Shown here: positions 1 to 64,000 of the stretch, in pieces
Position numbering within the stretch: the stretch's first letter is position 1
Layout of the letters: every line of letters starts with the position of its first letter
From: Treponema sp.
GTDB taxonomy: Bacteria; Spirochaetota; Spirochaetia; Treponematales; Breznakiellaceae
NCBI GenBank assembly: GCA_009777335.1
Contig: WRMC01000001.1
Span: forward strand, 62,001-126,000
Direction of reading: 5' to 3'
Length of the DNA: 64,000 nt
The notes under the pieces: generated by a model
Told to the model about the DNA's origin: nothing
The model's database searches: none
The model's input: only the letters and a program-made list of their open reading frames with translations
Translations under genes and position numbers: made by a program

Positions 1-1136
1 GAGCAGAAGCAGCCCGAATCCTGTGCTAAGTCCTGCCCCAGGGGAGCGGCCCCAAGGCGGCCGCAGGGGCAGCTGTTGGCCGCCAGGATGAGCTGGAAAT
101 CTGCGGGGAGCTGGAGGGGCCCTTCGGCCCGGACTATGGTAATAAGGTGATCTTCCAGGGGCTCTCTGAGGGACTGGAGTACCGAGATCCGAAACTCCGG
201 GGCCTCGTCCAGAAAGAGGGTCCCCAGATGGGCCAGGCTTATTTCACCGGGCCGGATGGACCTGCCCCCGCCCAGGACCCCCTCTACACTGGCCGAATGG
301 TGGGGGGACCGAAAGGGGGGATCCCTAATGAGGCCCCCGCCACTCAGACTATCTACCTGCCCGGCCAGGCTGTGGATCCGGGTTACCTCCACGGCTTCCT
401 CCCCCGCCAGGGGGGGCATGATGGAGGGGAAGCGCCGGGCCAGCATGGTCTTACCTGAGCCGGGGGGTCCAAAGACCAGAAGATTATGACCCCCGGCGGC
501 GGCGATCTCCAGGGCCCGCTTGTAGCGGCTCTGGCCCTGGACCTCGGAAAAATCACCCCATAAAACAGAGCCCTCCTGGGGGTCCTCCTCGTCCGATAAT
601 TCTGCATCGGTGTTTTCGGGGAGAAGGCCCGTCTCTGAGCGGACCAGAAGGGCGTGGAAGACTTCGGCCAGGCTGGCGGCGGCAAAAAATCGGGCCTGGC
701 CCAGGATGGCAGCCTCCCGGGCATTGTCCAGGGGAAGGACATACTCGGTGATCCCCTCCTTGAGGCCCGCTGCCACCGCCGCCAGGACCCCCCGGACGGG
801 CCGTACCCGGCCGGATAATTCGAGCTCCCCCAGGATCATCAATTTATCCGGCAGGGAGATCATCCCCGAGGCGGCCATAACCGAAATGGCGATGGGAAGA
901 TCCAATGAAGCTCCGTCCTTGCGGAGCCCCGCGGGTGCCAGGTTGATCAGGATCCTGTCTGGGGGAAAGGTAAAGCCGGAGTTGCGAAAGCTGGCCCGGA
1001 CCCGCTCCCGGGCCTCCCTAACCGCCCCCTCTGCCAGACCGCTGATGTCTATGCCGGGGATGCCTCGGCGTATGTCCGCTTCTACCCGGATGATAATGCC
1101 CTGGGCCCCCCAGGGGGCATAGGCGAGTACATGCAT
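1..1136 (-). CDS. comM: ComM/YifB-family AAA+ ATPase (Mg-chelatase-like), 3' end outside window
   Basis: An open frame begins at the ATG at 1136 (GGAGG five to six bases upstream) and runs off the left edge, so about 378 codons are visible. The start reads MHVLAYAPWGAQGIIIRVEA, typical of the ComM N-terminal domain (Lon-protease-like fold). Next comes an ATPase core with Walker A GPPGSGKTMLARR and Walker B LFLDEAPEF, and near the edge the CPCG...CFCS cysteine motif of the family. In other bacteria ComM is a hexameric helicase promoting branch migration during natural transformation. That role is family knowledge; nothing here shows competence. The C-terminal domain is missing only because of the window edge. 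Confidence 0.9.
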   Translation of the reverse strand, partial: MHVLAYAPWGAQGIIIRVEADIRRGIPGIDISGLAEGAVREARERVRASFRNSGFTFPPDRILINLAPAGLRKDGASLDLPIAISVMAASGMISLPDKLMILGELELSGRVRPVRGVLAAVAAGLKEGITEYVLPLDNAREAAILGQARFFAAASLAEVFHALLVRSETGLLPENTDAELSDEEDPQEGSVLWGDFSEVQGQSRYKRALEIAAAGGHNLLVFGPPGSGKTMLARRFPSIMPPLAGEEAVEVTRIHSLAGQVDSLSGGGLIRDPPFRSPHHSASVEGVLGGGRSIRPGEISLAHLGTLFLDEAPEFRISVLQSLREPLEDHLITIVRAEGPLQLPADFQLILAANSCPCGRLGAAPLGQDLAQDSGCFC

Positions 1137-1180
1137 ATAAGCCTCCGTAGCTATACGGCCCGGGGATGCAAAATACTTCG

Positions 1181-1242
1181 ATGAAATGGAATAAAATGGA
1201 AAAAAATAGGTAAAATTTGGAAAAAAGGGGAAAAATAGGGAA
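1181..1242. promoter_or_regulatory. Phased A-tracts, probably curved DNA, upstream of comM
   Basis: Between the M16 protease stop and comM, runs of three to seven A recur about every 10 bases (near 1184, 1193, 1200, 1212, 1221 and 1231), each followed by G-rich bases. A-tracts in phase with the helix bend DNA; this is established. On the comM strand they read as T-tracts, 45 to 100 bases ahead of its start. A promoter effect is inference, since no clear -35/-10 pair was found. Confidence 0.45.
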
Positions 1243-4200
1243 TTACACGGGGAGTTCGATGACCGGAACCCCGAGGCGAGAGGCGGCCCCTTCGGCATCC
1301 CGGCGGCCCATGATCAGGGCCGGGTAGCTGCTGCCCTGGTCTTGGGCCAAACCCTGAAGGACCCGGGCCATCTGGTCCTGGCCTACCGCTAGGATGCCCT
1401 TAAGGCGCTGGCTCCGGTGCCTGTCTTCTATTCCATAGAGGAACCTAAGGAAGTCCGCCAGCCCCTTTTCGGCGGGGGTCCGGGGCCGGGTTTCCCGGGA
1501 GTAGGTCCCTATGACCGCCTTGTCCAGCTCATCCTGGGACTCCCGGCTCGGACGGACCGACTGCTGGGCCGCCTCTTTGATGATCGAAGAAAAGACCTCC
1601 AGAGATTCCAGGGGCCTGGGGTCCCGGTAGGTAGAAAAGAGGAAGGGGCCTTCCAGGTGGTCCGGCTGGGCGAAAGCCCCATAGGCGCCCCCCTTCATGC
1701 GGATCCTTTCCCAGAGGGCTCCGGTGCTTAGCTGGTGAGAAAGGACCAGCTCCGCCGCCTGAAGGTCCGAGCCGTAGGGCTGGGCCCGGAGGGAGAAGGA
1801 GGCAAAGCCCACCTGGAGGGAGGGGGATGAGAAGATCACCGGCCTGGTCCCCTGGGTCTCTGCGGCGGGGCCCAGGGCAGACTGGGTATGGATCAGATCC
1901 ATGTTCTGGGAGGCCGGGTTCCGGGGCCGGGGGGGGCCAAAAAAGCCAAAGCGGCTCCCTATCTCTTTATGGGCCTCCTGAAAAGCGCTGCCCCTATAGT
2001 TGATCAGGACCCCCCCATGGAGGAGGGCGGCCTGAAGGGAACGGAGCCTGGCGCTGATTTCTTCATCTCCCAGGCTCGAGAGGCGGTGGATAAAGAGGAT
2101 CTGATCCAGGCCGCTCCATAGCTCCTCTATGCCCCGGGAGCGGGAAAAGAGGCGGCCCGAAAAACCGGCGGCATAACTGTGCCCCGAAGGGGCCAGACTG
2201 GAATCGAGATCGTTCTTGGTTTCGAGGACCAGATCTCTCAGCCGCCGGAGGTCCGAAAAATCGGCCTCGGTGATCAGGCGGAGGGCCAGATCCAGGGAGG
2301 GGCCGATTTTTTCGTCCAGGGCCTTGAGGCGGAATATGGCCCAGTCCCGGCCGGTGATATCGTGGACCCCCGAAGGCAGGGCCGCCGCCCGGGCTGCTCC
2401 CCTGACCATGGAGCCCGTGTGGAGCATCCCGTGGAAACCCCCGGCGGTGCGAGCCATGAGGCTCGAGACCTGCCCATAGTCCATTCCCGGGAGCCCCATG
2501 GAAACCAGGGAGCGGACAAAGAAGGGCAGCCAGGGGTACTCCTCGGGGGCCAGGATATCCAGGGGGATGGCAATGTCCACATAGCTAATCCCGTTGGTAA
2601 AGAGGGGGTGGACCAGAACCGGGGCCCCCTCGGCATAGGCATAGTCCCGGGTGATGTGTTCTATGTCACTGCTGAGATCGCCCCGGGAAAGGTGGGGGAT
2701 CCTGGCCAGGGCTTCGGGGCTGTCGTCTTCTTCCTGGCGGCGTTCCAGCTCGAGGTTAGCTTCCTCTATGTTCTGCCTTTCGGCGGGGCTCAAGGATCCT
2801 TCCAGGTCCGCCAGGGCCCGGAGCCGCTGGGCCTCCCTCTCTTCCAGGAACCCTTCCTGGGGTTCTATAAGCACCCTGGCCCGGTGGGGGTTATCCAATA
2901 GATAGCGGCGGATCCGTTTTTCAAAGTACCGGTCATCGGCAGCCAGGCCAGCTTTTATCGAAGAGATGGAGGGGGCAAAGAGTAGACTGTCCCAGGGCCT
3001 CCCCCCATGGAGCCAGGCCCTGAGGGAGCGGCGCATCCAAACCAGGGAAAAGGGACCCCCGGAGCGGCGGATCTCCCGGTGGGAAAATTCCATCCCCAGA
3101 AGGGCCGCTTCGATTTCTTCTTTGGGGATGCCCTCCTCTGAGAGTTTTTCCAGTTCCCCCAGGATAAGGTCCTGGGCCTTCTGCAGACCCTCCTGGGGGT
3201 CATCGAGGCCCCGGAGGCCTATGCAGAAGGCGGACTGGCGGAGTTCCCCTTCCAGGCCCGACACGGGAGAGAGGTCCTCCCCCAGGCCGGAGCTGATGAG
3301 GGCCCGGGTGAGGGGGGACCCGTCATGGCCCAGGAGGATCTCTGCCAACAGGGCCAGGGAGAGGGTTTCTTCGGTATCGCAGACATCCCCGCAGAGCCAG
3401 GAAAGCAGGAAGGTAGGTTTCTGTTCAGAGCCCCGGGGACAGGGGATGGTGAATGAGCGGGGGGCATCCCAGAGTTCAGCCTTGGGTATCCCGGGGCTCC
3501 GCTGGCCCCCCTCGAGGGAAGAGAAAAACTCTTGATCCAAAAAGGCCAGCTGGGTTTCGGTGGGAATGTTACCGGCCAGAAAAATGCGGCAATTGGCCGG
3601 GGAGTACCAGCGGCGGTGGAAGGCCTTTAATTCTTCCCAGCTGAGATCGGGGATCCGGTCAGGGTCTCCGCCGGACTCAAAGTCGTAGGGGGTCCCGGGG
3701 AGTACGGCCTTCATGGACCAGAGCCCCGCATAGGCATCCAGGGATGAATAGGAGCCCTTCATCTCGTTGTAGACCACCCCGGTGCGCTGGAGCTTTTGCT
3801 CCCCGGGGCCAAAAAAGAGGCGGTGCCCCTCCTGCCTAAAGGTCCATTCAGAGAGGAGGGGCCGGAAGACCGCATCCCCGTAGACCGACATGAGGTTAAA
3901 GTAATCCTTGGGGTTCACCGAACTGGCGGGGTAGACCGTTTTATCCGGGAAGGTCCAGGCATTGAGGAAGGTCTGAAGGCTCCCCCGGGCCAGGACCAGG
4001 AAGGCATCTTTTAATGGGTAGGACTGGGAACCGCAGAGAACCACATGCTCCAGGATGTGGGAGGCCCCGGTGGAGTCGGTGGGGGGGGTGGCAAAGGCAA
4101 AGGAGAAGAGGTTTTCAACATCATCGTTTAAGACATGAAAGACCTCGGCCCCGGTTTTTTGATGCCGGGCCCATATCCCCTGGGCCTTGAATTCTTCCAG

Positions 4201-4266
4201 GGCCAGGACCTGGAGGATCTCAAATCCGCTGGAGGTGATCTGGCCCTGCTCCAAGGTATGGGCCAT
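1243..4266 (-). CDS. M16C zinc metalloprotease, PreP/insulinase-like
   Basis: This 1007-residue protein has the inverted zinc motif HILEH (His70, Glu73, His74) and a downstream Glu in VVYNEMKGSYSS, which together define M16 peptidases. Its length and four-lobe layout match the M16C (presequence protease) group, which degrades unfolded peptides inside a closed chamber. I see no signal peptide, so it is probably cytoplasmic. The ATG overlaps the stop of the upstream FliG-like gene by one base (TAATG), implying translational coupling. What peptides it degrades cannot be told from sequence. Confidence 0.9.
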   Translation of the reverse strand: MAHTLEQGQITSSGFEILQVLALEEFKAQGIWARHQKTGAEVFHVLNDDVENLFSFAFATPPTDSTGASHILEHVVLCGSQSYPLKDAFLVLARGSLQTFLNAWTFPDKTVYPASSVNPKDYFNLMSVYGDAVFRPLLSEWTFRQEGHRLFFGPGEQKLQRTGVVYNEMKGSYSSLDAYAGLWSMKAVLPGTPYDFESGGDPDRIPDLSWEELKAFHRRWYSPANCRIFLAGNIPTETQLAFLDQEFFSSLEGGQRSPGIPKAELWDAPRSFTIPCPRGSEQKPTFLLSWLCGDVCDTEETLSLALLAEILLGHDGSPLTRALISSGLGEDLSPVSGLEGELRQSAFCIGLRGLDDPQEGLQKAQDLILGELEKLSEEGIPKEEIEAALLGMEFSHREIRRSGGPFSLVWMRRSLRAWLHGGRPWDSLLFAPSISSIKAGLAADDRYFEKRIRRYLLDNPHRARVLIEPQEGFLEEREAQRLRALADLEGSLSPAERQNIEEANLELERRQEEDDSPEALARIPHLSRGDLSSDIEHITRDYAYAEGAPVLVHPLFTNGISYVDIAIPLDILAPEEYPWLPFFVRSLVSMGLPGMDYGQVSSLMARTAGGFHGMLHTGSMVRGAARAAALPSGVHDITGRDWAIFRLKALDEKIGPSLDLALRLITEADFSDLRRLRDLVLETKNDLDSSLAPSGHSYAAGFSGRLFSRSRGIEELWSGLDQILFIHRLSSLGDEEISARLRSLQAALLHGGVLINYRGSAFQEAHKEIGSRFGFFGPPRPRNPASQNMDLIHTQSALGPAAETQGTRPVIFSSPSLQVGFASFSLRAQPYGSDLQAAELVLSHQLSTGALWERIRMKGGAYGAFAQPDHLEGPFLFSTYRDPRPLESLEVFSSIIKEAAQQSVRPSRESQDELDKAVIGTYSRETRPRTPAEKGLADFLRFLYGIEDRHRSQRLKGILAVGQDQMARVLQGLAQDQGSSYPALIMGRRDAEGAASRLGVPVIELPV

Positions 4267-5339
4267 TAAAGGACATCCTCGTCGGTGAGCATGAGGATGC
4301 GGCCTTCTTCCCGGCCCTGGCGGAACCAGGCGAGGAAGTCCCTGGCCGCCGCCTCGGCCTCAATTTTGGGGACCGGTCCCATGATTTCTGATTCTTCCTG
4401 GATCCGGGTAGAACGCTCGGTACTTACATTGGCCAGGATCTTGGAGAGGAACTCCTCAGAGCGGCCCCGGACCAGGAGGGCTATATCCCGGTCTTCCATG
4501 GTCCTGAGTTTTTCCTGCAGGGGCCGGTCTGCGGCCTTGCAAACATCGTCGAGGGTATAGAGCCGTTCCCGCATCTCCCTGCTTAAAGAGGGATCTTCTC
4601 CTTCCAGGTTGTCCAAGATCCGGCCCCCAAAATCCAGGTCCGAATGTTTGAGGATCGCCGCCAATACCCCTTTGCCGTCTATGGGCTGGGTTGGGTCTTC
4701 CTTGCCGAAATGCCGGGCCTTGTCGCGCAGGGCGGCGGCGATCTGCTCCACCACCTCGGGGGGGCTTTCTTTAAGCCTGGCAATGCGCTTGACGATTTCA
4801 TATTTTTTTTCCGCCCCCGTATTAGCCAGGACCGCCGCCGAGAGCTTTGAAGAAAGCCGGGAAAGGACCATGGCACAGGCGGCGGGGCTCTCGTCTTTTA
4901 AGAGGAGGGAAAGCTGCTCTCCGGAAAAATCTTCCAGGAAGCCGAAGGTCTGCTCCGCCGCTTCGGGGACAGCTTTTACCAGGATGGTCTCTCCCCGCTG
5001 GGGGCCAAAGGCGGCGTAGAGGATGCGCCGGGCCTCTTCGACTCCCCCAGAGGAGGTGCCGGAATAGCCATAGGCGGGGGAAAGGAGGGTTTTGAATTCC
5101 TCGAGGATCCCATCGGCCTCTTCGGCGGTGATGGCCCCCAGGGTGACTATTTCTTTGGAAATTGCATTGACCAGATCGGGTTCGAGGCGGGAGAGGATCC
5201 CCGAGGCCTCCTGGCTCCCTATGAGGACCATGAACTGGGCCAGGCGCCTGGTTTTTGAACCCTGGGGGGGCAGAACAGTCTTGCCCATCATTTTCTGATA
5301 AGCCCTGGCCCCCCGCCCTGCTTGCTTGGACTTTCCCAT
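4266..5339 (-). CDS. FliG paralogue (flagellar motor switch protein, FliG1-like)
   Basis: The 357-residue protein aligns with FliG in its middle and C-terminal domains: LLVRGRSEEFLSKILANVS and MGPVPKIEAEAAARDFLAWF correspond to the torque-generating domain. The EHPQ motif by which canonical FliG contacts FliM reads ESPA here (KDESPAACAMVLSRL). Spirochaetes often carry two FliG genes, the more divergent (FliG1) having a specialised role. I assign this copy to that class by divergence and by its position outside a flagellar operon. The N-terminal 40 residues are basic and low in similarity. It is co-transcribed with the M16C protease. Confidence 0.8.
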   Translation of the reverse strand: MGKSKQAGRGARAYQKMMGKTVLPPQGSKTRRLAQFMVLIGSQEASGILSRLEPDLVNAISKEIVTLGAITAEEADGILEEFKTLLSPAYGYSGTSSGGVEEARRILYAAFGPQRGETILVKAVPEAAEQTFGFLEDFSGEQLSLLLKDESPAACAMVLSRLSSKLSAAVLANTGAEKKYEIVKRIARLKESPPEVVEQIAAALRDKARHFGKEDPTQPIDGKGVLAAILKHSDLDFGGRILDNLEGEDPSLSREMRERLYTLDDVCKAADRPLQEKLRTMEDRDIALLVRGRSEEFLSKILANVSTERSTRIQEESEIMGPVPKIEAEAAARDFLAWFRQGREEGRILMLTDEDVL

Positions 5340-5405
5340 GGCCCATTTTATGGCATAAAGGGGGATTATACAAGGGAAAGGACCTCTCGTCTTAGGACCT
5401 GTTGT

Positions 5406-7031
5406 CTAAAGGGAAGAGGAATAGAGCTGTTCGCGGATAGTTTTAAGGGTAATATCCAGTTCTATGGGTTTGCCCAGGTGGGCATTCATCCCCGATTCTA
5501 TGGCCCGCTTGATATCATCTTCCATCACATTGGCGGTCATGGCGATAATTGGGACGCCCCGGGAGCTGGCTGGTGTTTGCCGTTGTTTTTCGATCCGGCG
5601 GATTTCCTGGGTGGCCCTGCAGCCGTCCATCACGGGCATCTGCATATCCATGAGGATGACATCGTAGTAGCCCTCTCCGGCAAGATTAAATTTTTTCACC
5701 GCCTCCTGGCCATCGGCGGCGGTATCCATGATCATCCGGGTCTCCTCCAGGAGTTCGATCAATATGTCCCGGTTTATCTCGATATCATCGACGATAAGGC
5801 AGCGTTTCCCTGAAAAATCATAGTTCTGATCCTCAAAAAATTCCCTGGGCTCATTGGTCTTTACGATGGCTGCCACGGGCTTGGAGAGGCAGCTGATGGT
5901 AAAGGCAAAGGTGCTCCCCTTCCCTTGCTGGCTTTGAAGGCTGATTTTACCCCCCATCATGTCCACCAGGTTTTTGCTGATCGCCAGACCCAGGCCGGTG
6001 CCTCCAAAGTTCCGGGAGATTCCCCCATCGGCCTGCTCAAAGGGCCTAAAAAGCTTGGAGGCCTGGTACTCAGAGATCCCTATCCCCTTATCGATGACCT
6101 CAAACTTATAGGTCGAATACCCGTCCTGAAAGCCCAGCTCCCGGACAATTAATAAGACCTGGCTCCCCTCGGGGGAGAATTTTATCGCATTGGAGAGAAG
6201 GTTGATGAGGACCTGATTAAGACGCAGGGAGTCGGTGTAAAGGCCGTCGTTGATCACATCCTCTACGGTGAGGATGATATCTATGTTCCGCTCCCTGGCC
6301 CTGGGGAGCATCATGGATACTACGAAATCCAGGTTTTCCCCCAGAGAGAATTCTGTCTCGTCCAGGGCCAGTTTCCCCGATTCCATTTTGCTGAAATCCA
6401 GGATGTCGTTGATGATCCCCAAAAGGTGGTGGGAGGAGCTGTCGATCTGGTCCAGGCAGCTCATGATTTTTTCCAGGTCCTGGGAGTTCCGGGCGATCTG
6501 GGCCATCCCTATGACGGCGTTCATGGGGGTCCGGATCTCGTGGCTCATCCGGGAGAGGAAGTCACTCTTGGCATGGCTCGCCGCTTCGGCATCGATCTTG
6601 GCCCGGGTGAGCATGGTGACATCGTTAAGGAGCAGAATGACACAGAGCCCGTCGGAGCCCGCTATGTCGCAGCTGCCCCGCTGCAGGGTGAGGGTAAAGT
6701 TGCTGCCCCCCATGTGGCCCAGCATGGCTATGTCGGTAACAAAGGTTTCGGGATCTTCAATCTGGGGGTTGAAAACAAGCTCCGCCCTTGGGTCTAAAGA
6801 AGAACCCCCAGGGCCGCCGCCGCCGGCAATTTGGCAGAGGAAATGTTCATTGAGGTCCCAGATATCATGCATCAACAGGAATTCGTCCATGGCATGGTTC
6901 CGGTAGAGCATTTCTTTTTTGGAATTAAAGAGGGCAAGCGCCACGGGAATGGCATCCAGGATGACCCCATCTATGGCGGGGGATTTGGAAGACGAAGGTA
7001 TGTTGTTCCCAAGGGTATGCTGTGTACTCAA
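5406..7031 (-). CDS. Cytoplasmic hybrid histidine kinase with receiver domain
   Basis: The 541 residues comprise an N-terminal PAS-like region (about 25-150), a HisKA dimerisation domain with the phosphoacceptor in FLSRMSHEIRTPMNAVIG, an HATPase_c domain (NLLSNAIKFS and GGTGLGLAIS), and a C-terminal receiver (IVDDIEINRD, phospho-Asp in VILMDMQMPVMDG, MTAN, GKP). There is no membrane segment, so the signal is probably cytoplasmic. The start is TTG at 7031 with AGG upstream; a -10-like TATAAT lies at 7049-7054. No partner regulator adjoins it. The receiver suggests a phosphorelay, but the output is unknown. Confidence 0.9.
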   Translation of the reverse strand: MSTQHTLGNNIPSSSKSPAIDGVILDAIPVALALFNSKKEMLYRNHAMDEFLLMHDIWDLNEHFLCQIAGGGGPGGSSLDPRAELVFNPQIEDPETFVTDIAMLGHMGGSNFTLTLQRGSCDIAGSDGLCVILLLNDVTMLTRAKIDAEAASHAKSDFLSRMSHEIRTPMNAVIGMAQIARNSQDLEKIMSCLDQIDSSSHHLLGIINDILDFSKMESGKLALDETEFSLGENLDFVVSMMLPRARERNIDIILTVEDVINDGLYTDSLRLNQVLINLLSNAIKFSPEGSQVLLIVRELGFQDGYSTYKFEVIDKGIGISEYQASKLFRPFEQADGGISRNFGGTGLGLAISKNLVDMMGGKISLQSQQGKGSTFAFTISCLSKPVAAIVKTNEPREFFEDQNYDFSGKRCLIVDDIEINRDILIELLEETRMIMDTAADGQEAVKKFNLAGEGYYDVILMDMQMPVMDGCRATQEIRRIEKQRQTPASSRGVPIIAMTANVMEDDIKRAIESGMNAHLGKPIELDITLKTIREQLYSSSL

Positions 7032-7109
7032 TGTGCGACCTGTCTTCCATTATACTCTACTTCGCCTAAATTGCCTATGGAAGGGCAGCACCAAGGCAGG
7101 AACCGGGGC

Positions 7110-7136
7110 AAAAAAAAGCTGCCCCGGAGGGCAGCT
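7110..7136 (-). terminator. Rho-independent terminator of the ABC ATPase gene
   Basis: A perfect 8-bp stem (AGCTGCCC / GGGCAGCT, 7117-7124 with 7129-7136) and 4-base loop is followed, on the minus strand, by eight T (A run at 7110-7117). Five T lie on the other side, so it may act in both directions. It sits about 50 bases past the ATPase stop. Confidence 0.75.
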
Positions 7137-7183
7137 CTTTTTGGGGAAGGACCCTTTAGGGGGACCTTCCCATGGTTCTTGTT

Positions 7184-8284
7184 TTAGTCAGCGATAATCG
7201 AGATTTCGGTCTCGTTGTCGAAGTACCGGGCCTTCTCCATCCTGGGGGTGAAGTAGGCAGAGTCGCCGACCTTGAATTCGTGGTGGGGTTCGGCCCTGGC
7301 CACGAGGGGTTGGGTGGCGGTGGTAACCCAAAGGTGGATTTCCGCACCCAGGGGTTCAACGACGGTGACCTTAACGGGGAGATTATTCTCCACGCTGGCA
7401 TTCTCGGTGTAGGCTAGATCCTCAGGCCTAATACCAAAGGTAATATCTTTGCCCACATACTTTCTAAGGGCATCGCCATGGGCGGCGATGGGCTTCATTT
7501 TGCAGGTCCCTTCGTCGAGGACCACGCTGCCGCCTTCTTCGACGACCTTGACGTTGAGGAAGTTCATGGGAGGAGATCCGATGAAGCCGGCGACGAACTT
7601 GTTGACGGGGTTGTTGTAGAGGTTCAAGGGGGCGCCGATCTGCTGGATCTTGCCGTCCTTCATGACTACAATCTTGTCCGCCATGGTCATGGCTTCTACC
7701 TGGTCGTGGGTGACGTAGATGATGGTCGCATCAAGCCTGATATGAAGGTCAGAAAGTTCGGCCCTCATCTGTACCCGCAGTTTGGCGTCCAGGTTTGAAA
7801 GGGGTTCGTCAAAGAGGAAGACCTTGGGGTTCCGGACTATGGCGCGGCCTACGGCAACACGCTGTCTCTGACCGCCCGAAAGGGCCTTGGGCTTCCGGTC
7901 GAGGAGCTTCTCGATGTCCAGGATGCGGGCGGCTTCGTTAACCCGGCGTTCAATTTCGGATTTTTCGACCTTCTTAATCCTGAGCCCGAATGCCATGTTC
8001 TCGTAGACCGACATGTGGGGGTACAGAGCGTAGTTCTGGAAAACCATGGCAATGTTCCTGTCCTTGGGGGGAACATCGTTCATCAGTTCGCCGTCTATGT
8101 ACAGCTCGCCCTCGGTGATGTCTTCAAGACCCGCAATCATTCTGAGGGTTGTGGATTTACCGCAGCCAGAAGGACCGACGAGGACCACAAATTCCTTGTC
8201 TTCCACCACGACGTTGGCACTGTCCACCGCTCGGACACCGCCGTCAAATACCTTCGTAAGACCTTTAAGTTCTACTTTTGCCAT
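7184..8284 (-). CDS. ugpC: ABC transporter ATPase, MalK/UgpC/MsmK type
   Basis: The 366-residue ATPase shows Walker A GPSGCGKST, signature LSGGQRQRVAVGRAIV, Walker B FLFDEPLSNLDA, the H-loop VTHDQVEAM, and a C-terminal OB/TOBE regulatory domain of about 130 residues. This is the CUT1 carbohydrate importer ATPase type. No permease or binding protein is nearby and the gene has its own promoter and terminator. It is therefore probably a shared ATPase serving several sugar importers, as MsmK does in some Gram-positives; that is inference. The symbol marks the subfamily, not a known substrate. Confidence 0.9.
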   Translation of the reverse strand: MAKVELKGLTKVFDGGVRAVDSANVVVEDKEFVVLVGPSGCGKSTTLRMIAGLEDITEGELYIDGELMNDVPPKDRNIAMVFQNYALYPHMSVYENMAFGLRIKKVEKSEIERRVNEAARILDIEKLLDRKPKALSGGQRQRVAVGRAIVRNPKVFLFDEPLSNLDAKLRVQMRAELSDLHIRLDATIIYVTHDQVEAMTMADKIVVMKDGKIQQIGAPLNLYNNPVNKFVAGFIGSPPMNFLNVKVVEEGGSVVLDEGTCKMKPIAAHGDALRKYVGKDITFGIRPEDLAYTENASVENNLPVKVTVVEPLGAEIHLWVTTATQPLVARAEPHHEFKVGDSAYFTPRMEKARYFDNETEISIIAD

Positions 8285-8317
8285 TATGGCCTCCCTATAG
8301 GGTTAGTTTATAGGTTC

Positions 8318-8346
8318 ATTATAGGGGTGAATTAGGTAGCTGTCAA
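8318..8346 (-). promoter_or_regulatory. Consensus sigma-70-type promoter of the ABC ATPase gene
   Basis: On the minus strand TTGACA (8341-8346) and TATAAT (8318-8323) are separated by exactly 17 bases, a perfect vegetative promoter. Transcription would start near 8311, giving a leader of about 27 bases. Confidence 0.8.
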
Positions 8347-8369
8347 CAAAAAAATAGGCTAAATTAAGG

Positions 8370-8930
8370 CCAAGACCTACCATGCACACCCAGCTCGCGC
8401 TGGACAGGAACCTTCATCCCTGCCGAGCTCCGCTGGCGGTCTGACCCTAAAATCTGAACCTCCTAAGCTGGCCTTACCTGCCCGCCAGAGGCTCGTCATG
8501 GACGAAGTTCCTGCTCCAGCTCAGATAGATATGTGTGATTAGATCAAGAAGAGCTTTTAATAATCCACCCCACAAGTGAGGTTGGTGGGTAAGAGTAATG
8601 AAAAATTCCTGACAAGGGTGTCAGTCATCATGGAAGAAAGGTGACTGACACCCTAGGTTAGTTCTAAATCTGGGCATATTGGAGTATTTGGAGAATCACC
8701 CCATTGATGTATCATTACTCTACACCGACTGTACATGTAGGGTTGATTTGTAAAGGCTCTTCTCAATCCAACCGCTCATAGCTTGCTCAGCTGGAGCAAA
8801 AAATGGTCCCTGCGGCGACTTCGGCTGCTGAAGAAATTTATATACACTAACTAATGAGTATGGGATGCAGGCCGTTCGAGCCGCGGGGGCCATGTTTTTG
8901 TCCAGCGGCGCACTGCGCATGAGGTCTTGG
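8370..8930. repeat. Family B inverted-repeat element, copy 1
   Basis: The element is bounded by CCAAGACCT (8370) and its complement AGGTCTTGG (8922-8930). Each end continues to CGCTGGACA, after 19 bases on the left (then GGAACC) and 14 bases on the right (then AAAAACAT). The right part (8745-8930, read on the minus strand) closely matches copy 3, including the block GGACCATTTTTTGCTCC. The left half carries diverged pieces of the same core (AGAAGAGC, AATCCACCCCACAAGTGAGG), so the whole is a long imperfect palindrome. An internal 13-bp hairpin lies at 8615-8654. There is no convincing gene inside. It fills the divergent interval between the ABC ATPase promoter and the HAD gene. Confidence 0.8.
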
Positions 8931-8964
8931 ATTATAAGTAGATCCATAATAATCATATCTATGC

Positions 8965-8970
8965 TATACT
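8965..8970 (+). promoter_or_regulatory. -10 element immediately ahead of the HAD gene
   Basis: TATACT ends six bases before the ATG at 8977. No Shine-Dalgarno sequence fits between them, and no clear -35 box is visible. If used, transcription would begin at or next to the start codon, making the mRNA leaderless. Confidence 0.4.
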
Positions 8971-8976
8971 CCCTAC

Positions 8977-9606
8977 ATGGTAAAATACATCCTCTTTGAC
9001 TTGGATAACACCCTCTATTCGGTTCGGCATGGGCTGGATGATATCTTTCGGGTGCGGCTTAGGGAGTATTGCAGCGGGTTTTTGGGGGTTCCGCCGGCGG
9101 AATATGACCTGCTCCGGGAAGAAGGGGTCCGCCGCTATGGGACAACCGTAGGCTGGCTGAGGGGGGAGCACAATTTTACCGATGTGGAGGGCTACTTTGC
9201 CCATATACACCCCGAAGACGAGGTAGATTGCCTGGGACCGGACCGGGAACTGCGGCATTTTATCGAAAACCTCCCCTGCCCTTCTTCAATATTGACCAAT
9301 TCTCCCCGGTTTCATGCCGACAGGACCCTCAAGAAGCTGGAACTGGAAGGCTTATTCGAAGAAATATTCGATATCGTGGGCAATAATTTCCTGGGGAAGC
9401 CCCATGCTACAGCCTACCAGAGGGCCCTCGACGCCCTGTCCCTAAGGCCCGAAGAGACCCTCTTTATCGACGACATGCCCGCCTATGCCGAGGCCTTTGT
9501 AAACCTGGGAGGCCAGGGCCTTCTTATTGATGAGCTGGATACCTACCCCAACTATCCCCATAAACGAATTAAGGATCTCAGGGAGATAGGGGACATCCTA
9601 ACTTGA
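8977..9606 (+). CDS. HAD-superfamily hydrolase, pyrimidine 5'-nucleotidase-like
   Basis: The 209-residue protein has the HAD motifs in order: DLDNTLY (nucleophile and acid Asp, residues 8-14), motif II ILTNS, motif III lysine in GKPHATAY, and motif IV FIDDMP. Its size and DLDNTLY form match the SDT1-like/pyrimidine 5'-nucleotidase branch, which dephosphorylates nucleotides or sugar phosphates. The substrate is not decided by sequence. The gene follows family B element 1 by 46 bases and precedes smc by 67 bases. There is no ribosome binding site and a -10-like box is almost adjacent, so it may be leaderless. Confidence 0.8.
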   Translation: MVKYILFDLDNTLYSVRHGLDDIFRVRLREYCSGFLGVPPAEYDLLREEGVRRYGTTVGWLRGEHNFTDVEGYFAHIHPEDEVDCLGPDRELRHFIENLPCPSSILTNSPRFHADRTLKKLELEGLFEEIFDIVGNNFLGKPHATAYQRALDALSLRPEETLFIDDMPAYAEAFVNLGGQGLLIDELDTYPNYPHKRIKDLREIGDILT

Positions 9607-9673
9607 ATTTTTTAATAGTAAAATGGTAAAGTAAAATCTCCCGTCCAGACAGGTGGGGCAACGGAGTTATACC

Positions 9674-12637
9674 TTGTTTTTGAAAAGCCTAGATATTTTT
9701 GGATTTAAATCCTTTGCAGATAAGACCCGGGTAGAATTTGCCAATGGCGTGACCGCCCTCTTGGGCCCCAATGGCTGCGGGAAGTCCAATGTGGTGGATG
9801 CAGTCAAATGGGCCCTGGGAGAACAGGCCTCCCGATCCCTGCGGGCCGAGCGGATGGAGGACGTGATCTTCAACGGCACCGAAAACCGCCGGGCCCTGAA
9901 CGTGGCGGAGGTCATCCTCACCCTGGATAATGACACGGGTCTTTTGCCCCTGGATATCCCGGAGATCGAAATAAAACGCCGGCTCTACCGTTCCGGCGAA
10001 AGCGAATACTTTATAAACTCCGCCCCGGTACGGCTTAAGGAAATCCGGGAACTCTTCTGGGACACCGGGGTGGGAAAAACCGCCTACTCAGTGATGGAGC
10101 AGGGAAAGATAGATCAGATCCTCTCTTCCAGGCCCGAAGAGAGGCGCTTCCTTTTTGAAGAGGCCGCAGGGATTACCCGCTTTAAGGTCCGGGGGGCAGA
10201 GGCGGAAAGGAAGCTGGCCAAGACCGAAGAAAACATGCGCCAGGTAGAAGGCATCCTGGGGGAAGTAAAGAGGGCCTACGACAGCCTCAGGGTCCAATCC
10301 GAAAAGACCCTCAAGTATAGGACCCTAAGGGAACAGATCTTCCAGTTTGAATTGGACATACAGCTCCTTCGCCTAAAGAATTTCCGCAATGCCCGGGACG
10401 AAAAGCAGGATGCCCTCAAAAAGAAGACCATAGAAAGGGATGCCATACGGGAAGAAATCGAAGCGGCCAACAGGGCCCTGGAAGAAAACATGGACCTGGT
10501 GAACTCCCTGGAAGCCCGGCTGGGGGAATATCAGAAAAACATCTACGGCCTGGCGGTAGATAAGAATGCCATGGAGAAGGAGCTGCGCCTTCTGGCGGAG
10601 CAGCAGAGTGATACCCGGGCCAAGATTAGCTTAAACGAGGGGCGCGAGAAGGCCGCCTCGGCCAAAATTGACGAACTCAAAAAAGATGCCAGTGAACAGG
10701 ATGGGGTGGTCCTGGATCTGAGAAAAAAGGTCGCCCAGATAGAAGAGAACATCCAGGGCTTTGAAAAAAACATCCAGCACACCGCCAACACCATAGAAGA
10801 AAATGAAGGATCCATCCGAAAAGCTGAAGATGAAATACGCCGCCTGGAGCAGGAAAGGGCCCAGAAGGAAAAGGACCTGGAGGGGATCACCGACCATATC
10901 GTGGCGGCCCTGGATGCGGGCCTCAAAGAAGCGGGGTATTCGGCGGCGGAGCGGCGGAACACCGAGGCGGCTCTGAATGAGACCCTGGCCCTCCTGCGGG
11001 CCACCCTCACGGGGAGGGAAATGCTGAGCCGGGATCTGGCGGCGGCCGCCGAGCGGGCCCTTTCGGGGGGTCCCCTGCCCAGCGCCCAGGAGCTTAAACG
11101 GCTCAGCGACAGCTTAGCCTCGGTTCTTGCAGAGGCAGCGGGCCGGGCCGTGGAAGCCCACAGCCTCTTTGAGACCTACCGTCTGAGCACCCCCGCCTTT
11201 CTGGATGACTTTCTTTCCCCCGAGGGGATCATCACCAAGAAGAGGGCCCTGGACAGCGACATCCGAAGCAACCGGGAGGGGGTCCTGGAACAGCGGGAGC
11301 AAATCACGGGCCTGCGGGGCCAGAACGATAATTTACACGGCAAGATAAACGAGTACCGTTCTACCCTGGAGGATCTTCGGGTCATGCGGATGAAGATGGC
11401 CACCCAGGCGGAATCGGCCGAAGAGGTGGCCCGGTTTATTCGGCGGGAGCTCTCGGGCCAGGAGGAGCTATTAAAAACCATCCAGGAGGAGCTCAGCCAG
11501 GACCGCAGCCGCTGCACCGAAATTGATGAGCGGATAGCCGGGGGCGAAAAGGCCATAAGAGATATAGATGCCAAGGTCACACAGCTCAACCTGGACCTGG
11601 AAAACTTAGAGAAGGACATAAATGTACAAACCGGTGATGTGGCAGGAAAACAGGACAAGATACGAAAACGCCTGACCGAACAGGCCAAGATTCAGGAAGC
11701 CTACGAGAAGATCCAGCTCGACCTGGTTCAATCGGAGATGGAAATAAAAAACACCCAGGACAATTTCCGGGAAACCCATTCCCGGGACCTGATGGAATTT
11801 GAAGAGCGGATCTACACCATCACCGCCCAGTCAGGGGATCTGCGGGATCAACTGGCCAAGGGCAGGCAGGATCTTCGGGATCTCGGGGCGGTAAACCTGG
11901 CAGCCCCGGAGGAATTTGCCGAGGCCAAGGAACGCTACGATTTCCTTTCGGGCCAGATCGCCGACCTTGCCAAGGCCAGGGCGGATTTGGAGCAGCTTAC
12001 CACCGAGATCAGAACCGAATCTTCGGTGCTCTTTATGGCCACCTACGATAAAATTAAGAAGAACTTCCATAACATGTTCAGAAGGCTCTTTGGAGGGGGA
12101 CGGGCGGAGCTGCGGCTCGTAGATTTAAACCATGTCCTGGAATCGGGGATAGAAATTTTCGCCCAGCCCCCGGGGAAGAAGCTGGAGAACATCAACCTCC
12201 TGTCGGGGGGTGAACGTTCCATGACTGCGGTGGCCCTTCTTTTTGCCACCTACCTGGTAAAGCCTTCGCCCTTCTGCCTTCTGGACGAAATTGATGCCGC
12301 CCTGGACGATGAAAACGTAAATCGCTTTGTGCAGCTGCTCCGGGAGTTTGGGCGGGGAAGCCAATTTATCATCATCACCCATAACAAAAAAACCGTTACC
12401 TGCGCGAACACCCTCTTGGGGGTGACCATGGAAGAATCGGGGATCACCAAGGTGATTACCGCCAGGCTTGAACATGAGAGCGAGGAGCTTCCTCCCCCCA
12501 TACCCCAGAGTGAAGAACTTTTTGAGGAAGAAGAGGTGGAAAGCGAAGAGGGGCGGGAGCTGCCTCCGGGGGTTGATGATCCCTCCATGGTAAAGGAAGA
12601 AGATTTACGGCCCATCCGGGCGAGGAAGATGCGATGA
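9674..12637 (+). CDS. smc: SMC chromosome-segregation ATPase, short and hinge-atypical
   Basis: I place the start at TTG 9674, which has GGAG seven bases upstream and yields MFLKSLDIFGFKSFADKT, the usual SMC start; a GTG at 9653 has no ribosome binding site. The 987-residue protein has Walker A GPNGCGKSN, two coiled coils (about 165-405 and 535-790), and the C-terminal signature NLLSGGERSM with Walker B FCLLDEIDAALDD. Between the coils, where a hinge of about 150-200 residues with Gly-rich signatures is expected, only some 120 mostly helical residues appear. Bacterial SMC is usually about 1150-1200 residues. The last 60 residues are acidic and Pro-rich. Confidence 0.92.
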   Translation: MFLKSLDIFGFKSFADKTRVEFANGVTALLGPNGCGKSNVVDAVKWALGEQASRSLRAERMEDVIFNGTENRRALNVAEVILTLDNDTGLLPLDIPEIEIKRRLYRSGESEYFINSAPVRLKEIRELFWDTGVGKTAYSVMEQGKIDQILSSRPEERRFLFEEAAGITRFKVRGAEAERKLAKTEENMRQVEGILGEVKRAYDSLRVQSEKTLKYRTLREQIFQFELDIQLLRLKNFRNARDEKQDALKKKTIERDAIREEIEAANRALEENMDLVNSLEARLGEYQKNIYGLAVDKNAMEKELRLLAEQQSDTRAKISLNEGREKAASAKIDELKKDASEQDGVVLDLRKKVAQIEENIQGFEKNIQHTANTIEENEGSIRKAEDEIRRLEQERAQKEKDLEGITDHIVAALDAGLKEAGYSAAERRNTEAALNETLALLRATLTGREMLSRDLAAAAERALSGGPLPSAQELKRLSDSLASVLAEAAGRAVEAHSLFETYRLSTPAFLDDFLSPEGIITKKRALDSDIRSNREGVLEQREQITGLRGQNDNLHGKINEYRSTLEDLRVMRMKMATQAESAEEVARFIRRELSGQEELLKTIQEELSQDRSRCTEIDERIAGGEKAIRDIDAKVTQLNLDLENLEKDINVQTGDVAGKQDKIRKRLTEQAKIQEAYEKIQLDLVQSEMEIKNTQDNFRETHSRDLMEFEERIYTITAQSGDLRDQLAKGRQDLRDLGAVNLAAPEEFAEAKERYDFLSGQIADLAKARADLEQLTTEIRTESSVLFMATYDKIKKNFHNMFRRLFGGGRAELRLVDLNHVLESGIEIFAQPPGKKLENINLLSGGERSMTAVALLFATYLVKPSPFCLLDEIDAALDDENVNRFVQLLREFGRGSQFIIITHNKKTVTCANTLLGVTMEESGITKVITARLEHESEELPPPIPQSEELFEEEEVESEEGRELPPGVDDPSMVKEEDLRPIRARKMR

Positions 12638-13668
12638 AGCTGATGTTCTGCCTGCCCCTTCTCTTGTTCTGCAGCTCCCTCTTTGCCGCCGATGCCAGGG
12701 TCCTTCCGGTACGGACAGGAAGATTCTACCTGGAACCGGCCTACACCTTTGTATTCCAGCGCTTTAATCAGGATGAAGAAAGGGAACAGATAGATCACAT
12801 GCGGGTCTTTAACCTGGGGCTGGCCCTGGAGTATGGCATTTTCCGCAATGTCACCGCCTCGGTCCTCTGGCTCCCGGGGGTAAACATGTGGTCCCGCCTG
12901 GACAGCAATTACGGCAGCTCCCAGGCAGAGATAGCAAGCACCGGGGACCTCTTTGCGGGAGCCCGGATCCAGATAGCCGGCAGGGAGGGACCCATAAAAT
13001 CGGAGGTCTTTCGTTTAACCTTTACCCCCGGGGTCAGGATACCCCTGCCGGGCCCGGATTTCCAGGAACAGGGGGAGCGTCTGGAAAGGGGAGAATCGGT
13101 GACCATCGTAAACCTGGATCGCCATGTCCTGGGCTTTGGCCTGGGTTCATACCTGGATATCCTGGTCCACGATAATTTCTTTTTTAGTTTTAACGGTGAG
13201 ATTTTATACTTTCCCATCCGGGGAGAAGTAAGCAGGGCCGGCCTCGCAGAGTACCAGGCCATCCAGGGGGCCATGGAAAACCTTCCCCCCGGCTCTTCCT
13301 TGGAAGCTCAAATAAATTACGGCTATCTATTTAGTTTTAAATTAAAGCCCGTCTTCACAAGGCCCCTGACCCAGGGGATGCTTCTTGGCGCGGGCCTGCC
13401 GGTCCTCTATAGAATGAGCCCGGGAAAGCGTTACGATTTTACCGGCACCGGGCCGGGCACCGAGATCGAAGTAAAGCAGCTCCAAGAGAGCTTCCCCAAC
13501 GAAGGGCCCACCCATGTGGTAAGCTTTGTACCCCACCTCTCATTATTTTTTCATGACTGGCTCATGCCCCTGGAGATCATGCTCAGTTATCAGACCCCCA
13601 TCTGGGGGAAAAACTCCGATGCAGGACATGTCATTTCCATGCGAATTATGGGGCAGTTTCGGTTTTAG
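12634..13668 (+). CDS. Secreted beta-barrel-like outer membrane protein, unknown role
   Basis: It overlaps the smc stop by four bases (ATGA). The 344 residues begin with a clear signal peptide (MKLMFCLPLLLFCSSLFA, cleavage before ADARV). They continue with alternating hydrophobic and polar beta-strand patterns rich in aromatics and end in GQFRF, a C-terminal Phe typical of outer-membrane barrels. The overall pattern resembles uncharacterised transporter-like barrels. I cannot assign a substrate. Its stop overlaps the convergent EutT-like gene by 23 bases. Confidence 0.65.
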   Translation: MKLMFCLPLLLFCSSLFAADARVLPVRTGRFYLEPAYTFVFQRFNQDEEREQIDHMRVFNLGLALEYGIFRNVTASVLWLPGVNMWSRLDSNYGSSQAEIASTGDLFAGARIQIAGREGPIKSEVFRLTFTPGVRIPLPGPDFQEQGERLERGESVTIVNLDRHVLGFGLGSYLDILVHDNFFFSFNGEILYFPIRGEVSRAGLAEYQAIQGAMENLPPGSSLEAQINYGYLFSFKLKPVFTRPLTQGMLLGAGLPVLYRMSPGKRYDFTGTGPGTEIEVKQLQESFPNEGPTHVVSFVPHLSLFFHDWLMPLEIMLSYQTPIWGKNSDAGHVISMRIMGQFRF

Positions 13669-14164
13669 GAAGCTTGGCCACATGGTCGCAGAAGAGCCAC
13701 CAGAGGGCACTGGAAAGACGATTTAAACCGAAGGGGATATCATCCCGGGGGTAGACCCCTGGCTCCGATTCCTCCTGACTAAAGACCCTAATGGCACTGA
13801 GTTCGGCCGCCCTTACCTTGGCCCTAAAGCTGTTAATCTGGGCCGCCAGGGCACCCTGGGTATAGGAAGGAAGATGCCTTTCTATGGTCTGGCTGGCACG
13901 GTGGATCTCTTCAGCTTCCATGCCGAATAAAAAGGGTTCAGAGAGGGGGGTGTCTTTTACCTCGGCCACCATGATAGCTCTTAGGTAGTCAAGGATCTCC
14001 CCAAACCGGGCGCAGAGTTCCAGGTCCTGTTCTGCAGCCAGAACCTGAACTTCTATGCATTCCGCCTGGAGGCTGTCAATGACTCCCCTAAAGACGATGC
14101 GGCCATGGGTTTTTGGTACCCGTCGATCTCCCGATAAACTGGTTGTGGCTGATGGTTTTGTCAT
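13646..14164 (-). CDS. EutT-like cobalamin adenosyltransferase domain protein
   Basis: The 172-residue protein resembles the C-terminal domain of EutT. It has [14 protein letters not shown] near the start, a central EEIHR segment, the run [19 protein letters not shown], and [14 protein letters not shown] near the end, where EutT has ALNRLSS. EutT converts cob(I)alamin plus ATP to adenosylcobalamin. The N-terminal part of EutT, with its metal-binding His/Cys cluster, is absent, so this is a short form. The ATG overlaps the murA stop (ATGA). No ethanolamine or propanediol genes are nearby. The assignment rests on motif resemblance only. Confidence 0.5.
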
Positions 14165-15435
14165 AGGGCCCGTATCCTCCCGCCCAGAGCGTATATGCGG
14201 GCCACGAGATTTTCGTAGCCCCGTTCAATTTGATAGACATTGTTAATCACGCTGTTTCCTTCGGCGCACATGGCGGCGACGACCATGGCCATCCCGGCCC
14301 GTATATCGGGGCTCTGGAGTTCAGAACCCTGGAGCCGGGTGGGGCCCGACACCACCGCCCGGTGGGGGTCGCAGAGGACGATCCGGGCCCCCATGGCGAT
14401 GAGCTTGTCCACGAAAAACATCCTCGACTCGAACATCTTTTCGTGGATAAGGACCGTCCCCTTTACCTGGGTGGCCACCACGGTGATAACACTGGTGAGA
14501 TCCGGAGGGAAGCCCGGCCAGGGGGCATCATCGATCTTGGGGATCATTCCCCCCAGATCGTGATTTACTTCCAGATCTTGATTCCCTGGGACATGGACCT
14601 GGTTTCCCTCGTGGTTCCAGGTAATGCCCAGTTTGCCGAAGGAAATTTTCGCGGGCCGCAGGTCTTCCCTTCGTATTCCTTCTATTATAAGCTCCCCCCT
14701 GGTGGCGGCCGCCAGGCCTATGAAGGAGCCCACTTCCATAAAATCGGCCCCTATGGTGAAGTCACAGCCGGAAAGCTGCTTTACCCCGCTAATATGCAGG
14801 ATATTAGACCCTATGCCCTGGATGGAGGCCCCCATGGCGCAGAGCATGCGGCAGAGATCCTGCACATGGGGTTCGCTGGCTGCATTGGTAAAGATGGTCT
14901 GCCCCTGGGCCAGGACCGCCGCCATGACGGCGTTTTCGGTCGCTGTTACTGAAGCCTCATCAAGGAAGATATCGGCCCCCTTAAGACCGGGGGAGCTAAA
15001 GTTAAAGGTCTCACTGATATCTACCTGGGCCCCCAGTTCGGTCAGGGCCAGAAAGTGGGTGTCCAGCCGGCGGCGGCCTATGACGTCCCCCCCGGGAGGA
15101 GGCATCACGACCCTGCCCGTCCTGGACAAGAGGGGCCCGGCAAAAAGGATGGAGGCCCGGATTTTCTGGGCCAGCTCCAGGGGGATTTCTGAACTCACGA
15201 TGTTCCTGGTGTGGAGCTGCCAAACATTGGGCTCCAGGGCCTTGGCTTCGCCCCCCAGGGAACGGAATACATCGAGCATCACCTGGACATCTTCGATATC
15301 GGGGATGTTTCTTAGAATAACTGGTTCGGAAGTTAGGAGGGCTGCAGCTATGCAGGGAAGAGCGGCATTCTTGTTGCCGCTGGCCTTTAAAGTCCCCTTT
15401 ATGGGATAGCCCCCCTCAATCACATATTGGTTCAT
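14161..15435 (-). CDS. murA: MurA, UDP-GlcNAc enolpyruvyl transferase (Asp-type, probably fosfomycin-resistant)
   Basis: The 424-residue enzyme makes the first committed step of peptidoglycan synthesis, transferring enolpyruvate from PEP to UDP-GlcNAc. The substrate-binding SGNKNAALP motif is at residues 19-27. The catalytic loop reads [14 protein letters not shown]: the residue equal to E. coli Cys115 is Asp, encoded by GAC. Asp at this site keeps activity and blocks covalent inhibition by fosfomycin, as known from mycobacteria, chlamydiae and Borrelia. The gene begins 22 bases after the TolC-like stop, so it may share the efflux operon's transcript. Confidence 0.95.
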
Positions 15436-15457
15436 GATAAATGGTACTCTAATTAAA

Positions 15458-16843
15458 TCATCCCATCAATATGGCAAAGAGAAACTCCTCCTCTTCGATA
15501 AGGCCCATGGAACGCAGGCGCGAGAGGTTTTGCAAAAACCCATAAAGAGATCGGGAGTGACTGTTTTGGCTGTTTATAAGCATGGTCGAGGCCTCTTGAA
15601 GGTCTGAAATTGAACTTTGCAAAAGCCGGTAGCGCTCAAGGACAAATTCAAAGTGCTTCTCTGCATGATCCAGGGTTCTGCGGGAAGAGAGGACCGATCC
15701 GGAATTGCCTACTATAGTAAACAAGAGGGTGTAAAGATCGATTTCCAGAGACCTTTCTGCGTTTATATAATCAAGGGCTGCTGAATCCACAGAAATTTGA
15801 CTTCGTTCTATCCTGTTATTGAGGTTCCAAAAATCGATGGGAATGCTTCCGGTGATGGATACTCCCCCTCCTCCGGAAGAATCACTCAGGCCGTTGAGCC
15901 TTGAGTAGTTTAAGCTTGGAGAAAAAATCGAAGCTGTAATGGTTGGAGCAAAGTCTCTTTTTGTAAGGCTTAAATTTCGCTCGGCGGTGAGCAGGTTTGA
16001 GGCTGACCGAGCCATACTGGGATTAACAACCGAAATATACTGCCAGAGTTTCTGGAAGAGGATATCGACCTCTTCGTCAGATATGCTGCCCAAATGCAGT
16101 ATGAGTTCTTCATATACGGAAAGATCGATCTCTTCCAGGGGGGGTAGCACCGAGAGCCCCGTCAGGGACATAAGCCGGGTACTGCTGAGAGCATAGTTTC
16201 GGCGGGCCTGGTTACGGGAATTTTCCCGGACTTCCTTGTCCGCCAGGGCCCTTAGGTAGTCCCCCTGGTTTATCATTCCGCTTTCTTGACGGATCTCCGC
16301 CATGGATAAACTAAAAATGGCAGTCTGCAGGGAAGATTCCTCTGCTTCCAGTGCAGCTGCCGCCTCAAGCACCGCATAGTAGGCGCTATCGGCTGAGTCG
16401 ATGACATTGAAATACTCTGCCAGGGCTTCCCGGCGGGCGCTCTGGACAGAAATGGCATTTATTTCCATTAAGATAAGATTTTTTCCGCCATCAAAGAGCC
16501 TATGGCTTAGAGAGATGGTAAGGCTGGAACTAAGGGTATCCATGGGCTGTTCAATAAGCTCCCAGTCGTTATTTAGATAGCGAACCTGAGCATCATAGCG
16601 CATGGTAAGGCTGGGCAGCATGGAAAAATAGTGACTCCGCTGGTTTAGGAGGCTGTTCATCACCGAAAGGTCTGCCCGGGCCAGGCTGCGGGAATTTAAC
16701 AGGGCCAGGGTACGGACCTGTTCCAGGTTGAGGCTGAGGGGTTCAAGATCAGGATCATCCCCGTGGAGGCCCCCAGAAACAAGGAGCAAAAAGATGAGGA
16801 GGACCAGGGGAGAAATTAGTTTTGCTAATGTTTTATTATTCAT
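15458..16843 (-). CDS. TolC-family outer membrane efflux protein
   Basis: I choose the ATG at 16843, giving [20 protein letters not shown], a good signal peptide, and 461 residues; the frame extends upstream but overlaps the permease gene. The mature protein is helix-rich with the two-fold repeat of TolC proteins (about residues 40-230 and 250-440) and heptad-like Leu/Ala patterns. It would form the outer-membrane duct for the MacA/MacB-like pump encoded just upstream. Its start overlaps the permease stop by eight bases. Confidence 0.85.
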
Positions 16844-18053
16844 ACCGCAATGCCTCGATGGGGTAAAGTTTAGCCGCCTTAAGGGCGGGATAATAACCGA
16901 ACACTGCACCGACCAGGGCGGCGAAGAGGGCCGAAACACTTACGATGAGGGGACTAATGGCCGTGGGGATCCCGGAGCGGGATAAAAGGTGGCAGGATAC
17001 AAAGGCCATGGTAATGCCCAAAAGGCCCCCCATGAGGCTTAAGATAACCGATTCGGTGAGAAACTGAAAAAGAATATCCCGGCGGCGGCCCCCTATGGCC
17101 ATCCTGATGCCGATCTCCCTGGTTCGTTCGGTGACCGATACAAGCATGATGTTCATGATTCCTATGCCTCCCACCAAAAGAGAAATCCCGGCGATGGCAG
17201 CCAGAAGATTTGACAGGGTCCGGGAGGTGGCCGAGGCCATATCTATCATGTCCGCCTGGTTCATGATATCAAAATCGGCGTTTGCCTCATGGCTAATCCC
17301 CCGGGATTCCATCAAGATAAGCCTGGCCTCCCTGGAGGCCGCATCCATGTACTCTTTACCGATGATGCTCATCACTATCTGGTTTATCCCGGCGGCATTG
17401 TTCAGCCGGGCCATGGCGGTATCCAGGGGAACCATCACCACATCATCCTGGTCCATGCCACCCAGGCCTGTGCCCTTGCTTTCCAAAAGGCCTATGACCG
17501 TAAAGTGATTGGTGCCTATCCTGATCCTTTCTCCCAGGGCATCTTCGGGATTACCAAAGAGGGCAGCGGCGGTGCTTCGCCCCAATACGGCTACCCTGTT
17601 CCGGGCTTCCAGGTCTTCGGGGCCAAAAAAGATCCCCTCGTTGACCCGGTAGTTCCGGGCAGTTAAATATTCAGGCTCCACCCCCAGGACCTGGACCTGG
17701 GCGTTTCCATGGCTCCCAATGACGTTAAAGTTAAGGTTTACCACCGCCGAAATCGCTGCAGCATAGGAAGATTCGGTTTTTAACTTTTCCAGATCCCCCC
17801 GGGTAAAGGAACTCAACCGGATCATCTGAGCTTGACCGCCCCGGTTAATCTGCCGTCTTGGCATGATCTGCAAAAGGTTGGTTCCCATGGCGGTCATTCC
17901 CTCTTCTATGGCCCTTTGGGAGCCCTGGCCCAGGGCTACCATGATGATCACAGACCCCACTCCGATGATGACCCCCAGGGATGTTAAGAGGCTTCGCATC
18001 CGGTTACGCAGGATGGAGCGGAAGCAGGTCTGCATTAACTGAATCCCATTCAT
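16836..18053 (-). CDS. MacB-type ABC transporter permease (FtsX domain)
   Basis: From the ATG at 18053 (ATGA overlap with the ATPase gene) the product is 405 residues. It has one N-terminal membrane segment (SLLTSLGVIIGVGSVIIMVA), a periplasmic MacB core domain of about 220 residues, and three C-terminal membrane segments with TREIGIRMAIGGRRRDILFQ, the conserved FtsX cytoplasmic loop. MacB proteins work by mechanotransmission, driving substrate through a TolC duct rather than across the inner membrane. Here ATPase and permease are separate genes, unlike E. coli MacB, where they are fused. Confidence 0.92.
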   Translation of the reverse strand: MNGIQLMQTCFRSILRNRMRSLLTSLGVIIGVGSVIIMVALGQGSQRAIEEGMTAMGTNLLQIMPRRQINRGGQAQMIRLSSFTRGDLEKLKTESSYAAAISAVVNLNFNVIGSHGNAQVQVLGVEPEYLTARNYRVNEGIFFGPEDLEARNRVAVLGRSTAAALFGNPEDALGERIRIGTNHFTVIGLLESKGTGLGGMDQDDVVMVPLDTAMARLNNAAGINQIVMSIIGKEYMDAASREARLILMESRGISHEANADFDIMNQADMIDMASATSRTLSNLLAAIAGISLLVGGIGIMNIMLVSVTERTREIGIRMAIGGRRRDILFQFLTESVILSLMGGLLGITMAFVSCHLLSRSGIPTAISPLIVSVSALFAALVGAVFGYYPALKAAKLYPIEALRYE

Positions 18054-18895
18054 GGGGCCTCCTCTGCAAGAAGAGCGTGATCCTGCTTCCATTGTTCCAG
18101 ATCCTGGCGGGCATTTCGCCTCTCGAGAATTTCTTTATCTGACACAAGGAAACCGTCTTTTAGGTTGATGGTTCGCCGGCTGTATACCGCTACTTCCGGT
18201 TCGTGGGTTACTATGATGATGGTTTTCCCCTGATCGTTTAATTCCTGAAAGAGCCCCATAATTTCCAGGGTCATGCCGGAATCGAGGTTCCCCGTAGGTT
18301 CATCTGCCAGGATAAAAGCCGGGTCGTTTACCATGGCCCGGGCTATGGAAACCCTCTGCTGCTGCCCCCCCGAAAGCTGAGAGGGATAATGGTACATCCG
18401 GTCCCCCAGGCCCACATCTGAGAGGGCCTGCATGGCCCTTTCTCTTCGGGCCTGGGAGCTCATTTTTTTTTCGCCCCCGGCGCTCCTCCGGTAAAAGAGG
18501 GGAAGCTCCACATTTTCCAAGGCCGTGGTCCGGGCCAGGAGATTAAAGGACTGGAAGACAAAGCCGATTTTCCTGTTTCTGATATAGGCAAAGGTGTTGG
18601 TATCCGAAGCGGAGGTATCGATGCCGTCCAGCACATAGGAACCGCCGGTGGGTTTATCGAGACAGCCGAGTATATTCATGAGGGTGGATTTGCCAGACCC
18701 GGAAGGACCCATGACAGAGATAAACTCACCGGCCCGGGCCGAAAAATCTATGCCCCCCAGGGCCCGGACTATTACCGCTTCTTCTTCCTTGGAGCCCTTT
18801 CGGCCCTCCATCCGGTACTCCCGGGTGACCCTCTGCATTTCGATCACCGGAGTCCCGGTTATGACAGGTCCTGGCTGGGCTTGTTCAATCTGCAT
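18050..18895 (-). CDS. MacB-type ABC transporter ATPase
   Basis: The 281-residue ATPase has Walker [10 protein letters not shown], signature [16 protein letters not shown], Walker [15 protein letters not shown] and the H-loop VTHEPEVA, the pattern of the LolD/MacB subfamily. An insertion of about 15 charged residues lies near KGSKEEEA, before Walker A, and the C-terminal 30 residues are hydrophilic. Its ATG overlaps the stop of the MacA-like gene by one base (TAATG). It would dimerise and power the permease encoded downstream. Confidence 0.93.
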
Positions 18896-20124
18896 TAAAA
18901 GAGCTCCCTTAGGATCACCTGCATTCCCTCCAGGTCTTCATCGGTATAGATGGCAGTAAAGGACCCGGAAGAAATGCCGGTGCGAACCTCCATGGCTTCC
19001 AGGTCCCCCTGGGAGTTAATAAACCACAGGGTACGGGTTACCGTAGCAGGGGCTGCAGTCGCAGCCTGCCGCTGCCCTCCGCCGAAGGGCATGGCTCCCC
19101 TCCCGCCGCCCATCATGGGGGAGGGCCCGAGCATCAAATTGGCGAGGTTGGTATTAGCCCCGCCTTGGGGGGCAGAGCTGTTGTTCTGCTCTTCGGTAAT
19201 ATGGGCCGGCTGATAACGCAGGGCTGCATTGCTCACCATAAGGACATTAGGACTGCTTTCGACAATAAAATCTACCGCACAGGTCATGCCGGGCAGGAGG
19301 GAACCGTCCAGGTTCTCGGTATTGATGATCACCGTATAGGAAACTACGTTATTCGAAACTAGGGGGATAAGATGAATGGCCTCCACATATCCGAGAAATG
19401 TGCGGCCCGGCATACTCTCCAGGGTAAAGCGAACCATCTGTCCCCTTCTGATTGATGCCACATCCAGTTCGCTTACCATGGCCTCGATCTGCATTTCTTC
19501 CAGATTCTCTGCCAGGGTAAACATGTGGGATGAATTATTGCTAGAACTGTCTACCACCGTATCTCCAATATTGATTCGCCGTTCCAGGACTATGCCGTCT
19601 ATGGGGGAGCTAATAAAGGCAAAATGATTAATTTCGGTTTCGATAACCATAAGGTTTACCTCCGCAGAGGCAAGATCGGCGGCCAGATTATTCAGGGTGT
19701 TTTCGCTGGTCTTAAGCTCAAACTCGGAGATAAAATTCCGTTCCGCCAAAATTTCCTGGTTCTGGAACACCAGAAGCTGCAGCTCGTAATTTGCCCTGGC
19801 CTTGGCCACCGCCGCAGCCTGCTGTTCCCGCCGCAGTTTGAGCATGTCCGTGTTTAACTCCGCTAAAATATCGCCCCGGTTTATCACATCGTTATTGCTG
19901 ACAAAAATATTTTCTACCTTGCCGCTCATCTGGGGCAGAACCCTGACGGTAGAGACGGGGTTAATGGTCCCCGATGCAGAGATGCTTCGCTCCAGGGATC
20001 CCCGTTGAAGGGTGGTAAACTCGTAGGAAACAGCTCTCTGCCTTCCCGAACAGGCGGCACCAAGGAGAGTAAAGATAATAAGGGTGCTAAACCATATAGT
20101 TTTATATAAAAGGTTTTGTTTCAT
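18895..20124 (-). CDS. MacA-like periplasmic adaptor, lipoprotein
   Basis: The 409-residue membrane-fusion protein starts with a signal peptide ending in the lipobox LGAAC (Cys about 25). It then shows barrel-sandwich hybrid halves (VLPQMSGKVENIFVSNNDVI and SSPIDGIVLERRINIGDTV) flanking a helical hairpin, and a beta-barrel domain. A Gly/Met/Pro/Gln-rich stretch (about 325-360) interrupts the membrane-proximal domain. The adaptor bridges the MacB-like pump and the TolC-like duct. It overlaps the sensor kinase gene by ATGA. Confidence 0.9.
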   Translation of the reverse strand: MKQNLLYKTIWFSTLIIFTLLGAACSGRQRAVSYEFTTLQRGSLERSISASGTINPVSTVRVLPQMSGKVENIFVSNNDVINRGDILAELNTDMLKLRREQQAAAVAKARANYELQLLVFQNQEILAERNFISEFELKTSENTLNNLAADLASAEVNLMVIETEINHFAFISSPIDGIVLERRINIGDTVVDSSSNNSSHMFTLAENLEEMQIEAMVSELDVASIRRGQMVRFTLESMPGRTFLGYVEAIHLIPLVSNNVVSYTVIINTENLDGSLLPGMTCAVDFIVESSPNVLMVSNAALRYQPAHITEEQNNSSAPQGGANTNLANLMLGPSPMMGGGRGAMPFGGGQRQAATAAPATVTRTLWFINSQGDLEAMEVRTGISSGSFTAIYTDEDLEGMQVILRELF

Positions 20125-21692
20125 TCCGGTGACTCCTTCAATGTGACAATAAAAATGGAACCCCCTTGAGGGTTTTGTTCCGCCGAGATACTTCCCCCAT
20201 GGGCGCTGATAATGGCCGCCGCGATGGAGAGCCCTATGCCTGCTCCGCCGGTACTGCGGTTTCTGGATTTGTCGGATCGGTAAAATCGTTCGAAGATGCG
20301 GGGAAGATCTTCCTCTGGGATTCCTATGCCGGTGTCGCAGATGCTGATTTCCAGAACAGGACCAGAGGCGAGGGTAACTTTTTGAACCCTAATGTCTATG
20401 CTCCCCTGATCGGTGTACTTTATCGCATTGGACAATAAATTGAAAAAAACCTGTTTTAAGCGGCTGTAGTCTGCATACACCAAAGTTTTTTCCATATTAC
20501 AGGTGATAGATATGCCCTTCTCCAGGGCGGCGGATCTCCATGGCTCTATCGTGGATTCTATTAGGCCGCCGAGATCAAATTCGGTTTTATCCAGGCTTAT
20601 GCTGTTCCATTCCAGGCCGGTGAGCACATCAAGATCGTCCACCAGGCGGGTCAGACGCATGACTTCTTCGTGGCAGCTTTCCAGCCTCCCCTGGTTGGGG
20701 GGGTAGACCCCGTCTATCATGGCCTCCAGGGTCCCCTGCAGGCATGATAGGGGACTGCGAAGTTCATGGGCCACATCGGAGCTAAGCTGCTTTTGCCGCC
20801 GTTCCCCCTCTTCCAGATCCTCGGCCAGTTTATTTATGGACTGGGAAAGTTCGGCCAGCTCCCGGGTATAATAATTTTCTTCTACCCTGACACTGGTCTT
20901 TATTATGGAAGGTTCCCCCGAAGATGGTGCACGGCTCCGGGCTATGCGCTGGGCGGCCTCACCTACGGTACGGATAGGCCTTGCTATGGCCCGGGAGAGA
21001 AGCACCGATATTACTACCGAAAGGATGAGCAATACCATCCCCGCCAGAAAGAGCAGGCGGTTTAGGGATTGTAAAAAGGCAGATTCGGCTTCACTGTAAA
21101 ACAAGGGGCCGAAGGTGTCTATGCTGAGGGTTCCCACCTGCCTGTTAGCCGCAAACACGGCATACTGTTCCCGCTGTAATTGGTTTGCTTCGCCAAAGTC
21201 CCTAAGCCAGGGATCTTCAGGAAAAAGGGGGGGCTCTATCCTTAGTACACGGCTTCCCCCCAGGCTTCGATCTGCTTCGCCGATATTCGTATCCGGTGAC
21301 CTCTGCCCCCTAGGCAGGCGGTGAACTTCCATACGGGCCGCAATGCCCCGCATTACCCGCAGGTACTCCATCCTGTCCCGGGCCCGGGTATCCCAGATCA
21401 TATTTCCCCGTTCATCTTCCAGGATGATGATATAACCCTCCTGGGCAAAGAAGAGCCCCATGGCCCGGACTGCCTCCACATCAAAGAGGCCCCTTTCCTG
21501 GTTGTACTGCCCGCTGATTACATTCACAATTTCGCGGCTTTTGGCGGCTATGTTTTCCCGCACATGGGAGTTAAACATCTGGCTGGAAAAATGATTAAGA
21601 AAGAGGATCAAGACCCCCAGGGAAAGACTAATAAAGAGGGCATAGGTAAGGGCCAGCCGGTTTTGCAGACTTATGGTAAACCTGGGTTTCAT
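20121..21692 (-). CDS. Membrane sensor histidine kinase of the efflux operon
   Basis: The 523 residues contain two membrane segments (about 14-32 and 193-215) enclosing a periplasmic sensor of about 160 residues, a HAMP domain, HisKA with LSSDVAHELRSPLSCLQ (phosphoacceptor His), and HATPase_c with NLLSNAIKYT and GGAGIGLSIA. The layout is that of BaeS/CpxA-type envelope-stress kinases. It is encoded between its cognate regulator and the efflux genes with four-base overlaps on both sides. The ligand is unknown. Confidence 0.93.
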   Translation of the reverse strand: MKPRFTISLQNRLALTYALFISLSLGVLILFLNHFSSQMFNSHVRENIAAKSREIVNVISGQYNQERGLFDVEAVRAMGLFFAQEGYIIILEDERGNMIWDTRARDRMEYLRVMRGIAARMEVHRLPRGQRSPDTNIGEADRSLGGSRVLRIEPPLFPEDPWLRDFGEANQLQREQYAVFAANRQVGTLSIDTFGPLFYSEAESAFLQSLNRLLFLAGMVLLILSVVISVLLSRAIARPIRTVGEAAQRIARSRAPSSGEPSIIKTSVRVEENYYTRELAELSQSINKLAEDLEEGERRQKQLSSDVAHELRSPLSCLQGTLEAMIDGVYPPNQGRLESCHEEVMRLTRLVDDLDVLTGLEWNSISLDKTEFDLGGLIESTIEPWRSAALEKGISITCNMEKTLVYADYSRLKQVFFNLLSNAIKYTDQGSIDIRVQKVTLASGPVLEISICDTGIGIPEEDLPRIFERFYRSDKSRNRSTGGAGIGLSIAAAIISAHGGSISAEQNPQGGSIFIVTLKESPE

Positions 21693-22411
21693 GATTCGGG
21701 CCCTCCTCCCATTCTATAACCCATCCCATAAACCGTGGTGATATACCGGGGTGCCTTGGGGTTATCGCCTATCTTGGCCCTGAGTTTTTTTACATGGGTA
21801 TCTATGGCCCTGTCATACCCATCGTAATCAAAACCCTTTACAGCATAGAGGATCTCATCCCTGGTAAAAATTTTTGCCTGCCGGGACATAAGCAGGGCCA
21901 GGATATGGTATTCGTCCCGGGTTAACTGCAGAACCTTCCCGTCCCTGGACACCTGGCGTATGTCTGTATCCACCGAAAGATCCTCATAGGAAAGAAAACG
22001 GCCCTTAATATGGCCCGGATCTGAAGCATGGATCCTTCTTAGTATCGCCTCCAGGCGGGCGATGAGTTCCCGGGGGCTAAAGGGTTTTTTGATGTAATCA
22101 TCGGCCCCCAGGTTAAGGCCCTGGATGATGCTGGCTTCGTCTATTTTGGCGGTCACCATTATAATGGGAACATCAGAGAGTTCTCTGATGGTTTTGCAAA
22201 AGTCTTCGCCGCTGCCGTCGGGAAGCATGAGATCCAATAAAATAAGGTCTATGGGGTGGGAGGAATCCCTGTATTGTTCAAACAAAGCCATCCCCTCCCG
22301 GCAATTGGCGGCACAGAGGGGGGTGTAATTATTTATTTCGAGGTAGGATTTTATCAGTTCCAGTATTTTAGGCTCATCGTCGATGGCTAAAACCAGGCTC
22401 CTGTCATTCAT
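21689..22411 (-). CDS. OmpR/PhoB-family response regulator
   Basis: The 240-residue protein has a receiver domain (acidic pocket AIDDE, phospho-Asp in ILLDLMLPDG, TAK, KPFSPRE) and a C-terminal winged helix with VKKLRAKIGDN and YITTVYGMGYRM. It is the first gene of the efflux run and overlaps its kinase by ATGA. Family behaviour suggests it activates the operon it belongs to, which would form a feedback loop; no operator was identified. Confidence 0.95.
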   Translation of the reverse strand: MNDRSLVLAIDDEPKILELIKSYLEINNYTPLCAANCREGMALFEQYRDSSHPIDLILLDLMLPDGSGEDFCKTIRELSDVPIIMVTAKIDEASIIQGLNLGADDYIKKPFSPRELIARLEAILRRIHASDPGHIKGRFLSYEDLSVDTDIRQVSRDGKVLQLTRDEYHILALLMSRQAKIFTRDEILYAVKGFDYDGYDRAIDTHVKKLRAKIGDNPKAPRYITTVYGMGYRMGGGPES

Positions 22412-22442
22412 GGGCTAAAGATAGCATATAATTGTGTTTTTT

Positions 22443-24239
22443 TTATGATTCTTTGGTCTTTAATACCGCCAGGAAGGCATTTTGCGGAAGTTCCACATCT
22501 CCGACCATGCGCATTCGCTTTTTTCCTTCCTTCTGTTTTTCCAAAAGCTTTCGTTTCCGGGTCACGTCTCCGCCGTAACACTTGGCGAGGACATCCTTCC
22601 TTAGGGCGTTAACGGTTTCCCGGGCTACGATTTGACTGCCTATGGCACCCTGGATGGGAATCTTAAACTGCTGCCTTGGAATTTCGTCCACCAGGCGTTC
22701 GCAGACTATCCGGGCCCGGGCATGGGCATGATCTTTAAAAACCAGCTGGGCCAGGGCATCGACGGGCTTGCCGTTTAATAAAATGTCCAGCTTTACCAGC
22801 TCCGTGGGTTTATAGTCGGTCAGATCATAATCGAAGGAGGCATAGCCGCGGCTGGTGCTTTTTAGGCGATCATAAAAATCAAAGAGGACTTCCCCCAGGG
22901 GCATTTCGTAGACTATCTCTACCCGCTTTTCATCCAGGTAGGTCATGTTCGTCTGCACCCCCCGCTTTTCCATGCAGAGGGTCATGATATTACCCAGGTA
23001 GTTAGTGGGGGTAATCACCGCCGCCCGTATGTAGGGTTCCTGGGCCCCTTCGATTCGGCCCTCGTCGGGGTAGTTCATGGGGTTGTCTACCATGATCTCT
23101 TCGCCCCCCCGGAGCTGGACCTTATACTTTACCGAAGGGGCCGTAAAGATCACCGACTGGTTAAATTCCCGCTCGAGCCTTTCCTGGATAACCTCCAGAT
23201 GGAGGAGCCCCAGGAAGCCGCAGCGGAACCCAAAGCCCAGGGCAGCGGAAGAGTCCTTCTCGTAGATCAATGAGGCGTCATTTAATTTTAATTTATCTAT
23301 ACTGATCTGCAGTTCTTCGTAATCGTTGGTGTCCACCGGGTAAATCGAAGAGAAAACCACCGGTTTAATTTCCCTAAAACCCGGCAGGGGGCTGCTGCAG
23401 GGTCTGGCCGATGAGGTTACCGTATCCCCCACCCGGACATCGCTGACCGTTTTTATCCCCCCAATGAAATACCCCACGTCTCCGGCCTCTAGTTCTCCCT
23501 GTTCGGCCATGCCCAGCTTAAACACCCCCAGGGATTCGACCTCATACTCCGTATCATTGGATAAAAAGCGGATCTTCATTCCCTTTTTAATGGTCCCGTC
23601 GAAGAGCCGCACATGGACTACCACTCCCCTATAGGGATCGTAGTGGCAGTCAAAGATGAGGGCCCTGAGGGGATCCTCTGCGGTTTTAGGAGGAGGGGGT
23701 ATCCTATCGATAATTACTTCGAAAAGTTCATCTATCCCCTGGCCGGTCTTGGCAGAGATCATCACCGCCGTGGAGGGGTCCAGACCCAGGTCCTTCTCGA
23801 TCTGGGCCAGGGTCCCGGGAATATCGGCGGCGTTCATGTCAATTTTATTTATCACCGGGATGATGCTTAGATCATGCTCCAGGGCCAGGTACATGTTCGA
23901 CAGGGTCTGGGCCTGAACCCCCTGGGTAGCATCCACCAGCAAGAGGGCCCCCTCGCAGGAATTGATGGCCCGGGACACCTCGTAGGTAAAGTCCACATGG
24001 CCGGGGGTGTCCAGGAGGTTAAGCTTATACTCGTTTCCGTCGGCCCCGGTATAGGGGATACATACCGCCTGGCTCTTGATGGTAATACCCCGCTCCCGCT
24101 CTATGTCCATGTTGTCCAGGATTTGATTTTGGAAATGCCTGTCCTCCACCAGGCGGCCCTTTTGGATGAGCCGGTCTGCGAGGGTAGATTTCCCGTGATC
24201 AATGTGGGCGATGATGCAAAAGTTTCGTATATGTGCCAT
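22443..24239 (-). CDS. lepA: LepA (elongation factor 4), ribosomal back-translocase GTPase
   Basis: The 598-residue protein has G1 AHIDHGKSTLADR, G3 DTPGHVDFTYE and G4 NKIDM, followed by EF-G-like domains II, III and V and the LepA-specific C-terminal domain (ending near KRMRMVGDVELPQ). The length matches the family. LepA acts on ribosomes during initiation or stalled elongation. It follows the S1C protease gene by 11 bases and lies 31 bases ahead of the response regulator, all on the minus strand. Confidence 0.97.
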   Translation of the reverse strand: MAHIRNFCIIAHIDHGKSTLADRLIQKGRLVEDRHFQNQILDNMDIERERGITIKSQAVCIPYTGADGNEYKLNLLDTPGHVDFTYEVSRAINSCEGALLLVDATQGVQAQTLSNMYLALEHDLSIIPVINKIDMNAADIPGTLAQIEKDLGLDPSTAVMISAKTGQGIDELFEVIIDRIPPPPKTAEDPLRALIFDCHYDPYRGVVVHVRLFDGTIKKGMKIRFLSNDTEYEVESLGVFKLGMAEQGELEAGDVGYFIGGIKTVSDVRVGDTVTSSARPCSSPLPGFREIKPVVFSSIYPVDTNDYEELQISIDKLKLNDASLIYEKDSSAALGFGFRCGFLGLLHLEVIQERLEREFNQSVIFTAPSVKYKVQLRGGEEIMVDNPMNYPDEGRIEGAQEPYIRAAVITPTNYLGNIMTLCMEKRGVQTNMTYLDEKRVEIVYEMPLGEVLFDFYDRLKSTSRGYASFDYDLTDYKPTELVKLDILLNGKPVDALAQLVFKDHAHARARIVCERLVDEIPRQQFKIPIQGAIGSQIVARETVNALRKDVLAKCYGGDVTRKRKLLEKQKEGKKRMRMVGDVELPQNAFLAVLKTKES

Positions 24240-24250
24240 GAAGCCTTAGC

Positions 24251-26134
24251 TTACAGCGTATCGGGGATGTCCAGCAAGGCGGTTAAGCGCATGGTGGTTT
24301 CCAGGAAACCCATGGTACGTCTTCGGACATTAATGTCCAGGACCGCAAAGCCTTCCCTTTCAAAGATCCTAAAACTCCGGATCGAAACGGGGTCGTCGGG
24401 GGAGAAGCTCATTTCATCGGCAATGGAACCCCGGACTACCTTTCGTACCACATAGGAGCTAAAAAAATTGTTCCCCCCCTGGGGGTAAAGATGGAGCCCA
24501 AAGAGGGGCGCCACGACCCGTTCCCGGGAATCCATCTGGACCGCCTCTACCATGGGAACCGCCGGGCGGCTCGCCAGCCGTAAAAGGTGGCTGGAAGCTT
24601 CCCCCTCAGGGCTGCTTAGATCCAGCCTGAGTAATTCCCCCGGCTGGAGCGCAAAAAGCTGGTCCTGGGCGGCGGGGATAAGACCCCCCTGGGGAGCCCT
24701 AAGGGGGACCCCGTTGATGGCGGTGATGAGGGAGCCCTCGGGGATTTGCATATCCGAGGCAGGGCTGGCGGGAGACACATAGACAATCTCTGCCCCCAGC
24801 ATGGTTTCGCTCAAAGTGAGCCCTATCCAGGGCCGGTCAGCCTTGCCCCCCGCCAACATGGCCGGAAGGGACCGGGCCAGACGCTCCGCCGGGATCGCAA
24901 AGTTAAGCCCCTGGTAGTACTCTATGCCCGCAAAGACCACCCCTACCAGGCGGCCCTCCATGTTGATCACCGGGCCGCCGGAGTTTCCCTGGTTGACTGC
25001 CGCATCGATCTGAAAAACGTCGCCTATGGGCAGGGCGATCCGGCGGCCCAGGGCGGAGACTATACCCTGGGTGACCGTCCGTTCCAGCCCCACGGGGGAT
25101 CCGATGGCGAAGATGGTTTCTCCCACCATGGGCACCACCCAATCAACCACCGAGTATACATAATCGGGGGTAATTTCGGTTTTGATCAGGGCCAGATCCA
25201 GGGTGGTGTCCCAGCCTATAACCCGGGCTGGAATCCTGGGGCTCGAGGCATCTCCCAGGCGGACATACATGCGGGAAGATCCCCTAAAGCTGGGGTCCAC
25301 CTCGCTGGCTATGACATGGTAGTTGGTAATAAGGAGCCCTGAGGCATCCACAAAGAAGGCAGAACCCAGGGCCCGGTCGGGATAGGCCCGCCCCCGGTCT
25401 ACCCGGATTCCCCGGTCAACGATGACGGTGGCCACCCCCTGGATCATCTCGGCGGCGGTATCCCTGCCCTGGGCATAGGTCCTGAGATCGGCTGGAAGGG
25501 AAGCAGCTCTGCCCAACTGACTAATGATGCCGAGGAAGAAGGCGGCGGTGCGCCTCTGTCTTACCTGGACTGCCCTCTCGAAGAAGAGGAAGGCGTCATC
25601 GTAGTTTAGCCCCTGGAGGTTATGGGCCCTATGGGCCGCCAGGAAGGCGGCCAGATCATTCCCTTCCAGGAGCTGCTCTTTGGCATACTGGAGGACTATG
25701 GCTGGTTCCTCTCCAGTACGCTCCACCTGGACTCCCAAAGAAGAGAGGGACCGGGCATGGGAGGCCGCATCATTCCAGCGTCCCTCTTCTATGGCCAGGC
25801 CTTGCGCTTCCTCCAGGGCCCCCAGAGCATCAAGACGAAGGCTGTCCAACCTAAGACGAATGTCAGGATCGTTCCCATCAGGAAATCGGGAACTGGGGCC
25901 ATAGAGGAGATCGTAGATCTCTAAAAGATGGATGGCCCTGACGGGGTCCAGCCCCACCTGGCGGGAAATATCATCCAGCCGTACCTCGGTAACAGAGCGG
26001 GGAGGAACGAGCCGCCTTTCGGCCGCGGCGGTGCTGGTACAGCTGCTCAAGACAAACAAAAGGAAGCCGCTCAGGAGAATCAGGGCCGGGACCCTGGAAC
26101 ATATCATGTTACATTTTTGCGTATGGTTCATCAT
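24251..26134 (-). CDS. S1C (HtrA/DegP-like) serine protease, lipoprotein with N-terminal helical repeats
   Basis: The 627 residues open with a lipoprotein signal (ILLSGFLLFVLSSC, Cys about 32). A helical region of about 180 residues follows, with TPR-like features. The trypsin-like domain has a complete triad in LLITNYHVIAS (His), TLDLALIKTE (Asp) and NQGNSGGPVIN (Ser), and then a PDZ-like domain. HtrA proteases degrade misfolded envelope proteins; the helical head, not seen in DegP, may recruit clients or partners. Its ATG overlaps the upstream TPR-like gene by one base. Confidence 0.88.
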   Translation of the reverse strand: MMNHTQKCNMICSRVPALILLSGFLLFVLSSCTSTAAAERRLVPPRSVTEVRLDDISRQVGLDPVRAIHLLEIYDLLYGPSSRFPDGNDPDIRLRLDSLRLDALGALEEAQGLAIEEGRWNDAASHARSLSSLGVQVERTGEEPAIVLQYAKEQLLEGNDLAAFLAAHRAHNLQGLNYDDAFLFFERAVQVRQRRTAAFFLGIISQLGRAASLPADLRTYAQGRDTAAEMIQGVATVIVDRGIRVDRGRAYPDRALGSAFFVDASGLLITNYHVIASEVDPSFRGSSRMYVRLGDASSPRIPARVIGWDTTLDLALIKTEITPDYVYSVVDWVVPMVGETIFAIGSPVGLERTVTQGIVSALGRRIALPIGDVFQIDAAVNQGNSGGPVINMEGRLVGVVFAGIEYYQGLNFAIPAERLARSLPAMLAGGKADRPWIGLTLSETMLGAEIVYVSPASPASDMQIPEGSLITAINGVPLRAPQGGLIPAAQDQLFALQPGELLRLDLSSPEGEASSHLLRLASRPAVPMVEAVQMDSRERVVAPLFGLHLYPQGGNNFFSSYVVRKVVRGSIADEMSFSPDDPVSIRSFRIFEREGFAVLDINVRRRTMGFLETTMRLTALLDIPDTL

Positions 26135-27756
26135 CAGTAATCCCGCCCGCTCTCGGTGTATGAATAGGTCCTATCGTAATCCCATAGGTTTTCGGTTTCC
26201 TCAGGTTCATCGCTTCCCCTAAAGTAACGCAGGGTATCCATGGTACCCCCAAAGGTCAGATCGACCCGCTGAACCTGGGGCCTCCCCAGATGGAACTCCG
26301 TATCGGCCACCATCAGATCTCCCAGGTACTCCCTGGCCCGGATGGGGATGCCCCCGTCCAGATCGATCAGCTCATGGGCCCCCGGAAACTCCAGGCTGGG
26401 CCGCTCTATCCTAAGGGAGCTAAAGACCAGGGCCCTATAGCTAAGGGCTGGACTTAGGTGGTCCCGGCGGGGAAAAAGCAGCCCCGCAGCCCAGGGTTCT
26501 TCGAAGACAAAGGGCGAAAAATGGAAGTCCAGGGGCCGGGGAATAAAACGTACCCCTTCCAGATCGGTATGAAGAACCGCAGGGTAGCGCTCCCAGTGAA
26601 CTACCGCCGTCCCAGACCCGGGAGCTCCCGGAGGTCCTGGCATGAGCACCTCAACACGCTGGGGAAGGCCGGCATCAAAAAAAACTTTTAAGTCCGCCCT
26701 CCTATCCTGGGAGGCATCGAGGCTGCATAAAATAAGAAAGCCGTTTTGATAATGGGCGTAGACTTCCGGTATACCGTCCTTATCTTCGTCTTCTGTGATA
26801 ACACCTGTATAGGCCGAAAGGTTTCGCCTAAAGAGGGAGCGGGCCTCATCATGGCGCAGAAGCCTCCATATATCATCCAATATAGCTATATCAAGCTGGG
26901 AAAGGGAAAATAGCTCAGAAAGGGCCCTTTCTTCGTCGATGAGCCCCAGGTTGAGGGCCGCCGGCAGGGATGCCAGGGCGGGGTAGGCCTCGTTGGCCCG
27001 GTAGGCAGAGACCAGACGCTGGGCCTCGGCCTCATCCCAATGGTAGGGAGCGGCCATCCATGCCAGGTCAGGGTTAGCCAAAAGCAGGACCGGAAGACGG
27101 CGGAGGATTAAGTCCAGGGTCTCCCTTTCCCAGGGGTCGGGGCTGCGGTCCAGGGCTCCCTGGCGGTAGAGGTAGGAAAAAAAGATCCGCACCGGGCCCC
27201 CATCCCTGGGATACCGATCCAGGGTTTCGGTCATGGCCCGGCGAAATTCCTGGGGCCGGTAGGGCAAGAGGGCCCGCAAGAGGAGCTCCGCCCCTTCTAC
27301 CCTGGGGGGCAGGAGGGCGAGTTCTGCCAGAGCCTCGGGGTAAGCCTTCAGGGCAATGAGGTACTCGGCCTTTAAGAGCCGGGCCGCCTCGGGGTTATAT
27401 TGATTCCAGCGGTTAAGTCCCAGGGCCAGGTCCAGGGCTTCCAGGACCCTCCCCCGCTCCTGCAAATCCTGGGAACGGGCCAGGGCCAATAAATAGGAAA
27501 GATCGGAAGAAACATCGGAAAAATCGGCAGCCCGCTCGAGGCCCGCCAGAGCTTCGTCCCAGCGGCCCTGATTAATCCGTTCCTGGGCCCAGGCGGCATA
27601 GGCTTCTGCCATGGCTTGGTCCCCCCTGGGGGGGGTATCGAAGAACTCGAAGATCTCCTGAAGGTAGTCATCACTAAGATAAAGATTCTGGCTAAAAAGG
27701 CCCAGGGGCAGTAGGAGAATAAGGCAGAACAGGATCAGGGGCCTTACCGGAAGCAA
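26134..27756 (-). CDS. Secreted TPR-like protein of unknown function
   Basis: I place the start at TTG 27756, preceded by AGGAGG six bases away. It gives LLPVRPLILFCLILLLPLGL, a good signal peptide ending LFSQ, and 540 residues. Residues about 30-330 are helical with Ala/Leu-rich TPR-like pairs (WDEALAGLERAADF, YPEALAELALLPP). The C-terminal part is beta-rich, with acidic motifs DEDKDGIPEVYAHYQNG and DASQDRRADLKVFFDAG resembling calcium-binding loops. It starts one base after the ftsH stop and overlaps the S1C protease, suggesting shared work in the periplasm. Confidence 0.7.
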   Translation of the reverse strand: MLPVRPLILFCLILLLPLGLFSQNLYLSDDYLQEIFEFFDTPPRGDQAMAEAYAAWAQERINQGRWDEALAGLERAADFSDVSSDLSYLLALARSQDLQERGRVLEALDLALGLNRWNQYNPEAARLLKAEYLIALKAYPEALAELALLPPRVEGAELLLRALLPYRPQEFRRAMTETLDRYPRDGGPVRIFFSYLYRQGALDRSPDPWERETLDLILRRLPVLLLANPDLAWMAAPYHWDEAEAQRLVSAYRANEAYPALASLPAALNLGLIDEERALSELFSLSQLDIAILDDIWRLLRHDEARSLFRRNLSAYTGVITEDEDKDGIPEVYAHYQNGFLILCSLDASQDRRADLKVFFDAGLPQRVEVLMPGPPGAPGSGTAVVHWERYPAVLHTDLEGVRFIPRPLDFHFSPFVFEEPWAAGLLFPRRDHLSPALSYRALVFSSLRIERPSLEFPGAHELIDLDGGIPIRAREYLGDLMVADTEFHLGRPQVQRVDLTFGGTMDTLRYFRGSDEPEETENLWDYDRTYSYTESGRDY

Positions 27757-27757
27757 A

Positions 27758-29665
27758 TTATTCCTCCTGGGGGGGAGCTGCCTCTGGAGAGGGGCTGCTG
27801 AGGGAACTGGCATTCTCCCGGGAGGGGAAGCCAAGCAGAGTGCGGATATCATCGTCCACCAGGGTCTCCTGGACCAAAAGGGTATCGGCCAGGGTTTCAA
27901 GCTTGTCCTTATGGGTCCCCAAAAGATCCTCCGCCCTCTGGCGGCCCTCATCCAGAATACGCCTCACGGCCCGGTCGATCTTTTGGGCCGTCTCTTCTGA
28001 ATAGTCCTTGTGCCGGGCAATTTCCTTGCCCAGAAAAATGGGTTCCTCTTCCTGCCCATAGGTGACCGGCCCCATCTCTTCGGCCATGCCCCATTCGCAG
28101 ACCATGCGGCGGGCCATCTCGGTGGCCTGCTCCAGATCCTGCTTGGTGCCGGTGGTGGTCTCATCATAGAACAATTTTTCGGCGATCCAGCCGCCATAGC
28201 AGATTACAATCCGGTCCAGTATCCAGCCTTTGGTGCGGCTGTAGCTGTCCTCTTCGGGGAGGGACATGGCCATGCCCAGAGCCCTTCCATGGGGCACGAT
28301 GGTCACCTTATGAAGGGGGTCCGCATATTCCAGGTAGTAATGCAGAAGGGCATGGCCGGCTTCGTGGATGGCGGTCATCCGCCGCTCCCTGTCGGAGATC
28401 ACCAGGGTTCTCCGGGCCACCCCCATGAGGACCTTGTCCCGGGCCTCTTCGAAGTCGCTCATCTCTACGGAGGTCTTATCTTTTCGGGCCGCAAAGAGGG
28501 CCGCTTCGTTTACCAGGTTGGCGATGTCGGCCCCGCTCATGCCGGGGGTTGCCCGGGCTATTCTTTGGAGGTCCGTCCCCTCATCCAGGGGGATCTTGGC
28601 GGCATGGATCTTTAGGATATCTTCCCGCTCTTTGATGTCCGGCATGGCGATGACCACCTGACGGTCAAAGCGGCCCGGCCTGAGCAGGGCTGGATCCAGT
28701 ACGTCCGGGCGGTTAGTGGCCGCCAGGATGATCACCCCGTCCTTCGAATCAAAGCCGTCCATTTCTACCAGAAGCTGATTTAAGGTCTGCTCCCGTTCAT
28801 CGTGGCCCCCGCCGTAACCGGCCCCCCTGGTGCGGCCCACCGCATCCAGCTCGTCGATGAAGATAATACAGGGGGCGCTGCGCCTGCCCTGCTCAAAAAG
28901 GTCCCTTACCCGACTGGCCCCGACGCCAACGAACATTTCGACAAAGTCAGAGCCGGACATGTGGAAGTAGGCCACCTTGGCCTCTCCGGCCACCGCCCGG
29001 GCCATGAGGGTTTTCCCCGTTCCGGGCATGCCTACCAAAAGCACCCCCTTGGGGATCCGGGCTCCCATCTTGGTAAACTTCTGGGGGTCCTTCAAAAATG
29101 AGACCACCTCTTCTAGCTCGTACTTGGCATCCTTCTGGCCCGCCACGTCTTCGAAGGTGATTTTTTTTCCTTCATCCTGGTAGCGCTTGGCCCTGCTCTT
29201 TCCAAACTGAAAGGCCCGGTTCCCCGAACCCTGCATGTGGCGGAACATAAAAAAAATAAAACAAAAGCCAATAATCCAGGGGAGCATGCTGATAAGGATG
29301 CCCATAAAGCTGATCCGCCCCGCCGCTCCGGTGATCCCCACCCCCTTTTCTCTAAGCAGGGGGAGCAGGGCCGGGTCATTGTAGGGGATCAGGGTCCTAA
29401 AATATTGCCGGTTTACCCCGTCCTGGCGGATCCCTTCGATGATGTTATTGTCCAGGATGGTCACATCGGTAATTTCATTTTGCTCCAGGGAGTGGACAAA
29501 AACCGAATAGGGTATCTCTATCCGTGCCGGTCCCTCGTTGGCCCTGAAAAAATAGGTGATAAAAAGACCCACCATAAGAAGAAAAAAGAGGAGGGCAAAA
29601 CGGTTGGGCCTTGAGCCCCCTAGGTTAGGACGGGGAGGATTGGGATTTTTTTGATCATCCGGCAT
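27758..29665 (-). CDS. ftsH: FtsH, membrane AAA+ zinc metalloprotease
   Basis: The 635-residue protein has two N-terminal membrane segments (about 22-38 and 123-143) around a small periplasmic domain. The AAA module has Walker A GMPGTGKT, Walker [12 protein letters not shown] and the second region of homology [20 protein letters not shown]. The protease domain carries the zinc motif HEAGH and the third-ligand Asp in TKQDLEQAT. Walker A has Met where most FtsH have Pro. It degrades membrane and regulatory proteins. It directly follows tilS with no gap. Confidence 0.97.
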
Positions 29666-31063
29666 TTATTTTTTACCCTCAGCTTTAAATGATAAAGAAA
29701 CAAGATAGGGACCAGCCCTTTCACCGGGGGGGACTTCAGCGGCCAGGATCCTGAGATCCCTGCCTATACCCACCAAAACAGCCAGTCCGGCGGCATTCTC
29801 ACCGGTGATGATCCGGGTAAACCCGCCCCGTTCTTTAGGGCCTAGTATATCGGAAAACCCTCTCCTGTGTCCCCCCCAAAGGATTCGATCACCCCGCCGG
29901 TGCTCCCGAAAAACCAGGGGGAGGGAGCTATAAAAGGCCCCTGGGGAAGAACCGGGGGGGCTGCCCTCTCCTGGGGGGCTCACCCTTAGAACAAGATCCT
30001 TTGTAAAGCCGGGACCCAGGACCCTTCCTTCTATTTTATGGAGCCCCGGCTCTTGGATTAGAAAGCTAAAGCCCCCCTGGTCCAGCCGGGGGGAGCCCAG
30101 GATGAGGAGACCCTCCCTTCGTTCCAGAAAGACTGAGCCGGATAAGCGGCCCTGGCGCAGCTTTCGTACCGTAGAACGTTTGGGTAGGGGCCTGGACCCC
30201 TTCTGTGGGAGTGAGGCATCCAGGGCTTTTAGGGTCTTTACCCCGGCATAGATTGCCTCCTCCTGGAGGATCGCCGGGGCCCGGGAAAAATCTTCTTCTT
30301 TAATGCCCAGGGCGGGGCCCTCAAGGAGCTCCCAAGAAAGGCGAGCCCGGGTTTCTTCGGAAATAAAGCGGGCAGAGAGGGACTGGGTAAGGGCCAGGAC
30401 GGGAAGGGTCTTGCGCCAGGGGGGGTATATCTCGTCCAGGAGGGGGATAAGGCGGGCCCTGAGGCGGTTCCTAAAAAACCGGGGGTCCCCATTGGTGGAA
30501 TCCTCCTGGTAGCTTATCTGACGCTCGGAGAGGTATTGAATTACCTCGGTCCGGCTTAGACCTAAAAGGGGCCTTAGAAGGTATTTCCGCCGCTGTGCTA
30601 TGCCCCCAAGGCCCCCCGGGCCGGATCCCCTCAGGACATTCATGAGGATGGTTTCCAGGTGGTCATCCCTGGTGTGGGCCGTCAGGATCAGGTCCGCCCC
30701 TATGCGCCGCCGGACCCGGTGGAGGGCCCTATAGCGGTAGATCCGGGCGGCCCCTTCTATACCGGCCCCCCCCTGGGCGGCGGCGGCAATCCGGCCCTGG
30801 GGTATGGAGATGAGGGTACAAGCAATATTGAGCTGGAGGCAGAGGGCCTGGACTGTCTGGATGTCCAGGGCCCCTTCTTCTGGGGGCCTAAGGCCGTGAT
30901 CTATGTGGATGCAATGGATGGAAAATCTTTCTTTTTCCCTTAAGGAGGCCAGGCCCGCGAGCATGGCCACCGAATCGGCCCCCCCCGAAACGGCGGCCAG
31001 GTATAGCTTTGCCTCCCGGTCGGACCCAAGACCCTGTAAAAGGCGGGATTCAAAGGGATGCAT
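29666..31063 (-). CDS. tilS: TilS, tRNA(Ile)-lysidine synthase
   Basis: The 465-residue enzyme has the N-type ATP-pyrophosphatase motif AAVSGGADSVAML and the TilS helper motif HTRDDHLETILMNVLRGSG, followed by a long C-terminal part. TilS places lysidine on C34 of the CAU tRNA-Ile so that it reads AUA. The ATG at 31063 has a strong GGAGG upstream. In other spirochaetes tilS also lies between rplY and ftsH. Confidence 0.92.
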   Translation of the reverse strand: MHPFESRLLQGLGSDREAKLYLAAVSGGADSVAMLAGLASLREKERFSIHCIHIDHGLRPPEEGALDIQTVQALCLQLNIACTLISIPQGRIAAAAQGGAGIEGAARIYRYRALHRVRRRIGADLILTAHTRDDHLETILMNVLRGSGPGGLGGIAQRRKYLLRPLLGLSRTEVIQYLSERQISYQEDSTNGDPRFFRNRLRARLIPLLDEIYPPWRKTLPVLALTQSLSARFISEETRARLSWELLEGPALGIKEEDFSRAPAILQEEAIYAGVKTLKALDASLPQKGSRPLPKRSTVRKLRQGRLSGSVFLERREGLLILGSPRLDQGGFSFLIQEPGLHKIEGRVLGPGFTKDLVLRVSPPGEGSPPGSSPGAFYSSLPLVFREHRRGDRILWGGHRRGFSDILGPKERGGFTRIITGENAAGLAVLVGIGRDLRILAAEVPPGERAGPYLVSLSFKAEGKK

Positions 31064-31102
31064 AAGAACCCCCTCCCTTGGACCGGGAGAAGCCGGACAG
31101 TT

Positions 31103-31711
31103 TTATTCTTCCGCTGGAGCCGCTTCGGCCGCTTCTTCTTCGACCACCGGTGCCGCTTCTTCCCTTACATACTTCACCAGAGCGACCACCTGATCCTGGG
31201 AAGAGATGACCCGCACCGCCGCCGGCAGGGGAAGCTCCCGGACATGGATGGATTGGTTCACCCCCAGCTCGGAAACATCGACCTCTATCCTGGGGGGAAG
31301 ATCCTTGGGAAGACATTCCACTTCGATTTCATGGAGGGGGAATTCCAGGATACCCCCCTCACGGACCCCCACGGGGCTTCCCTTAAGCTGGATGGAGACC
31401 CTTGTTCTAAGGAGGACTCCGCTTTCCACTTCGTAAAAATCCACATGGAGGATCTTTCCGTCTACGATGTTCCTTTGGGTGTTCTTTACAAAGGCCTCGT
31501 GGGACTTCCCGTCTATATCTACCTTAACGATGGTACTATCGGAAATTATCTTTACCCCATTGGAAAATTCCAGGGCATCTAAATCGATAGAGACGGCCTT
31601 CCCCGAACGCCCGTAGAGGACCCCGGGAATACGGCCCGAGCGGCGGACCTTGCGGGCTTCGGATGAACCGGAACCTTGGCGGCTCCGGGCCTTAAATTCA
31701 ACTTGACTCAT
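31103..31711 (-). CDS. rplY: Ribosomal protein bL25 (CTC form)
   Basis: The 202-residue protein has the N-terminal 5S-rRNA-binding L25 domain (VRRSGRIPGVLYGRSGKAVS) followed by a beta-rich TL5/CTC domain, making it the long form. The last 20 residues are an Ala/Glu-rich tail. The start has GGAGGAGAT upstream. It follows tRNA-Gln by 25 bases and was probably transcribed with it from the spoVG promoter. In related genomes pth often follows rplY; here the next gene is tilS. Confidence 0.95.
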   Translation of the reverse strand: MSQVEFKARSRQGSGSSEARKVRRSGRIPGVLYGRSGKAVSIDLDALEFSNGVKIISDSTIVKVDIDGKSHEAFVKNTQRNIVDGKILHVDFYEVESGVLLRTRVSIQLKGSPVGVREGGILEFPLHEIEVECLPKDLPPRIEVDVSELGVNQSIHVRELPLPAAVRVISSQDQVVALVKYVREEAAPVVEEEAAEAAPAEE

Positions 31712-31735
31712 AATATATCTCCTCCAATGGACTTA

Positions 31736-31807
31736 CTGGGACGACTGGATTCGAACCAGTGGATACCGGACCCAAAACCCGGGGGCTTACCGCTTGCCGA
31801 CGTCCCA
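31736..31807 (-). tRNA. tRNA-Gln (anticodon TTG)
   Basis: The minus strand folds into a complete cloverleaf. The acceptor is TGGGACG with CGTCCCA, the anticodon loop TTTTGGG gives TTG, and the T arm is ACTGG TTCGAAT CCAGT. The discriminator is G and the CCA end is not encoded. The U1-A72 pair is typical of bacterial tRNA-Gln. It lies between spoVG and rplY in the same direction, so it must be cut from a mixed transcript. Confidence 0.93.
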
Positions 31808-31890
31808 AAGAACTGAGGATACTATACATTAATAAGACTTTTTCGGCTATGCCCCCCATGGAACCCTTAGGTGATAACCCCGGAAAAAGA

Positions 31891-32172
31891 TCAAATTTCC
31901 AGGGTTGGATCGTCAGGGCCGCTCCCCATGTCGTATTTTTCGAGGATCTTATTTTGTAACTCCGCACGAAACTCTGGATGTATGGGATGAGCCACATCCT
32001 TATACTCCCCCGCCCGGGTTTTCCGGCTGGGCATGGCAATAAAGACTCCGCTCTTTCCTTCAATTATTTTTACGTTATGTATTACAAAGCAGTCATCAAA
32101 TGTAACCGTCACATAGGCCTTTAATTTTCCTTCACCTGCTACTTTACGAACCCGAATGTCAGTAATTTCCAC
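31891..32172 (-). CDS. spoVG: SpoVG, nucleic-acid-binding regulator
   Basis: I use the GTG at 32172, which has AGGAGAGG four bases upstream and gives VEITDIRVRKVAGEGKLKAY, the standard SpoVG start; the frame extends a little further upstream. The product is 93 residues, with the conserved MPSRKT and HPIHPEFR motifs. In Borrelia, SpoVG binds DNA and RNA and affects several transcripts. The gene heads the run to ftsH and has a strongly structured leader (32193-32270). Confidence 0.94.
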   Translation of the reverse strand: MEITDIRVRKVAGEGKLKAYVTVTFDDCFVIHNVKIIEGKSGVFIAMPSRKTRAGEYKDVAHPIHPEFRAELQNKILEKYDMGSGPDDPTLEI

Positions 32173-32192
32173 AATACCTCTCCTTGCTGATT

Positions 32193-32270
32193 TTGGAAAT
32201 CCCAAGCTCTCAGGGCTGCCCGGAGGGCTGTCCTGAGAGCCGCCCTCTGGGCCGGTTTGGGGGTTTCCAA
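32193..32270 (-). promoter_or_regulatory. Long hairpin in the spoVG leader
   Basis: Nested inverted repeats fill the leader. The inner stem GCTCTCAGG / CCTGAGAGC is at 32206-32214 and 32232-32240; the outer arms are TTGGAAATCCCAA (32193-32205) and TTGGGGGTTTCCAA (32257-32270). The intervening GCCCTCTGGG pieces are G/C-rich. With the predicted start near 32272 the hairpin would be the 5' end of the mRNA, ending about 10 bases before the ribosome binding site. Confidence 0.6.
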
Positions 32271-32278
32271 GTACCAGT

Positions 32279-32308
32279 ATTGTACTACCTTATCAAGAAA
32301 ATAAGCAA
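32279..32308 (-). promoter_or_regulatory. Putative promoter of spoVG
   Basis: On the minus strand TTGCTT (32303-32308) and TACAAT (32279-32284) are 18 bases apart. A start near 32272 would give a 100-base leader. Confidence 0.5.
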
Positions 32309-32337
32309 GGAAAAATAGAATTTTATTAAAATGATAG

Positions 32338-32366
32338 TTGACATATTTCCGATCTGTACTTAATGT
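32338..32366 (+). promoter_or_regulatory. Putative promoter of the acidic-protein gene
   Basis: TTGACA (32338-32343) and TAATGT (32361-32366) are separated by 17 bases, 45 bases ahead of the ATG at 32412. It is divergent from the spoVG promoter. Confidence 0.6.
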
Positions 32367-32411
32367 TTCTTTAAGAATAGACATCATACACTAGTTTTAT
32401 GGAGAGCATTT

Positions 32412-32714
32412 ATGGACAATCAGGTAACTTCATTAACGCTTGCTTTAGTGCCTCACTCCCCGGACCCCAGGTTCCAGGAGCCCGGCTGGCAGAATGAGGC
32501 CCTTCCCTTCCTCCTCTTCGATGACGATGACGAGGAAGATATGGACGAAGAAGAAGGTTTCGACGAACTGGACGACGACTTTGACGACGACGATGAAGAA
32601 GATTTTGACGATGACGACGATGATTTTGAAGAAGAAGATGATGATTATGACGAAGAAGAAGACGAAGACTTCGATTACGAGGAAGATGTAGACTACGACG
32701 ACTTTGACGAATAG
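32412..32714 (+). CDS. Extremely acidic small protein
   Basis: This 100-residue protein has a normal 36-residue N-terminus followed by 64 residues of which 51 are Asp or Glu. Aromatic residues recur every seven or eight positions in that tail (about residues 50, 57, 65, 72, 79 and 87). It has a good promoter and a GGAGAG ribosome binding site, so it is likely to be real. I do not recognise the family. Such tails occur in DNA mimics, ribosome or RNA-polymerase-associated proteins and calcium-binding proteins; none can be chosen here. Its stop overlaps the convergent rsfS gene by 22 bases. Confidence 0.65.
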   Translation: MDNQVTSLTLALVPHSPDPRFQEPGWQNEALPFLLFDDDDEEDMDEEEGFDELDDDFDDDDEEDFDDDDDDFEEEDDDYDEEEDEDFDYEEDVDYDDFDE

Positions 32715-33076
32715 GACCAGATTACCGGGGCTGCACTCCAAAGCCGTTCAAGTTCATAAAATGAGCGGCTTTTGGCAGTCATCAGGTGGATCACCATGGT
32801 TCCCAGGTCCAGAAGGCGCCACTCATCGGTTTTTTCGGGTCTTTTTGAACGGCTGAGGATCTCCAGATCCTTTTCCCGGATAAATTCTTTTATATGCCGC
32901 TCCAGCCCCATCAGGTGGGTGTTGCTGGTCACGGTGGCAATAATAAAGAAGTCGGTCCAAAAGTTGATGCTCCTCATGTCCAGAACCAGGACCTCGCCGC
33001 CCCTGTGTTCATCCAGGAGCTTCCCCAGCTCCTGGGCCAGGCGGTAGTCTTCTTTACTGTGCAACAAATCGGCCAT
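32693..33076 (-). CDS. rsfS: RsfS, ribosomal silencing factor
   Basis: From the ATG at 33076 (AGGGA upstream) the product is 127 residues; a TTG fifteen bases upstream lacks a binding site. It has the family core GGEVLVLDMRSINFWTDFFI and DEWRLLDLGTMVIHLM. RsfS binds uL14 on the large subunit and blocks subunit joining during starvation. The gene overlaps the end of the LCP gene and closes the operon that starts at rplU, next to nadD/yqeK as in many bacteria. Confidence 0.93.
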   Translation of the reverse strand: MADLLHSKEDYRLAQELGKLLDEHRGGEVLVLDMRSINFWTDFFIIATVTSNTHLMGLERHIKEFIREKDLEILSRSKRPEKTDEWRLLDLGTMVIHLMTAKSRSFYELERLWSAAPVIWSYSSKSS

Positions 33077-34285
33077 TAAAATCCCTGCCAATAATTAAGG
33101 TAAAATCCGAACGGCTCTCAAAGCCCCCGAAAGCTTCCTCGATTTCGTCCTGGACAAAGCCCGGGGTTTCGAAACGGATATTCACACAATGGATGATATC
33201 CCCAAAAATCCTCGCCATATCCTGATACCCCGAGCGGTCTATAATAAGGGTCCGCTCGTAGTCATTCCGGTCCGCGTTTCCTATGGACATAATATCATAC
33301 CCGAAACCCCGGAAAAGCTCAGCGGTCCTCCCGGCCAGCCCTGTCACGTTGGTCCCGTTCAGGACCTCCACGGTAAAGACCCGGTCCACCCGGGAACTCT
33401 CCAGGCTCTGCATGAGGCTCTCGGTGGTGTCCCTGACGATCTCTTTAATCAGGCTGCCGTCCCAATGGGGAAATAAAAGGGGCTGGCCCGAGACCTCCCT
33501 GATACTTCCCCCCACGGTCTGTAAACTGATCCGGTCCATATCTATGTTCACCAGCTCGTCAAAGAGCCGTTCCTGGGTCCGCCGGTTCATCCCGGTCCGC
33601 AGCATGGAATGGAAGAGCTGCCCCACCTGGGGGTTCCGCAAATAACGGTTCTGTTCGCCCAGGCGTTTAATAAAACCTATAAAGAAGCGCTGACGGCGGA
33701 AAGATACCAGTTCGGTGTTTTCTTCGGGGAGCTCGTAGCTGGCAAAGACCACCGCCTTGTCCCCATCCAGGACGCTGACCCCCGAAGGAAAGAGGATATG
33801 CCCATTCTGGTACTCCTGGACCGGGCTGGGGATAAAGACCTCCACCCCCTGAATAAGGTCGGTGATCCGGCCCAGATTTTCCAGGCTGATGACGATCGAA
33901 AAGGGAATCTCCAGCCCCAGGAGGGTTTCTATTTCGCTCACATAGGGGCCTATGCGCCGGGGGTCGTATACGGTGTCAATCCGGTCCACCCGGTTAATCC
34001 GCTGGATGATAAGGCCCACCGAACCGGGGATGTCGACCAGGGCCGCCCGGCGGGTAACCGGGTGGTACATGAGCACATAGGTCGACAGGGGCTTAAGGGG
34101 CTCCGGGTCCCCGGCGGGGCTCGGGCTGTTTTCGATGACAAAGAGGATGTTGATTACCCGGTTCCCCGAGAGGGACTCCCGAAAGGGATCGGAGCGGAGG
34201 AAGATAACTACAAAGATGACCCCCCCTATGAGGATCAGGGCGATAAGGGAGAGCAGGAGGGGGCTGGCATCGAAACGGACCTTCC

Positions 34286-34289
<4 letters not shown>
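33054..34289 (-). CDS. LytR-CpsA-Psr (LCP) family protein with LytR_C domain
   Basis: The 411-residue protein has one N-terminal membrane anchor (about 10-30), an LCP-like domain, and a C-terminal LytR_C domain (VEVLNGTNVTGLAGRTAELF). LCP enzymes attach glycopolymers to the cell wall. The arginine-rich helix is visible as FRRQRFFIGFIKRL, but the usual Pro-Arg-Asp of the active site reads Pro-Gly-Ser in DIPGSVGLII. It may therefore be a divergent or non-catalytic form. It overlaps nadD/yqeK by ATGA. Confidence 0.8.
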
Positions 34290-36498
<2,209 letters not shown>

Positions 36499-36552
36499 CT
36501 AGGGTAGATGGTTTATACAAAGGAGCCCATGTCCCAGGGGACGAAGAGGGGG

Positions 36553-36810
36553 CTATTCCCCCGCCGGCACCACTTGAGCCAGTTTTCGGCCCCGGCGCTG
36601 GGTAAAGCTAACCTTGCCGTCGGCCAGGGCGTAAAGGGTATAGTCCCCCCCCAGGCCCACATTGGGGCCCGCATGAATCTTGGTGCCCCGCTGGCGGACG
36701 ATGATGGAGCCGGCCTTTACCAGCCCTCCTCCAAAAACCTTAACACCGAGATATTTAGGGTTCGAGTCCCGGCCGTTCTTTGCGCCGCTTCCGCCTCGTT
36801 TCCGTGCCAT
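36553..36810 (-). CDS. rpmA: Ribosomal protein bL27, without N-terminal extension
   Basis: The 85-residue protein starts [20 protein letters not shown], so the mature N-terminus that reaches the peptidyl transferase centre follows the initiator Met directly. The ATG at 36810 has GGAGGAGC upstream, and an in-frame TAG lies six codons before it. There is therefore no longer precursor with the LQFFA-type cleavage site, although the Prp-type protease gene is directly upstream. Confidence 0.97.
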
Positions 36811-36811
36811 G

Positions 36812-37144
36812 TTAGCTCCTCCGCTCTATGGTAAGTCTGCAATTATCGGGGTATTCGGCGGACACCGAATGAAGACCCTCCAAAAGAAAGTCCCCGGCGG
36901 CGGAGAGGTATTCCCTGCCCTGGGGGCTATACTCCGCTTCCATCGAAAAATGTCCCCGTTCCGGGATGCTCCCCCGGACCCGTATGTCCTCCCGCTGGGA
37001 AAGGACCCCTAGCAATGTCCGTGTAAGGACCGAAACGGCCGCACAGACTATGTCATCACCGGGCAGCCCCGAATGGGCATGCCCCTCTACCTGGCAGGAT
37101 CTAAGCAGCCCCGCCTGATCCAAAACCACCCGTGCCTGTATCAA
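36812..37144 (-). CDS. prp: Prp-family ribosomal-processing cysteine protease
   Basis: The 110-residue protein has VEGHAHSG (catalytic His) and [12 protein letters not shown] (catalytic Cys), the Prp/YsxB signature, placed between rplU and rpmA as in Firmicutes. There, Prp removes a short N-terminal extension from bL27. The L27 encoded next door has no such extension, so its target here is unclear. The start is TTG at 37144, eight bases after the rplU stop. Confidence 0.88.
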
Positions 37145-37151
37145 TGCCCTT

Positions 37152-37463
37152 TTAGGATCCGATGATATCCCGGATCTTGATGAGGGAATAATGCTGCCGG
37201 TGACCCTGGGTGCGCCGGTAATCTTTTTTGGGCTTATATTTAAACACGATGATCTTCTTGGTCCTCTTGTGGGCCTCGACCACCGCCTCTACCTTGGCCC
37301 CCTTTACATAGGGCTGGCCAATAGTGACCTTGTCACCGGAAAGGAGGAGGACCGAGTCTATACTTAGTTCCGACCCGGGTTCGGCATCGACCCTGTCTAC
37401 CTCTAATACGGCCCCTTTTTCGGCCCTGTACTGTTTTCCCTGAAATTCCATTAACGCATACAT
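37152..37463 (-). CDS. rplU: Ribosomal protein bL21
   Basis: The 103-residue protein begins MYALMEFQGKQYRAEKGAVL and contains KIIVFKYKPKKDYRRTQGHR, the 23S-rRNA-binding signature of L21. Length is normal. It is the first gene of the rplU-prp-rpmA-obgE operon and has a promoter about 45-75 bases upstream. Confidence 0.97.
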   Translation of the reverse strand: MYALMEFQGKQYRAEKGAVLEVDRVDAEPGSELSIDSVLLLSGDKVTIGQPYVKGAKVEAVVEAHKRTKKIIVFKYKPKKDYRRTQGHRQHYSLIKIRDIIGS

Positions 37464-37507
37464 AAATTCGTCCTTACAAAGGTAAAAAATTACTCAATAG
37501 AATGGAT

Positions 37508-37537
37508 CTTATACCACAAAAAGAAAGAAAAGGTCAA
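37508..37537 (-). promoter_or_regulatory. Putative promoter of the rplU operon
   Basis: On the minus strand TTGACC (37532-37537) and TATAAG (37508-37513) are 18 bases apart, separated by a pyrimidine-rich spacer. Confidence 0.6.
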
Positions 37538-37586
37538 TCCCAGGGCCCCTGGACCGGGCTGTCATTCCCGGCTCTGAAGCCAGGGA

Positions 37587-37616
37587 TTGACAAAATTGAG
37601 GGATGAAACAATAATT
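37587..37616 (+). promoter_or_regulatory. Putative promoter of the small periplasmic protein gene
   Basis: TTGACA (37587-37592) is followed after 18 bases by ATAATT (37611-37616). The leader would be about 50 bases. Confidence 0.4.
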
Positions 37617-37673
37617 GATAAAGGAACAAATATTAAGTTCTATTTTTTTTCGCATCAAATCGGAGGCTATCAC

Positions 37674-38054
37674 ATGAAGCGAATTTTTCTGGTAACCCTT
37701 ATTCTTTTATTGACTAGTACGGCCCTCTTTGCCCAAATGGGGCAGACTTCGGCCCAGGTAAGGCAAAATGCCCAGTCATATGCTACCCAGGCCAGGGCCA
37801 ATGCCAATCAGTTTGAACAAGTTTTAAATGATCTGCGGGCCCGGAATGTGGCCAACGCTGATGCTGCCATCTTCAACCGCATGAGAAACGAAATTAACCG
37901 CCTGGAATCCCAGATCGAGACCGAAGAGCACAGGATCACCGCCACCTTGGATAGGGGAAACCTGGTTAACCCTGAGGTCCTGGAACGGGTAGCCCGGCTG
38001 ATTAGCCAGCACCGGAACAAGGTGACCGAACTGGAGAACTTTATAGCCAACTAG
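37674..38054 (+). CDS. Small periplasmic helical protein, unknown function
   Basis: From the ATG at 37674 (CGGAGG upstream) the product is 126 residues. It has a signal peptide (MKRIFLVTLILLLTSTALFA, cleavage before QMGQ) and a mature part that is nearly all helix, rich in Gln, Asn, Ala and Arg, with heptad-like hydrophobics (FEQVLNDLRARNV, MRNEINRLESQI). A two-helix coiled coil in the periplasm is likely. I do not recognise the family. It converges with argS, seven bases separating the stops. Confidence 0.75.
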   Translation: MKRIFLVTLILLLTSTALFAQMGQTSAQVRQNAQSYATQARANANQFEQVLNDLRARNVANADAAIFNRMRNEINRLESQIETEEHRITATLDRGNLVNPEVLERVARLISQHRNKVTELENFIAN

Positions 38055-38061
38055 GGTCTGT

Positions 38062-39837
38062 CTACATCTCCTCCAAAAAGGGGATACAGACCAGATCCAG
38101 GGCAGCTTTTAGGACGGTGCAAACGGCCCTGCAAAGCTGCAGCCTGGCCCTTTTAAGACCCCCATCCTCCGCCGAGAGGATGGGGCAGTCGTGGTAGAAG
38201 CGGCTAAAGCTCTTGGCCAGGTCGTAAAGATAAGCTGCCACCAGGGAGGGGTCCATCTCCAGGGCCGCGCGCTTAAGGGTTTCACTGTAGGCCCCCAGGG
38301 TCTTAATCAATTCCCATTCAGCATCACTATGTAAGATCTCAAGATTAGGGGGCTCAGAAGGAGCTTCTTCTTCAGCGGCCTTGCGGAGAAGGGAGGAGAT
38401 CCGGGCCCCCATGTATTGCAGATAGGGGCCGGTGTTCCCGTTAAACGAGAGGGATTCGGCGGGGTCAAAGAGCATGTCCTTGGTGGGGCTTACGTAGGTC
38501 AGAAAATAGTGCAGGGCCCCCAGGGCCACCTTCTCGGCGGTCTCTATGGGGTCCCCCAAAAGTTCCTCCCTCTCCTTGCTGCGGATCTCTTCCAGGGCCA
38601 TGTCCCTTAGGCTGTCCAGAAGGTCATCGGCATCTACCACCGTCCCCTCCCGGCTCTTCATCTTCCCCTCCGGAAGATTCACCATGCCATAGGAAAGGTG
38701 GCGGAGGTTGGGAGCCCAGGGGTAGCCCAGTTTTTCCATCAGGGTAAAGAGGACCTTAAAATGATAGTTCTGCTCCGAGGCGACCACGTAGACCAGGCTG
38801 TCAAAGGGCCAGTCCTTGTGGCGGTAGATGGCGGTGCCTATGTCCTGGACTATGTAGAGGGAGGTGCCGTCCTTGCGGAGCAGGACCTTCTTGTCCAGCT
38901 TTTCGGCCTCCAGATCTACCTGGACCGAGCCGTCTTCTTCCTTATAGAAGATCCCCTCATCCAGGCCCCGGAGGATTTCATCCTTCCCCAAAAGGTAGGT
39001 CTGGCTTTCGTAGTAGAACTGGTCAAAGCTCACCCCCGTGCGCCTATAGGTTTCCTGCCAGCCCTCGAAGGCCCAGGTGTTCATCCTCTTCCAGAGATCC
39101 ACCGTGGCGGGATCCCCGGCCTCCCAGAGGCGGAGAAGCTCCTGGGCCCTTTGGGTGAGGGGAGCCTGGGCCTCAGCCTCCCTCGTGCTAAGCCCCTCCA
39201 GGGCCTCGGTCTCTGTTTTTAATTCATCGTTAAAGCGCACATACCAATGGCCCACAAAGTGATCGCTCTTAATTCCCTCTGACTGGGGGGTCTTGCCCTC
39301 CCCATGGTCCGCATAGGCCAGCATGGACTTGCAAATGTGAATGCCCCTGTCGTTGATGATGCAGACCCGGCGTACCTGGGCCCCGCAGGCCCCGAGGATC
39401 CGGGAGACGCTTTCGCCCAGCACATCGTTGCGCAGGTGCCCCAGATGGAGGGGTTTATTGGTATTGGGGCTCGAGTACTCCACCATGATCCTCTGACCCT
39501 TAAGGAAGTCCTCGTAGCCCCTTGGGGCCCCCCTGGGGGCCTTCTCATCCAGAAGGGGGCCCAGGATGCTTTTGGCGGCCTCGCCCCGGGGGAGCATCAC
39601 GTTAAGGTAGGGCCCCTGGGCACTGGTACCGGGGAGTTCCGCCGCCGCCAATGAGGCGATCTGGGCCGGGGCCTTTGAGAGGAGCTTGGCAAAGTGGAAC
39701 ATGGGAAAGCCCAGGTCCCCCATGTCGGGGCGGGGGGGCGTCTCGGCGGTCACCTGGGAAGGAGACACTTCTTGTCCCGAAAGCTTAGATAATACGGCGG
39801 CGATTTTTACTTTCCAGGGTTCTATGAATTCATTCAC
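38062..39837 (-). CDS. argS: Arginyl-tRNA synthetase
   Basis: The 591-residue class I synthetase has the HIGH-like motif in PLHLGHLRNDVLGES, KMKSREG in place of KMSKS, an N-terminal Add-1 domain and the C-terminal DALR helical anticodon-binding domain. It charges tRNA-Arg. It follows two paralogous unknown genes by 23 bases. Confidence 0.97.
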   Translation of the reverse strand: MNEFIEPWKVKIAAVLSKLSGQEVSPSQVTAETPPRPDMGDLGFPMFHFAKLLSKAPAQIASLAAAELPGTSAQGPYLNVMLPRGEAAKSILGPLLDEKAPRGAPRGYEDFLKGQRIMVEYSSPNTNKPLHLGHLRNDVLGESVSRILGACGAQVRRVCIINDRGIHICKSMLAYADHGEGKTPQSEGIKSDHFVGHWYVRFNDELKTETEALEGLSTREAEAQAPLTQRAQELLRLWEAGDPATVDLWKRMNTWAFEGWQETYRRTGVSFDQFYYESQTYLLGKDEILRGLDEGIFYKEEDGSVQVDLEAEKLDKKVLLRKDGTSLYIVQDIGTAIYRHKDWPFDSLVYVVASEQNYHFKVLFTLMEKLGYPWAPNLRHLSYGMVNLPEGKMKSREGTVVDADDLLDSLRDMALEEIRSKEREELLGDPIETAEKVALGALHYFLTYVSPTKDMLFDPAESLSFNGNTGPYLQYMGARISSLLRKAAEEEAPSEPPNLEILHSDAEWELIKTLGAYSETLKRAALEMDPSLVAAYLYDLAKSFSRFYHDCPILSAEDGGLKRARLQLCRAVCTVLKAALDLVCIPFLEEM

Positions 39838-39860
39838 CCATTTTCCTCCCTAAGGGATGT

Positions 39861-41555
39861 TTATAAGTTTTCTATGGTTTCCAGGAGGGAGCCGGCGGTT
39901 TGGAACTGGCTTATGACCCTCTCGAGGTTGGCCGAAAAAAGATTATCCCTTCCGGTAAACTTTGCAAGGTTTGAAAGGGATTGGTACTTGTCGGAGCTCC
40001 CCTTGCCGGAAAGGCCTCTTAAAAGGTTTACCATGTTCCGGATCACCTCCCGGGTTTGAAGGACCTGATCCCGAAGATCCTGCTGGACCCGGTCTATGAT
40101 GGTCTTCATCCTCCGCTGCCGGGCCGGTGAAAGGTTTGCATCATCCCGGGCCTGGACATAGCGCTCCCCGTAGATCCCCGTAGAAGAGATTCCCTGTTCA
40201 AATTTAATGATCTCGTCCCTCAGGGCAAGAAGATAGTTATAACTAAAGATGAATTCCACCCGGTTTTCGTCCTTGATAAACTCCCCGTCCACCACTATGG
40301 GCTCGAGGATCCGGTTTATGTCGGTATTAAACATGGAGGTGCAGAAGGTATAGAGGAAGGCCAGGGCGTATTCCCCCTGGAGGGGCAGACGCTCGGGGTT
40401 AAAACTGGTCCGGGCATCATCCAGAACCGCCATACCCCGCTCATCAAAGAGGCCCCGGAAGGAGTTATGAAGCTCCTGCTGGCGGCGATCCTTGAGGTGC
40501 TCATTGCAGAGGATCTCGATCTGCCGCTTCCAGTAGTCCCGGTAGATGACAAACCAGTCCTCGCCCCCCGAAATCTCCTTGGGTACATAGGTCATGTCCC
40601 TGGAGGCGCAGCGGATGATCGAGACCAGGGGCACCAGGCGGTTAAAATCCCGGATGATAGATAAAGAGTGCTCGGCCCGGGCCATGAAGACCCGGATTTC
40701 CCGGTTCATGTCGAAATCGGCCTTGGAGGAGTTCCGCTGGAGAAAGAAGACAAAGAGGGACTCAAAAAGGGCCATCTGGGGGACCGTCTTTAAGGAGAGG
40801 AGGATGTTCCCCAGGGATTCCAGAAGATCCTTCACCTGGCTGGCATAGGCGGATTCGCCCAGGACCTGGCGGTGGAGCCCAAAGGAGCTGATGAGCCTGT
40901 CGTAGGGAAAGACCGCCAGTTCCTTTAGGCAGTAGAGGGAACGGGCGTTGTAGTACATGGCCGCCCTATGCTCGGCAGTGATAAGGGAGAGGGCATCCTC
41001 CATGGCCCTAAAGGCCAGCTGCCGCCATTCGGCCTCCGAGGCTCCGGGGTACTTGTCCACGATGACCGCCGGGTCCGCCTCACCCTGGAGCCGCTGGTGC
41101 ACCTCGGGGATCTCCAAAGAACCCAGGAAGGAAAAAAAGGCCGCCCGGTCCCGGTTGACGCTGGTTTCCAGGGCGGAATAGAAAAAATGGGCCGCCTCTT
41201 TTAGGCTGACTATCTGATTGTAAAACTGGGGTAAAAGGAGCCCCTCCTGGTAATTATAGAGACCGGGGAATTTCTTGTTGATCTTCTTCCCCAGGGCCGC
41301 CACGCTGCGGTTCTCGTAGGCCTTCTTGGGGCTTTTGCCGGTAAAAAAACTGAGGAAGGTATAGAAAATCCTAAGGTACCAGGGGAGCCAGGAAAATTCC
41401 ACATCCAGGTCCAGCCCGGCGGCGGCAGCTCCATCATCTATATAGAGGGGTTCCTTGGAAAGCTTCGAGGCAGATTCCAGTTTACGCATAAGACTCTGCC
41501 GCTCTTCCAGGGAAAGACTCGAAACAAGGCGGCTAAACACCCAATTATCTGCCAT
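39861..41555 (-). CDS. Treponeme-type protein of unknown function, paralogue 2
   Basis: This 564-residue protein is homologous along its length to the next gene. Shared blocks include PLYIDDG, LPWYLRIFYTFLSFFTGKSP, NRDRAAFFSFLGS and the best-conserved SGGEDWFVIYRDYWKRQIE. It is mostly helical, with one aromatic segment near residue 60-75 that could touch a membrane. There is no signal peptide. It resembles a DUF5312-type treponeme family, from memory. TATAGT lies six bases before its ATG and no ribosome binding site is seen. Confidence 0.7.
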   Translation of the reverse strand: MADNWVFSRLVSSLSLEERQSLMRKLESASKLSKEPLYIDDGAAAAGLDLDVEFSWLPWYLRIFYTFLSFFTGKSPKKAYENRSVAALGKKINKKFPGLYNYQEGLLLPQFYNQIVSLKEAAHFFYSALETSVNRDRAAFFSFLGSLEIPEVHQRLQGEADPAVIVDKYPGASEAEWRQLAFRAMEDALSLITAEHRAAMYYNARSLYCLKELAVFPYDRLISSFGLHRQVLGESAYASQVKDLLESLGNILLSLKTVPQMALFESLFVFFLQRNSSKADFDMNREIRVFMARAEHSLSIIRDFNRLVPLVSIIRCASRDMTYVPKEISGGEDWFVIYRDYWKRQIEILCNEHLKDRRQQELHNSFRGLFDERGMAVLDDARTSFNPERLPLQGEYALAFLYTFCTSMFNTDINRILEPIVVDGEFIKDENRVEFIFSYNYLLALRDEIIKFEQGISSTGIYGERYVQARDDANLSPARQRRMKTIIDRVQQDLRDQVLQTREVIRNMVNLLRGLSGKGSSDKYQSLSNLAKFTGRDNLFSANLERVISQFQTAGSLLETIENL

Positions 41556-41573
41556 ATATTGACTATAAGATGC

Positions 41574-43286
41574 TTACTGGGGTCTGGTCAACAATTCGTC
41601 CTCCGGTTCATCGAGGATCTGGAGGATCTTCTGGAACTGGATGATCATCTCGTCCAGGGCCTTAATAAACCCCGAATCGTCCTGGGTGAACTTTTGCAAA
41701 TTCCCCAGGGGCTCGTACTTGTTCCGGGATTCCCTGCCCAGGATGCCGCTGAGGACATTGCATATGCTCCGGGAGGAGGACCGGGCGGATGCCAAGATCC
41801 CCTCCGCCTCCTCCGAAGCTTCTTCCAGGATAATCTGAAGCTTCCGCCGCTTCACCGGAAGGGCCGACATCTCCTGCCGGGTCTGGGCATACCTCTGGCC
41901 GTAATCCCCCTCGGGGGAGATCTCCTGGTTGAGCTTTTTAATGTCCGCCTCGAGCTTCATCCAGGAGAGGTAGGCCTCGGAAAATTCCATCTGGTTTTCT
42001 TTCCGTAAAAATTCCCCCTGGTTAAAGAGGGAGGTCAGGTAACTGCTCATTTCGGGAATAAAAATGAGGGGGTGGAAGGTAGAGAGGAAGGAAAGGGGAT
42101 AGATCCCCCTGATGGGGAGCCCCTCGGGGTTTCCTTCCCACTGGACATGCTCAAGCATCTTAAGCTCGCCCCCCCGTAAAAGATGGCGGAAGCTTAGAAG
42201 GAGCTCCCGGTGCTGGCGGTCCCTAAGAAACTCGTTACAGGCCGAATCGACGGTCTTCTTCCAGTAGTCCCGGTAAAAGAGGAACCAGTCTTCGCCGCCA
42301 GACATTTCCTTGGGATAATAGGTCATGTCCTTGGTGGAACAACGGATGATCCAGGTCAGGGGGGTGCGGCGGTTAAAGTTTCGGATCACCTCCAGGGCCC
42401 GCTCAGCCTTGGTAAGAAGGGAGGGAACCTCCTTGCCTATGTCAAAGCCCGTGTCCCCCGACCGCTCTTGCAAAATGAACACAAAGAGGGATTCCAGAAG
42501 AGGCAGGGGAGGAACCACTTTTAAGGAATGAAGAATATTGTTCAGGGTTAGGAGGAGATCCCTTACGATCCCGGCGGAGCAGGCCTGGCCCCCCAGGCTG
42601 GAATTATGGCTAAAGGTCATGATGAGCCGGTCAAAGAGGAAGGTAGAAATTTCTTTAAGACAGTTAAGGGACCGGGCATTGAAGTACATGGCGCTGCGGT
42701 GGGAATCCCCGATGAGGGCAATGGCATCTTCCATGGCCTTTTGGCAGTGCTGCCGGAGATCCCCGTCATTATATCGGGGGTTCTCCTCCATCACCTTCTG
42801 GGGCTCCGTATCCCGGAGGAGCCGCTCATGGACATCGGGCATCTGGATGGACCCCAGGAAGGCAAAGAAGGCCCCCCGGTCCCGGTTGACGCTGATGTCC
42901 AGGGCCGAGTAAAAAAAGCGGGAGGCCTCTTTTAAAAGCTCCACCTGCTCCTTAAAGGCCGAAAGGAGCATGCCCTTCTGGACATTGTAGAGCCCCGGAT
43001 ACTTTTCGCTGATCCGGGCCCCCAGGAGGTTCACCTGGGTATCTTCGAAAATTCGGATGGGAGCCTTGCCCTTAAAGAGACTGAGGAAGGAGTACCAGAG
43101 GCGGCTGTACCAGGGGAGCTTAGCGTACTCGGCCCTTACGTCCTTGAGGGAGATGGAGCCATCATCATCGATGTAGAGGGGTTCGGTGGAGAAGCGGACC
43201 TGCCCCTTCACCTTACCCAGGAGGATCCGCCGTTCTTCCGGATCTAAATCGGATACCAGCTTGTCGAAATTCTCCTTATCAGACAT
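41574..43286 (-). CDS. Treponeme-type protein of unknown function, paralogue 1
   Basis: The 570-residue product aligns with the downstream paralogue from PLYIDDDGSI through LPWYSRLWYSFLSLFKGKAP, NRDRGAFFAFLGS and SGGEDWFLFYRDYWKKTVD. It is helix-rich and charged, without a signal peptide. The two genes are 18 bases apart and clearly arose by duplication, but have diverged strongly, so the copies probably have separate roles or form a heteromer. No catalytic motif is recognised. Confidence 0.7.
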   Translation of the reverse strand: MSDKENFDKLVSDLDPEERRILLGKVKGQVRFSTEPLYIDDDGSISLKDVRAEYAKLPWYSRLWYSFLSLFKGKAPIRIFEDTQVNLLGARISEKYPGLYNVQKGMLLSAFKEQVELLKEASRFFYSALDISVNRDRGAFFAFLGSIQMPDVHERLLRDTEPQKVMEENPRYNDGDLRQHCQKAMEDAIALIGDSHRSAMYFNARSLNCLKEISTFLFDRLIMTFSHNSSLGGQACSAGIVRDLLLTLNNILHSLKVVPPLPLLESLFVFILQERSGDTGFDIGKEVPSLLTKAERALEVIRNFNRRTPLTWIIRCSTKDMTYYPKEMSGGEDWFLFYRDYWKKTVDSACNEFLRDRQHRELLLSFRHLLRGGELKMLEHVQWEGNPEGLPIRGIYPLSFLSTFHPLIFIPEMSSYLTSLFNQGEFLRKENQMEFSEAYLSWMKLEADIKKLNQEISPEGDYGQRYAQTRQEMSALPVKRRKLQIILEEASEEAEGILASARSSSRSICNVLSGILGRESRNKYEPLGNLQKFTQDDSGFIKALDEMIIQFQKILQILDEPEDELLTRPQ

Positions 43287-43330
43287 ACACGGACCAACAA
43301 ACTCCTTTTAGGGGCCCCCAAGCTTTGGTC

Positions 43331-43359
43331 TTGACAAGCCCCAGGCCGGTCAATAAGAT
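43331..43359 (+). promoter_or_regulatory. Strong promoter of the tRNA-Gln/tRNA-Glu pair
   Basis: TTGACA (43331-43336) and TAAGAT (43354-43359) are exactly 17 bases apart, and the tRNA begins 12 bases after the -10 box. Confidence 0.75.
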
Positions 43360-43371
43360 TGAAAAGAACGG

Positions 43372-43442
43372 TCCCCGGTTGTGTAACGGTAGCACGATAG
43401 ACTCTGGATCTATTTGTGGGGGTTCAAATCCTCCCTGGGGAA
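43372..43442 (+). tRNA. tRNA-Gln (anticodon CTG)
   Basis: A complete cloverleaf: acceptor TCCCCGG with CTGGGGA, anticodon stem ATAGA/TCTAT around CTCTGGA (anticodon CTG), T loop TTCAAAT. The discriminator is A and no CCA is encoded. With the TTG isoacceptor at 31736 it reads both glutamine codons. Confidence 0.93.
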
Positions 43443-43467
43443 TACATAGTCCACTATATCTCTAATA

Positions 43468-43540
43468 GGCCCCATCGTCTAGCGGTTTAGGACACGACCC
43501 TCTCAAGGTCGAGACCGGAGTTCGAGTCTCCGTGGGGCTA
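43468..43540 (+). tRNA. tRNA-Glu (anticodon CTC)
   Basis: The acceptor is GGCCCCA with TGGGGCT (a G-U first pair, common in tRNA-Glu), the anticodon loop CTCTCAA sits between CGACC and GGTCG, and the T loop is TTCGAGT. The discriminator is A and CCA is absent. It lies 25 bases after tRNA-Gln on the same transcript; a repeat element begins 11 bases later. Confidence 0.93.
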
Positions 43541-43550
43541 AAAAGGGGGG

Positions 43551-43833
43551 TAGGTTTGATCTCGCCACCTATCATGTACACCTGCCAGAGGGGTGTGGGC
43601 CGCCATGGTCTAGGAATTGAGATGAACCCGCCTACGGAGCCCCCGGCATCCAGTTTCTCGTATGCTATCATTGTGTTCAGCTTTTCTCGCACATACTGGA
43701 TGCCGGAGCTTCTCTCATTATCCCATTCTGCTTTACCTGCGGTCTCCTCCGGCGGGGAACTCCCAGATATTCCTAGCCCACAGCGACCCCCACCCCTCTC
43801 AGTGTTTGCTTCATTAGTGGCGAGATCAAACTA
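43551..43833. mobile_element. Family A MITE-like element, copy A1
   Basis: The 283-bp element has terminal inverted repeats TAGGTTTGATCTCGCCAC (43551-43568) and GTGGCGAGATCAAACTA (43817-43833), beginning and ending in TA. Inside is an inverted repeat CCGGCATCCAGT / ACTGGATGCCGG. About 130 bases are near-identical to copy A2 in opposite orientation. No transposase is encoded; frames across it change reading between copies. Its position just after a tRNA gene and before apt fits a non-autonomous insertion. Confidence 0.8.
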
Positions 43834-43877
43834 AATTATTACGAAAGTTCCTTGAGAAAGGTGTCAGTCGCCCTACA

Positions 43878-43906
43878 TTGACAGACCTGGGAGGTGGAAA
43901 TACACT
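43878..43906 (+). promoter_or_regulatory. Putative promoter of apt
   Basis: TTGACA (43878-43883) and TACACT (43901-43906) are 17 bases apart, giving a start near 43913 and a 12-base leader containing AGGGGGA. Confidence 0.6.
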
Positions 43907-43924
43907 GGCAATAGGGGGACTGCC

Positions 43925-44458
43925 ATGGATTCAAATTTCAACCTTGATGACTATATTAGGAAGGTTCCTGATTTTCCCAAAAAGGGAATTCTCTTTTACG
44001 ATATCACCAGCATCCTGGCGAGCCCCGAGGCCTTTCTCTTTTGCATAGAGTCCATGATGGACCTTTATAAGGATAAGGACATAGATGCGGTGGCGGCCAT
44101 TGAGGCCCGGGGCTTTCTCTTCGCAGCCCCCTATGCAGCCCGGATGGGCATACCCCTGATCCCCATCAGAAAGAAGGGGAAGCTCCCGGGGATCACCCTC
44201 TCGAAAAAATACGATCTGGAATATGCCCAGGCAGAGATAGAGGTCCACAAGGCCGATGTCCCCCAGGGTAAACGGATCCTCCTGGTGGACGACCTCATCG
44301 CCACCGGCGGAACCCTGGAGGCCGCCAAGGCCATCCTCGAAGCCGGCGGAGCCCAGGTCCCCGAGATCTTCGGAGTAGTAGGGCTCCCCTTCCTCAGAAA
44401 AGAAAATCTCCTGGTCCCCACCCCAATAACAACGCTGATAGATTATGATAGTGAGTGA
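43925..44458 (+). CDS. apt: Adenine phosphoribosyltransferase
   Basis: The 177-residue enzyme converts adenine and PRPP to AMP. The PRPP-binding motif RILLVDDLIATGGTLEAA is intact, as are AIEARGFLFAAP and the flexible-loop RKKGKLPG. Its length is normal. It has its own promoter between two repeat elements, and a guanine deaminase gene lies 0.8 kb downstream, so both are salvage functions. Confidence 0.96.
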   Translation: MDSNFNLDDYIRKVPDFPKKGILFYDITSILASPEAFLFCIESMMDLYKDKDIDAVAAIEARGFLFAAPYAARMGIPLIPIRKKGKLPGITLSKKYDLEYAQAEIEVHKADVPQGKRILLVDDLIATGGTLEAAKAILEAGGAQVPEIFGVVGLPFLRKENLLVPTPITTLIDYDSE

Positions 44459-44499
44459 TGATAGCTTAGCAGGTTAGATTAAGGTAGACATAATAAAGA

Positions 44500-45092
44500 C
44501 CAAAACCTCCATATCTCTTCAACGCTGGACAAAAACATGCCCCTAGCGACTCCGGTGGCAGGGAAAGCCCTTAACCTATGCCCCTGTATATAACACCATT
44601 CTCCTGCCAATGTCGCCGCCAGGAGCATTTTTTGCTCCAGCTGAGTAAGCACTGAGCGGTTGGACTGAGAAGAGCCTATCATAATCTATCCTACAAGTAA
44701 GGTGGGGGGAAGAAAAATAATGGTGTTTGCCGACAAAGGTGACATATTCCCTGGGCTGACCGACTACACCTTTCCTGAAATCTAGCTTAGGCGGCTTTCT
44801 TCTCCCACCTTGTTATTGATAATGATGGTACTACATCGGCTATACCATGCAGGTGGTTCTCGATGATCATCTTCTATCGAACCACCCGTATCTCTCAACG
44901 CTGGTGCTGCAAAAATTCCTGGCGGCGATTTCTGCAGCACAAAAAAGCTATATATTTAAAACATAGATGAAGGAGTTCGCTGCAGCTGGAGCCGACAGGG
45001 ATTGTTTGCTGACCAGCGAGAGGGGACTTGGTGGGTGTTTGATAGATTGGACTATGTTTTTGTCCAGCGGTGAACTGCGCATGAGGTCTTGG
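44500..45092. repeat. Family B inverted-repeat element, copy 2
   Basis: Ends are CCAAAACCT (44500) and AGGTCTTGG (45084-45092); both continue after 14 bases to CGCTGGACAAAAACAT. The left half (to about 44700) is nearly identical to copy 3 over the 75 bases containing GGAGCATTTTTTGCTCC and TGAGAAGAGCCTATCATAATC. The right half, read on the minus strand, keeps TCGCCGCCAGGA and the end, so the halves form a long imperfect palindrome. Further hairpins are at 44851-44887 (GGTGGTTC / GAACCACC) and around 44903-44940 (GTGCTGCA / TGCAGCAC). No gene is convincing. It fills the apt to guanine deaminase interval. Confidence 0.8.
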
Positions 45093-45144
45093 TCTTAATT
45101 TGGGATTTCATAATTAATCCTATCCTAAAAGTAGCATCTTACCG

Positions 45145-45158
45145 ATTGGTACGCCAAT
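45145..45158. promoter_or_regulatory. Palindrome upstream of guanine deaminase gene, possible operator
   Basis: ATTGGTACGCCAAT is a 5-bp inverted repeat around a 4-base centre, and a related TACCAATTTGGCA follows about 45 bases later. A regulator site is possible but unproven. Confidence 0.25.
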
Positions 45159-45283
45159 ACTAATTTCATCATAAACTTTTAGGGTATTTGTACCAATTTG
45201 GCACATTTTTTTGGATTTTTTGGACATATTTGCAGGTGTATAAATTCCCCTATTATTTCCTGGGGTCCGCCGATACTAAGGGG

Positions 45284-46600
45284 GTGGAAGAAAAATCTTT
45301 TGTCCTTCGGGGGGACATCTTGTGGAGTGCAGAACCCCGCAGAATCACCACCCTGGAAAATGCCTACCTTGTCTGCCTCGAGGGCCGCTCGGAGGGGGTC
45401 TTTAAGGAACTCCCCAGGGAATATGCCCAGCTCCCCCTAAGGGAGCACCGGGGCAAGCTCATCATCCCGGGGCTCACGGACCTTCATGTCCATGCCCCCC
45501 AGTTTGCCTTTAGGGCCCTGGGGATGGACAAGCCCCTTTTAGCATGGCTGGAGGAAAAGACCTTCCCCGAAGAGGGCCGCTACCATGACCTGGCCTATGC
45601 CCGGGAGGCCTATACCCGCTTTGTGGAAGAGGTAAAACGGGGACCCAACACCAGGCTCTGTGTGCTGGCCACGATTCACGGGCCCGGGAGCCTCCTTCTT
45701 ATGGAGCTCCTGGAAGAGAGCGGCCTGGTGAGCCTGGTTGGAAAGCTGAGCATGGACAGAAACTGCCCCCCCTATCTAATGGAAGAAAATTCCGAAGGGG
45801 CCCTGAGGGAATGGCTGGATGCATATACACAGCGCCGGGCCCAGGGGGGCCTGGCTAACACGGGGGCCATCCTGAGTCCCCGCTTTTTTCCCAGTTGCAG
45901 CGAAGGGTCCCTCAAGGCCCTGGCAGAAATCCAGAGAGAAGAGGGCCTCCCCCTCCAGTCCCACCTCAGCGAGAGCCGGGATGAAATAACATGGGTCCGG
46001 GAACTCTGCCCCCAGAGCCCCCACTATGCGGGGGCCTACGAGGACATGGGGCTCCTTAAGGGGCCCACCATCATGGCCCACTGTGTCTGGCCCGAAGAAA
46101 AGGAGATGGATCTCCTGGCCCAAAGGGGGGTCCACATCGCCCACTGCCCCCAGGCCAACATGAACCTGGCATCGGGGATAGCTCCGGTGCGGCAGCTTTT
46201 GGAAAGGGGCATCCCCCTGGGCCTGGGGAGCGACGTGGCGGCCGGGACAGAAACTTCGATCTTCCGGGCCATGACTGACGCGATCCAGGTGTCCAAGCTC
46301 CGCTCCCTTAGCTTCCCCCAGGAGAGGCCCCTCAGCCTGGAAGAGGCCTTCTATCTGGGCACCGCCGGTGGGGCTTCCTTTTTTAACAAGTTAGGAACCA
46401 TGGGGGGAAGAGACTTCGCGCCCCAGAAGGCCGGCTCCTTTGAACAGGGCTGGGACCTGGACGCCCTCATCATCGATGACAGTTCCCTTGTGGGGGGCAC
46501 CACCCTCCCCCTCCTGGAACGGCTAGAGCGGGTGATCTACCTTTCCGATGATCGTCATATCACAGAAAAATATGTCCGGGGGAAAAGTATCCTCCCCTAG
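45284..46600 (+). CDS. guaD: Guanine deaminase
   Basis: The amidohydrolase has LTDLHVHAPQFAFR (metal-binding His pair), LSESRDE, the zinc-ligand His in MAHCVWPEE, and the Asp of LGLGSDVAAGT, matching guanine deaminase, which makes xanthine and ammonia. The start is uncertain. GTG 45284 gives a typical N-terminus (EEKSFVLRGDILWS, 438 residues). The frame is open back to TTG 45188, but that adds 32 aromatic residues from AT-rich DNA that looks non-coding. Neither has a well-spaced ribosome binding site. It converges with the glycosidase gene. Confidence 0.88.
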   Translation: MEEKSFVLRGDILWSAEPRRITTLENAYLVCLEGRSEGVFKELPREYAQLPLREHRGKLIIPGLTDLHVHAPQFAFRALGMDKPLLAWLEEKTFPEEGRYHDLAYAREAYTRFVEEVKRGPNTRLCVLATIHGPGSLLLMELLEESGLVSLVGKLSMDRNCPPYLMEENSEGALREWLDAYTQRRAQGGLANTGAILSPRFFPSCSEGSLKALAEIQREEGLPLQSHLSESRDEITWVRELCPQSPHYAGAYEDMGLLKGPTIMAHCVWPEEKEMDLLAQRGVHIAHCPQANMNLASGIAPVRQLLERGIPLGLGSDVAAGTETSIFRAMTDAIQVSKLRSLSFPQERPLSLEEAFYLGTAGGASFFNKLGTMGGRDFAPQKAGSFEQGWDLDALIIDDSSLVGGTTLPLLERLERVIYLSDDRHITEKYVRGKSILP

Positions 46601-46633
46601 GGGGCCCTGCTTTTTTCCTTCCTCCCTTCCTTC

Positions 46634-47911
46634 TTATCTGACCCTGTAGAGCCGGGGGGGGCTGCTCCCCTCCCAGGTGATGATCAGGGGCTTAGGGCCT
46701 ACCTCGAAGACCGGCGGTAGGGGCCGGCTCTGGCCGGTGTTGATGTCGTAGACCAGGGCGGGACCCACCAGGTCCAGGCTCAGGTTCTGGGTGTAGGGCC
46801 TGTCGTTCCAGAGGATCAGGGTATGGGACCCCTCCCCATCGCTAAAGCAGAGGCTGACGATATCGGGGCCCACCTCCCTCATGATAAAATCTTCCATATA
46901 ATAGGTGCCAGGCAAGAGGCGGGCACAGAGCTCATAGGCCCAGGCAGCATCCTTGCGGCTATAGTCGGGATAGAGGAGGCCAAAGAACTGTTCAGAGTCC
47001 CTGGGGTTCTCTATCGGTTCCCCCAGATTATGGTGATCAAAAAGCTCATACCATAAGAGGGCCCGGGCACCCCGGGCGGCCGCACCGCTGATGGTCTTGA
47101 CCACATAGGAGGAGTAATCTTCCAGGGAGACCCGGGTGGGGTACCAGCCCCCGGTGGGGTAGCCCACCTCGGTGATCCAAACCGAGCCGGAAAAACCTAT
47201 GCTTGAGAGGGTCCGCAGAAAGCGGTCATGGACTCTCATGGAGCCCTGGGGGTTTATGGCATAGGGGTGGAAGGCCAGGCCGTCCAGGTGTTCCATGCCC
47301 CCGGCCCTGGCCATGCCCCTGATAAAAAAGCCGGGGGATCTCCAGAACCCGCCTCCCAGAATATAGGCCTCGCTGTGGGTCTCCCTGATCTTCTCTGCGG
47401 TCCGCCGGGAGAGCTCATAAAACTCCCTGTTAGTTCCCCCCCAGAACATAAAGTTGGGCTCATTCCAGATGCCCCATACCGAGACCCGGTCCTGAAAGTG
47501 CCTGACCGTTTCTTCCACATAATTCAAAAAGAGGGGGATCTCCTCCCTGGCTATGTAGGGCCGGCTTTTCCGCTTGCTTTCGAGAAAGGAGGTATCATAG
47601 GCCAGGATGGCGATGACCTCGAAGCCCTCCGCCAGGGCGGCATCTACAAAGCCATCGTAGTGGGAAAAGTTAAAGACCCCATCGGCATTCTCTATGCGAT
47701 CCCAGTAGAAGGTATCGAGGATCCAGCGGACCCCCATCTCATGAAGGATCTGGTATTCTTCATCGGTCTGGCGGCTCCCCGCATGGACCATGCCAAAAAA
47801 ATCCTCCGGGACTCGGACTGGGTCCCCCGCCCCGCCTCTGGGCAGGGGGGTACTGGTACAAGAGGAGGCTAAAAGACCCAAGATGATGAGGGTGTGGATG
47901 AAAGCTTTCAC
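46634..47911 (-). CDS. Clan GH-A glycoside hydrolase-like lipoprotein (GH39/GH5-like)
   Basis: The 425-residue protein has a lipoprotein signal (MKAFIHTLIILGLLASSC) and a TIM-barrel with the clan GH-A catalytic pair: acid/base Glu in WGIWNEPNFMFWGG and nucleophile Glu in VWITEVGYP. A short beta-sandwich follows. The spacing is closest to GH39-type xylosidases, but the substrate is open. It is probably anchored in the envelope facing the periplasm. The GTG start overlaps the nitroreductase stop (GTGA). Confidence 0.75.
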   Translation of the reverse strand: MKAFIHTLIILGLLASSCTSTPLPRGGAGDPVRVPEDFFGMVHAGSRQTDEEYQILHEMGVRWILDTFYWDRIENADGVFNFSHYDGFVDAALAEGFEVIAILAYDTSFLESKRKSRPYIAREEIPLFLNYVEETVRHFQDRVSVWGIWNEPNFMFWGGTNREFYELSRRTAEKIRETHSEAYILGGGFWRSPGFFIRGMARAGGMEHLDGLAFHPYAINPQGSMRVHDRFLRTLSSIGFSGSVWITEVGYPTGGWYPTRVSLEDYSSYVVKTISGAAARGARALLWYELFDHHNLGEPIENPRDSEQFFGLLYPDYSRKDAAWAYELCARLLPGTYYMEDFIMREVGPDIVSLCFSDGEGSHTLILWNDRPYTQNLSLDLVGPALVYDINTGQSRPLPPVFEVGPKPLIITWEGSSPPRLYRVR

Positions 47912-48423
47912 TTAGGCTGCCCCAGTTTGCTGTAGGACACCCGCTCTTGAAAGCTCATCTTGGTGCGCCGGGAGCCGGGGCCATCGGGGCGGCCCAGGGG
48001 AAGCACCACCCAGAGATGGCAGTCCTCGGGAGCCCCCAGGACCTTTAGGGCCCCCTTCTGCTTGTCTTCGTCAAAGTAGGGGCCGTCCAACCAGAGGGAA
48101 GCATAACCCAGGGCCGTGGCCGCCAGGAGCATCTGGGCCGCAGCGGCGGAGTAATCTTCCACCTCGAAGGTGTGCTTGCCCTGGGTAAGGAGGGCTATGG
48201 CTGCCGGGGCGGTCCTCATCCCCTGGGTGGGAGCCACCTGGCAGAGGGCATCAACTTCCTCTCTGTTCTTTAAAATGATCAATTTTACGCATTGGCTGTT
48301 TCCGCCAGTGGGGGCGCTCAAGCCCGCCTGGGCTATCTTTTCAAGATCCTCCAGGGGGACCGGATCGGGTAGAAATCCCTCCTTGTGGGAGTATCGTTGG
48401 GCTATCACTTCGAAAAAATCCAT
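47908..48423 (-). CDS. Nitroreductase-family flavoprotein
   Basis: I use the ATG at 48423, with GGAGG upstream, giving MDFFEVIAQRYSHKEGFLPD and 171 residues. The FMN-binding features are RYSHKEF-like near the start, LSAPTGGNSQ, and the C-terminal VVLPLGRPDG. Family members reduce nitro compounds, quinones or flavins with NAD(P)H. It overlaps the glycosidase gene by four bases, although the functions seem unrelated. Confidence 0.87.
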   Translation of the reverse strand: MDFFEVIAQRYSHKEGFLPDPVPLEDLEKIAQAGLSAPTGGNSQCVKLIILKNREEVDALCQVAPTQGMRTAPAAIALLTQGKHTFEVEDYSAAAAQMLLAATALGYASLWLDGPYFDEDKQKGALKVLGAPEDCHLWVVLPLGRPDGPGSRRTKMSFQERVSYSKLGQPK

Positions 48424-48498
48424 GCTGCCTCCTTCAATTTTACAGTGTAGCACAGAGTCCAATAGAATCGAAGGGCAGGAAAAAAGGTTTTACTTTTC

Positions 48499-48517
48499 AG
48501 ATATCTGATGATATAAT
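48499..48517 (+). promoter_or_regulatory. Palindrome and -10 box abutting the start of the GHL-type gene
   Basis: A perfect 10-base palindrome CAGATATCTG (48499-48508) lies directly before TATAAT (48512-48517), which ends six bases before the ATG. No Shine-Dalgarno is present, suggesting a leaderless start with an operator in the promoter spacer. Confidence 0.4.
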
Positions 48518-48523
48518 GTTATA

Positions 48524-50668
48524 ATGGCTAAGCAATGGTATCAAGAAAATCTGCGGTTTATGCAGACGGTTCTCCGGGAATGTGACATCATCGACTACGA
48601 TGCCGCCGCTCTCGTAAACTACATGAAAGAGGCGGGGGCCAATACTCTGGTGGTAAATGCCGGAGGGGTCATAGACTTTTTCCCCTACCCCTCGGAAATG
48701 GGGAACCTGAATAAATTCTATAAAGATGAGATCCTCCCCGGCATCTGCGCCGAGATCCGCCAGGCGGGGATGAGGGTCATCTTGCGGGTGGACTTTAGAG
48801 GGGTGGAACCCCGGCGCTACCAGAAGCACCCCGACTGGTTCTCCCTGGACCAGCATGGAAAGCCCCGCATAGGGACCGCCTATAGGGGAACGGTGGTCCA
48901 TAGGCCCTGTTACAACTCCTACTACACCAACGAGCATGCCGAAAGCTTTATCGACTACCTCATGAGGACCTACGACATAGACGGGATCTGGCAGAACTCC
49001 CTGGGCTTTGACGCCGGGCCCTGTTACTGTAAGCGTTGCAAGAAGCTCTACCGGGAAGCCACGGGGAAAGAGATCCCCACCCTAAGGGAAGGGGAAGGCC
49101 CCTCTGCCCTGGAGGGGCCCCTCTTTGCGGAGTACCGGGCCTGGAAGATCATCCAGGCCGATAGGCACATAGAGCGGATGCGGGGGGCGGTAAAAAAATA
49201 CGGCGAAGACAAGGCCTACTGCGCCGAGATCTTTGACCTCTACAACGATTCCTTTTCCCGCTCCACCGGGATAGACCATAGCAACGCCAAAAAGAGTTTT
49301 GACTTTATCGTAAGCTGTGTCTTTCTGGGCAGAGGCGGGGGGGCCGGCAGCCGCATCTGGGATGTGATCCACAACTCGGCCACCACCATTCGCTTTTCCC
49401 GGGCCCTGGACCCCAAGAAGCAGCCGGTCCTGGTGACCGGGGGGAATGGGACCCGCTGGCGTTATGTGAAAGACCCCAGCCTGGAAAGCCGCCTTTGGAT
49501 GTGGCAGATCGCCAGCGTGGGGGGAGGAATCTGGAACTGCTACTTTAACGGCCAGCACCCCGCCCAGACCCACGACAGGCGGAACGCCTACATAGAGAAG
49601 GATGTCTACAGCTACCTGGCCAAACATTCCAGCTTAATCTCCGACACCATTCCTTCCATGGATGTAGCTATCTTTTATTCCGGGGCCACCAAGGACAGGC
49701 TCCTCAGAGGGGATGAACAGGCCGATGACTACGGCCTCTATATCCGGGGGATAGAGCGGGTCCTTTTGGAGAACCATATCCAGTACGGCTTTGTCAGCGA
49801 CCTGGACTTGAGCCCCGAGAAGCTCCGGGGGGTAAAGGCCCTGCTCCTGCCCAATACGGCCTACTTATCGGACCGGGATATTAAGATCATCCAGGACTAT
49901 GTGGCCCAGGGAGGGGGCCTTTTGGCCTCCCGCAAGGCGGGCCTCTTTGACGAAAGGGGACAAGAGCGGGAGGACTTGGGCTTTAAAGACCTTTTGGGGA
50001 TCAGCTATACCGGCCAGGAGATTGATACTTCCTACGATACCTTCCAGCTTATCCGGGACAAAGCAAACCCGGTCTTTAAGGACCTGGGGGACACGGACAT
50101 GCTGATGAATGGGGGGACCTCGGTCCTGGTTAGCCTGGAGAGGGAAGACTACAAAGCCGCGGCCACCCATATCCCCATGATCCACAACCAGCCCCCTGAG
50201 TATGCCTATATCCCCGACATGGAAACCGACTACCCCACCATAGTCACCGGGGAGTACGGCCAGGGCAGGATAGTCTATTTTTCATTCCCCATGGAGGCCC
50301 TCTGTTTTTACAATGGCCATGAGGACTTTACCGAGGTCTACAAGAATGCCCTGGATTACGCCACCGGTAGCGATTACCTCATCGAGGCCCGGGCCCCCCG
50401 GACTGTCCACGTGAACATGATCGAAAGCCAGGGGGACGCCAATCACCTGGTGATCGCCCTGGTGAACAGCACCGGAAGTGCCCAGAGGCCCATGAAAGAA
50501 ATCGTCCCCGTGGAGGTGGAACTCCGCGTCCCCCTGAGGGGGAGGAAGTTGGTCCGCTCCCAGGTCCTCTGGGGGGAGGGCCTCGAAATTAAAAGTGCCC
50601 CAGGGGAGGTCTGTATCACCATGAAGGCCCTGGGAGAATTTGCCAGCTTCGAATTGCAATTAAAATAA
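48524..50668 (+). CDS. Predicted cytoplasmic glycosyl hydrolase (GHL6-like barrel with beta-galactosidase-type trimerisation domain)
   Basis: The 714-residue protein starts MAKQWYQENLRFMQTVLREC, like hypothetical glycosyl hydrolase 6 proteins. It has a TIM-barrel of about 370 residues, including a CYCKRCKKLY cysteine cluster and DGIWQNSLGFD. A Rossmann-like domain resembling the beta-galactosidase trimerisation domain (about 375-590) and a C-terminal beta-sandwich follow. There is no signal peptide, so it acts on imported oligosaccharides. The substrate is unknown. It appears to have its own, possibly leaderless, promoter. Confidence 0.7.
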   Translation: MAKQWYQENLRFMQTVLRECDIIDYDAAALVNYMKEAGANTLVVNAGGVIDFFPYPSEMGNLNKFYKDEILPGICAEIRQAGMRVILRVDFRGVEPRRYQKHPDWFSLDQHGKPRIGTAYRGTVVHRPCYNSYYTNEHAESFIDYLMRTYDIDGIWQNSLGFDAGPCYCKRCKKLYREATGKEIPTLREGEGPSALEGPLFAEYRAWKIIQADRHIERMRGAVKKYGEDKAYCAEIFDLYNDSFSRSTGIDHSNAKKSFDFIVSCVFLGRGGGAGSRIWDVIHNSATTIRFSRALDPKKQPVLVTGGNGTRWRYVKDPSLESRLWMWQIASVGGGIWNCYFNGQHPAQTHDRRNAYIEKDVYSYLAKHSSLISDTIPSMDVAIFYSGATKDRLLRGDEQADDYGLYIRGIERVLLENHIQYGFVSDLDLSPEKLRGVKALLLPNTAYLSDRDIKIIQDYVAQGGGLLASRKAGLFDERGQEREDLGFKDLLGISYTGQEIDTSYDTFQLIRDKANPVFKDLGDTDMLMNGGTSVLVSLEREDYKAAATHIPMIHNQPPEYAYIPDMETDYPTIVTGEYGQGRIVYFSFPMEALCFYNGHEDFTEVYKNALDYATGSDYLIEARAPRTVHVNMIESQGDANHLVIALVNSTGSAQRPMKEIVPVEVELRVPLRGRKLVRSQVLWGEGLEIKSAPGEVCITMKALGEFASFELQLK

Positions 50669-50687
50669 ATTAAAAATGTATGTGCTG

Positions 50688-50736
50688 CCCTGGGCACCGC
50701 TGCTCCTCCGGCGGGGCCCAGGGTTAGCTTTATTTT
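50688..50736. terminator. Terminator between convergent genes
   Basis: The stem CCCTGGGC (50688-50695) pairs with GCCCAGGG (50716-50723), with further pairing CCGC/GCGG inside, then TTAGCTTTATTTT on the plus strand. On the minus strand an AT-rich tract follows too, so it may serve both genes. Confidence 0.65.
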
Positions 50737-51641
50737 CCCTTATCGTAGGGTTGGCCTACGGCGCGGGGGGCATAGTCCTTGCCGCTGAAGATCACCAGGG
50801 TTAAGAGGGTGATAACATAGGGGAGCATACTGAAAAACTCCGAAGGGAGGATCCGTAAACTTTCCACGTTAACGATGGTAACAGCCAGGGCCGACGAAAA
50901 GCCAAAGAGGAGGGAGGAACCCAAAACCCCCAGGGGGAGCCAGCGCCCAAAGGATACGGCCGCCAGGGCGATAAAGCCCCGGCCATTAATAGAGGTGGTA
51001 GAGAACTGGATGTCCTGGGTAAGGACCACACAGGCCCCCGCCAGCCCGGCCAAAGCCCCGGAGATGAGAACCGCCATATAGCGGATCTTGATCACATTGA
51101 CCCCCGCCGAGGCCAGGGCCTGGGGATGTTCCCCCGCGGCCCTCAGGCGGAGCCCCCAGGGCCTCTTATAGAGCATAAAGGCCGCGAGGCACACGATGGC
51201 CAGGGCTATCCAGGCGGTGGGGTAGACCCCTCCAAAACCTATCCTCATGCCCATGCGGTAGTTGACCGTCCGGTCTTGCTGAAAGAGGAGCTGGCAAAAG
51301 AAGACCGTAATCCCCAGGGAGAGGAGGTTGATCCCCGTCCCCGAGATGATCTGATCGGCCCGGAGGGTGATGGAGACAAAGGCGTGGATCATGGAGAAGA
51401 GGCAGCCCATGATGGCCGCCAAAACCAAGGCCAGGGGGATGGAGAAGCCTATGCTCTGCTCGAATAGCACATGGGTGGTGGCGGCAGTCATGGCTCCTAT
51501 GACCATGAGGCCCTCGAGGGCTATGTTTACCACCCCCGCCTTTTCGCAGATCATGCCTCCTATGGCGGCAATGAGGATGGGGGCGGTCATCATGAGGGTG
51601 GCCGGCAGCATGCGCAGCAGGGTTTGAAGGATATCAATCAT
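50730..51641 (-). CDS. ABC transporter permease, nucleoside/BMP type (second subunit)
   Basis: The 303-residue protein has about eight hydrophobic membrane segments and the BPD_transp_2 family motif GMICEKAGVVNIALEGLMVIGA. It is the shorter permease of the RbsC-like class that works with BMP/PnrA binding proteins on nucleosides. Its start overlaps the other permease by eight bases. The stop falls inside the AT tail of the terminator hairpin. Confidence 0.88.
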   Translation of the reverse strand: MIDILQTLLRMLPATLMMTAPILIAAIGGMICEKAGVVNIALEGLMVIGAMTAATTHVLFEQSIGFSIPLALVLAAIMGCLFSMIHAFVSITLRADQIISGTGINLLSLGITVFFCQLLFQQDRTVNYRMGMRIGFGGVYPTAWIALAIVCLAAFMLYKRPWGLRLRAAGEHPQALASAGVNVIKIRYMAVLISGALAGLAGACVVLTQDIQFSTTSINGRGFIALAAVSFGRWLPLGVLGSSLLFGFSSALAVTIVNVESLRILPSEFFSMLPYVITLLTLVIFSGKDYAPRAVGQPYDKGK

Positions 51642-52851
51642 GGGTAGCTCCTGGGGGAGGTTCGGCCCTCTGGGGAGGGGGCGGGTCCGAAGTAATCTGG
51701 GCCGAACCCTGGGCCTGATCTTTCCGGGCCCGTTCTTTCATCTGCCATTCGGCCAATAATTTTACCCCCGCCCTGAGGGCGATAAAGACCACGATAAGGC
51801 CCATGATGATGACCGTGATCTCCCGGGGGATCTGACGGCTCTCCATCAGGGGCTGGGCCGAGCGGAGCATCCCAAAGAGGAGCCCCGCCAGGGTGATACC
51901 CAGGGCAGAAGAGTTCCCCACCAGGGCAACGGCGATGCCGTCGAAGCCAAAGCCGTCCTGGCCGCTTAAGACCCGGCCATGGGTAAAACTGCCCAGGACT
52001 ACCACCGCCCCGGCGAGGCCCGCGAAGGCCCCGGCTATGGCCATGGCAGAGGTTATATTGGCCTGCACGTTGATGCCCCCGTAACGGGCGGCCTCGCGGT
52101 TAAAGCCCGTGGCCCTCAGCGAAAAGCCCAGATTAGTCTTTTCCATTATAAGCCAATAAAAGAGGAGGGCCAGGATGACAAACCAGATCCCGTGGTTAAG
52201 CCGGGAATAATTTGTTAGGGATTCTATCCAGCCGCTTGAGAGCCTAACGGTGGCAGGGAAGTCTGGGGTCCTAAAGGTGCTGGTCCCGGGGATCCGGGAG
52301 GTCAGGATCCGCGAGAGAAAGAGGGCGATGTAGTTCATCATGATGGTGGCCACCACCTCCGAGACCTTGAAGCGGGCCTTAAAGTAGCCCACGATCCCCC
52401 CCCAGAGGGCCCCCGCCAGGGTGGCCGCCAGGACCGCCGAGATGGCGTGGAGGCCCGGGACCTGGGGGAGGTAGAAGGCCGCAAACTGGGCGGCGGTGAT
52501 GCCCGCCACATACTGGCCCTCGGCTCCTATGTTAAAAAGCCCGGTCCGGGCAGCGAAGCCCATGGAGAGGCCGCAGAGGATCAGGGGCATGGAGGAGGTG
52601 ATCCATTCCCCTATGTGGCGCTGGTTCCAGACCAGGGCCCCGGTCCGGCGATGGACAGAGAAGCCGGTGACGCTTTGGATGATCCCCTCTATCATGCCCA
52701 GGGGGTTGCGGCCCACGATGATAATCAGGATGGTTCCCATAAGGAAGCCCAAGAGGACCACCGTTACCGATACCCGGCTGTTGGTCTTGGTGAAGGCATC
52801 GAGGATTCGGTATCGAAGTTTATCTCCCGATTGGCTTAAGTCCCTAGGCAC
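51634..52851 (-). CDS. ABC transporter permease, nucleoside/BMP type (first subunit)
   Basis: The 405-residue permease has eight to nine membrane segments and the motif GFAARTGLFNIGAEGQYVAG. An about 30-residue hydrophilic Pro/Gln-rich C-terminal tail follows. It pairs with the shorter permease. The ATG overlaps the ATPase gene by eight bases. Confidence 0.88.
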   Translation of the reverse strand: MPRDLSQSGDKLRYRILDAFTKTNSRVSVTVVLLGFLMGTILIIIVGRNPLGMIEGIIQSVTGFSVHRRTGALVWNQRHIGEWITSSMPLILCGLSMGFAARTGLFNIGAEGQYVAGITAAQFAAFYLPQVPGLHAISAVLAATLAGALWGGIVGYFKARFKVSEVVATIMMNYIALFLSRILTSRIPGTSTFRTPDFPATVRLSSGWIESLTNYSRLNHGIWFVILALLFYWLIMEKTNLGFSLRATGFNREAARYGGINVQANITSAMAIAGAFAGLAGAVVVLGSFTHGRVLSGQDGFGFDGIAVALVGNSSALGITLAGLLFGMLRSAQPLMESRQIPREITVIIMGLIVVFIALRAGVKLLAEWQMKERARKDQAQGSAQITSDPPPPQRAEPPPGATHD

Positions 52852-54367
52852 TGGCTACTCCTCCCATCATGGCTCCGATCTGACGCTCCTGGGCATCCCG
52901 GGCATCAACCACCCCCACGATGCGGCCCTTGGAGACCGCGGCGATCCGGTCACAGAGCCCCAGGATCTCGTCCAGTTCGAAGGACACCAGAAGCACCGCC
53001 CTCCCCTTGTCCCGCTCGGCGATGATCCTGCCGTGGATGTATTCTATGGCCCCCACATCAAGACCCCGGGTGGGCTGGGCGACGATGAGGAGATCGGGGC
53101 TCAGGTCTATTTCCCGGGCTATGACCACCTTCTGCTGGTTCCCCCCGGACATGGAGGCCGCCAGGGTGGCCGGGCCATTGGCAGCCCGGATATCAAAGTC
53201 GGCGATGAGGTCTTGGGCATGCCGGTGGATCAGGGGGAAATTAAGGAAGCCCCCGGTCCCCGAGTAGGGAGGGCGATCGTAGGATTTAAGGATCAGGTTT
53301 TCTTCCAGGGCGAAATCCAGGACCAGGCCGTGGCGGTGGCGATCCTCCGGGACCAGCCCCAGGCCGCTCTCGTTCCGGGCCCGGATAGGGAGGTTAGTAA
53401 TATCCCGGCCCTTCAGCAGAATCCGGCCGGATTGAACGGGAAGGAGCCCCGCTATGGCCGCCACCAGTTCGGACTGGCCGTTCCCGTCCACCCCGGCGAC
53501 CCCTACCACCTCGCCGGAACGGACCTCCAGGCTGAGGTCCTGTACGGCCGGAACCCCCCGGGATCCGATGACACTGAGGTTCTGAATCTGGAGCACCTCG
53601 GCTCCCGGTTTGGGGGGCTCCTTTTCTATCCTAAAAGAAACCGAACGGCCCACCATGAGTTCCGCCAGGGTTTGCTCGCTGGTCTGAGCTACATCGACGG
53701 TGTCTATGTACTTTCCCCTGCGCAGGATGGTACAGCGGTCGGCGGCGGCCTTTATTTCCCGCAGCTTGTGGGTGATAAAAACAATGGTCTTGTCCTCGGC
53801 CTTGAGGCGGCGGAAGATGTTAAGGAGCTCGTCGATTTCCTGGGGGGTAAGGACCGCCGTGGGTTCGTCGAAAATTAAAATGTCCGCATCCCGGTAGAGG
53901 ATCTTGAGGATCTCTACCCTCTGCTGCATCCCCACGCTGATGTCTTCGACCCGAGCTTTTGGGTCCACCGCCAGGCCATAGGTCCTGGAGAGTTCCCCCA
54001 CCCGCTGCTCGGCCCTGTGGAGGTCCAGGTTCCCCCAGGGCTTGGAGGGTTCCAGTCCCAGGACTATGTTTTCGGTGACGGTAAAATTATGGACCAGCTT
54101 AAAATGCTGGTGGACCATGCCTATGTGGAGGGCCGTGGCATCGTTGGGGTTCCGGATACTGACTTCTTCCCCCCGGATCTTGATAAGGCCCCCATCGGCT
54201 TCGTAGAGGCCAAAGAGGATGGACATGAGGGTGGACTTCCCCGCCCCGTTCTCTCCCAAGAGGGCATGGATCTCCCCCTGGTCAACCCGAAGATCAACCC
54301 GGTCGTTGGCGATGATCCCCGGGAAGATTTTAGTAATCCCCAACATCTCAATGGCAGGCTGCAACAT
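52844..54367 (-). CDS. Duplicated ABC ATPase of a nucleoside-type importer
   Basis: The 507-residue protein has two ATPase halves, as in RbsA/NupO. The first has Walker A GENGAGKST and Walker B LIFDEPTAVLT; the second has degenerate Walker A GVDGNGQSE and LLIVAQPTRGLDVG. With the two permeases this makes a complete importer core, like PnrC-E of T. pallidum. The start has GAGGAACC upstream and a -10-like TATACT 35-40 bases before it. The likely binding protein lies 4 kb away. Confidence 0.92.
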   Translation of the reverse strand: MLQPAIEMLGITKIFPGIIANDRVDLRVDQGEIHALLGENGAGKSTLMSILFGLYEADGGLIKIRGEEVSIRNPNDATALHIGMVHQHFKLVHNFTVTENIVLGLEPSKPWGNLDLHRAEQRVGELSRTYGLAVDPKARVEDISVGMQQRVEILKILYRDADILIFDEPTAVLTPQEIDELLNIFRRLKAEDKTIVFITHKLREIKAAADRCTILRRGKYIDTVDVAQTSEQTLAELMVGRSVSFRIEKEPPKPGAEVLQIQNLSVIGSRGVPAVQDLSLEVRSGEVVGVAGVDGNGQSELVAAIAGLLPVQSGRILLKGRDITNLPIRARNESGLGLVPEDRHRHGLVLDFALEENLILKSYDRPPYSGTGGFLNFPLIHRHAQDLIADFDIRAANGPATLAASMSGGNQQKVVIAREIDLSPDLLIVAQPTRGLDVGAIEYIHGRIIAERDKGRAVLLVSFELDEILGLCDRIAAVSKGRIVGVVDARDAQERQIGAMMGGVASA

Positions 54368-54754
54368 GACGGTTCCTCATTACCCTTTCTGCCTCAAGTA
54401 TACATCGGGTGGGGGATATTATCCATATGATATGAAAAGATGATTATGAAGGTAGGGTTGATCTCGCCACAACCCTGCAAAATCCAAGACCTCTATACTC
54501 CTTCACCGCTGGACAAAAACATGCCCCTAGCGGCTCGAACGGCCTGCATCCCATACTCCCTGTCTAATGTATATAAATTTTTTCAGCAGCCGAAGTCGCC
54601 GCCAGGAGCATTTTTTGCTCCAGCTGAGCAAGCACTGAGCGGTTGGACTGAGAAGAGCCTATCATAATCCATCCTACAGATGATGGTGGGTGGGAAAGAG
54701 TGATGTAATATGCAGACAAAGATGTCAGACACCCGTTTGTTGTCGGCAAACAAA

Positions 54755-54805
54755 ACAGGACACTTTGCATGTTTTCTATTTTGAAAAACATGCATTTTGT
54801 CCTGT
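54755..54805. repeat. Long imperfect palindrome
   Basis: ACAGGACA...TGCATGTTTT and AAAAACATGCA...TGTCCTGT form a roughly 20-bp stem with few mismatches around a TATTTT-type loop. It lies in family B copy 3 just before A2. Confidence 0.7.
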
Positions 54806-54837
54806 TCCCAAAATCATTGCTTTACGACTTGGTGATG

Positions 54838-55177
54838 TAGTTTGATCTCGCCACTTAGGTGATCAAACACGGGGAGGGGTGGGGGCTGCTTGGGGCTAGG
54901 TAATATCGGCGCATACATGCGCAGGGTTCTCCGCCGGAACCCCCACCGAGGCTCGTATGAGCCGAGGTTCCCCTCTGGAAGGAGACCTCGAGAAAAGCAG
55001 AATGGGAAAATGAGAGAAGCTCCGGCATCCAGTATGTGCGAGAAAAGCTGAACGCAATGATAGAATACAAGAAACTGGGTGCCGGGGGCTCCGTAGGCGG
55101 GTTCACCTCAATTCCTAGACCTGAGCGGCACACACCCCTCATGGGGGTATATTTTTTTTGGTGGCGAGATCAACCTA
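54838..55177. mobile_element. Family A MITE-like element, copy A2, nested in family B copy 3
   Basis: The 340-bp element has ends TAGTTTGATCTCGCCAC (54838-54854) and GTGGCGAGATCAACCTA (55161-55177). Read on the minus strand it shares with A1 the block running from AGGAATTGAG past the CCGGCA(T/C)CCAGT / ACTGGATGCCGG hairpin. It differs from A1 in the distal third. No transposase is encoded. Confidence 0.8.
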
Positions 55178-55261
55178 CAGGTTCCTGTCCAGCGCGAGCT
55201 GGGTGTGCTGGGTAGGTCTTGGGTTTGAATAGGTTGTGGCGAGATCAAACCTACGTAACAA

Positions 55262-56698
55262 TTAATCTTTCATATCCAGGTGCACTGCAGCTGTTGTGAA
55301 GGCCTTGGGGAGGGCCAGGATGGGGGGGCTGTCACCCAGGTATTTTCTTTGGGCGTCTGCATAGGCCTCTTTGAAGGTGGCCCGGGTTTTCATGCCCATC
55401 CCCCGGGCATAACCGCCCTCCATGGCTCCCACTATGTAGATGGCCTTGGAGTGGATTTCGGCAATGTGGGCGCAGCTGAGCATGGAGAAGGTATGGTAGG
55501 GGTGGTAGCCGTAGCCGAAGCGGTACTTTTCTATGTACTCCGGTTTTCGGGCAAAGTATTCCCCGTAGCGATCCAGGTCCGGCAGGGTCTGGTGGTAATC
55601 ATGTTGGAAGAGCTCGTAGACCTCCCGGTAGGAGGGGAACTCTTCATCGTGGAAGTAGCCGTTGCAGAGGGAGGCGCAGATTACCACCGGCGTATCGGTC
55701 AGGATCCGCTTATGACGGATCAGGGTGGCAGAGATGGCCTGCATGATAAAGATGGGGTTGGTCCCCATGCCGTTCCCGTAATGAAAGGCCTGGGGCATCC
55801 CAAAGACCAAGAGGTCGTACTTCTTGTCCGCCCATTTTACATAGGTCCTTTGGTCCGCGATAGGCCAGCTTGAGCGCTGGACCTCCTGGGCATAACCGGA
55901 AAAGACGGCGATCTGGTTGGCCCTGGTATCGAGGACCGCATCGCAGGTGAAAAACTTTTTCCCCATGGCCTTTTCCATGTGCATCCCTATGGCGTCAAAG
56001 CGGGAACGCATCTCGTTATGGACAGATACGGGGGTGAACTCATCCTTATGCATCACCGCCGGGTTATGGTGGCAGGCAATGCTTTCCCAGGAGGTGATGC
56101 CGGTGGCACAGTGCTTATAGCCCCCAGAGTAGCCGCCGTAGGGGTTCCCCAGTACATGGCCAATGAGGATGGGGATGTCGGCCTCGAAGACCTGGCGGTT
56201 CATGATCACCCGGGACCCCATCTCGTCCTTTCCCAGGTCAATGAGGTTTTCCCGGTCTTCGCTGTCATGGTTAATAATTTGCCCGGTCCCCCAGAACTCG
56301 TGGATGATCTCTTCACCCAAGAGGCTCGTAATTTCTTCCTTGGTATTTTTCCGGTGGAGCCCGTTGGAACAGATCAAGAGGATGTCCTTTTTATGGACCC
56401 CCGATGCAAGGAGTTCTTCGATGATGATGGGGATGGCGGTCTTCCGGTGGGATTGTGCCTGGGTGCCCCCCTTTACCTTATCGGGGAAGACGATCACCGC
56501 CTTCTTGCCGGGGCCCCCCAGGACCGAAAGGCCCTCCATGCCCAGGGGGTTTTGGATGGACCTGCGGGTTTCGTCCGCCAGCTTATCAAAGGGGATATGG
56601 GGAGGGTCGCTGACCGTCTCACCGGGAATGAACACATCGGTATGATCGGGAAGCTCCGCTTCCATAAAACCATGGCCGTACTCAAATTGAAGCTTCAT
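55262..56698 (-). CDS. LarA-like (nickel-pincer lactate racemase family) protein
   Basis: From the ATG at 56698 (GGAGGAAT upstream) the product is 478 residues. It has NGLHRKNT, matching the LarA His108 region, and GGYSGGYKH, matching the lysine that binds the nickel-pincer nucleotide. LarA proteins racemise or epimerise 2-hydroxy acids. The usual DDVTRP-like loop is altered (PDKVKGGTQ), so the substrate may differ from lactate. No larB, larC or larE genes are in the window. It follows the dehydrogenase gene by one base, suggesting one hydroxy-acid pathway. Confidence 0.75.
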   Translation of the reverse strand: MKLQFEYGHGFMEAELPDHTDVFIPGETVSDPPHIPFDKLADETRRSIQNPLGMEGLSVLGGPGKKAVIVFPDKVKGGTQAQSHRKTAIPIIIEELLASGVHKKDILLICSNGLHRKNTKEEITSLLGEEIIHEFWGTGQIINHDSEDRENLIDLGKDEMGSRVIMNRQVFEADIPILIGHVLGNPYGGYSGGYKHCATGITSWESIACHHNPAVMHKDEFTPVSVHNEMRSRFDAIGMHMEKAMGKKFFTCDAVLDTRANQIAVFSGYAQEVQRSSWPIADQRTYVKWADKKYDLLVFGMPQAFHYGNGMGTNPIFIMQAISATLIRHKRILTDTPVVICASLCNGYFHDEEFPSYREVYELFQHDYHQTLPDLDRYGEYFARKPEYIEKYRFGYGYHPYHTFSMLSCAHIAEIHSKAIYIVGAMEGGYARGMGMKTRATFKEAYADAQRKYLGDSPPILALPKAFTTAAVHLDMKD

Positions 56699-56699
56699 C

Positions 56700-57614
56700 T
56701 TATTCCTCCCGGGAAAAGGTGCCGGCAAAGACCTTATAGAGGGCCGCCGTGTCTTCGGAACCCAGGCCCCTTAGGGCCGCTTCTTTATTATAGGCCTGTA
56801 CCTGGCCGGCGATGGCCGAAGGGGCCCCCGCTTCCTCGGCCATCTGGAGAGCCAGACCCGCATCTTTAATAAGAAGGTCCACCGAAAAGTTGGGTTGGTC
56901 AAAGCTGTCATTGACGATGGTCCTGCCCACTTCTTTAAAAAGGCCGCTCACTGTGGCGGCGCTGCTTTCGGCGACCACCGAATAGAAAACCTCTTTCCCT
57001 ATCCCTGCCTTGTCGGCTATGGCCAGGACTTCGCTGGTAATCCCGTTAATGGCCGAAAACATAAGCTGATTAAGGAGCTTGAGGATGTTTCCCGACCCCT
57101 GGGGCCCCACGAGGACAGCCTTGGCCGCAAAGGCAAGAAGCACCGGCCGGGCATAGTCCAGGGCATTCTCGTCCCCCCCGGCGCAGATCATCCAGTTACC
57201 CAGCCCCTGGGGCCTCCCCAGGATGGGGCAGTCCAGGTAGGCGGCCCCCTTTTCGGCCACCCTGGCAGCGGCGGAGCGGCTGCAGGCGGGGTCCACGGTG
57301 CTGGTGTCTATAATGAGGTGTTCTGGGCCAAGAGCATGAAAGACCCCTTGGCCGCCAAAGAGGACCTCTTCGATCTGGGGGGGCCCCGGAAGGGAGAGGA
57401 GGATGAGGGAGCAGTCCCGGGCGAGATCCCCTGGGCTCGCAGCTGTCTCTGCCCCGGCCCCTCGGGCAAATTCCAGGGCCTGGAGGGAGGGATCAAAAAC
57501 CCTGACCCGGTAACCCCGGTCCACCAGGCGGCTCAGCATGCCCTTCCCCATGGTGCCGCAGCCAATAAGGCCCACGGCGGTGATGGGCTTAGTATGTCCG
57601 GTCCAAGCTGGCAT
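56700..57614 (-). CDS. 3-hydroxyisobutyrate dehydrogenase-family NAD(P)-dependent oxidoreductase
   Basis: The 304-residue protein has the dinucleotide motif GLIGCGTMGKGM, substrate-binding DTSTVDP and the catalytic-lysine motif GSGNILKLLNQLM. The family includes tartronate semialdehyde, 3-hydroxyisobutyrate and related beta-hydroxy acid dehydrogenases. The start has GGAGGG upstream. It is co-transcribed with the LarA-like gene. Confidence 0.88.
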   Translation of the reverse strand: MPAWTGHTKPITAVGLIGCGTMGKGMLSRLVDRGYRVRVFDPSLQALEFARGAGAETAASPGDLARDCSLILLSLPGPPQIEEVLFGGQGVFHALGPEHLIIDTSTVDPACSRSAAARVAEKGAAYLDCPILGRPQGLGNWMICAGGDENALDYARPVLLAFAAKAVLVGPQGSGNILKLLNQLMFSAINGITSEVLAIADKAGIGKEVFYSVVAESSAATVSGLFKEVGRTIVNDSFDQPNFSVDLLIKDAGLALQMAEEAGAPSAIAGQVQAYNKEAALRGLGSEDTAALYKVFAGTFSREE

Positions 57615-57673
57615 GATATACCCTCCAGATAAAATGGTACTATGTATTTTATCATACGAAGAAAAAAAAGTAA

Positions 57674-58237
57674 AAAAAACCAGAGGACATTGAGGACATC
57701 AGCGAACGGTTCATCCCCCTTTTCCAGGAGCAAAGAGATGCAGACACGGTCAAACGAATCAACCTGAGGGATAAAAGCCCTCTCTTTGTCATTACTATCT
57801 TGGAACATGAATCCAAGGATATAATGGGAATGGGAGATGCCTTATCGGTTATCATGCTGCTGGATAAATTCCGGATGGGCCGGGATAAAACCAGCATCTT
57901 ACATCTGTTGTCAGAATACGTTGAAAAACAAGAATTGCAAAATCCAGAAAACTATAATAAGTTAGTATATGATGCAATCAGAATATTTCTGGAAAAGAGT
58001 GGTCATGACAAGGAAGAAATAAACCATTATTTATCAATAATAGAGAAAGCCAAGGACAGGGGGTATAAGGGTATGTTCGAAGCGGCAATCGAAAGTATAA
58101 TCGAAGATCGGAAAGAGGCTTTATCGGAACAGGCTCGGGAAATAGCACAAAATTTACTCAGATTAGGATACCCAATAAAAGACATCGTAGCGGCTACAGG
58201 GATTGATGAAGAGACAGTAAGCACCTTGCAAAAATAA
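57674..58237 (+). pseudogene. Rpn-family PD-(D/E)XK nuclease/transposase remnant
   Basis: The frame reads from PEDIEDISERFIPLFQEQRD through LFVITILEHESKDIM to DALSVIMLLDKFRMGRDKT and the Rpn-like C-terminus. Intact family members carry roughly 90 residues between the catalytic ILEHES-like segment and DALSV; here they are nearly adjacent, implying an internal deletion. The 5' side ends at an in-frame TAA (57671) inside an A-rich run with no proper start, which suggests a frameshift. A TTG at 57800 could start only the last 145 residues. Rpn proteins promote recombination. The comparison is from memory. Confidence 0.6.
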
Positions 58238-58241
58238 CCCC

Positions 58242-58280
58242 GCCCCCATCAGCTTGAATAGATAGGGGGGGGATGTTTTT
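58242..58280 (+). terminator. Weak terminator after the Rpn remnant
   Basis: CCGCCCCCATC pairs imperfectly with GATAGGGGGGGG around a 10-base loop, followed by ATGTTTTT on the plus strand. Confidence 0.35.
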
Positions 58281-58308
58281 ACTACCCTTCCCGTAAAACA
58301 AATTGCGG

Positions 58309-58342
58309 GGTACTTTTCAATACATGTGTATTGAAAAGTACC
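58309..58342. repeat. 16-bp perfect palindrome with 2-base centre
   Basis: GGTACTTTTCAATACA (58309-58324) and TGTATTGAAAAGTACC (58327-58342) are exact inverted repeats. They sit between the Rpn remnant and the terminator of the BMP gene. It may be a second terminator stem, a binding site or an insertion scar. Confidence 0.7.
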
Positions 58343-58344
58343 AG

Positions 58345-58379
58345 GTTAAAGAGGCAACCAACCGGGTTGCCTCTTTAAC
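58345..58379 (-). terminator. Terminator hairpin of the BMP-family gene
   Basis: GTTAAAGAGGCAACC (58345-58359) and GGTTGCCTCTTTAAC (58365-58379) form a perfect 15-bp stem with a 5-base loop, starting three bases after the stop. The T tract is short, so termination may be helped by the adjacent palindrome. Confidence 0.6.
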
Positions 58380-58381
58380 AC

Positions 58382-59467
58382 TCAGTCGTCCCTAGCTTGC
58401 AGATTCTGGGGGAACCCAGGGAGGTTCCGGGCTTCGGCGTAGGTGGGGATTACCCTGATCTGGCCGCTGATGATCCGGTCCCGGTATTGATTCACCTGAT
58501 TGACGATGTTCCGGGTCATGGCCGAGTTGGTGGTGGAAAAGCCTACCCCGTTATCGGCGAGACCGAACTCAATATGCCGGCCGGTAAAGGTATCATCATC
58601 GATGGCCCTGAGGGCATAGAGGACGCTGGCTTCTACCCGCTTGAGCATGGAGGTCAGGACTGCGGAATCTCTGGCGGTGTAGAGTCCCTCGTCGTGCTGG
58701 TCTGAATCGACCCCTATGGCCCATACGTTCCGGCCAATTTCCCGGTATTCCCGGGCCTGGGCTATGGTTCCGAGACCGGTGCCCCCGGCGGCGGAGAAGA
58801 TGGCATAGACCCCCGAATCGTACCAGTTCATGGCCTGGGTCTTGGCCAGGTCGGGGCGGCCCCAGTCATTGGCGTAGTAGTCTACAAACTGAGCGTTGGG
58901 CAGGACCGCCATGACCCCCTGGATAAAGCCCACATGGAACTTGGTTATGACCGCGTTAGGAATCCCGCCGATAAAACCGAACCTTGGGTTCTGGATACCA
59001 TCGGCCTGGGCCTTCAGAGCTGCGGCGACCCCTACGAGGAAGGAGCCTTCATGTTCGGCATAGGAGGCCTGCATGACATTGGGGTGGTCTACCCAATCAA
59101 CGTCCACGATCATGTATTTCTGATCGGGGTTCTGGGATGCCACAGTACCCAGGGCATCGGCCCAGGTAAAGCCGGTGGTGATAATGAGATCCCAGCCCTC
59201 ATCGGTGGCGTTCCGAAGATTGGGGATATACATATCCTGGGTAGCCGCGGTGACTACCTGAAATAGTTCACCCCGTCCGGCCTGCCGGTTCCAGTTGGTG
59301 CCGTAGAACTCTAAGATTCCCCGCCAGGCGGCGGCGTTAAAGGAGCGGTCGTCAATCCCTGTGGCATCGGTTAAGAGCATGGTCGTAGGCCTTTCGGGAG
59401 TACCGAAGGCAAAGGCCGATGCGGCTATGATACAGCAGAGGACCAGTAAAAAAGCAATCTTTTTCAT
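58382..59467 (-). CDS. BMP/PnrA-family nucleoside-binding protein
   Basis: I use the ATG at 59467, with GGAGGG six bases upstream, giving MKKIAFLLVLCCIIAASAFA and 361 residues. The mature part matches the BMP family (DDRSFNAAAWRGI, GFTWADALG, EHEGSFLVGVAA, GFIGGIPNAVI, GVDSDQHDEG). T. pallidum PnrA (TmpC) binds purine nucleosides. No lipobox fits: the Cys pair lies inside the hydrophobic core, so this looks like a soluble secreted form. It probably feeds the importer at 50.7-54.4 kb. Confidence 0.88.
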   Translation of the reverse strand: MKKIAFLLVLCCIIAASAFAFGTPERPTTMLLTDATGIDDRSFNAAAWRGILEFYGTNWNRQAGRGELFQVVTAATQDMYIPNLRNATDEGWDLIITTGFTWADALGTVASQNPDQKYMIVDVDWVDHPNVMQASYAEHEGSFLVGVAAALKAQADGIQNPRFGFIGGIPNAVITKFHVGFIQGVMAVLPNAQFVDYYANDWGRPDLAKTQAMNWYDSGVYAIFSAAGGTGLGTIAQAREYREIGRNVWAIGVDSDQHDEGLYTARDSAVLTSMLKRVEASVLYALRAIDDDTFTGRHIEFGLADNGVGFSTTNSAMTRNIVNQVNQYRDRIISGQIRVIPTYAEARNLPGFPQNLQARDD

Positions 59468-59504
59468 TATTATCCCTCCAAGAATAAAATGCAGATGATA
59501 TTCA

Positions 59505-59533
59505 ATAATAAAAGGCTTCAATGAGAAAATCAA
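59505..59533 (-). promoter_or_regulatory. Putative promoter of the BMP-family gene
   Basis: On the minus strand TTGATT (59528-59533) and TATTAT (59505-59510) are 17 bases apart. Confidence 0.45.
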
Positions 59534-59540
59534 TACCATT

Positions 59541-59569
59541 GAGAATTGCATTTTTGCTTCGAGAATTGC
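59541..59569 (+). promoter_or_regulatory. Direct repeats overlapping the promoter of the OmpA-like gene
   Basis: GAGAATTGC occurs at 59541-59549 and 59561-59569, exactly 20 bases apart, so on the same helix face. They overlap the -35 box and the spacer of the plus-strand promoter and lie just behind the divergent BMP promoter. An operator role is inference. Confidence 0.4.
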
Positions 59570-59575
59570 TATACT
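59546..59575 (+). promoter_or_regulatory. Putative promoter of the OmpA-like gene
   Basis: TTGCAT (59546-59551) and TATACT (59570-59575) are 18 bases apart, 27 bases before the ATG at 59603, which has AAGGA upstream. Confidence 0.5.
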
Positions 59576-59602
59576 CTCCATAGGCATTAATAAGGAAGAA
59601 TT

Positions 59603-62600
59603 ATGAAAAAAACCATACTTTCCCTCCTCGGGGGGATTCTCATACTTAGTTCAGTGTATTCCCGGGATGAATGGATCATTCCCCATGGAGCCACCACCGC
59701 CCAGGATCTGTTCGCCCCTCCCCTGGCGGGAATGGGCGGCTTCAGCACCTCCCGGGGAGGGTCCGGGGCCAGTGCCCTTAACCCCGCCGCCGAGGGGGAA
59801 GCCCAGAGGATCATCTTTGATGCGGGCTATCTGGCCCTCCCCCGCTTTGGGGACGATCAGGATCTGGGTCTGGGGGCCATAAACCTGGGGGCCATCATCC
59901 CCACCCGCTACGGGGTCTTTGGGGGTTCCGCCCGGCTCCTCTCGAGCCCCTATGAGGCCTTTCCTATCGATAATTCTTTGCTCATCAATGTAAACGCCGC
60001 CAAGGAAATCTACCCCCAGCTGAGCCTGGGGGCGGGCTTAAACCTGGGTTTTTACACGGGAAATAACTGGATCATCTCGGGGGATCTGGGCTTTCGCTAC
60101 AATATGGGGGACCTGGGCCCCCTGGGAGATTTTACCTGGGCCATCACGGCCCGAAGCCTGGGGATAAGCTGGGTCCCCCATGCCTTTACCCCCGCCGCGG
60201 GGGTCGCCTTTGATGTGCTCCGCATCCGGGGCCAGGGGGACGCCGCGGACCCAATAAAAATTCGCCTGGCCGCCGACCTTTTGGGGCCGGGGGTTCAAAA
60301 CCTGGCGGGCAAGCTGGGTCTGAACCTGCTTATTGCCGAAAGGATCACCGTGGGGACCTCAACCCAGTTCAATATAAGGGAAACCATGGATAATGCGGGC
60401 CCCTCCCCCATTCCCTCCATAGGGGTGGGAGTAAATTTCCAGCTCCAAACAGGGGGGCGGCGCCTCATGGCCGACCGGCTCCCTTCCGATGGGGATCTCC
60501 AGGTGAACCTGGCAGCCAAACCCCTCTATGAGGGCATCTGGGCCATGGGCGGAGGCCTTACCTGGCATGTGGGGAGGGTGGATACCAACCCCCCCCGGAT
60601 CCTTATCGATTACGAAGAGCCCCAGTGGTTTGCCCCCAATAACACGGGCCAGGCGGACTTTCTGGAAATTCCCCTCTCCATAACAGACGAAAGGTTTGTG
60701 GTCGAATGGACCTTTGAAATCCAGGATGAGGAAGGGAGGGTCCTTCGAACCATACGGAACCGGGAACTAAGGCCCGAAACCCAGGGGATCCATAACTTTT
60801 TCGATCGCCTCCTGGCGGTAAAGACCATGGTAGAGGTCCCGCCAGTCCTGCGATGGGACGGGGTCTATGACAACGGCGACCTCGCCCAGGATGGAATCTA
60901 CTATTTCACGATTTCGGCAGTCGATGATTCGGGGAATGCCGCCGCCATAGGGCCCTTCCCGGCCCATGTGGACCTGACTCCTCCGGAAATCGTCCTTCGC
61001 CCCTTTGTGAACCAGGAGAACATATTTTCTCCCGGGGGCGGAGGGGACAAGGACAGCCTAACCATAGGCCAGCGGGGTTCGGTGGAGGATCTCTGGGAGG
61101 GGGGCATATATAATTCCCTGGGCCAGAGGATACGGACCTTTAGGACCACCAATGCATCCCCGGCAGATACGGTCTGGGACGGGACCAACGACGATGGAGA
61201 GATCGCGGCCGATGGGGTCTACAGCTACCGGATCAGCGCCAGGGACAGGGCCCAGAATTTTAGCGAGGCCGCCCTGGGGAACATCGTGGTAAACACCCAG
61301 CGGCCAGAGGTGGGCCTCAGTATCCGTTACAGCCATTTTTCACCTAACGGAGACGGGATCCAGGACAGCCAGATCTTGAGTCTCCATGTGCCGGTCCAGG
61401 AGGGCATCGTGGCCTGGAGCCTGGAGATAGTGAACCAGTCTAACCTGGTTCAGCGGACCTATAGCGATCCGGCCCTGCCCGAGACCCTGGAGTTTAACGG
61501 CCTTAACCAGGCAGGCCGGCCCCTGGCGGAGGGGGAATACAGGGCCCTGCTGCTGGTCCGTTACCAGAACGGCCTTAGCTCCCAGGCCGAGTCGGCCCCC
61601 TTTATCCTGGATATCAGCCCCCCCCGAGCTACGGTCCGGGGACAGGGTAACATTTTTTCTCCCTTTAACCCCGACAGCCCCCTAAGGGAGATGGTCATAT
61701 CCCAGGAAATAGATACGGAGATCCCCTGGGTGGGGGAAATCCATGAGCGGGGAGGCCCGGTGGTGCGGACCTTCCGGTTTAGCCCCGGAGCCCTGCCAGA
61801 GCGGATAAGCTGGGACGGCCTCGATGATTCGGGCACCCTGGTGGGGGACGGGTTCTACACCTATGTGCTCAGCGGCACTGACCTGGCGGGAAACCCGGGG
61901 AGATCCAATGTCATAGAGTTTGAAGTTGACACCCGGGATACTCCAGTGGTCCTCGCCACCGATTACCGGGCCTTTTCTCCCACGGGGAATAGCCCCCGGA
62001 CCAGCCTTAACCTGCTTCCCCAGCTTAAAGAGAGCGAGGGCGTAGAGAGCTGGCGCATCGATATCAGGGAGACCGGTACCGGCAGCCTCGTAAGAACCCT
62101 GGAAGGTTCGGGGGCCCTGCCCCCTGCTATCCCCTGGAACGGCAGAAACAACGGGGGCCTGGCGGCGGCCGATGGATCCTACACCGCCCAACTGGAAGTG
62201 CTCTATAGGAATGGAAACAGACCCCGTTCCGAATCATCTCCCTTTAGGGTGGATACGGTTCCTCCCCAGGGGGAACTCTCGGCCCCCTATACTATCTTTG
62301 CGCCTAACGGGAACGGCCGAAGGGAGAGCTTGCCCCTGACTGTTCGCACCGGGGCCGAGGATACCTGGACGGCGGAAATCCGGGACAGAAACAATAATAT
62401 CGTACGAACCTGGACCTGGACCGGGGCGGCCCCGGAGAACTTTGAATGGGACGGCCGGGACCAGGCGGGGAACATCGCCAGTGACGGGACCTATAGCTTT
62501 GCCATGAGCGCCGAGGACGAGGCGGGGAACCGGACCCGGCATGAACTGACTAACCTGGTCCTGGATGCCCGGATCCCCCGGATCTTCCTGACCGCCTCGG

Positions 62601-63634
62601 CGGAAGCTATCTCTCCCCGGCCGGGGGCTCCGGCTGCTGCGGCAGGGCCCATCCGCTTTGAGGTGATCAACTCCCTCCCGGAGGGGATAGAATCCTGGGT
62701 GCTGGAGTTCCTCGATGAGGGAGGAAGGGTGATACAAAGCCTTCCCTCCCCCCTGGGAGGGACGGGGCCCATCCCCTCTAACCTGAGCTGGAACGGAAGA
62801 ACCCAGGGGGACTCGGTCGAGGAAGGGTATTTCACCCCCACCCTCAGGGTGAGTTATGCCAAGGGGGACGAAGTAAGCGTGAGCTCCTCTCCCATATTGG
62901 TAGATGTGTCGGGGCCGGTTTTGAGCTTTAGGTCCAGTCCCCAATTCTTCAGCCCCGACAATGACGGGGTGGACGATGAACTCTTCATCTATCTGGGGAT
63001 GGCAGACCCCTCCCCCATCGCCGACTGGTCCCTGGAGTTCTATGAAACCGAAGGGACGGAGCAGCTCTTCTACCGCACCAATGGCCGGGGGACTGCCGCC
63101 CGGGAGCTCATCTGGGACGGCAGGAGCAACAGGAGCGAACTGGTCCAGGGTGCCACCGACTACCGTTACCTCCTAAGGGCCAGCGATGTTTTAGGTAATA
63201 CCAGCGTCCTTGAGGGGTATATAACCACCGACGTCCTGGTGATCCGGGACGGAGACATGCTACGGATCCAGATCCCCTCGATTACCTTTAGGGCCAACCA
63301 TGCGGACTTTATCGACATAGGCCAAGAAAGGCTGGACAATAACGAGTGGGTCCTCAGAAGGGTGGCGGAGATCCTCAACCGTTTTAGGGATTACCGGATC
63401 ATCGTGGAGGGCCATGCCAACCCCGTATTGGGGACGGCCCGGGAAGAGACGGAGGAGCTTCAGCCCCTCAGCCTGGCGAGATCCCGCTTTGTCATTGAGC
63501 ATCTGGTAGACTATGGGGTAAACCGGGCCAGACTCTCTTCGGTGGGCCGGGGGGGCAGCATTACGGTGGCCAACCCCCAGGACCAGGACAATAGCTGGAA
63601 AAACCGGCGGGTAGAATTCTTGTTGGTCCGGTAG
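59603..63634 (+). CDS. Giant envelope protein: barrel-like head, eight FlgD/Ig-like modules, OmpA-like C-terminus
   Basis: The 1343-residue protein has a signal peptide (MKKTILSLLGGILILSSVYS). A beta-rich head of about 330 residues follows (GGSGASALNPAAEGEAQRII onward), resembling treponemal UPF0164/PorV-like barrels. Then come about 850 residues in eight repeats, each centred on a W(D/N)G-type turn (RWDGVYDNG, VWDGTNDDG, EFNGLNQAG, SWDGLDDSG, PWNGRNNGG, EWDGRDQAG, SWNGRTQGD, IWDGRSNRS). The last 130 residues are OmpA-like, with SLARSRFVIEHLVDYGV and NRRVEF, the peptidoglycan-binding signature. It probably links the outer membrane to the wall across the periplasm. Confidence 0.85.
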   Translation: MKKTILSLLGGILILSSVYSRDEWIIPHGATTAQDLFAPPLAGMGGFSTSRGGSGASALNPAAEGEAQRIIFDAGYLALPRFGDDQDLGLGAINLGAIIPTRYGVFGGSARLLSSPYEAFPIDNSLLINVNAAKEIYPQLSLGAGLNLGFYTGNNWIISGDLGFRYNMGDLGPLGDFTWAITARSLGISWVPHAFTPAAGVAFDVLRIRGQGDAADPIKIRLAADLLGPGVQNLAGKLGLNLLIAERITVGTSTQFNIRETMDNAGPSPIPSIGVGVNFQLQTGGRRLMADRLPSDGDLQVNLAAKPLYEGIWAMGGGLTWHVGRVDTNPPRILIDYEEPQWFAPNNTGQADFLEIPLSITDERFVVEWTFEIQDEEGRVLRTIRNRELRPETQGIHNFFDRLLAVKTMVEVPPVLRWDGVYDNGDLAQDGIYYFTISAVDDSGNAAAIGPFPAHVDLTPPEIVLRPFVNQENIFSPGGGGDKDSLTIGQRGSVEDLWEGGIYNSLGQRIRTFRTTNASPADTVWDGTNDDGEIAADGVYSYRISARDRAQNFSEAALGNIVVNTQRPEVGLSIRYSHFSPNGDGIQDSQILSLHVPVQEGIVAWSLEIVNQSNLVQRTYSDPALPETLEFNGLNQAGRPLAEGEYRALLLVRYQNGLSSQAESAPFILDISPPRATVRGQGNIFSPFNPDSPLREMVISQEIDTEIPWVGEIHERGGPVVRTFRFSPGALPERISWDGLDDSGTLVGDGFYTYVLSGTDLAGNPGRSNVIEFEVDTRDTPVVLATDYRAFSPTGNSPRTSLNLLPQLKESEGVESWRIDIRETGTGSLVRTLEGSGALPPAIPWNGRNNGGLAAADGSYTAQLEVLYRNGNRPRSESSPFRVDTVPPQGELSAPYTIFAPNGNGRRESLPLTVRTGAEDTWTAEIRDRNNNIVRTWTWTGAAPENFEWDGRDQAGNIASDGTYSFAMSAEDEAGNRTRHELTNLVLDARIPRIFLTASAEAISPRPGAPAAAAGPIRFEVINSLPEGIESWVLEFLDEGGRVIQSLPSPLGGTGPIPSNLSWNGRTQGDSVEEGYFTPTLRVSYAKGDEVSVSSSPILVDVSGPVLSFRSSPQFFSPDNDGVDDELFIYLGMADPSPIADWSLEFYETEGTEQLFYRTNGRGTAARELIWDGRSNRSELVQGATDYRYLLRASDVLGNTSVLEGYITTDVLVIRDGDMLRIQIPSITFRANHADFIDIGQERLDNNEWVLRRVAEILNRFRDYRIIVEGHANPVLGTAREETEELQPLSLARSRFVIEHLVDYGVNRARLSSVGRGGSITVANPQDQDNSWKNRRVEFLLVR

Positions 63635-63664
63635 TGGACTTGTGCAGCAACCCGGTTGGTTGAT

Positions 63665-64000
63665 TCAGATCTCGGCGATGACTTCGATTTCGACCAGGAC
63701 ACTCCGGGGGAGTTCCTTGACCGCAAAGGTAGAGCGGGCCGGCCGGCTGGTAAAGTGCTTGGCGTAGACCTCGTTAAAGGCGGCAAAGTCCCCCATGTCA
63801 GAGAGGAAGCAGGTGCACTTTACCGCCCTGGTGATGGAGGAACCTGCCTCTTCCAGGACTGCCTTGAGGTTCTTGATCACCTGTTCGGCCTGCTCGGTGA
63901 CGGTGGTTCCGCATATTTCGCCGGTTTCGGGGGAGAGGGCAATCTGGCCGGAGCAGAAGACCAGGCTGCCGCAAATAACGGCCTGTGAATAGAGCTGACT
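63665..64000 (-). CDS. RidA/YjgF-family protein, 5' end outside window
   Basis: The minus-strand frame enters from the right edge as QLYSQAVICGSLVFCSGQIA and ends with ARSTFAVKELPRSVLVEIEV, covering nearly all of a RidA protein except the first 15 or so residues. The active-site Arg is in RSTFAV. RidA deaminates reactive enamines and imines from PLP enzymes. Context beyond the edge is unknown. Confidence 0.9.
   Translation of the reverse strand, partial: SQLYSQAVICGSLVFCSGQIALSPETGEICGTTVTEQAEQVIKNLKAVLEEAGSSITRAVKCTCFLSDMGDFAAFNEVYAKHFTSRPARSTFAVKELPRSVLVEIEVIAEI

Follow-up and report, generated by a model that had tools for sequence, protein, structure and literature searches.

Bacterial MITEs are usually viewed as decayed remnants of which only the ends are conserved, and TA is the target of several small bacterial mobile repeats. 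A locus in a Treponema sp. of the Breznakiellaceae (GenBank assembly GCA_009777335.1, contig WRMC01000001.1) raises the question of what such a repeat can consist of. In the 64,000-nucleotide stretch analysed here (the window), a copy of one short repeat family, A, lies inside a block of another, B, and this block is itself enclosed by a further pair of A-type ends. Does the arrangement record a recent insertion of one repeat into another, as a preliminary description proposed, or is it a composite element that moves as a whole? Bacterial MITEs and small mobile repeats described so far include ERIC, Correia/NEMIS, RUP, YPAL, CIR and RPE (reviewed in PMC2229807), and 92 stem-loop families have been surveyed (PMC2267715). 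No report of the present family was found in the open-access literature.

Results

Organisation of the window copy

The window copy reads T–L1–hairpin–T–A–T′–L2 stub–T′, in which T and T′ are inverted ends and L1 and L2 are types of B arm. The four ends lie where they had been placed before: the outer left end at 54453–54470 (plus strand; TAGGGTTGATCTCGCCAC, TA-flanked), the left end of A at 54838–54854 (plus), the right end of A at 55161–55178 (minus, TA-flanked) and the outer right end at 55236–55253 (minus, TA-flanked). Their nesting is real, as GATCTCGCCAC is present six times in exact form in the window, where shuffles predict 0.02 occurrences. The outermost ends flank a B-like block (54484–55222) delimited by CCAAGACCT and GGTCTTGG, whose two ends are arms of different types. 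On the left is an L1 arm of about 250 bp (54479–54735), for which the minus strand is the folded and selected one and which is matched by the L1-arm covariance model R3 at 54489–54632 (minus). On the right, directly after A, comes a 76-bp stub of an L2-type arm (55179–55254, plus), with relatives at C8:62757, C17:6504, C8:39234 and C1:236011 (contig:position in the same assembly). The AACAGGACACTTTGCATG hairpin module of the centre (54752–54806) has further copies at C12:76749, C1:181089, C8:62380, C1:235583 and C27:5634. Element A itself (54838–55178, plus) has inverted ends at both sides and is 340 bp long, with two small hairpins more than most copies, which measure about 270–280 bp. Its structured core (54953–55118, plus) is matched by a cross-genus covariance model, R2, at 81.4 bits (E 6.7e-18), yet the window copy is absent from the R2 alignment.

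Similarity between the outer arms runs a few bases past the T ends into AT-rich flanks, forming a 57-nt inverted repeat of 75% identity (54429–54492 and 55214–55276). By-eye inspection of the open reading frames detected no transposase-like frame inside the element. The earlier view of two non-coding repeat families, each with its own inverted ends, is borne out. A LarA-like gene adjoins the site and has no close orthologue in the congeners (best identity 30%).

Dispersed copies and their ends

In the whole assembly (2.16 Mb, 28 contigs, 77% complete), GATCTCGCCAC has 26 + 23 = 49 exact matches, compared with 0 + 0 for the reversed control. A search with 54440–55275 returned 101 matches, and both families recur with clean boundaries. 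About 40–50 copies of the element (about 50 intervals) are dispersed through the genome with sharp boundaries and mostly unique right flanks, and several contigs terminate within copies. None of 50 elements is spanned by a long open reading frame, and all copies examined are intergenic. The flanking genes are in tandem in 19 cases, divergent in 14 and convergent in 10, with no clear position bias relative to genes and none for a downstream location. Terminal inverted repeats, the lack of a transposase gene and dispersed, sharp-edged copies point to a MITE-type repeat.

The ends have the form TAGG(T/A)TTGATCTCGCCAC and are inverted repeats with TA outermost. As had been suggested, TA is found at the ends: it is present at 22/32 outer-type ends but at only 5/20 left ends of A that have an inner position (p 0.004, Fisher test). 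The TA is palindromic, and a target duplication looks the same as terminal bases of the end itself. TA is missing from some of the outer ends, five of which carry CA. Median pairwise identity among the copies is 77%, with 95% for the best pair. By these values the copies in this genome are mostly old and do not show the recent movement of at least one family that had been proposed.

Modules and composites

The copies are built from a limited set of modules: A (270–340 bp, with TIR-like ends), a centre that varies between copies, and arms of three types (L1, L2 and L3). All three arms start with AAGACC and have in common the motif CGCTGG(A/T)..(T/A)CCAGC. B elements without A have the layout arm> centre <arm. 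Their arm pairs are L1/L3 (window 44495–45092, L1 on the left and L3 on the right; C5:7461), L1/L2 (an L2 and an L1 arm at about 8370–8933 in the window), L2/L1 (C5:121404) and L2/L3 (C21:989). In the composites, the place of the right arm is taken by A, giving L1–A (C12:76443, C6:96182, C3:169744 and C13:54777) and L2–A forms (C8:62090, C17:5776 and C24:18346). A also occurs alone, at C1:52641, C7:70174, C15:38392, C16:1584 and C1:105550. The last of these is window 43550–43836 (minus), with both ends present and its core at 43610–43776; it starts about 10 bp past the second of two consecutive tRNA genes (43372–43540).

The L1–hairpin–A junction of the window recurs at C12:76443–77131 with 81% identity. 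Left of A, seven contexts are shared by clusters of copies and many are singletons; that of the window copy is common only to C12:76989. Right of A, at least 27 copies have unique host flanks, and the L2 stub is found only in the window, on C17 and twice on C8. The shared junction, the many A–B joins and the at least seven shared left contexts indicate that A–B joining is old and recurrent and predates the window copy. Some composites were amplified after the joining.

These data bear directly on the proposal that this site records the recent insertion of an A MITE into a B MITE that was already there. Such an event would agree with the presence of A's own TA-flanked inverted ends within the block, and with the occurrence of A and B each alone elsewhere. 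However, the junction shared with C12 means that joining preceded spread. Moreover, the B arm to the right of A is missing or reduced to the 76-bp stub rather than being the expected remainder of B, the right end of A meets host DNA in most copies, and TA is mostly lost at the inner left end. Recent insertion at the window site is thus largely refuted by the shared junction, and we consider it very unlikely.

The companion suggestion of a hybrid unit, with A-type ends and a B-type core, that is mobile as one fared better. It is probably correct, because the genome has repeated instances of L1–A composites whose outer ends are flanked by TA (C6:96182, C3:169744 and C12:76443). TA is kept at most outer ends and mostly lost at the inner left A ends, which fits use of the outermost ends, decay of the inner end and movement of composites as units. 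We infer that composites spread as units via their outermost ends.

Further variation was seen within the modules. A third, small palindromic family, an insert of 43–58 bp (GGAACCCCCACCGA..GAGGTTCCCCTCTGG; family C, GGAACCCCCACCGAGG..GAGGTTCCCCTCTGG in the window copy) occupies two or three fixed loop positions in the A core (window 54936–54979, C2:159315, C5:5719, C1:235871, C1:250606, C27:6052 and C8:39046) and also occurs in B arms (C21 and C5:121340), like a parasite of the repeat. The apical hairpin of L1 (window 54540–54600, for example) consists of unrelated sequences in different copies while the hairpin is kept; five or more versions exist, which gives the impression of an exchanged cassette. 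A GTGTCAGNCACC-type palindrome in the centres of B elements and composites (e.g. window ~54728–54737) marks where the likeness between copies stops; the same type is present near A copies in relatives (flanks of loci in genomes G176 and G188).

A folded, strand-biased core

The A core comprises about 170 nt within a long GC-rich stem, with a mean column identity of 92%. RNAalifold analysis of 35 A copies from this genome predicted 57 pairs. At these pairs GT/TG cells numbered 243 and AC/CA cells 9, a count that leans towards G.T since the structure was predicted with G.U allowed. Forbidding G-U in the strand test drops informative positions, and a count with registers defined from Watson–Crick pairs only was used in its place; this less biased count gave 67 G.T and 6 A.C at partly paired positions. 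The consensus fold scored −79.7 on the forward strand and −36.5 on the reverse, and 35/35 copies were more stable forward. The L arms were more stable on the reverse strand (24/24, 9/9 and 6/6 copies), with small numbers in the register-based count. Since the arms fold on the reverse strand and A on the forward, the reading of a left arm and that of its A would both run outward, away from each other. Shuffle-based fold z-scores were −9.3 for the whole unit and −5.5 for A, values that a palindrome alone would also give.

The predicted structure of the A core is selected on one strand, most likely as RNA and otherwise as single-stranded DNA, with which G.T tolerance is equally compatible. A promoter scan remained at chance level. 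Searches against Rfam returned no family match up to E 1 for the window stretch, or up to E 0.5 for homologous loci, apart from tRNA and a few chance-level matches, and in both sets only tRNAs reached the gathering score.

A core that served as a single-stranded DNA structure, recognised by an enzyme of the Y1 type or by another that acts on single strands (compare REP/RAYT systems or attC sites), would likewise be palindromic, intergenic and multi-copy. The strand-specific structure suits it as well as it suits RNA, and it agrees with the lack of bias for sites downstream of genes. On the other hand, Y1_Tnp is absent from the 77%-complete assembly, TA-flanked inverted ends are unlike those of REPs, and the length of ~170–340 bp contrasts with the 20–40 bp given for REPs in PMC3733652. 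We regard single-stranded DNA as an unlikely form of the core.

Distribution and conservation in relatives

A DNA search of 59 relatives found no homolog, and homologs were reached by covariance model only. R1, a model of the A core, matched 22/200 genomes of the family in 8/57 genera, the present genome included; weak single matches near threshold may include chance. It was multi-copy in G154, G188, G179, G176, G034 and G112 and absent from three congeners. R2 matched 6/393 genomes of the phylum, including this one, all six in the same family; one carrier is a closed genome of 4,059,867 bp, in which the core is only about 55–70 nt. R3 matched the present genome alone among 200, and so the B arms, judged by L1, look species-specific. 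The corrected A-end pattern gave 24 scattered single matches, roughly the number expected by chance, in 84,980 GTDB genomes and two in viral contigs; the conserved two-part pattern had none in viral contigs. By exact sequence, then, the A family is undetectable outside its own genome, near-identical genomes having possibly been left out of the GTDB search.

In the cross-genus alignment of 33 sequences, 28 pairs were predicted and 21 of them showed two-sided (compensatory) changes. Cells were paired in 92.7% of cases, versus 73.1% after shuffling (0/500), which loses the relatedness between sequences, and 35–50% after sliding, which keeps it. The predicted structure is thus conserved, with compensatory changes above the controls. 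Relatives show less of a strand bias (29 vs 9), with the forward strand the more stable in 18/27. Element A belongs to a structured family, conserved as RNA (or as a single strand) and common to several genera, a feature that the preliminary description did not list.

In the relative G154, the same core lies between TA-flanked TAAACTTGACC and GGTCAAGTTTA ends, with 18 + 17 matches against 0 + 1 for the control. The ends resemble those of the present genome by eye (TTGAYCYCGCC), a likeness that falls short of demonstrating homology. The G154 elements are 280–305 bp long with sharp boundaries, and core-less versions of about 66 bp are also present. Three copies on three contigs are 94–96% identical, so more recent spread likely took place in this relative. 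At four G154 loci (L144, L146, L147 and L148), pairs of A share a common spacer of about 80 bp; it seems that in this relative composites of two A units, too, were copied as one.

The strength of conservation invites the idea that the core is an RNA of benefit to the host, for instance in mRNA stability, termination or regulation, and that it spread by segmental duplication or recombination rather than by transposition. With a column identity and structure so strongly conserved, mostly old copies and patchy TA, this idea has some appeal. It accords poorly with the many sharp-ended copies in unrelated flanks, the variable position relative to genes given above, the patchy distribution with three congeners lacking the core, and the sharply bounded, TA-flanked copies in G154. 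We give it only a small chance.

Candidate mobilisers

A search for an IS630/mariner-like transposase with these ends had been suggested. The IS630 domain DDE_3 is absent from the 77%-complete assembly and occurs in 5/22 carriers versus 74/178 non-carriers (p 0.11), with no enrichment in carriers, and IS630 is not supported as the mobiliser. Nor is RAYT, given that Y1_Tnp is absent from this assembly. No autonomous partner or transposase was seen in this genome or between the G154 ends, in incomplete assemblies and with two transposase families tested.

Discussion

We conclude that the locus is probably one copy of a modular, non-autonomous MITE-type element, TA-flanked and with a structured core joined to species-specific arms. 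In the mechanism that we favour, a transposase supplied in trans would cut the outermost T ends and insert the element into TA. The composite T–L1–hairpin–T–A–T′, here with an L2 stub and an outer T′, would move whole by these ends, and the inner left A end would decay inside composites. The core would be transcribed and act as a folded RNA, or less likely as folded single-stranded DNA, to which a protein of the host or of the mobility machinery would bind. L1, L2 and L3 are folded modules that are exchanged between copies and are joined to A in this genome.

The nearest known kinds are MITEs with RNA-folding potential and composite miniature elements (PMC2229807, PMC2267715, PMC4133298). Like bacterial MITEs, the element is short, non-coding, intergenic and multi-copy, with inverted ends and the potential to fold as RNA in transcripts (PMC2229807, PMC2267715). 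It differs in that its core is kept by two-sided changes across genera while the ends and stems differ in sequence, and in that this core is strand-biased and joined to interchangeable folded arms. TIME and TIME-COMP, which are Tn3-derived miniature elements with Tn3-type ends of ~38 bp and 5-bp duplications, are likewise non-autonomous and form composites mobilised by the outermost ends (PMC4133298). By contrast, the present element has ends of about 18 bp with TA and is assembled from modules with an RNA-like structure. Repeats of the REP/BIME type with RAYT are also palindromic and intergenic and are recognised as structures; the present element is far longer, has TA-flanked inverted ends and resides in an assembly without Y1_Tnp. 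Rfam RNAs such as riboswitches, group I/II introns and HEARO share conserved structure and covariation with it, although no family matches here. There is an outside chance that the core is what functions in a novel class of structured RNAs that are mobile. Such an RNA would help to mobilise itself, serving as guide, scaffold or processed intermediate alongside an unrecognised protein, and would acquire interchangeable folded arms.

In this family, ends and stems vary by species while compensatory changes preserve the inner folded core across several genera, so that selection probably acts on the core. The family, its covariance models and the closely similar G154 copies open a way to the role of a MITE-borne RNA, to the protein that reads it and to the origin of the composites.
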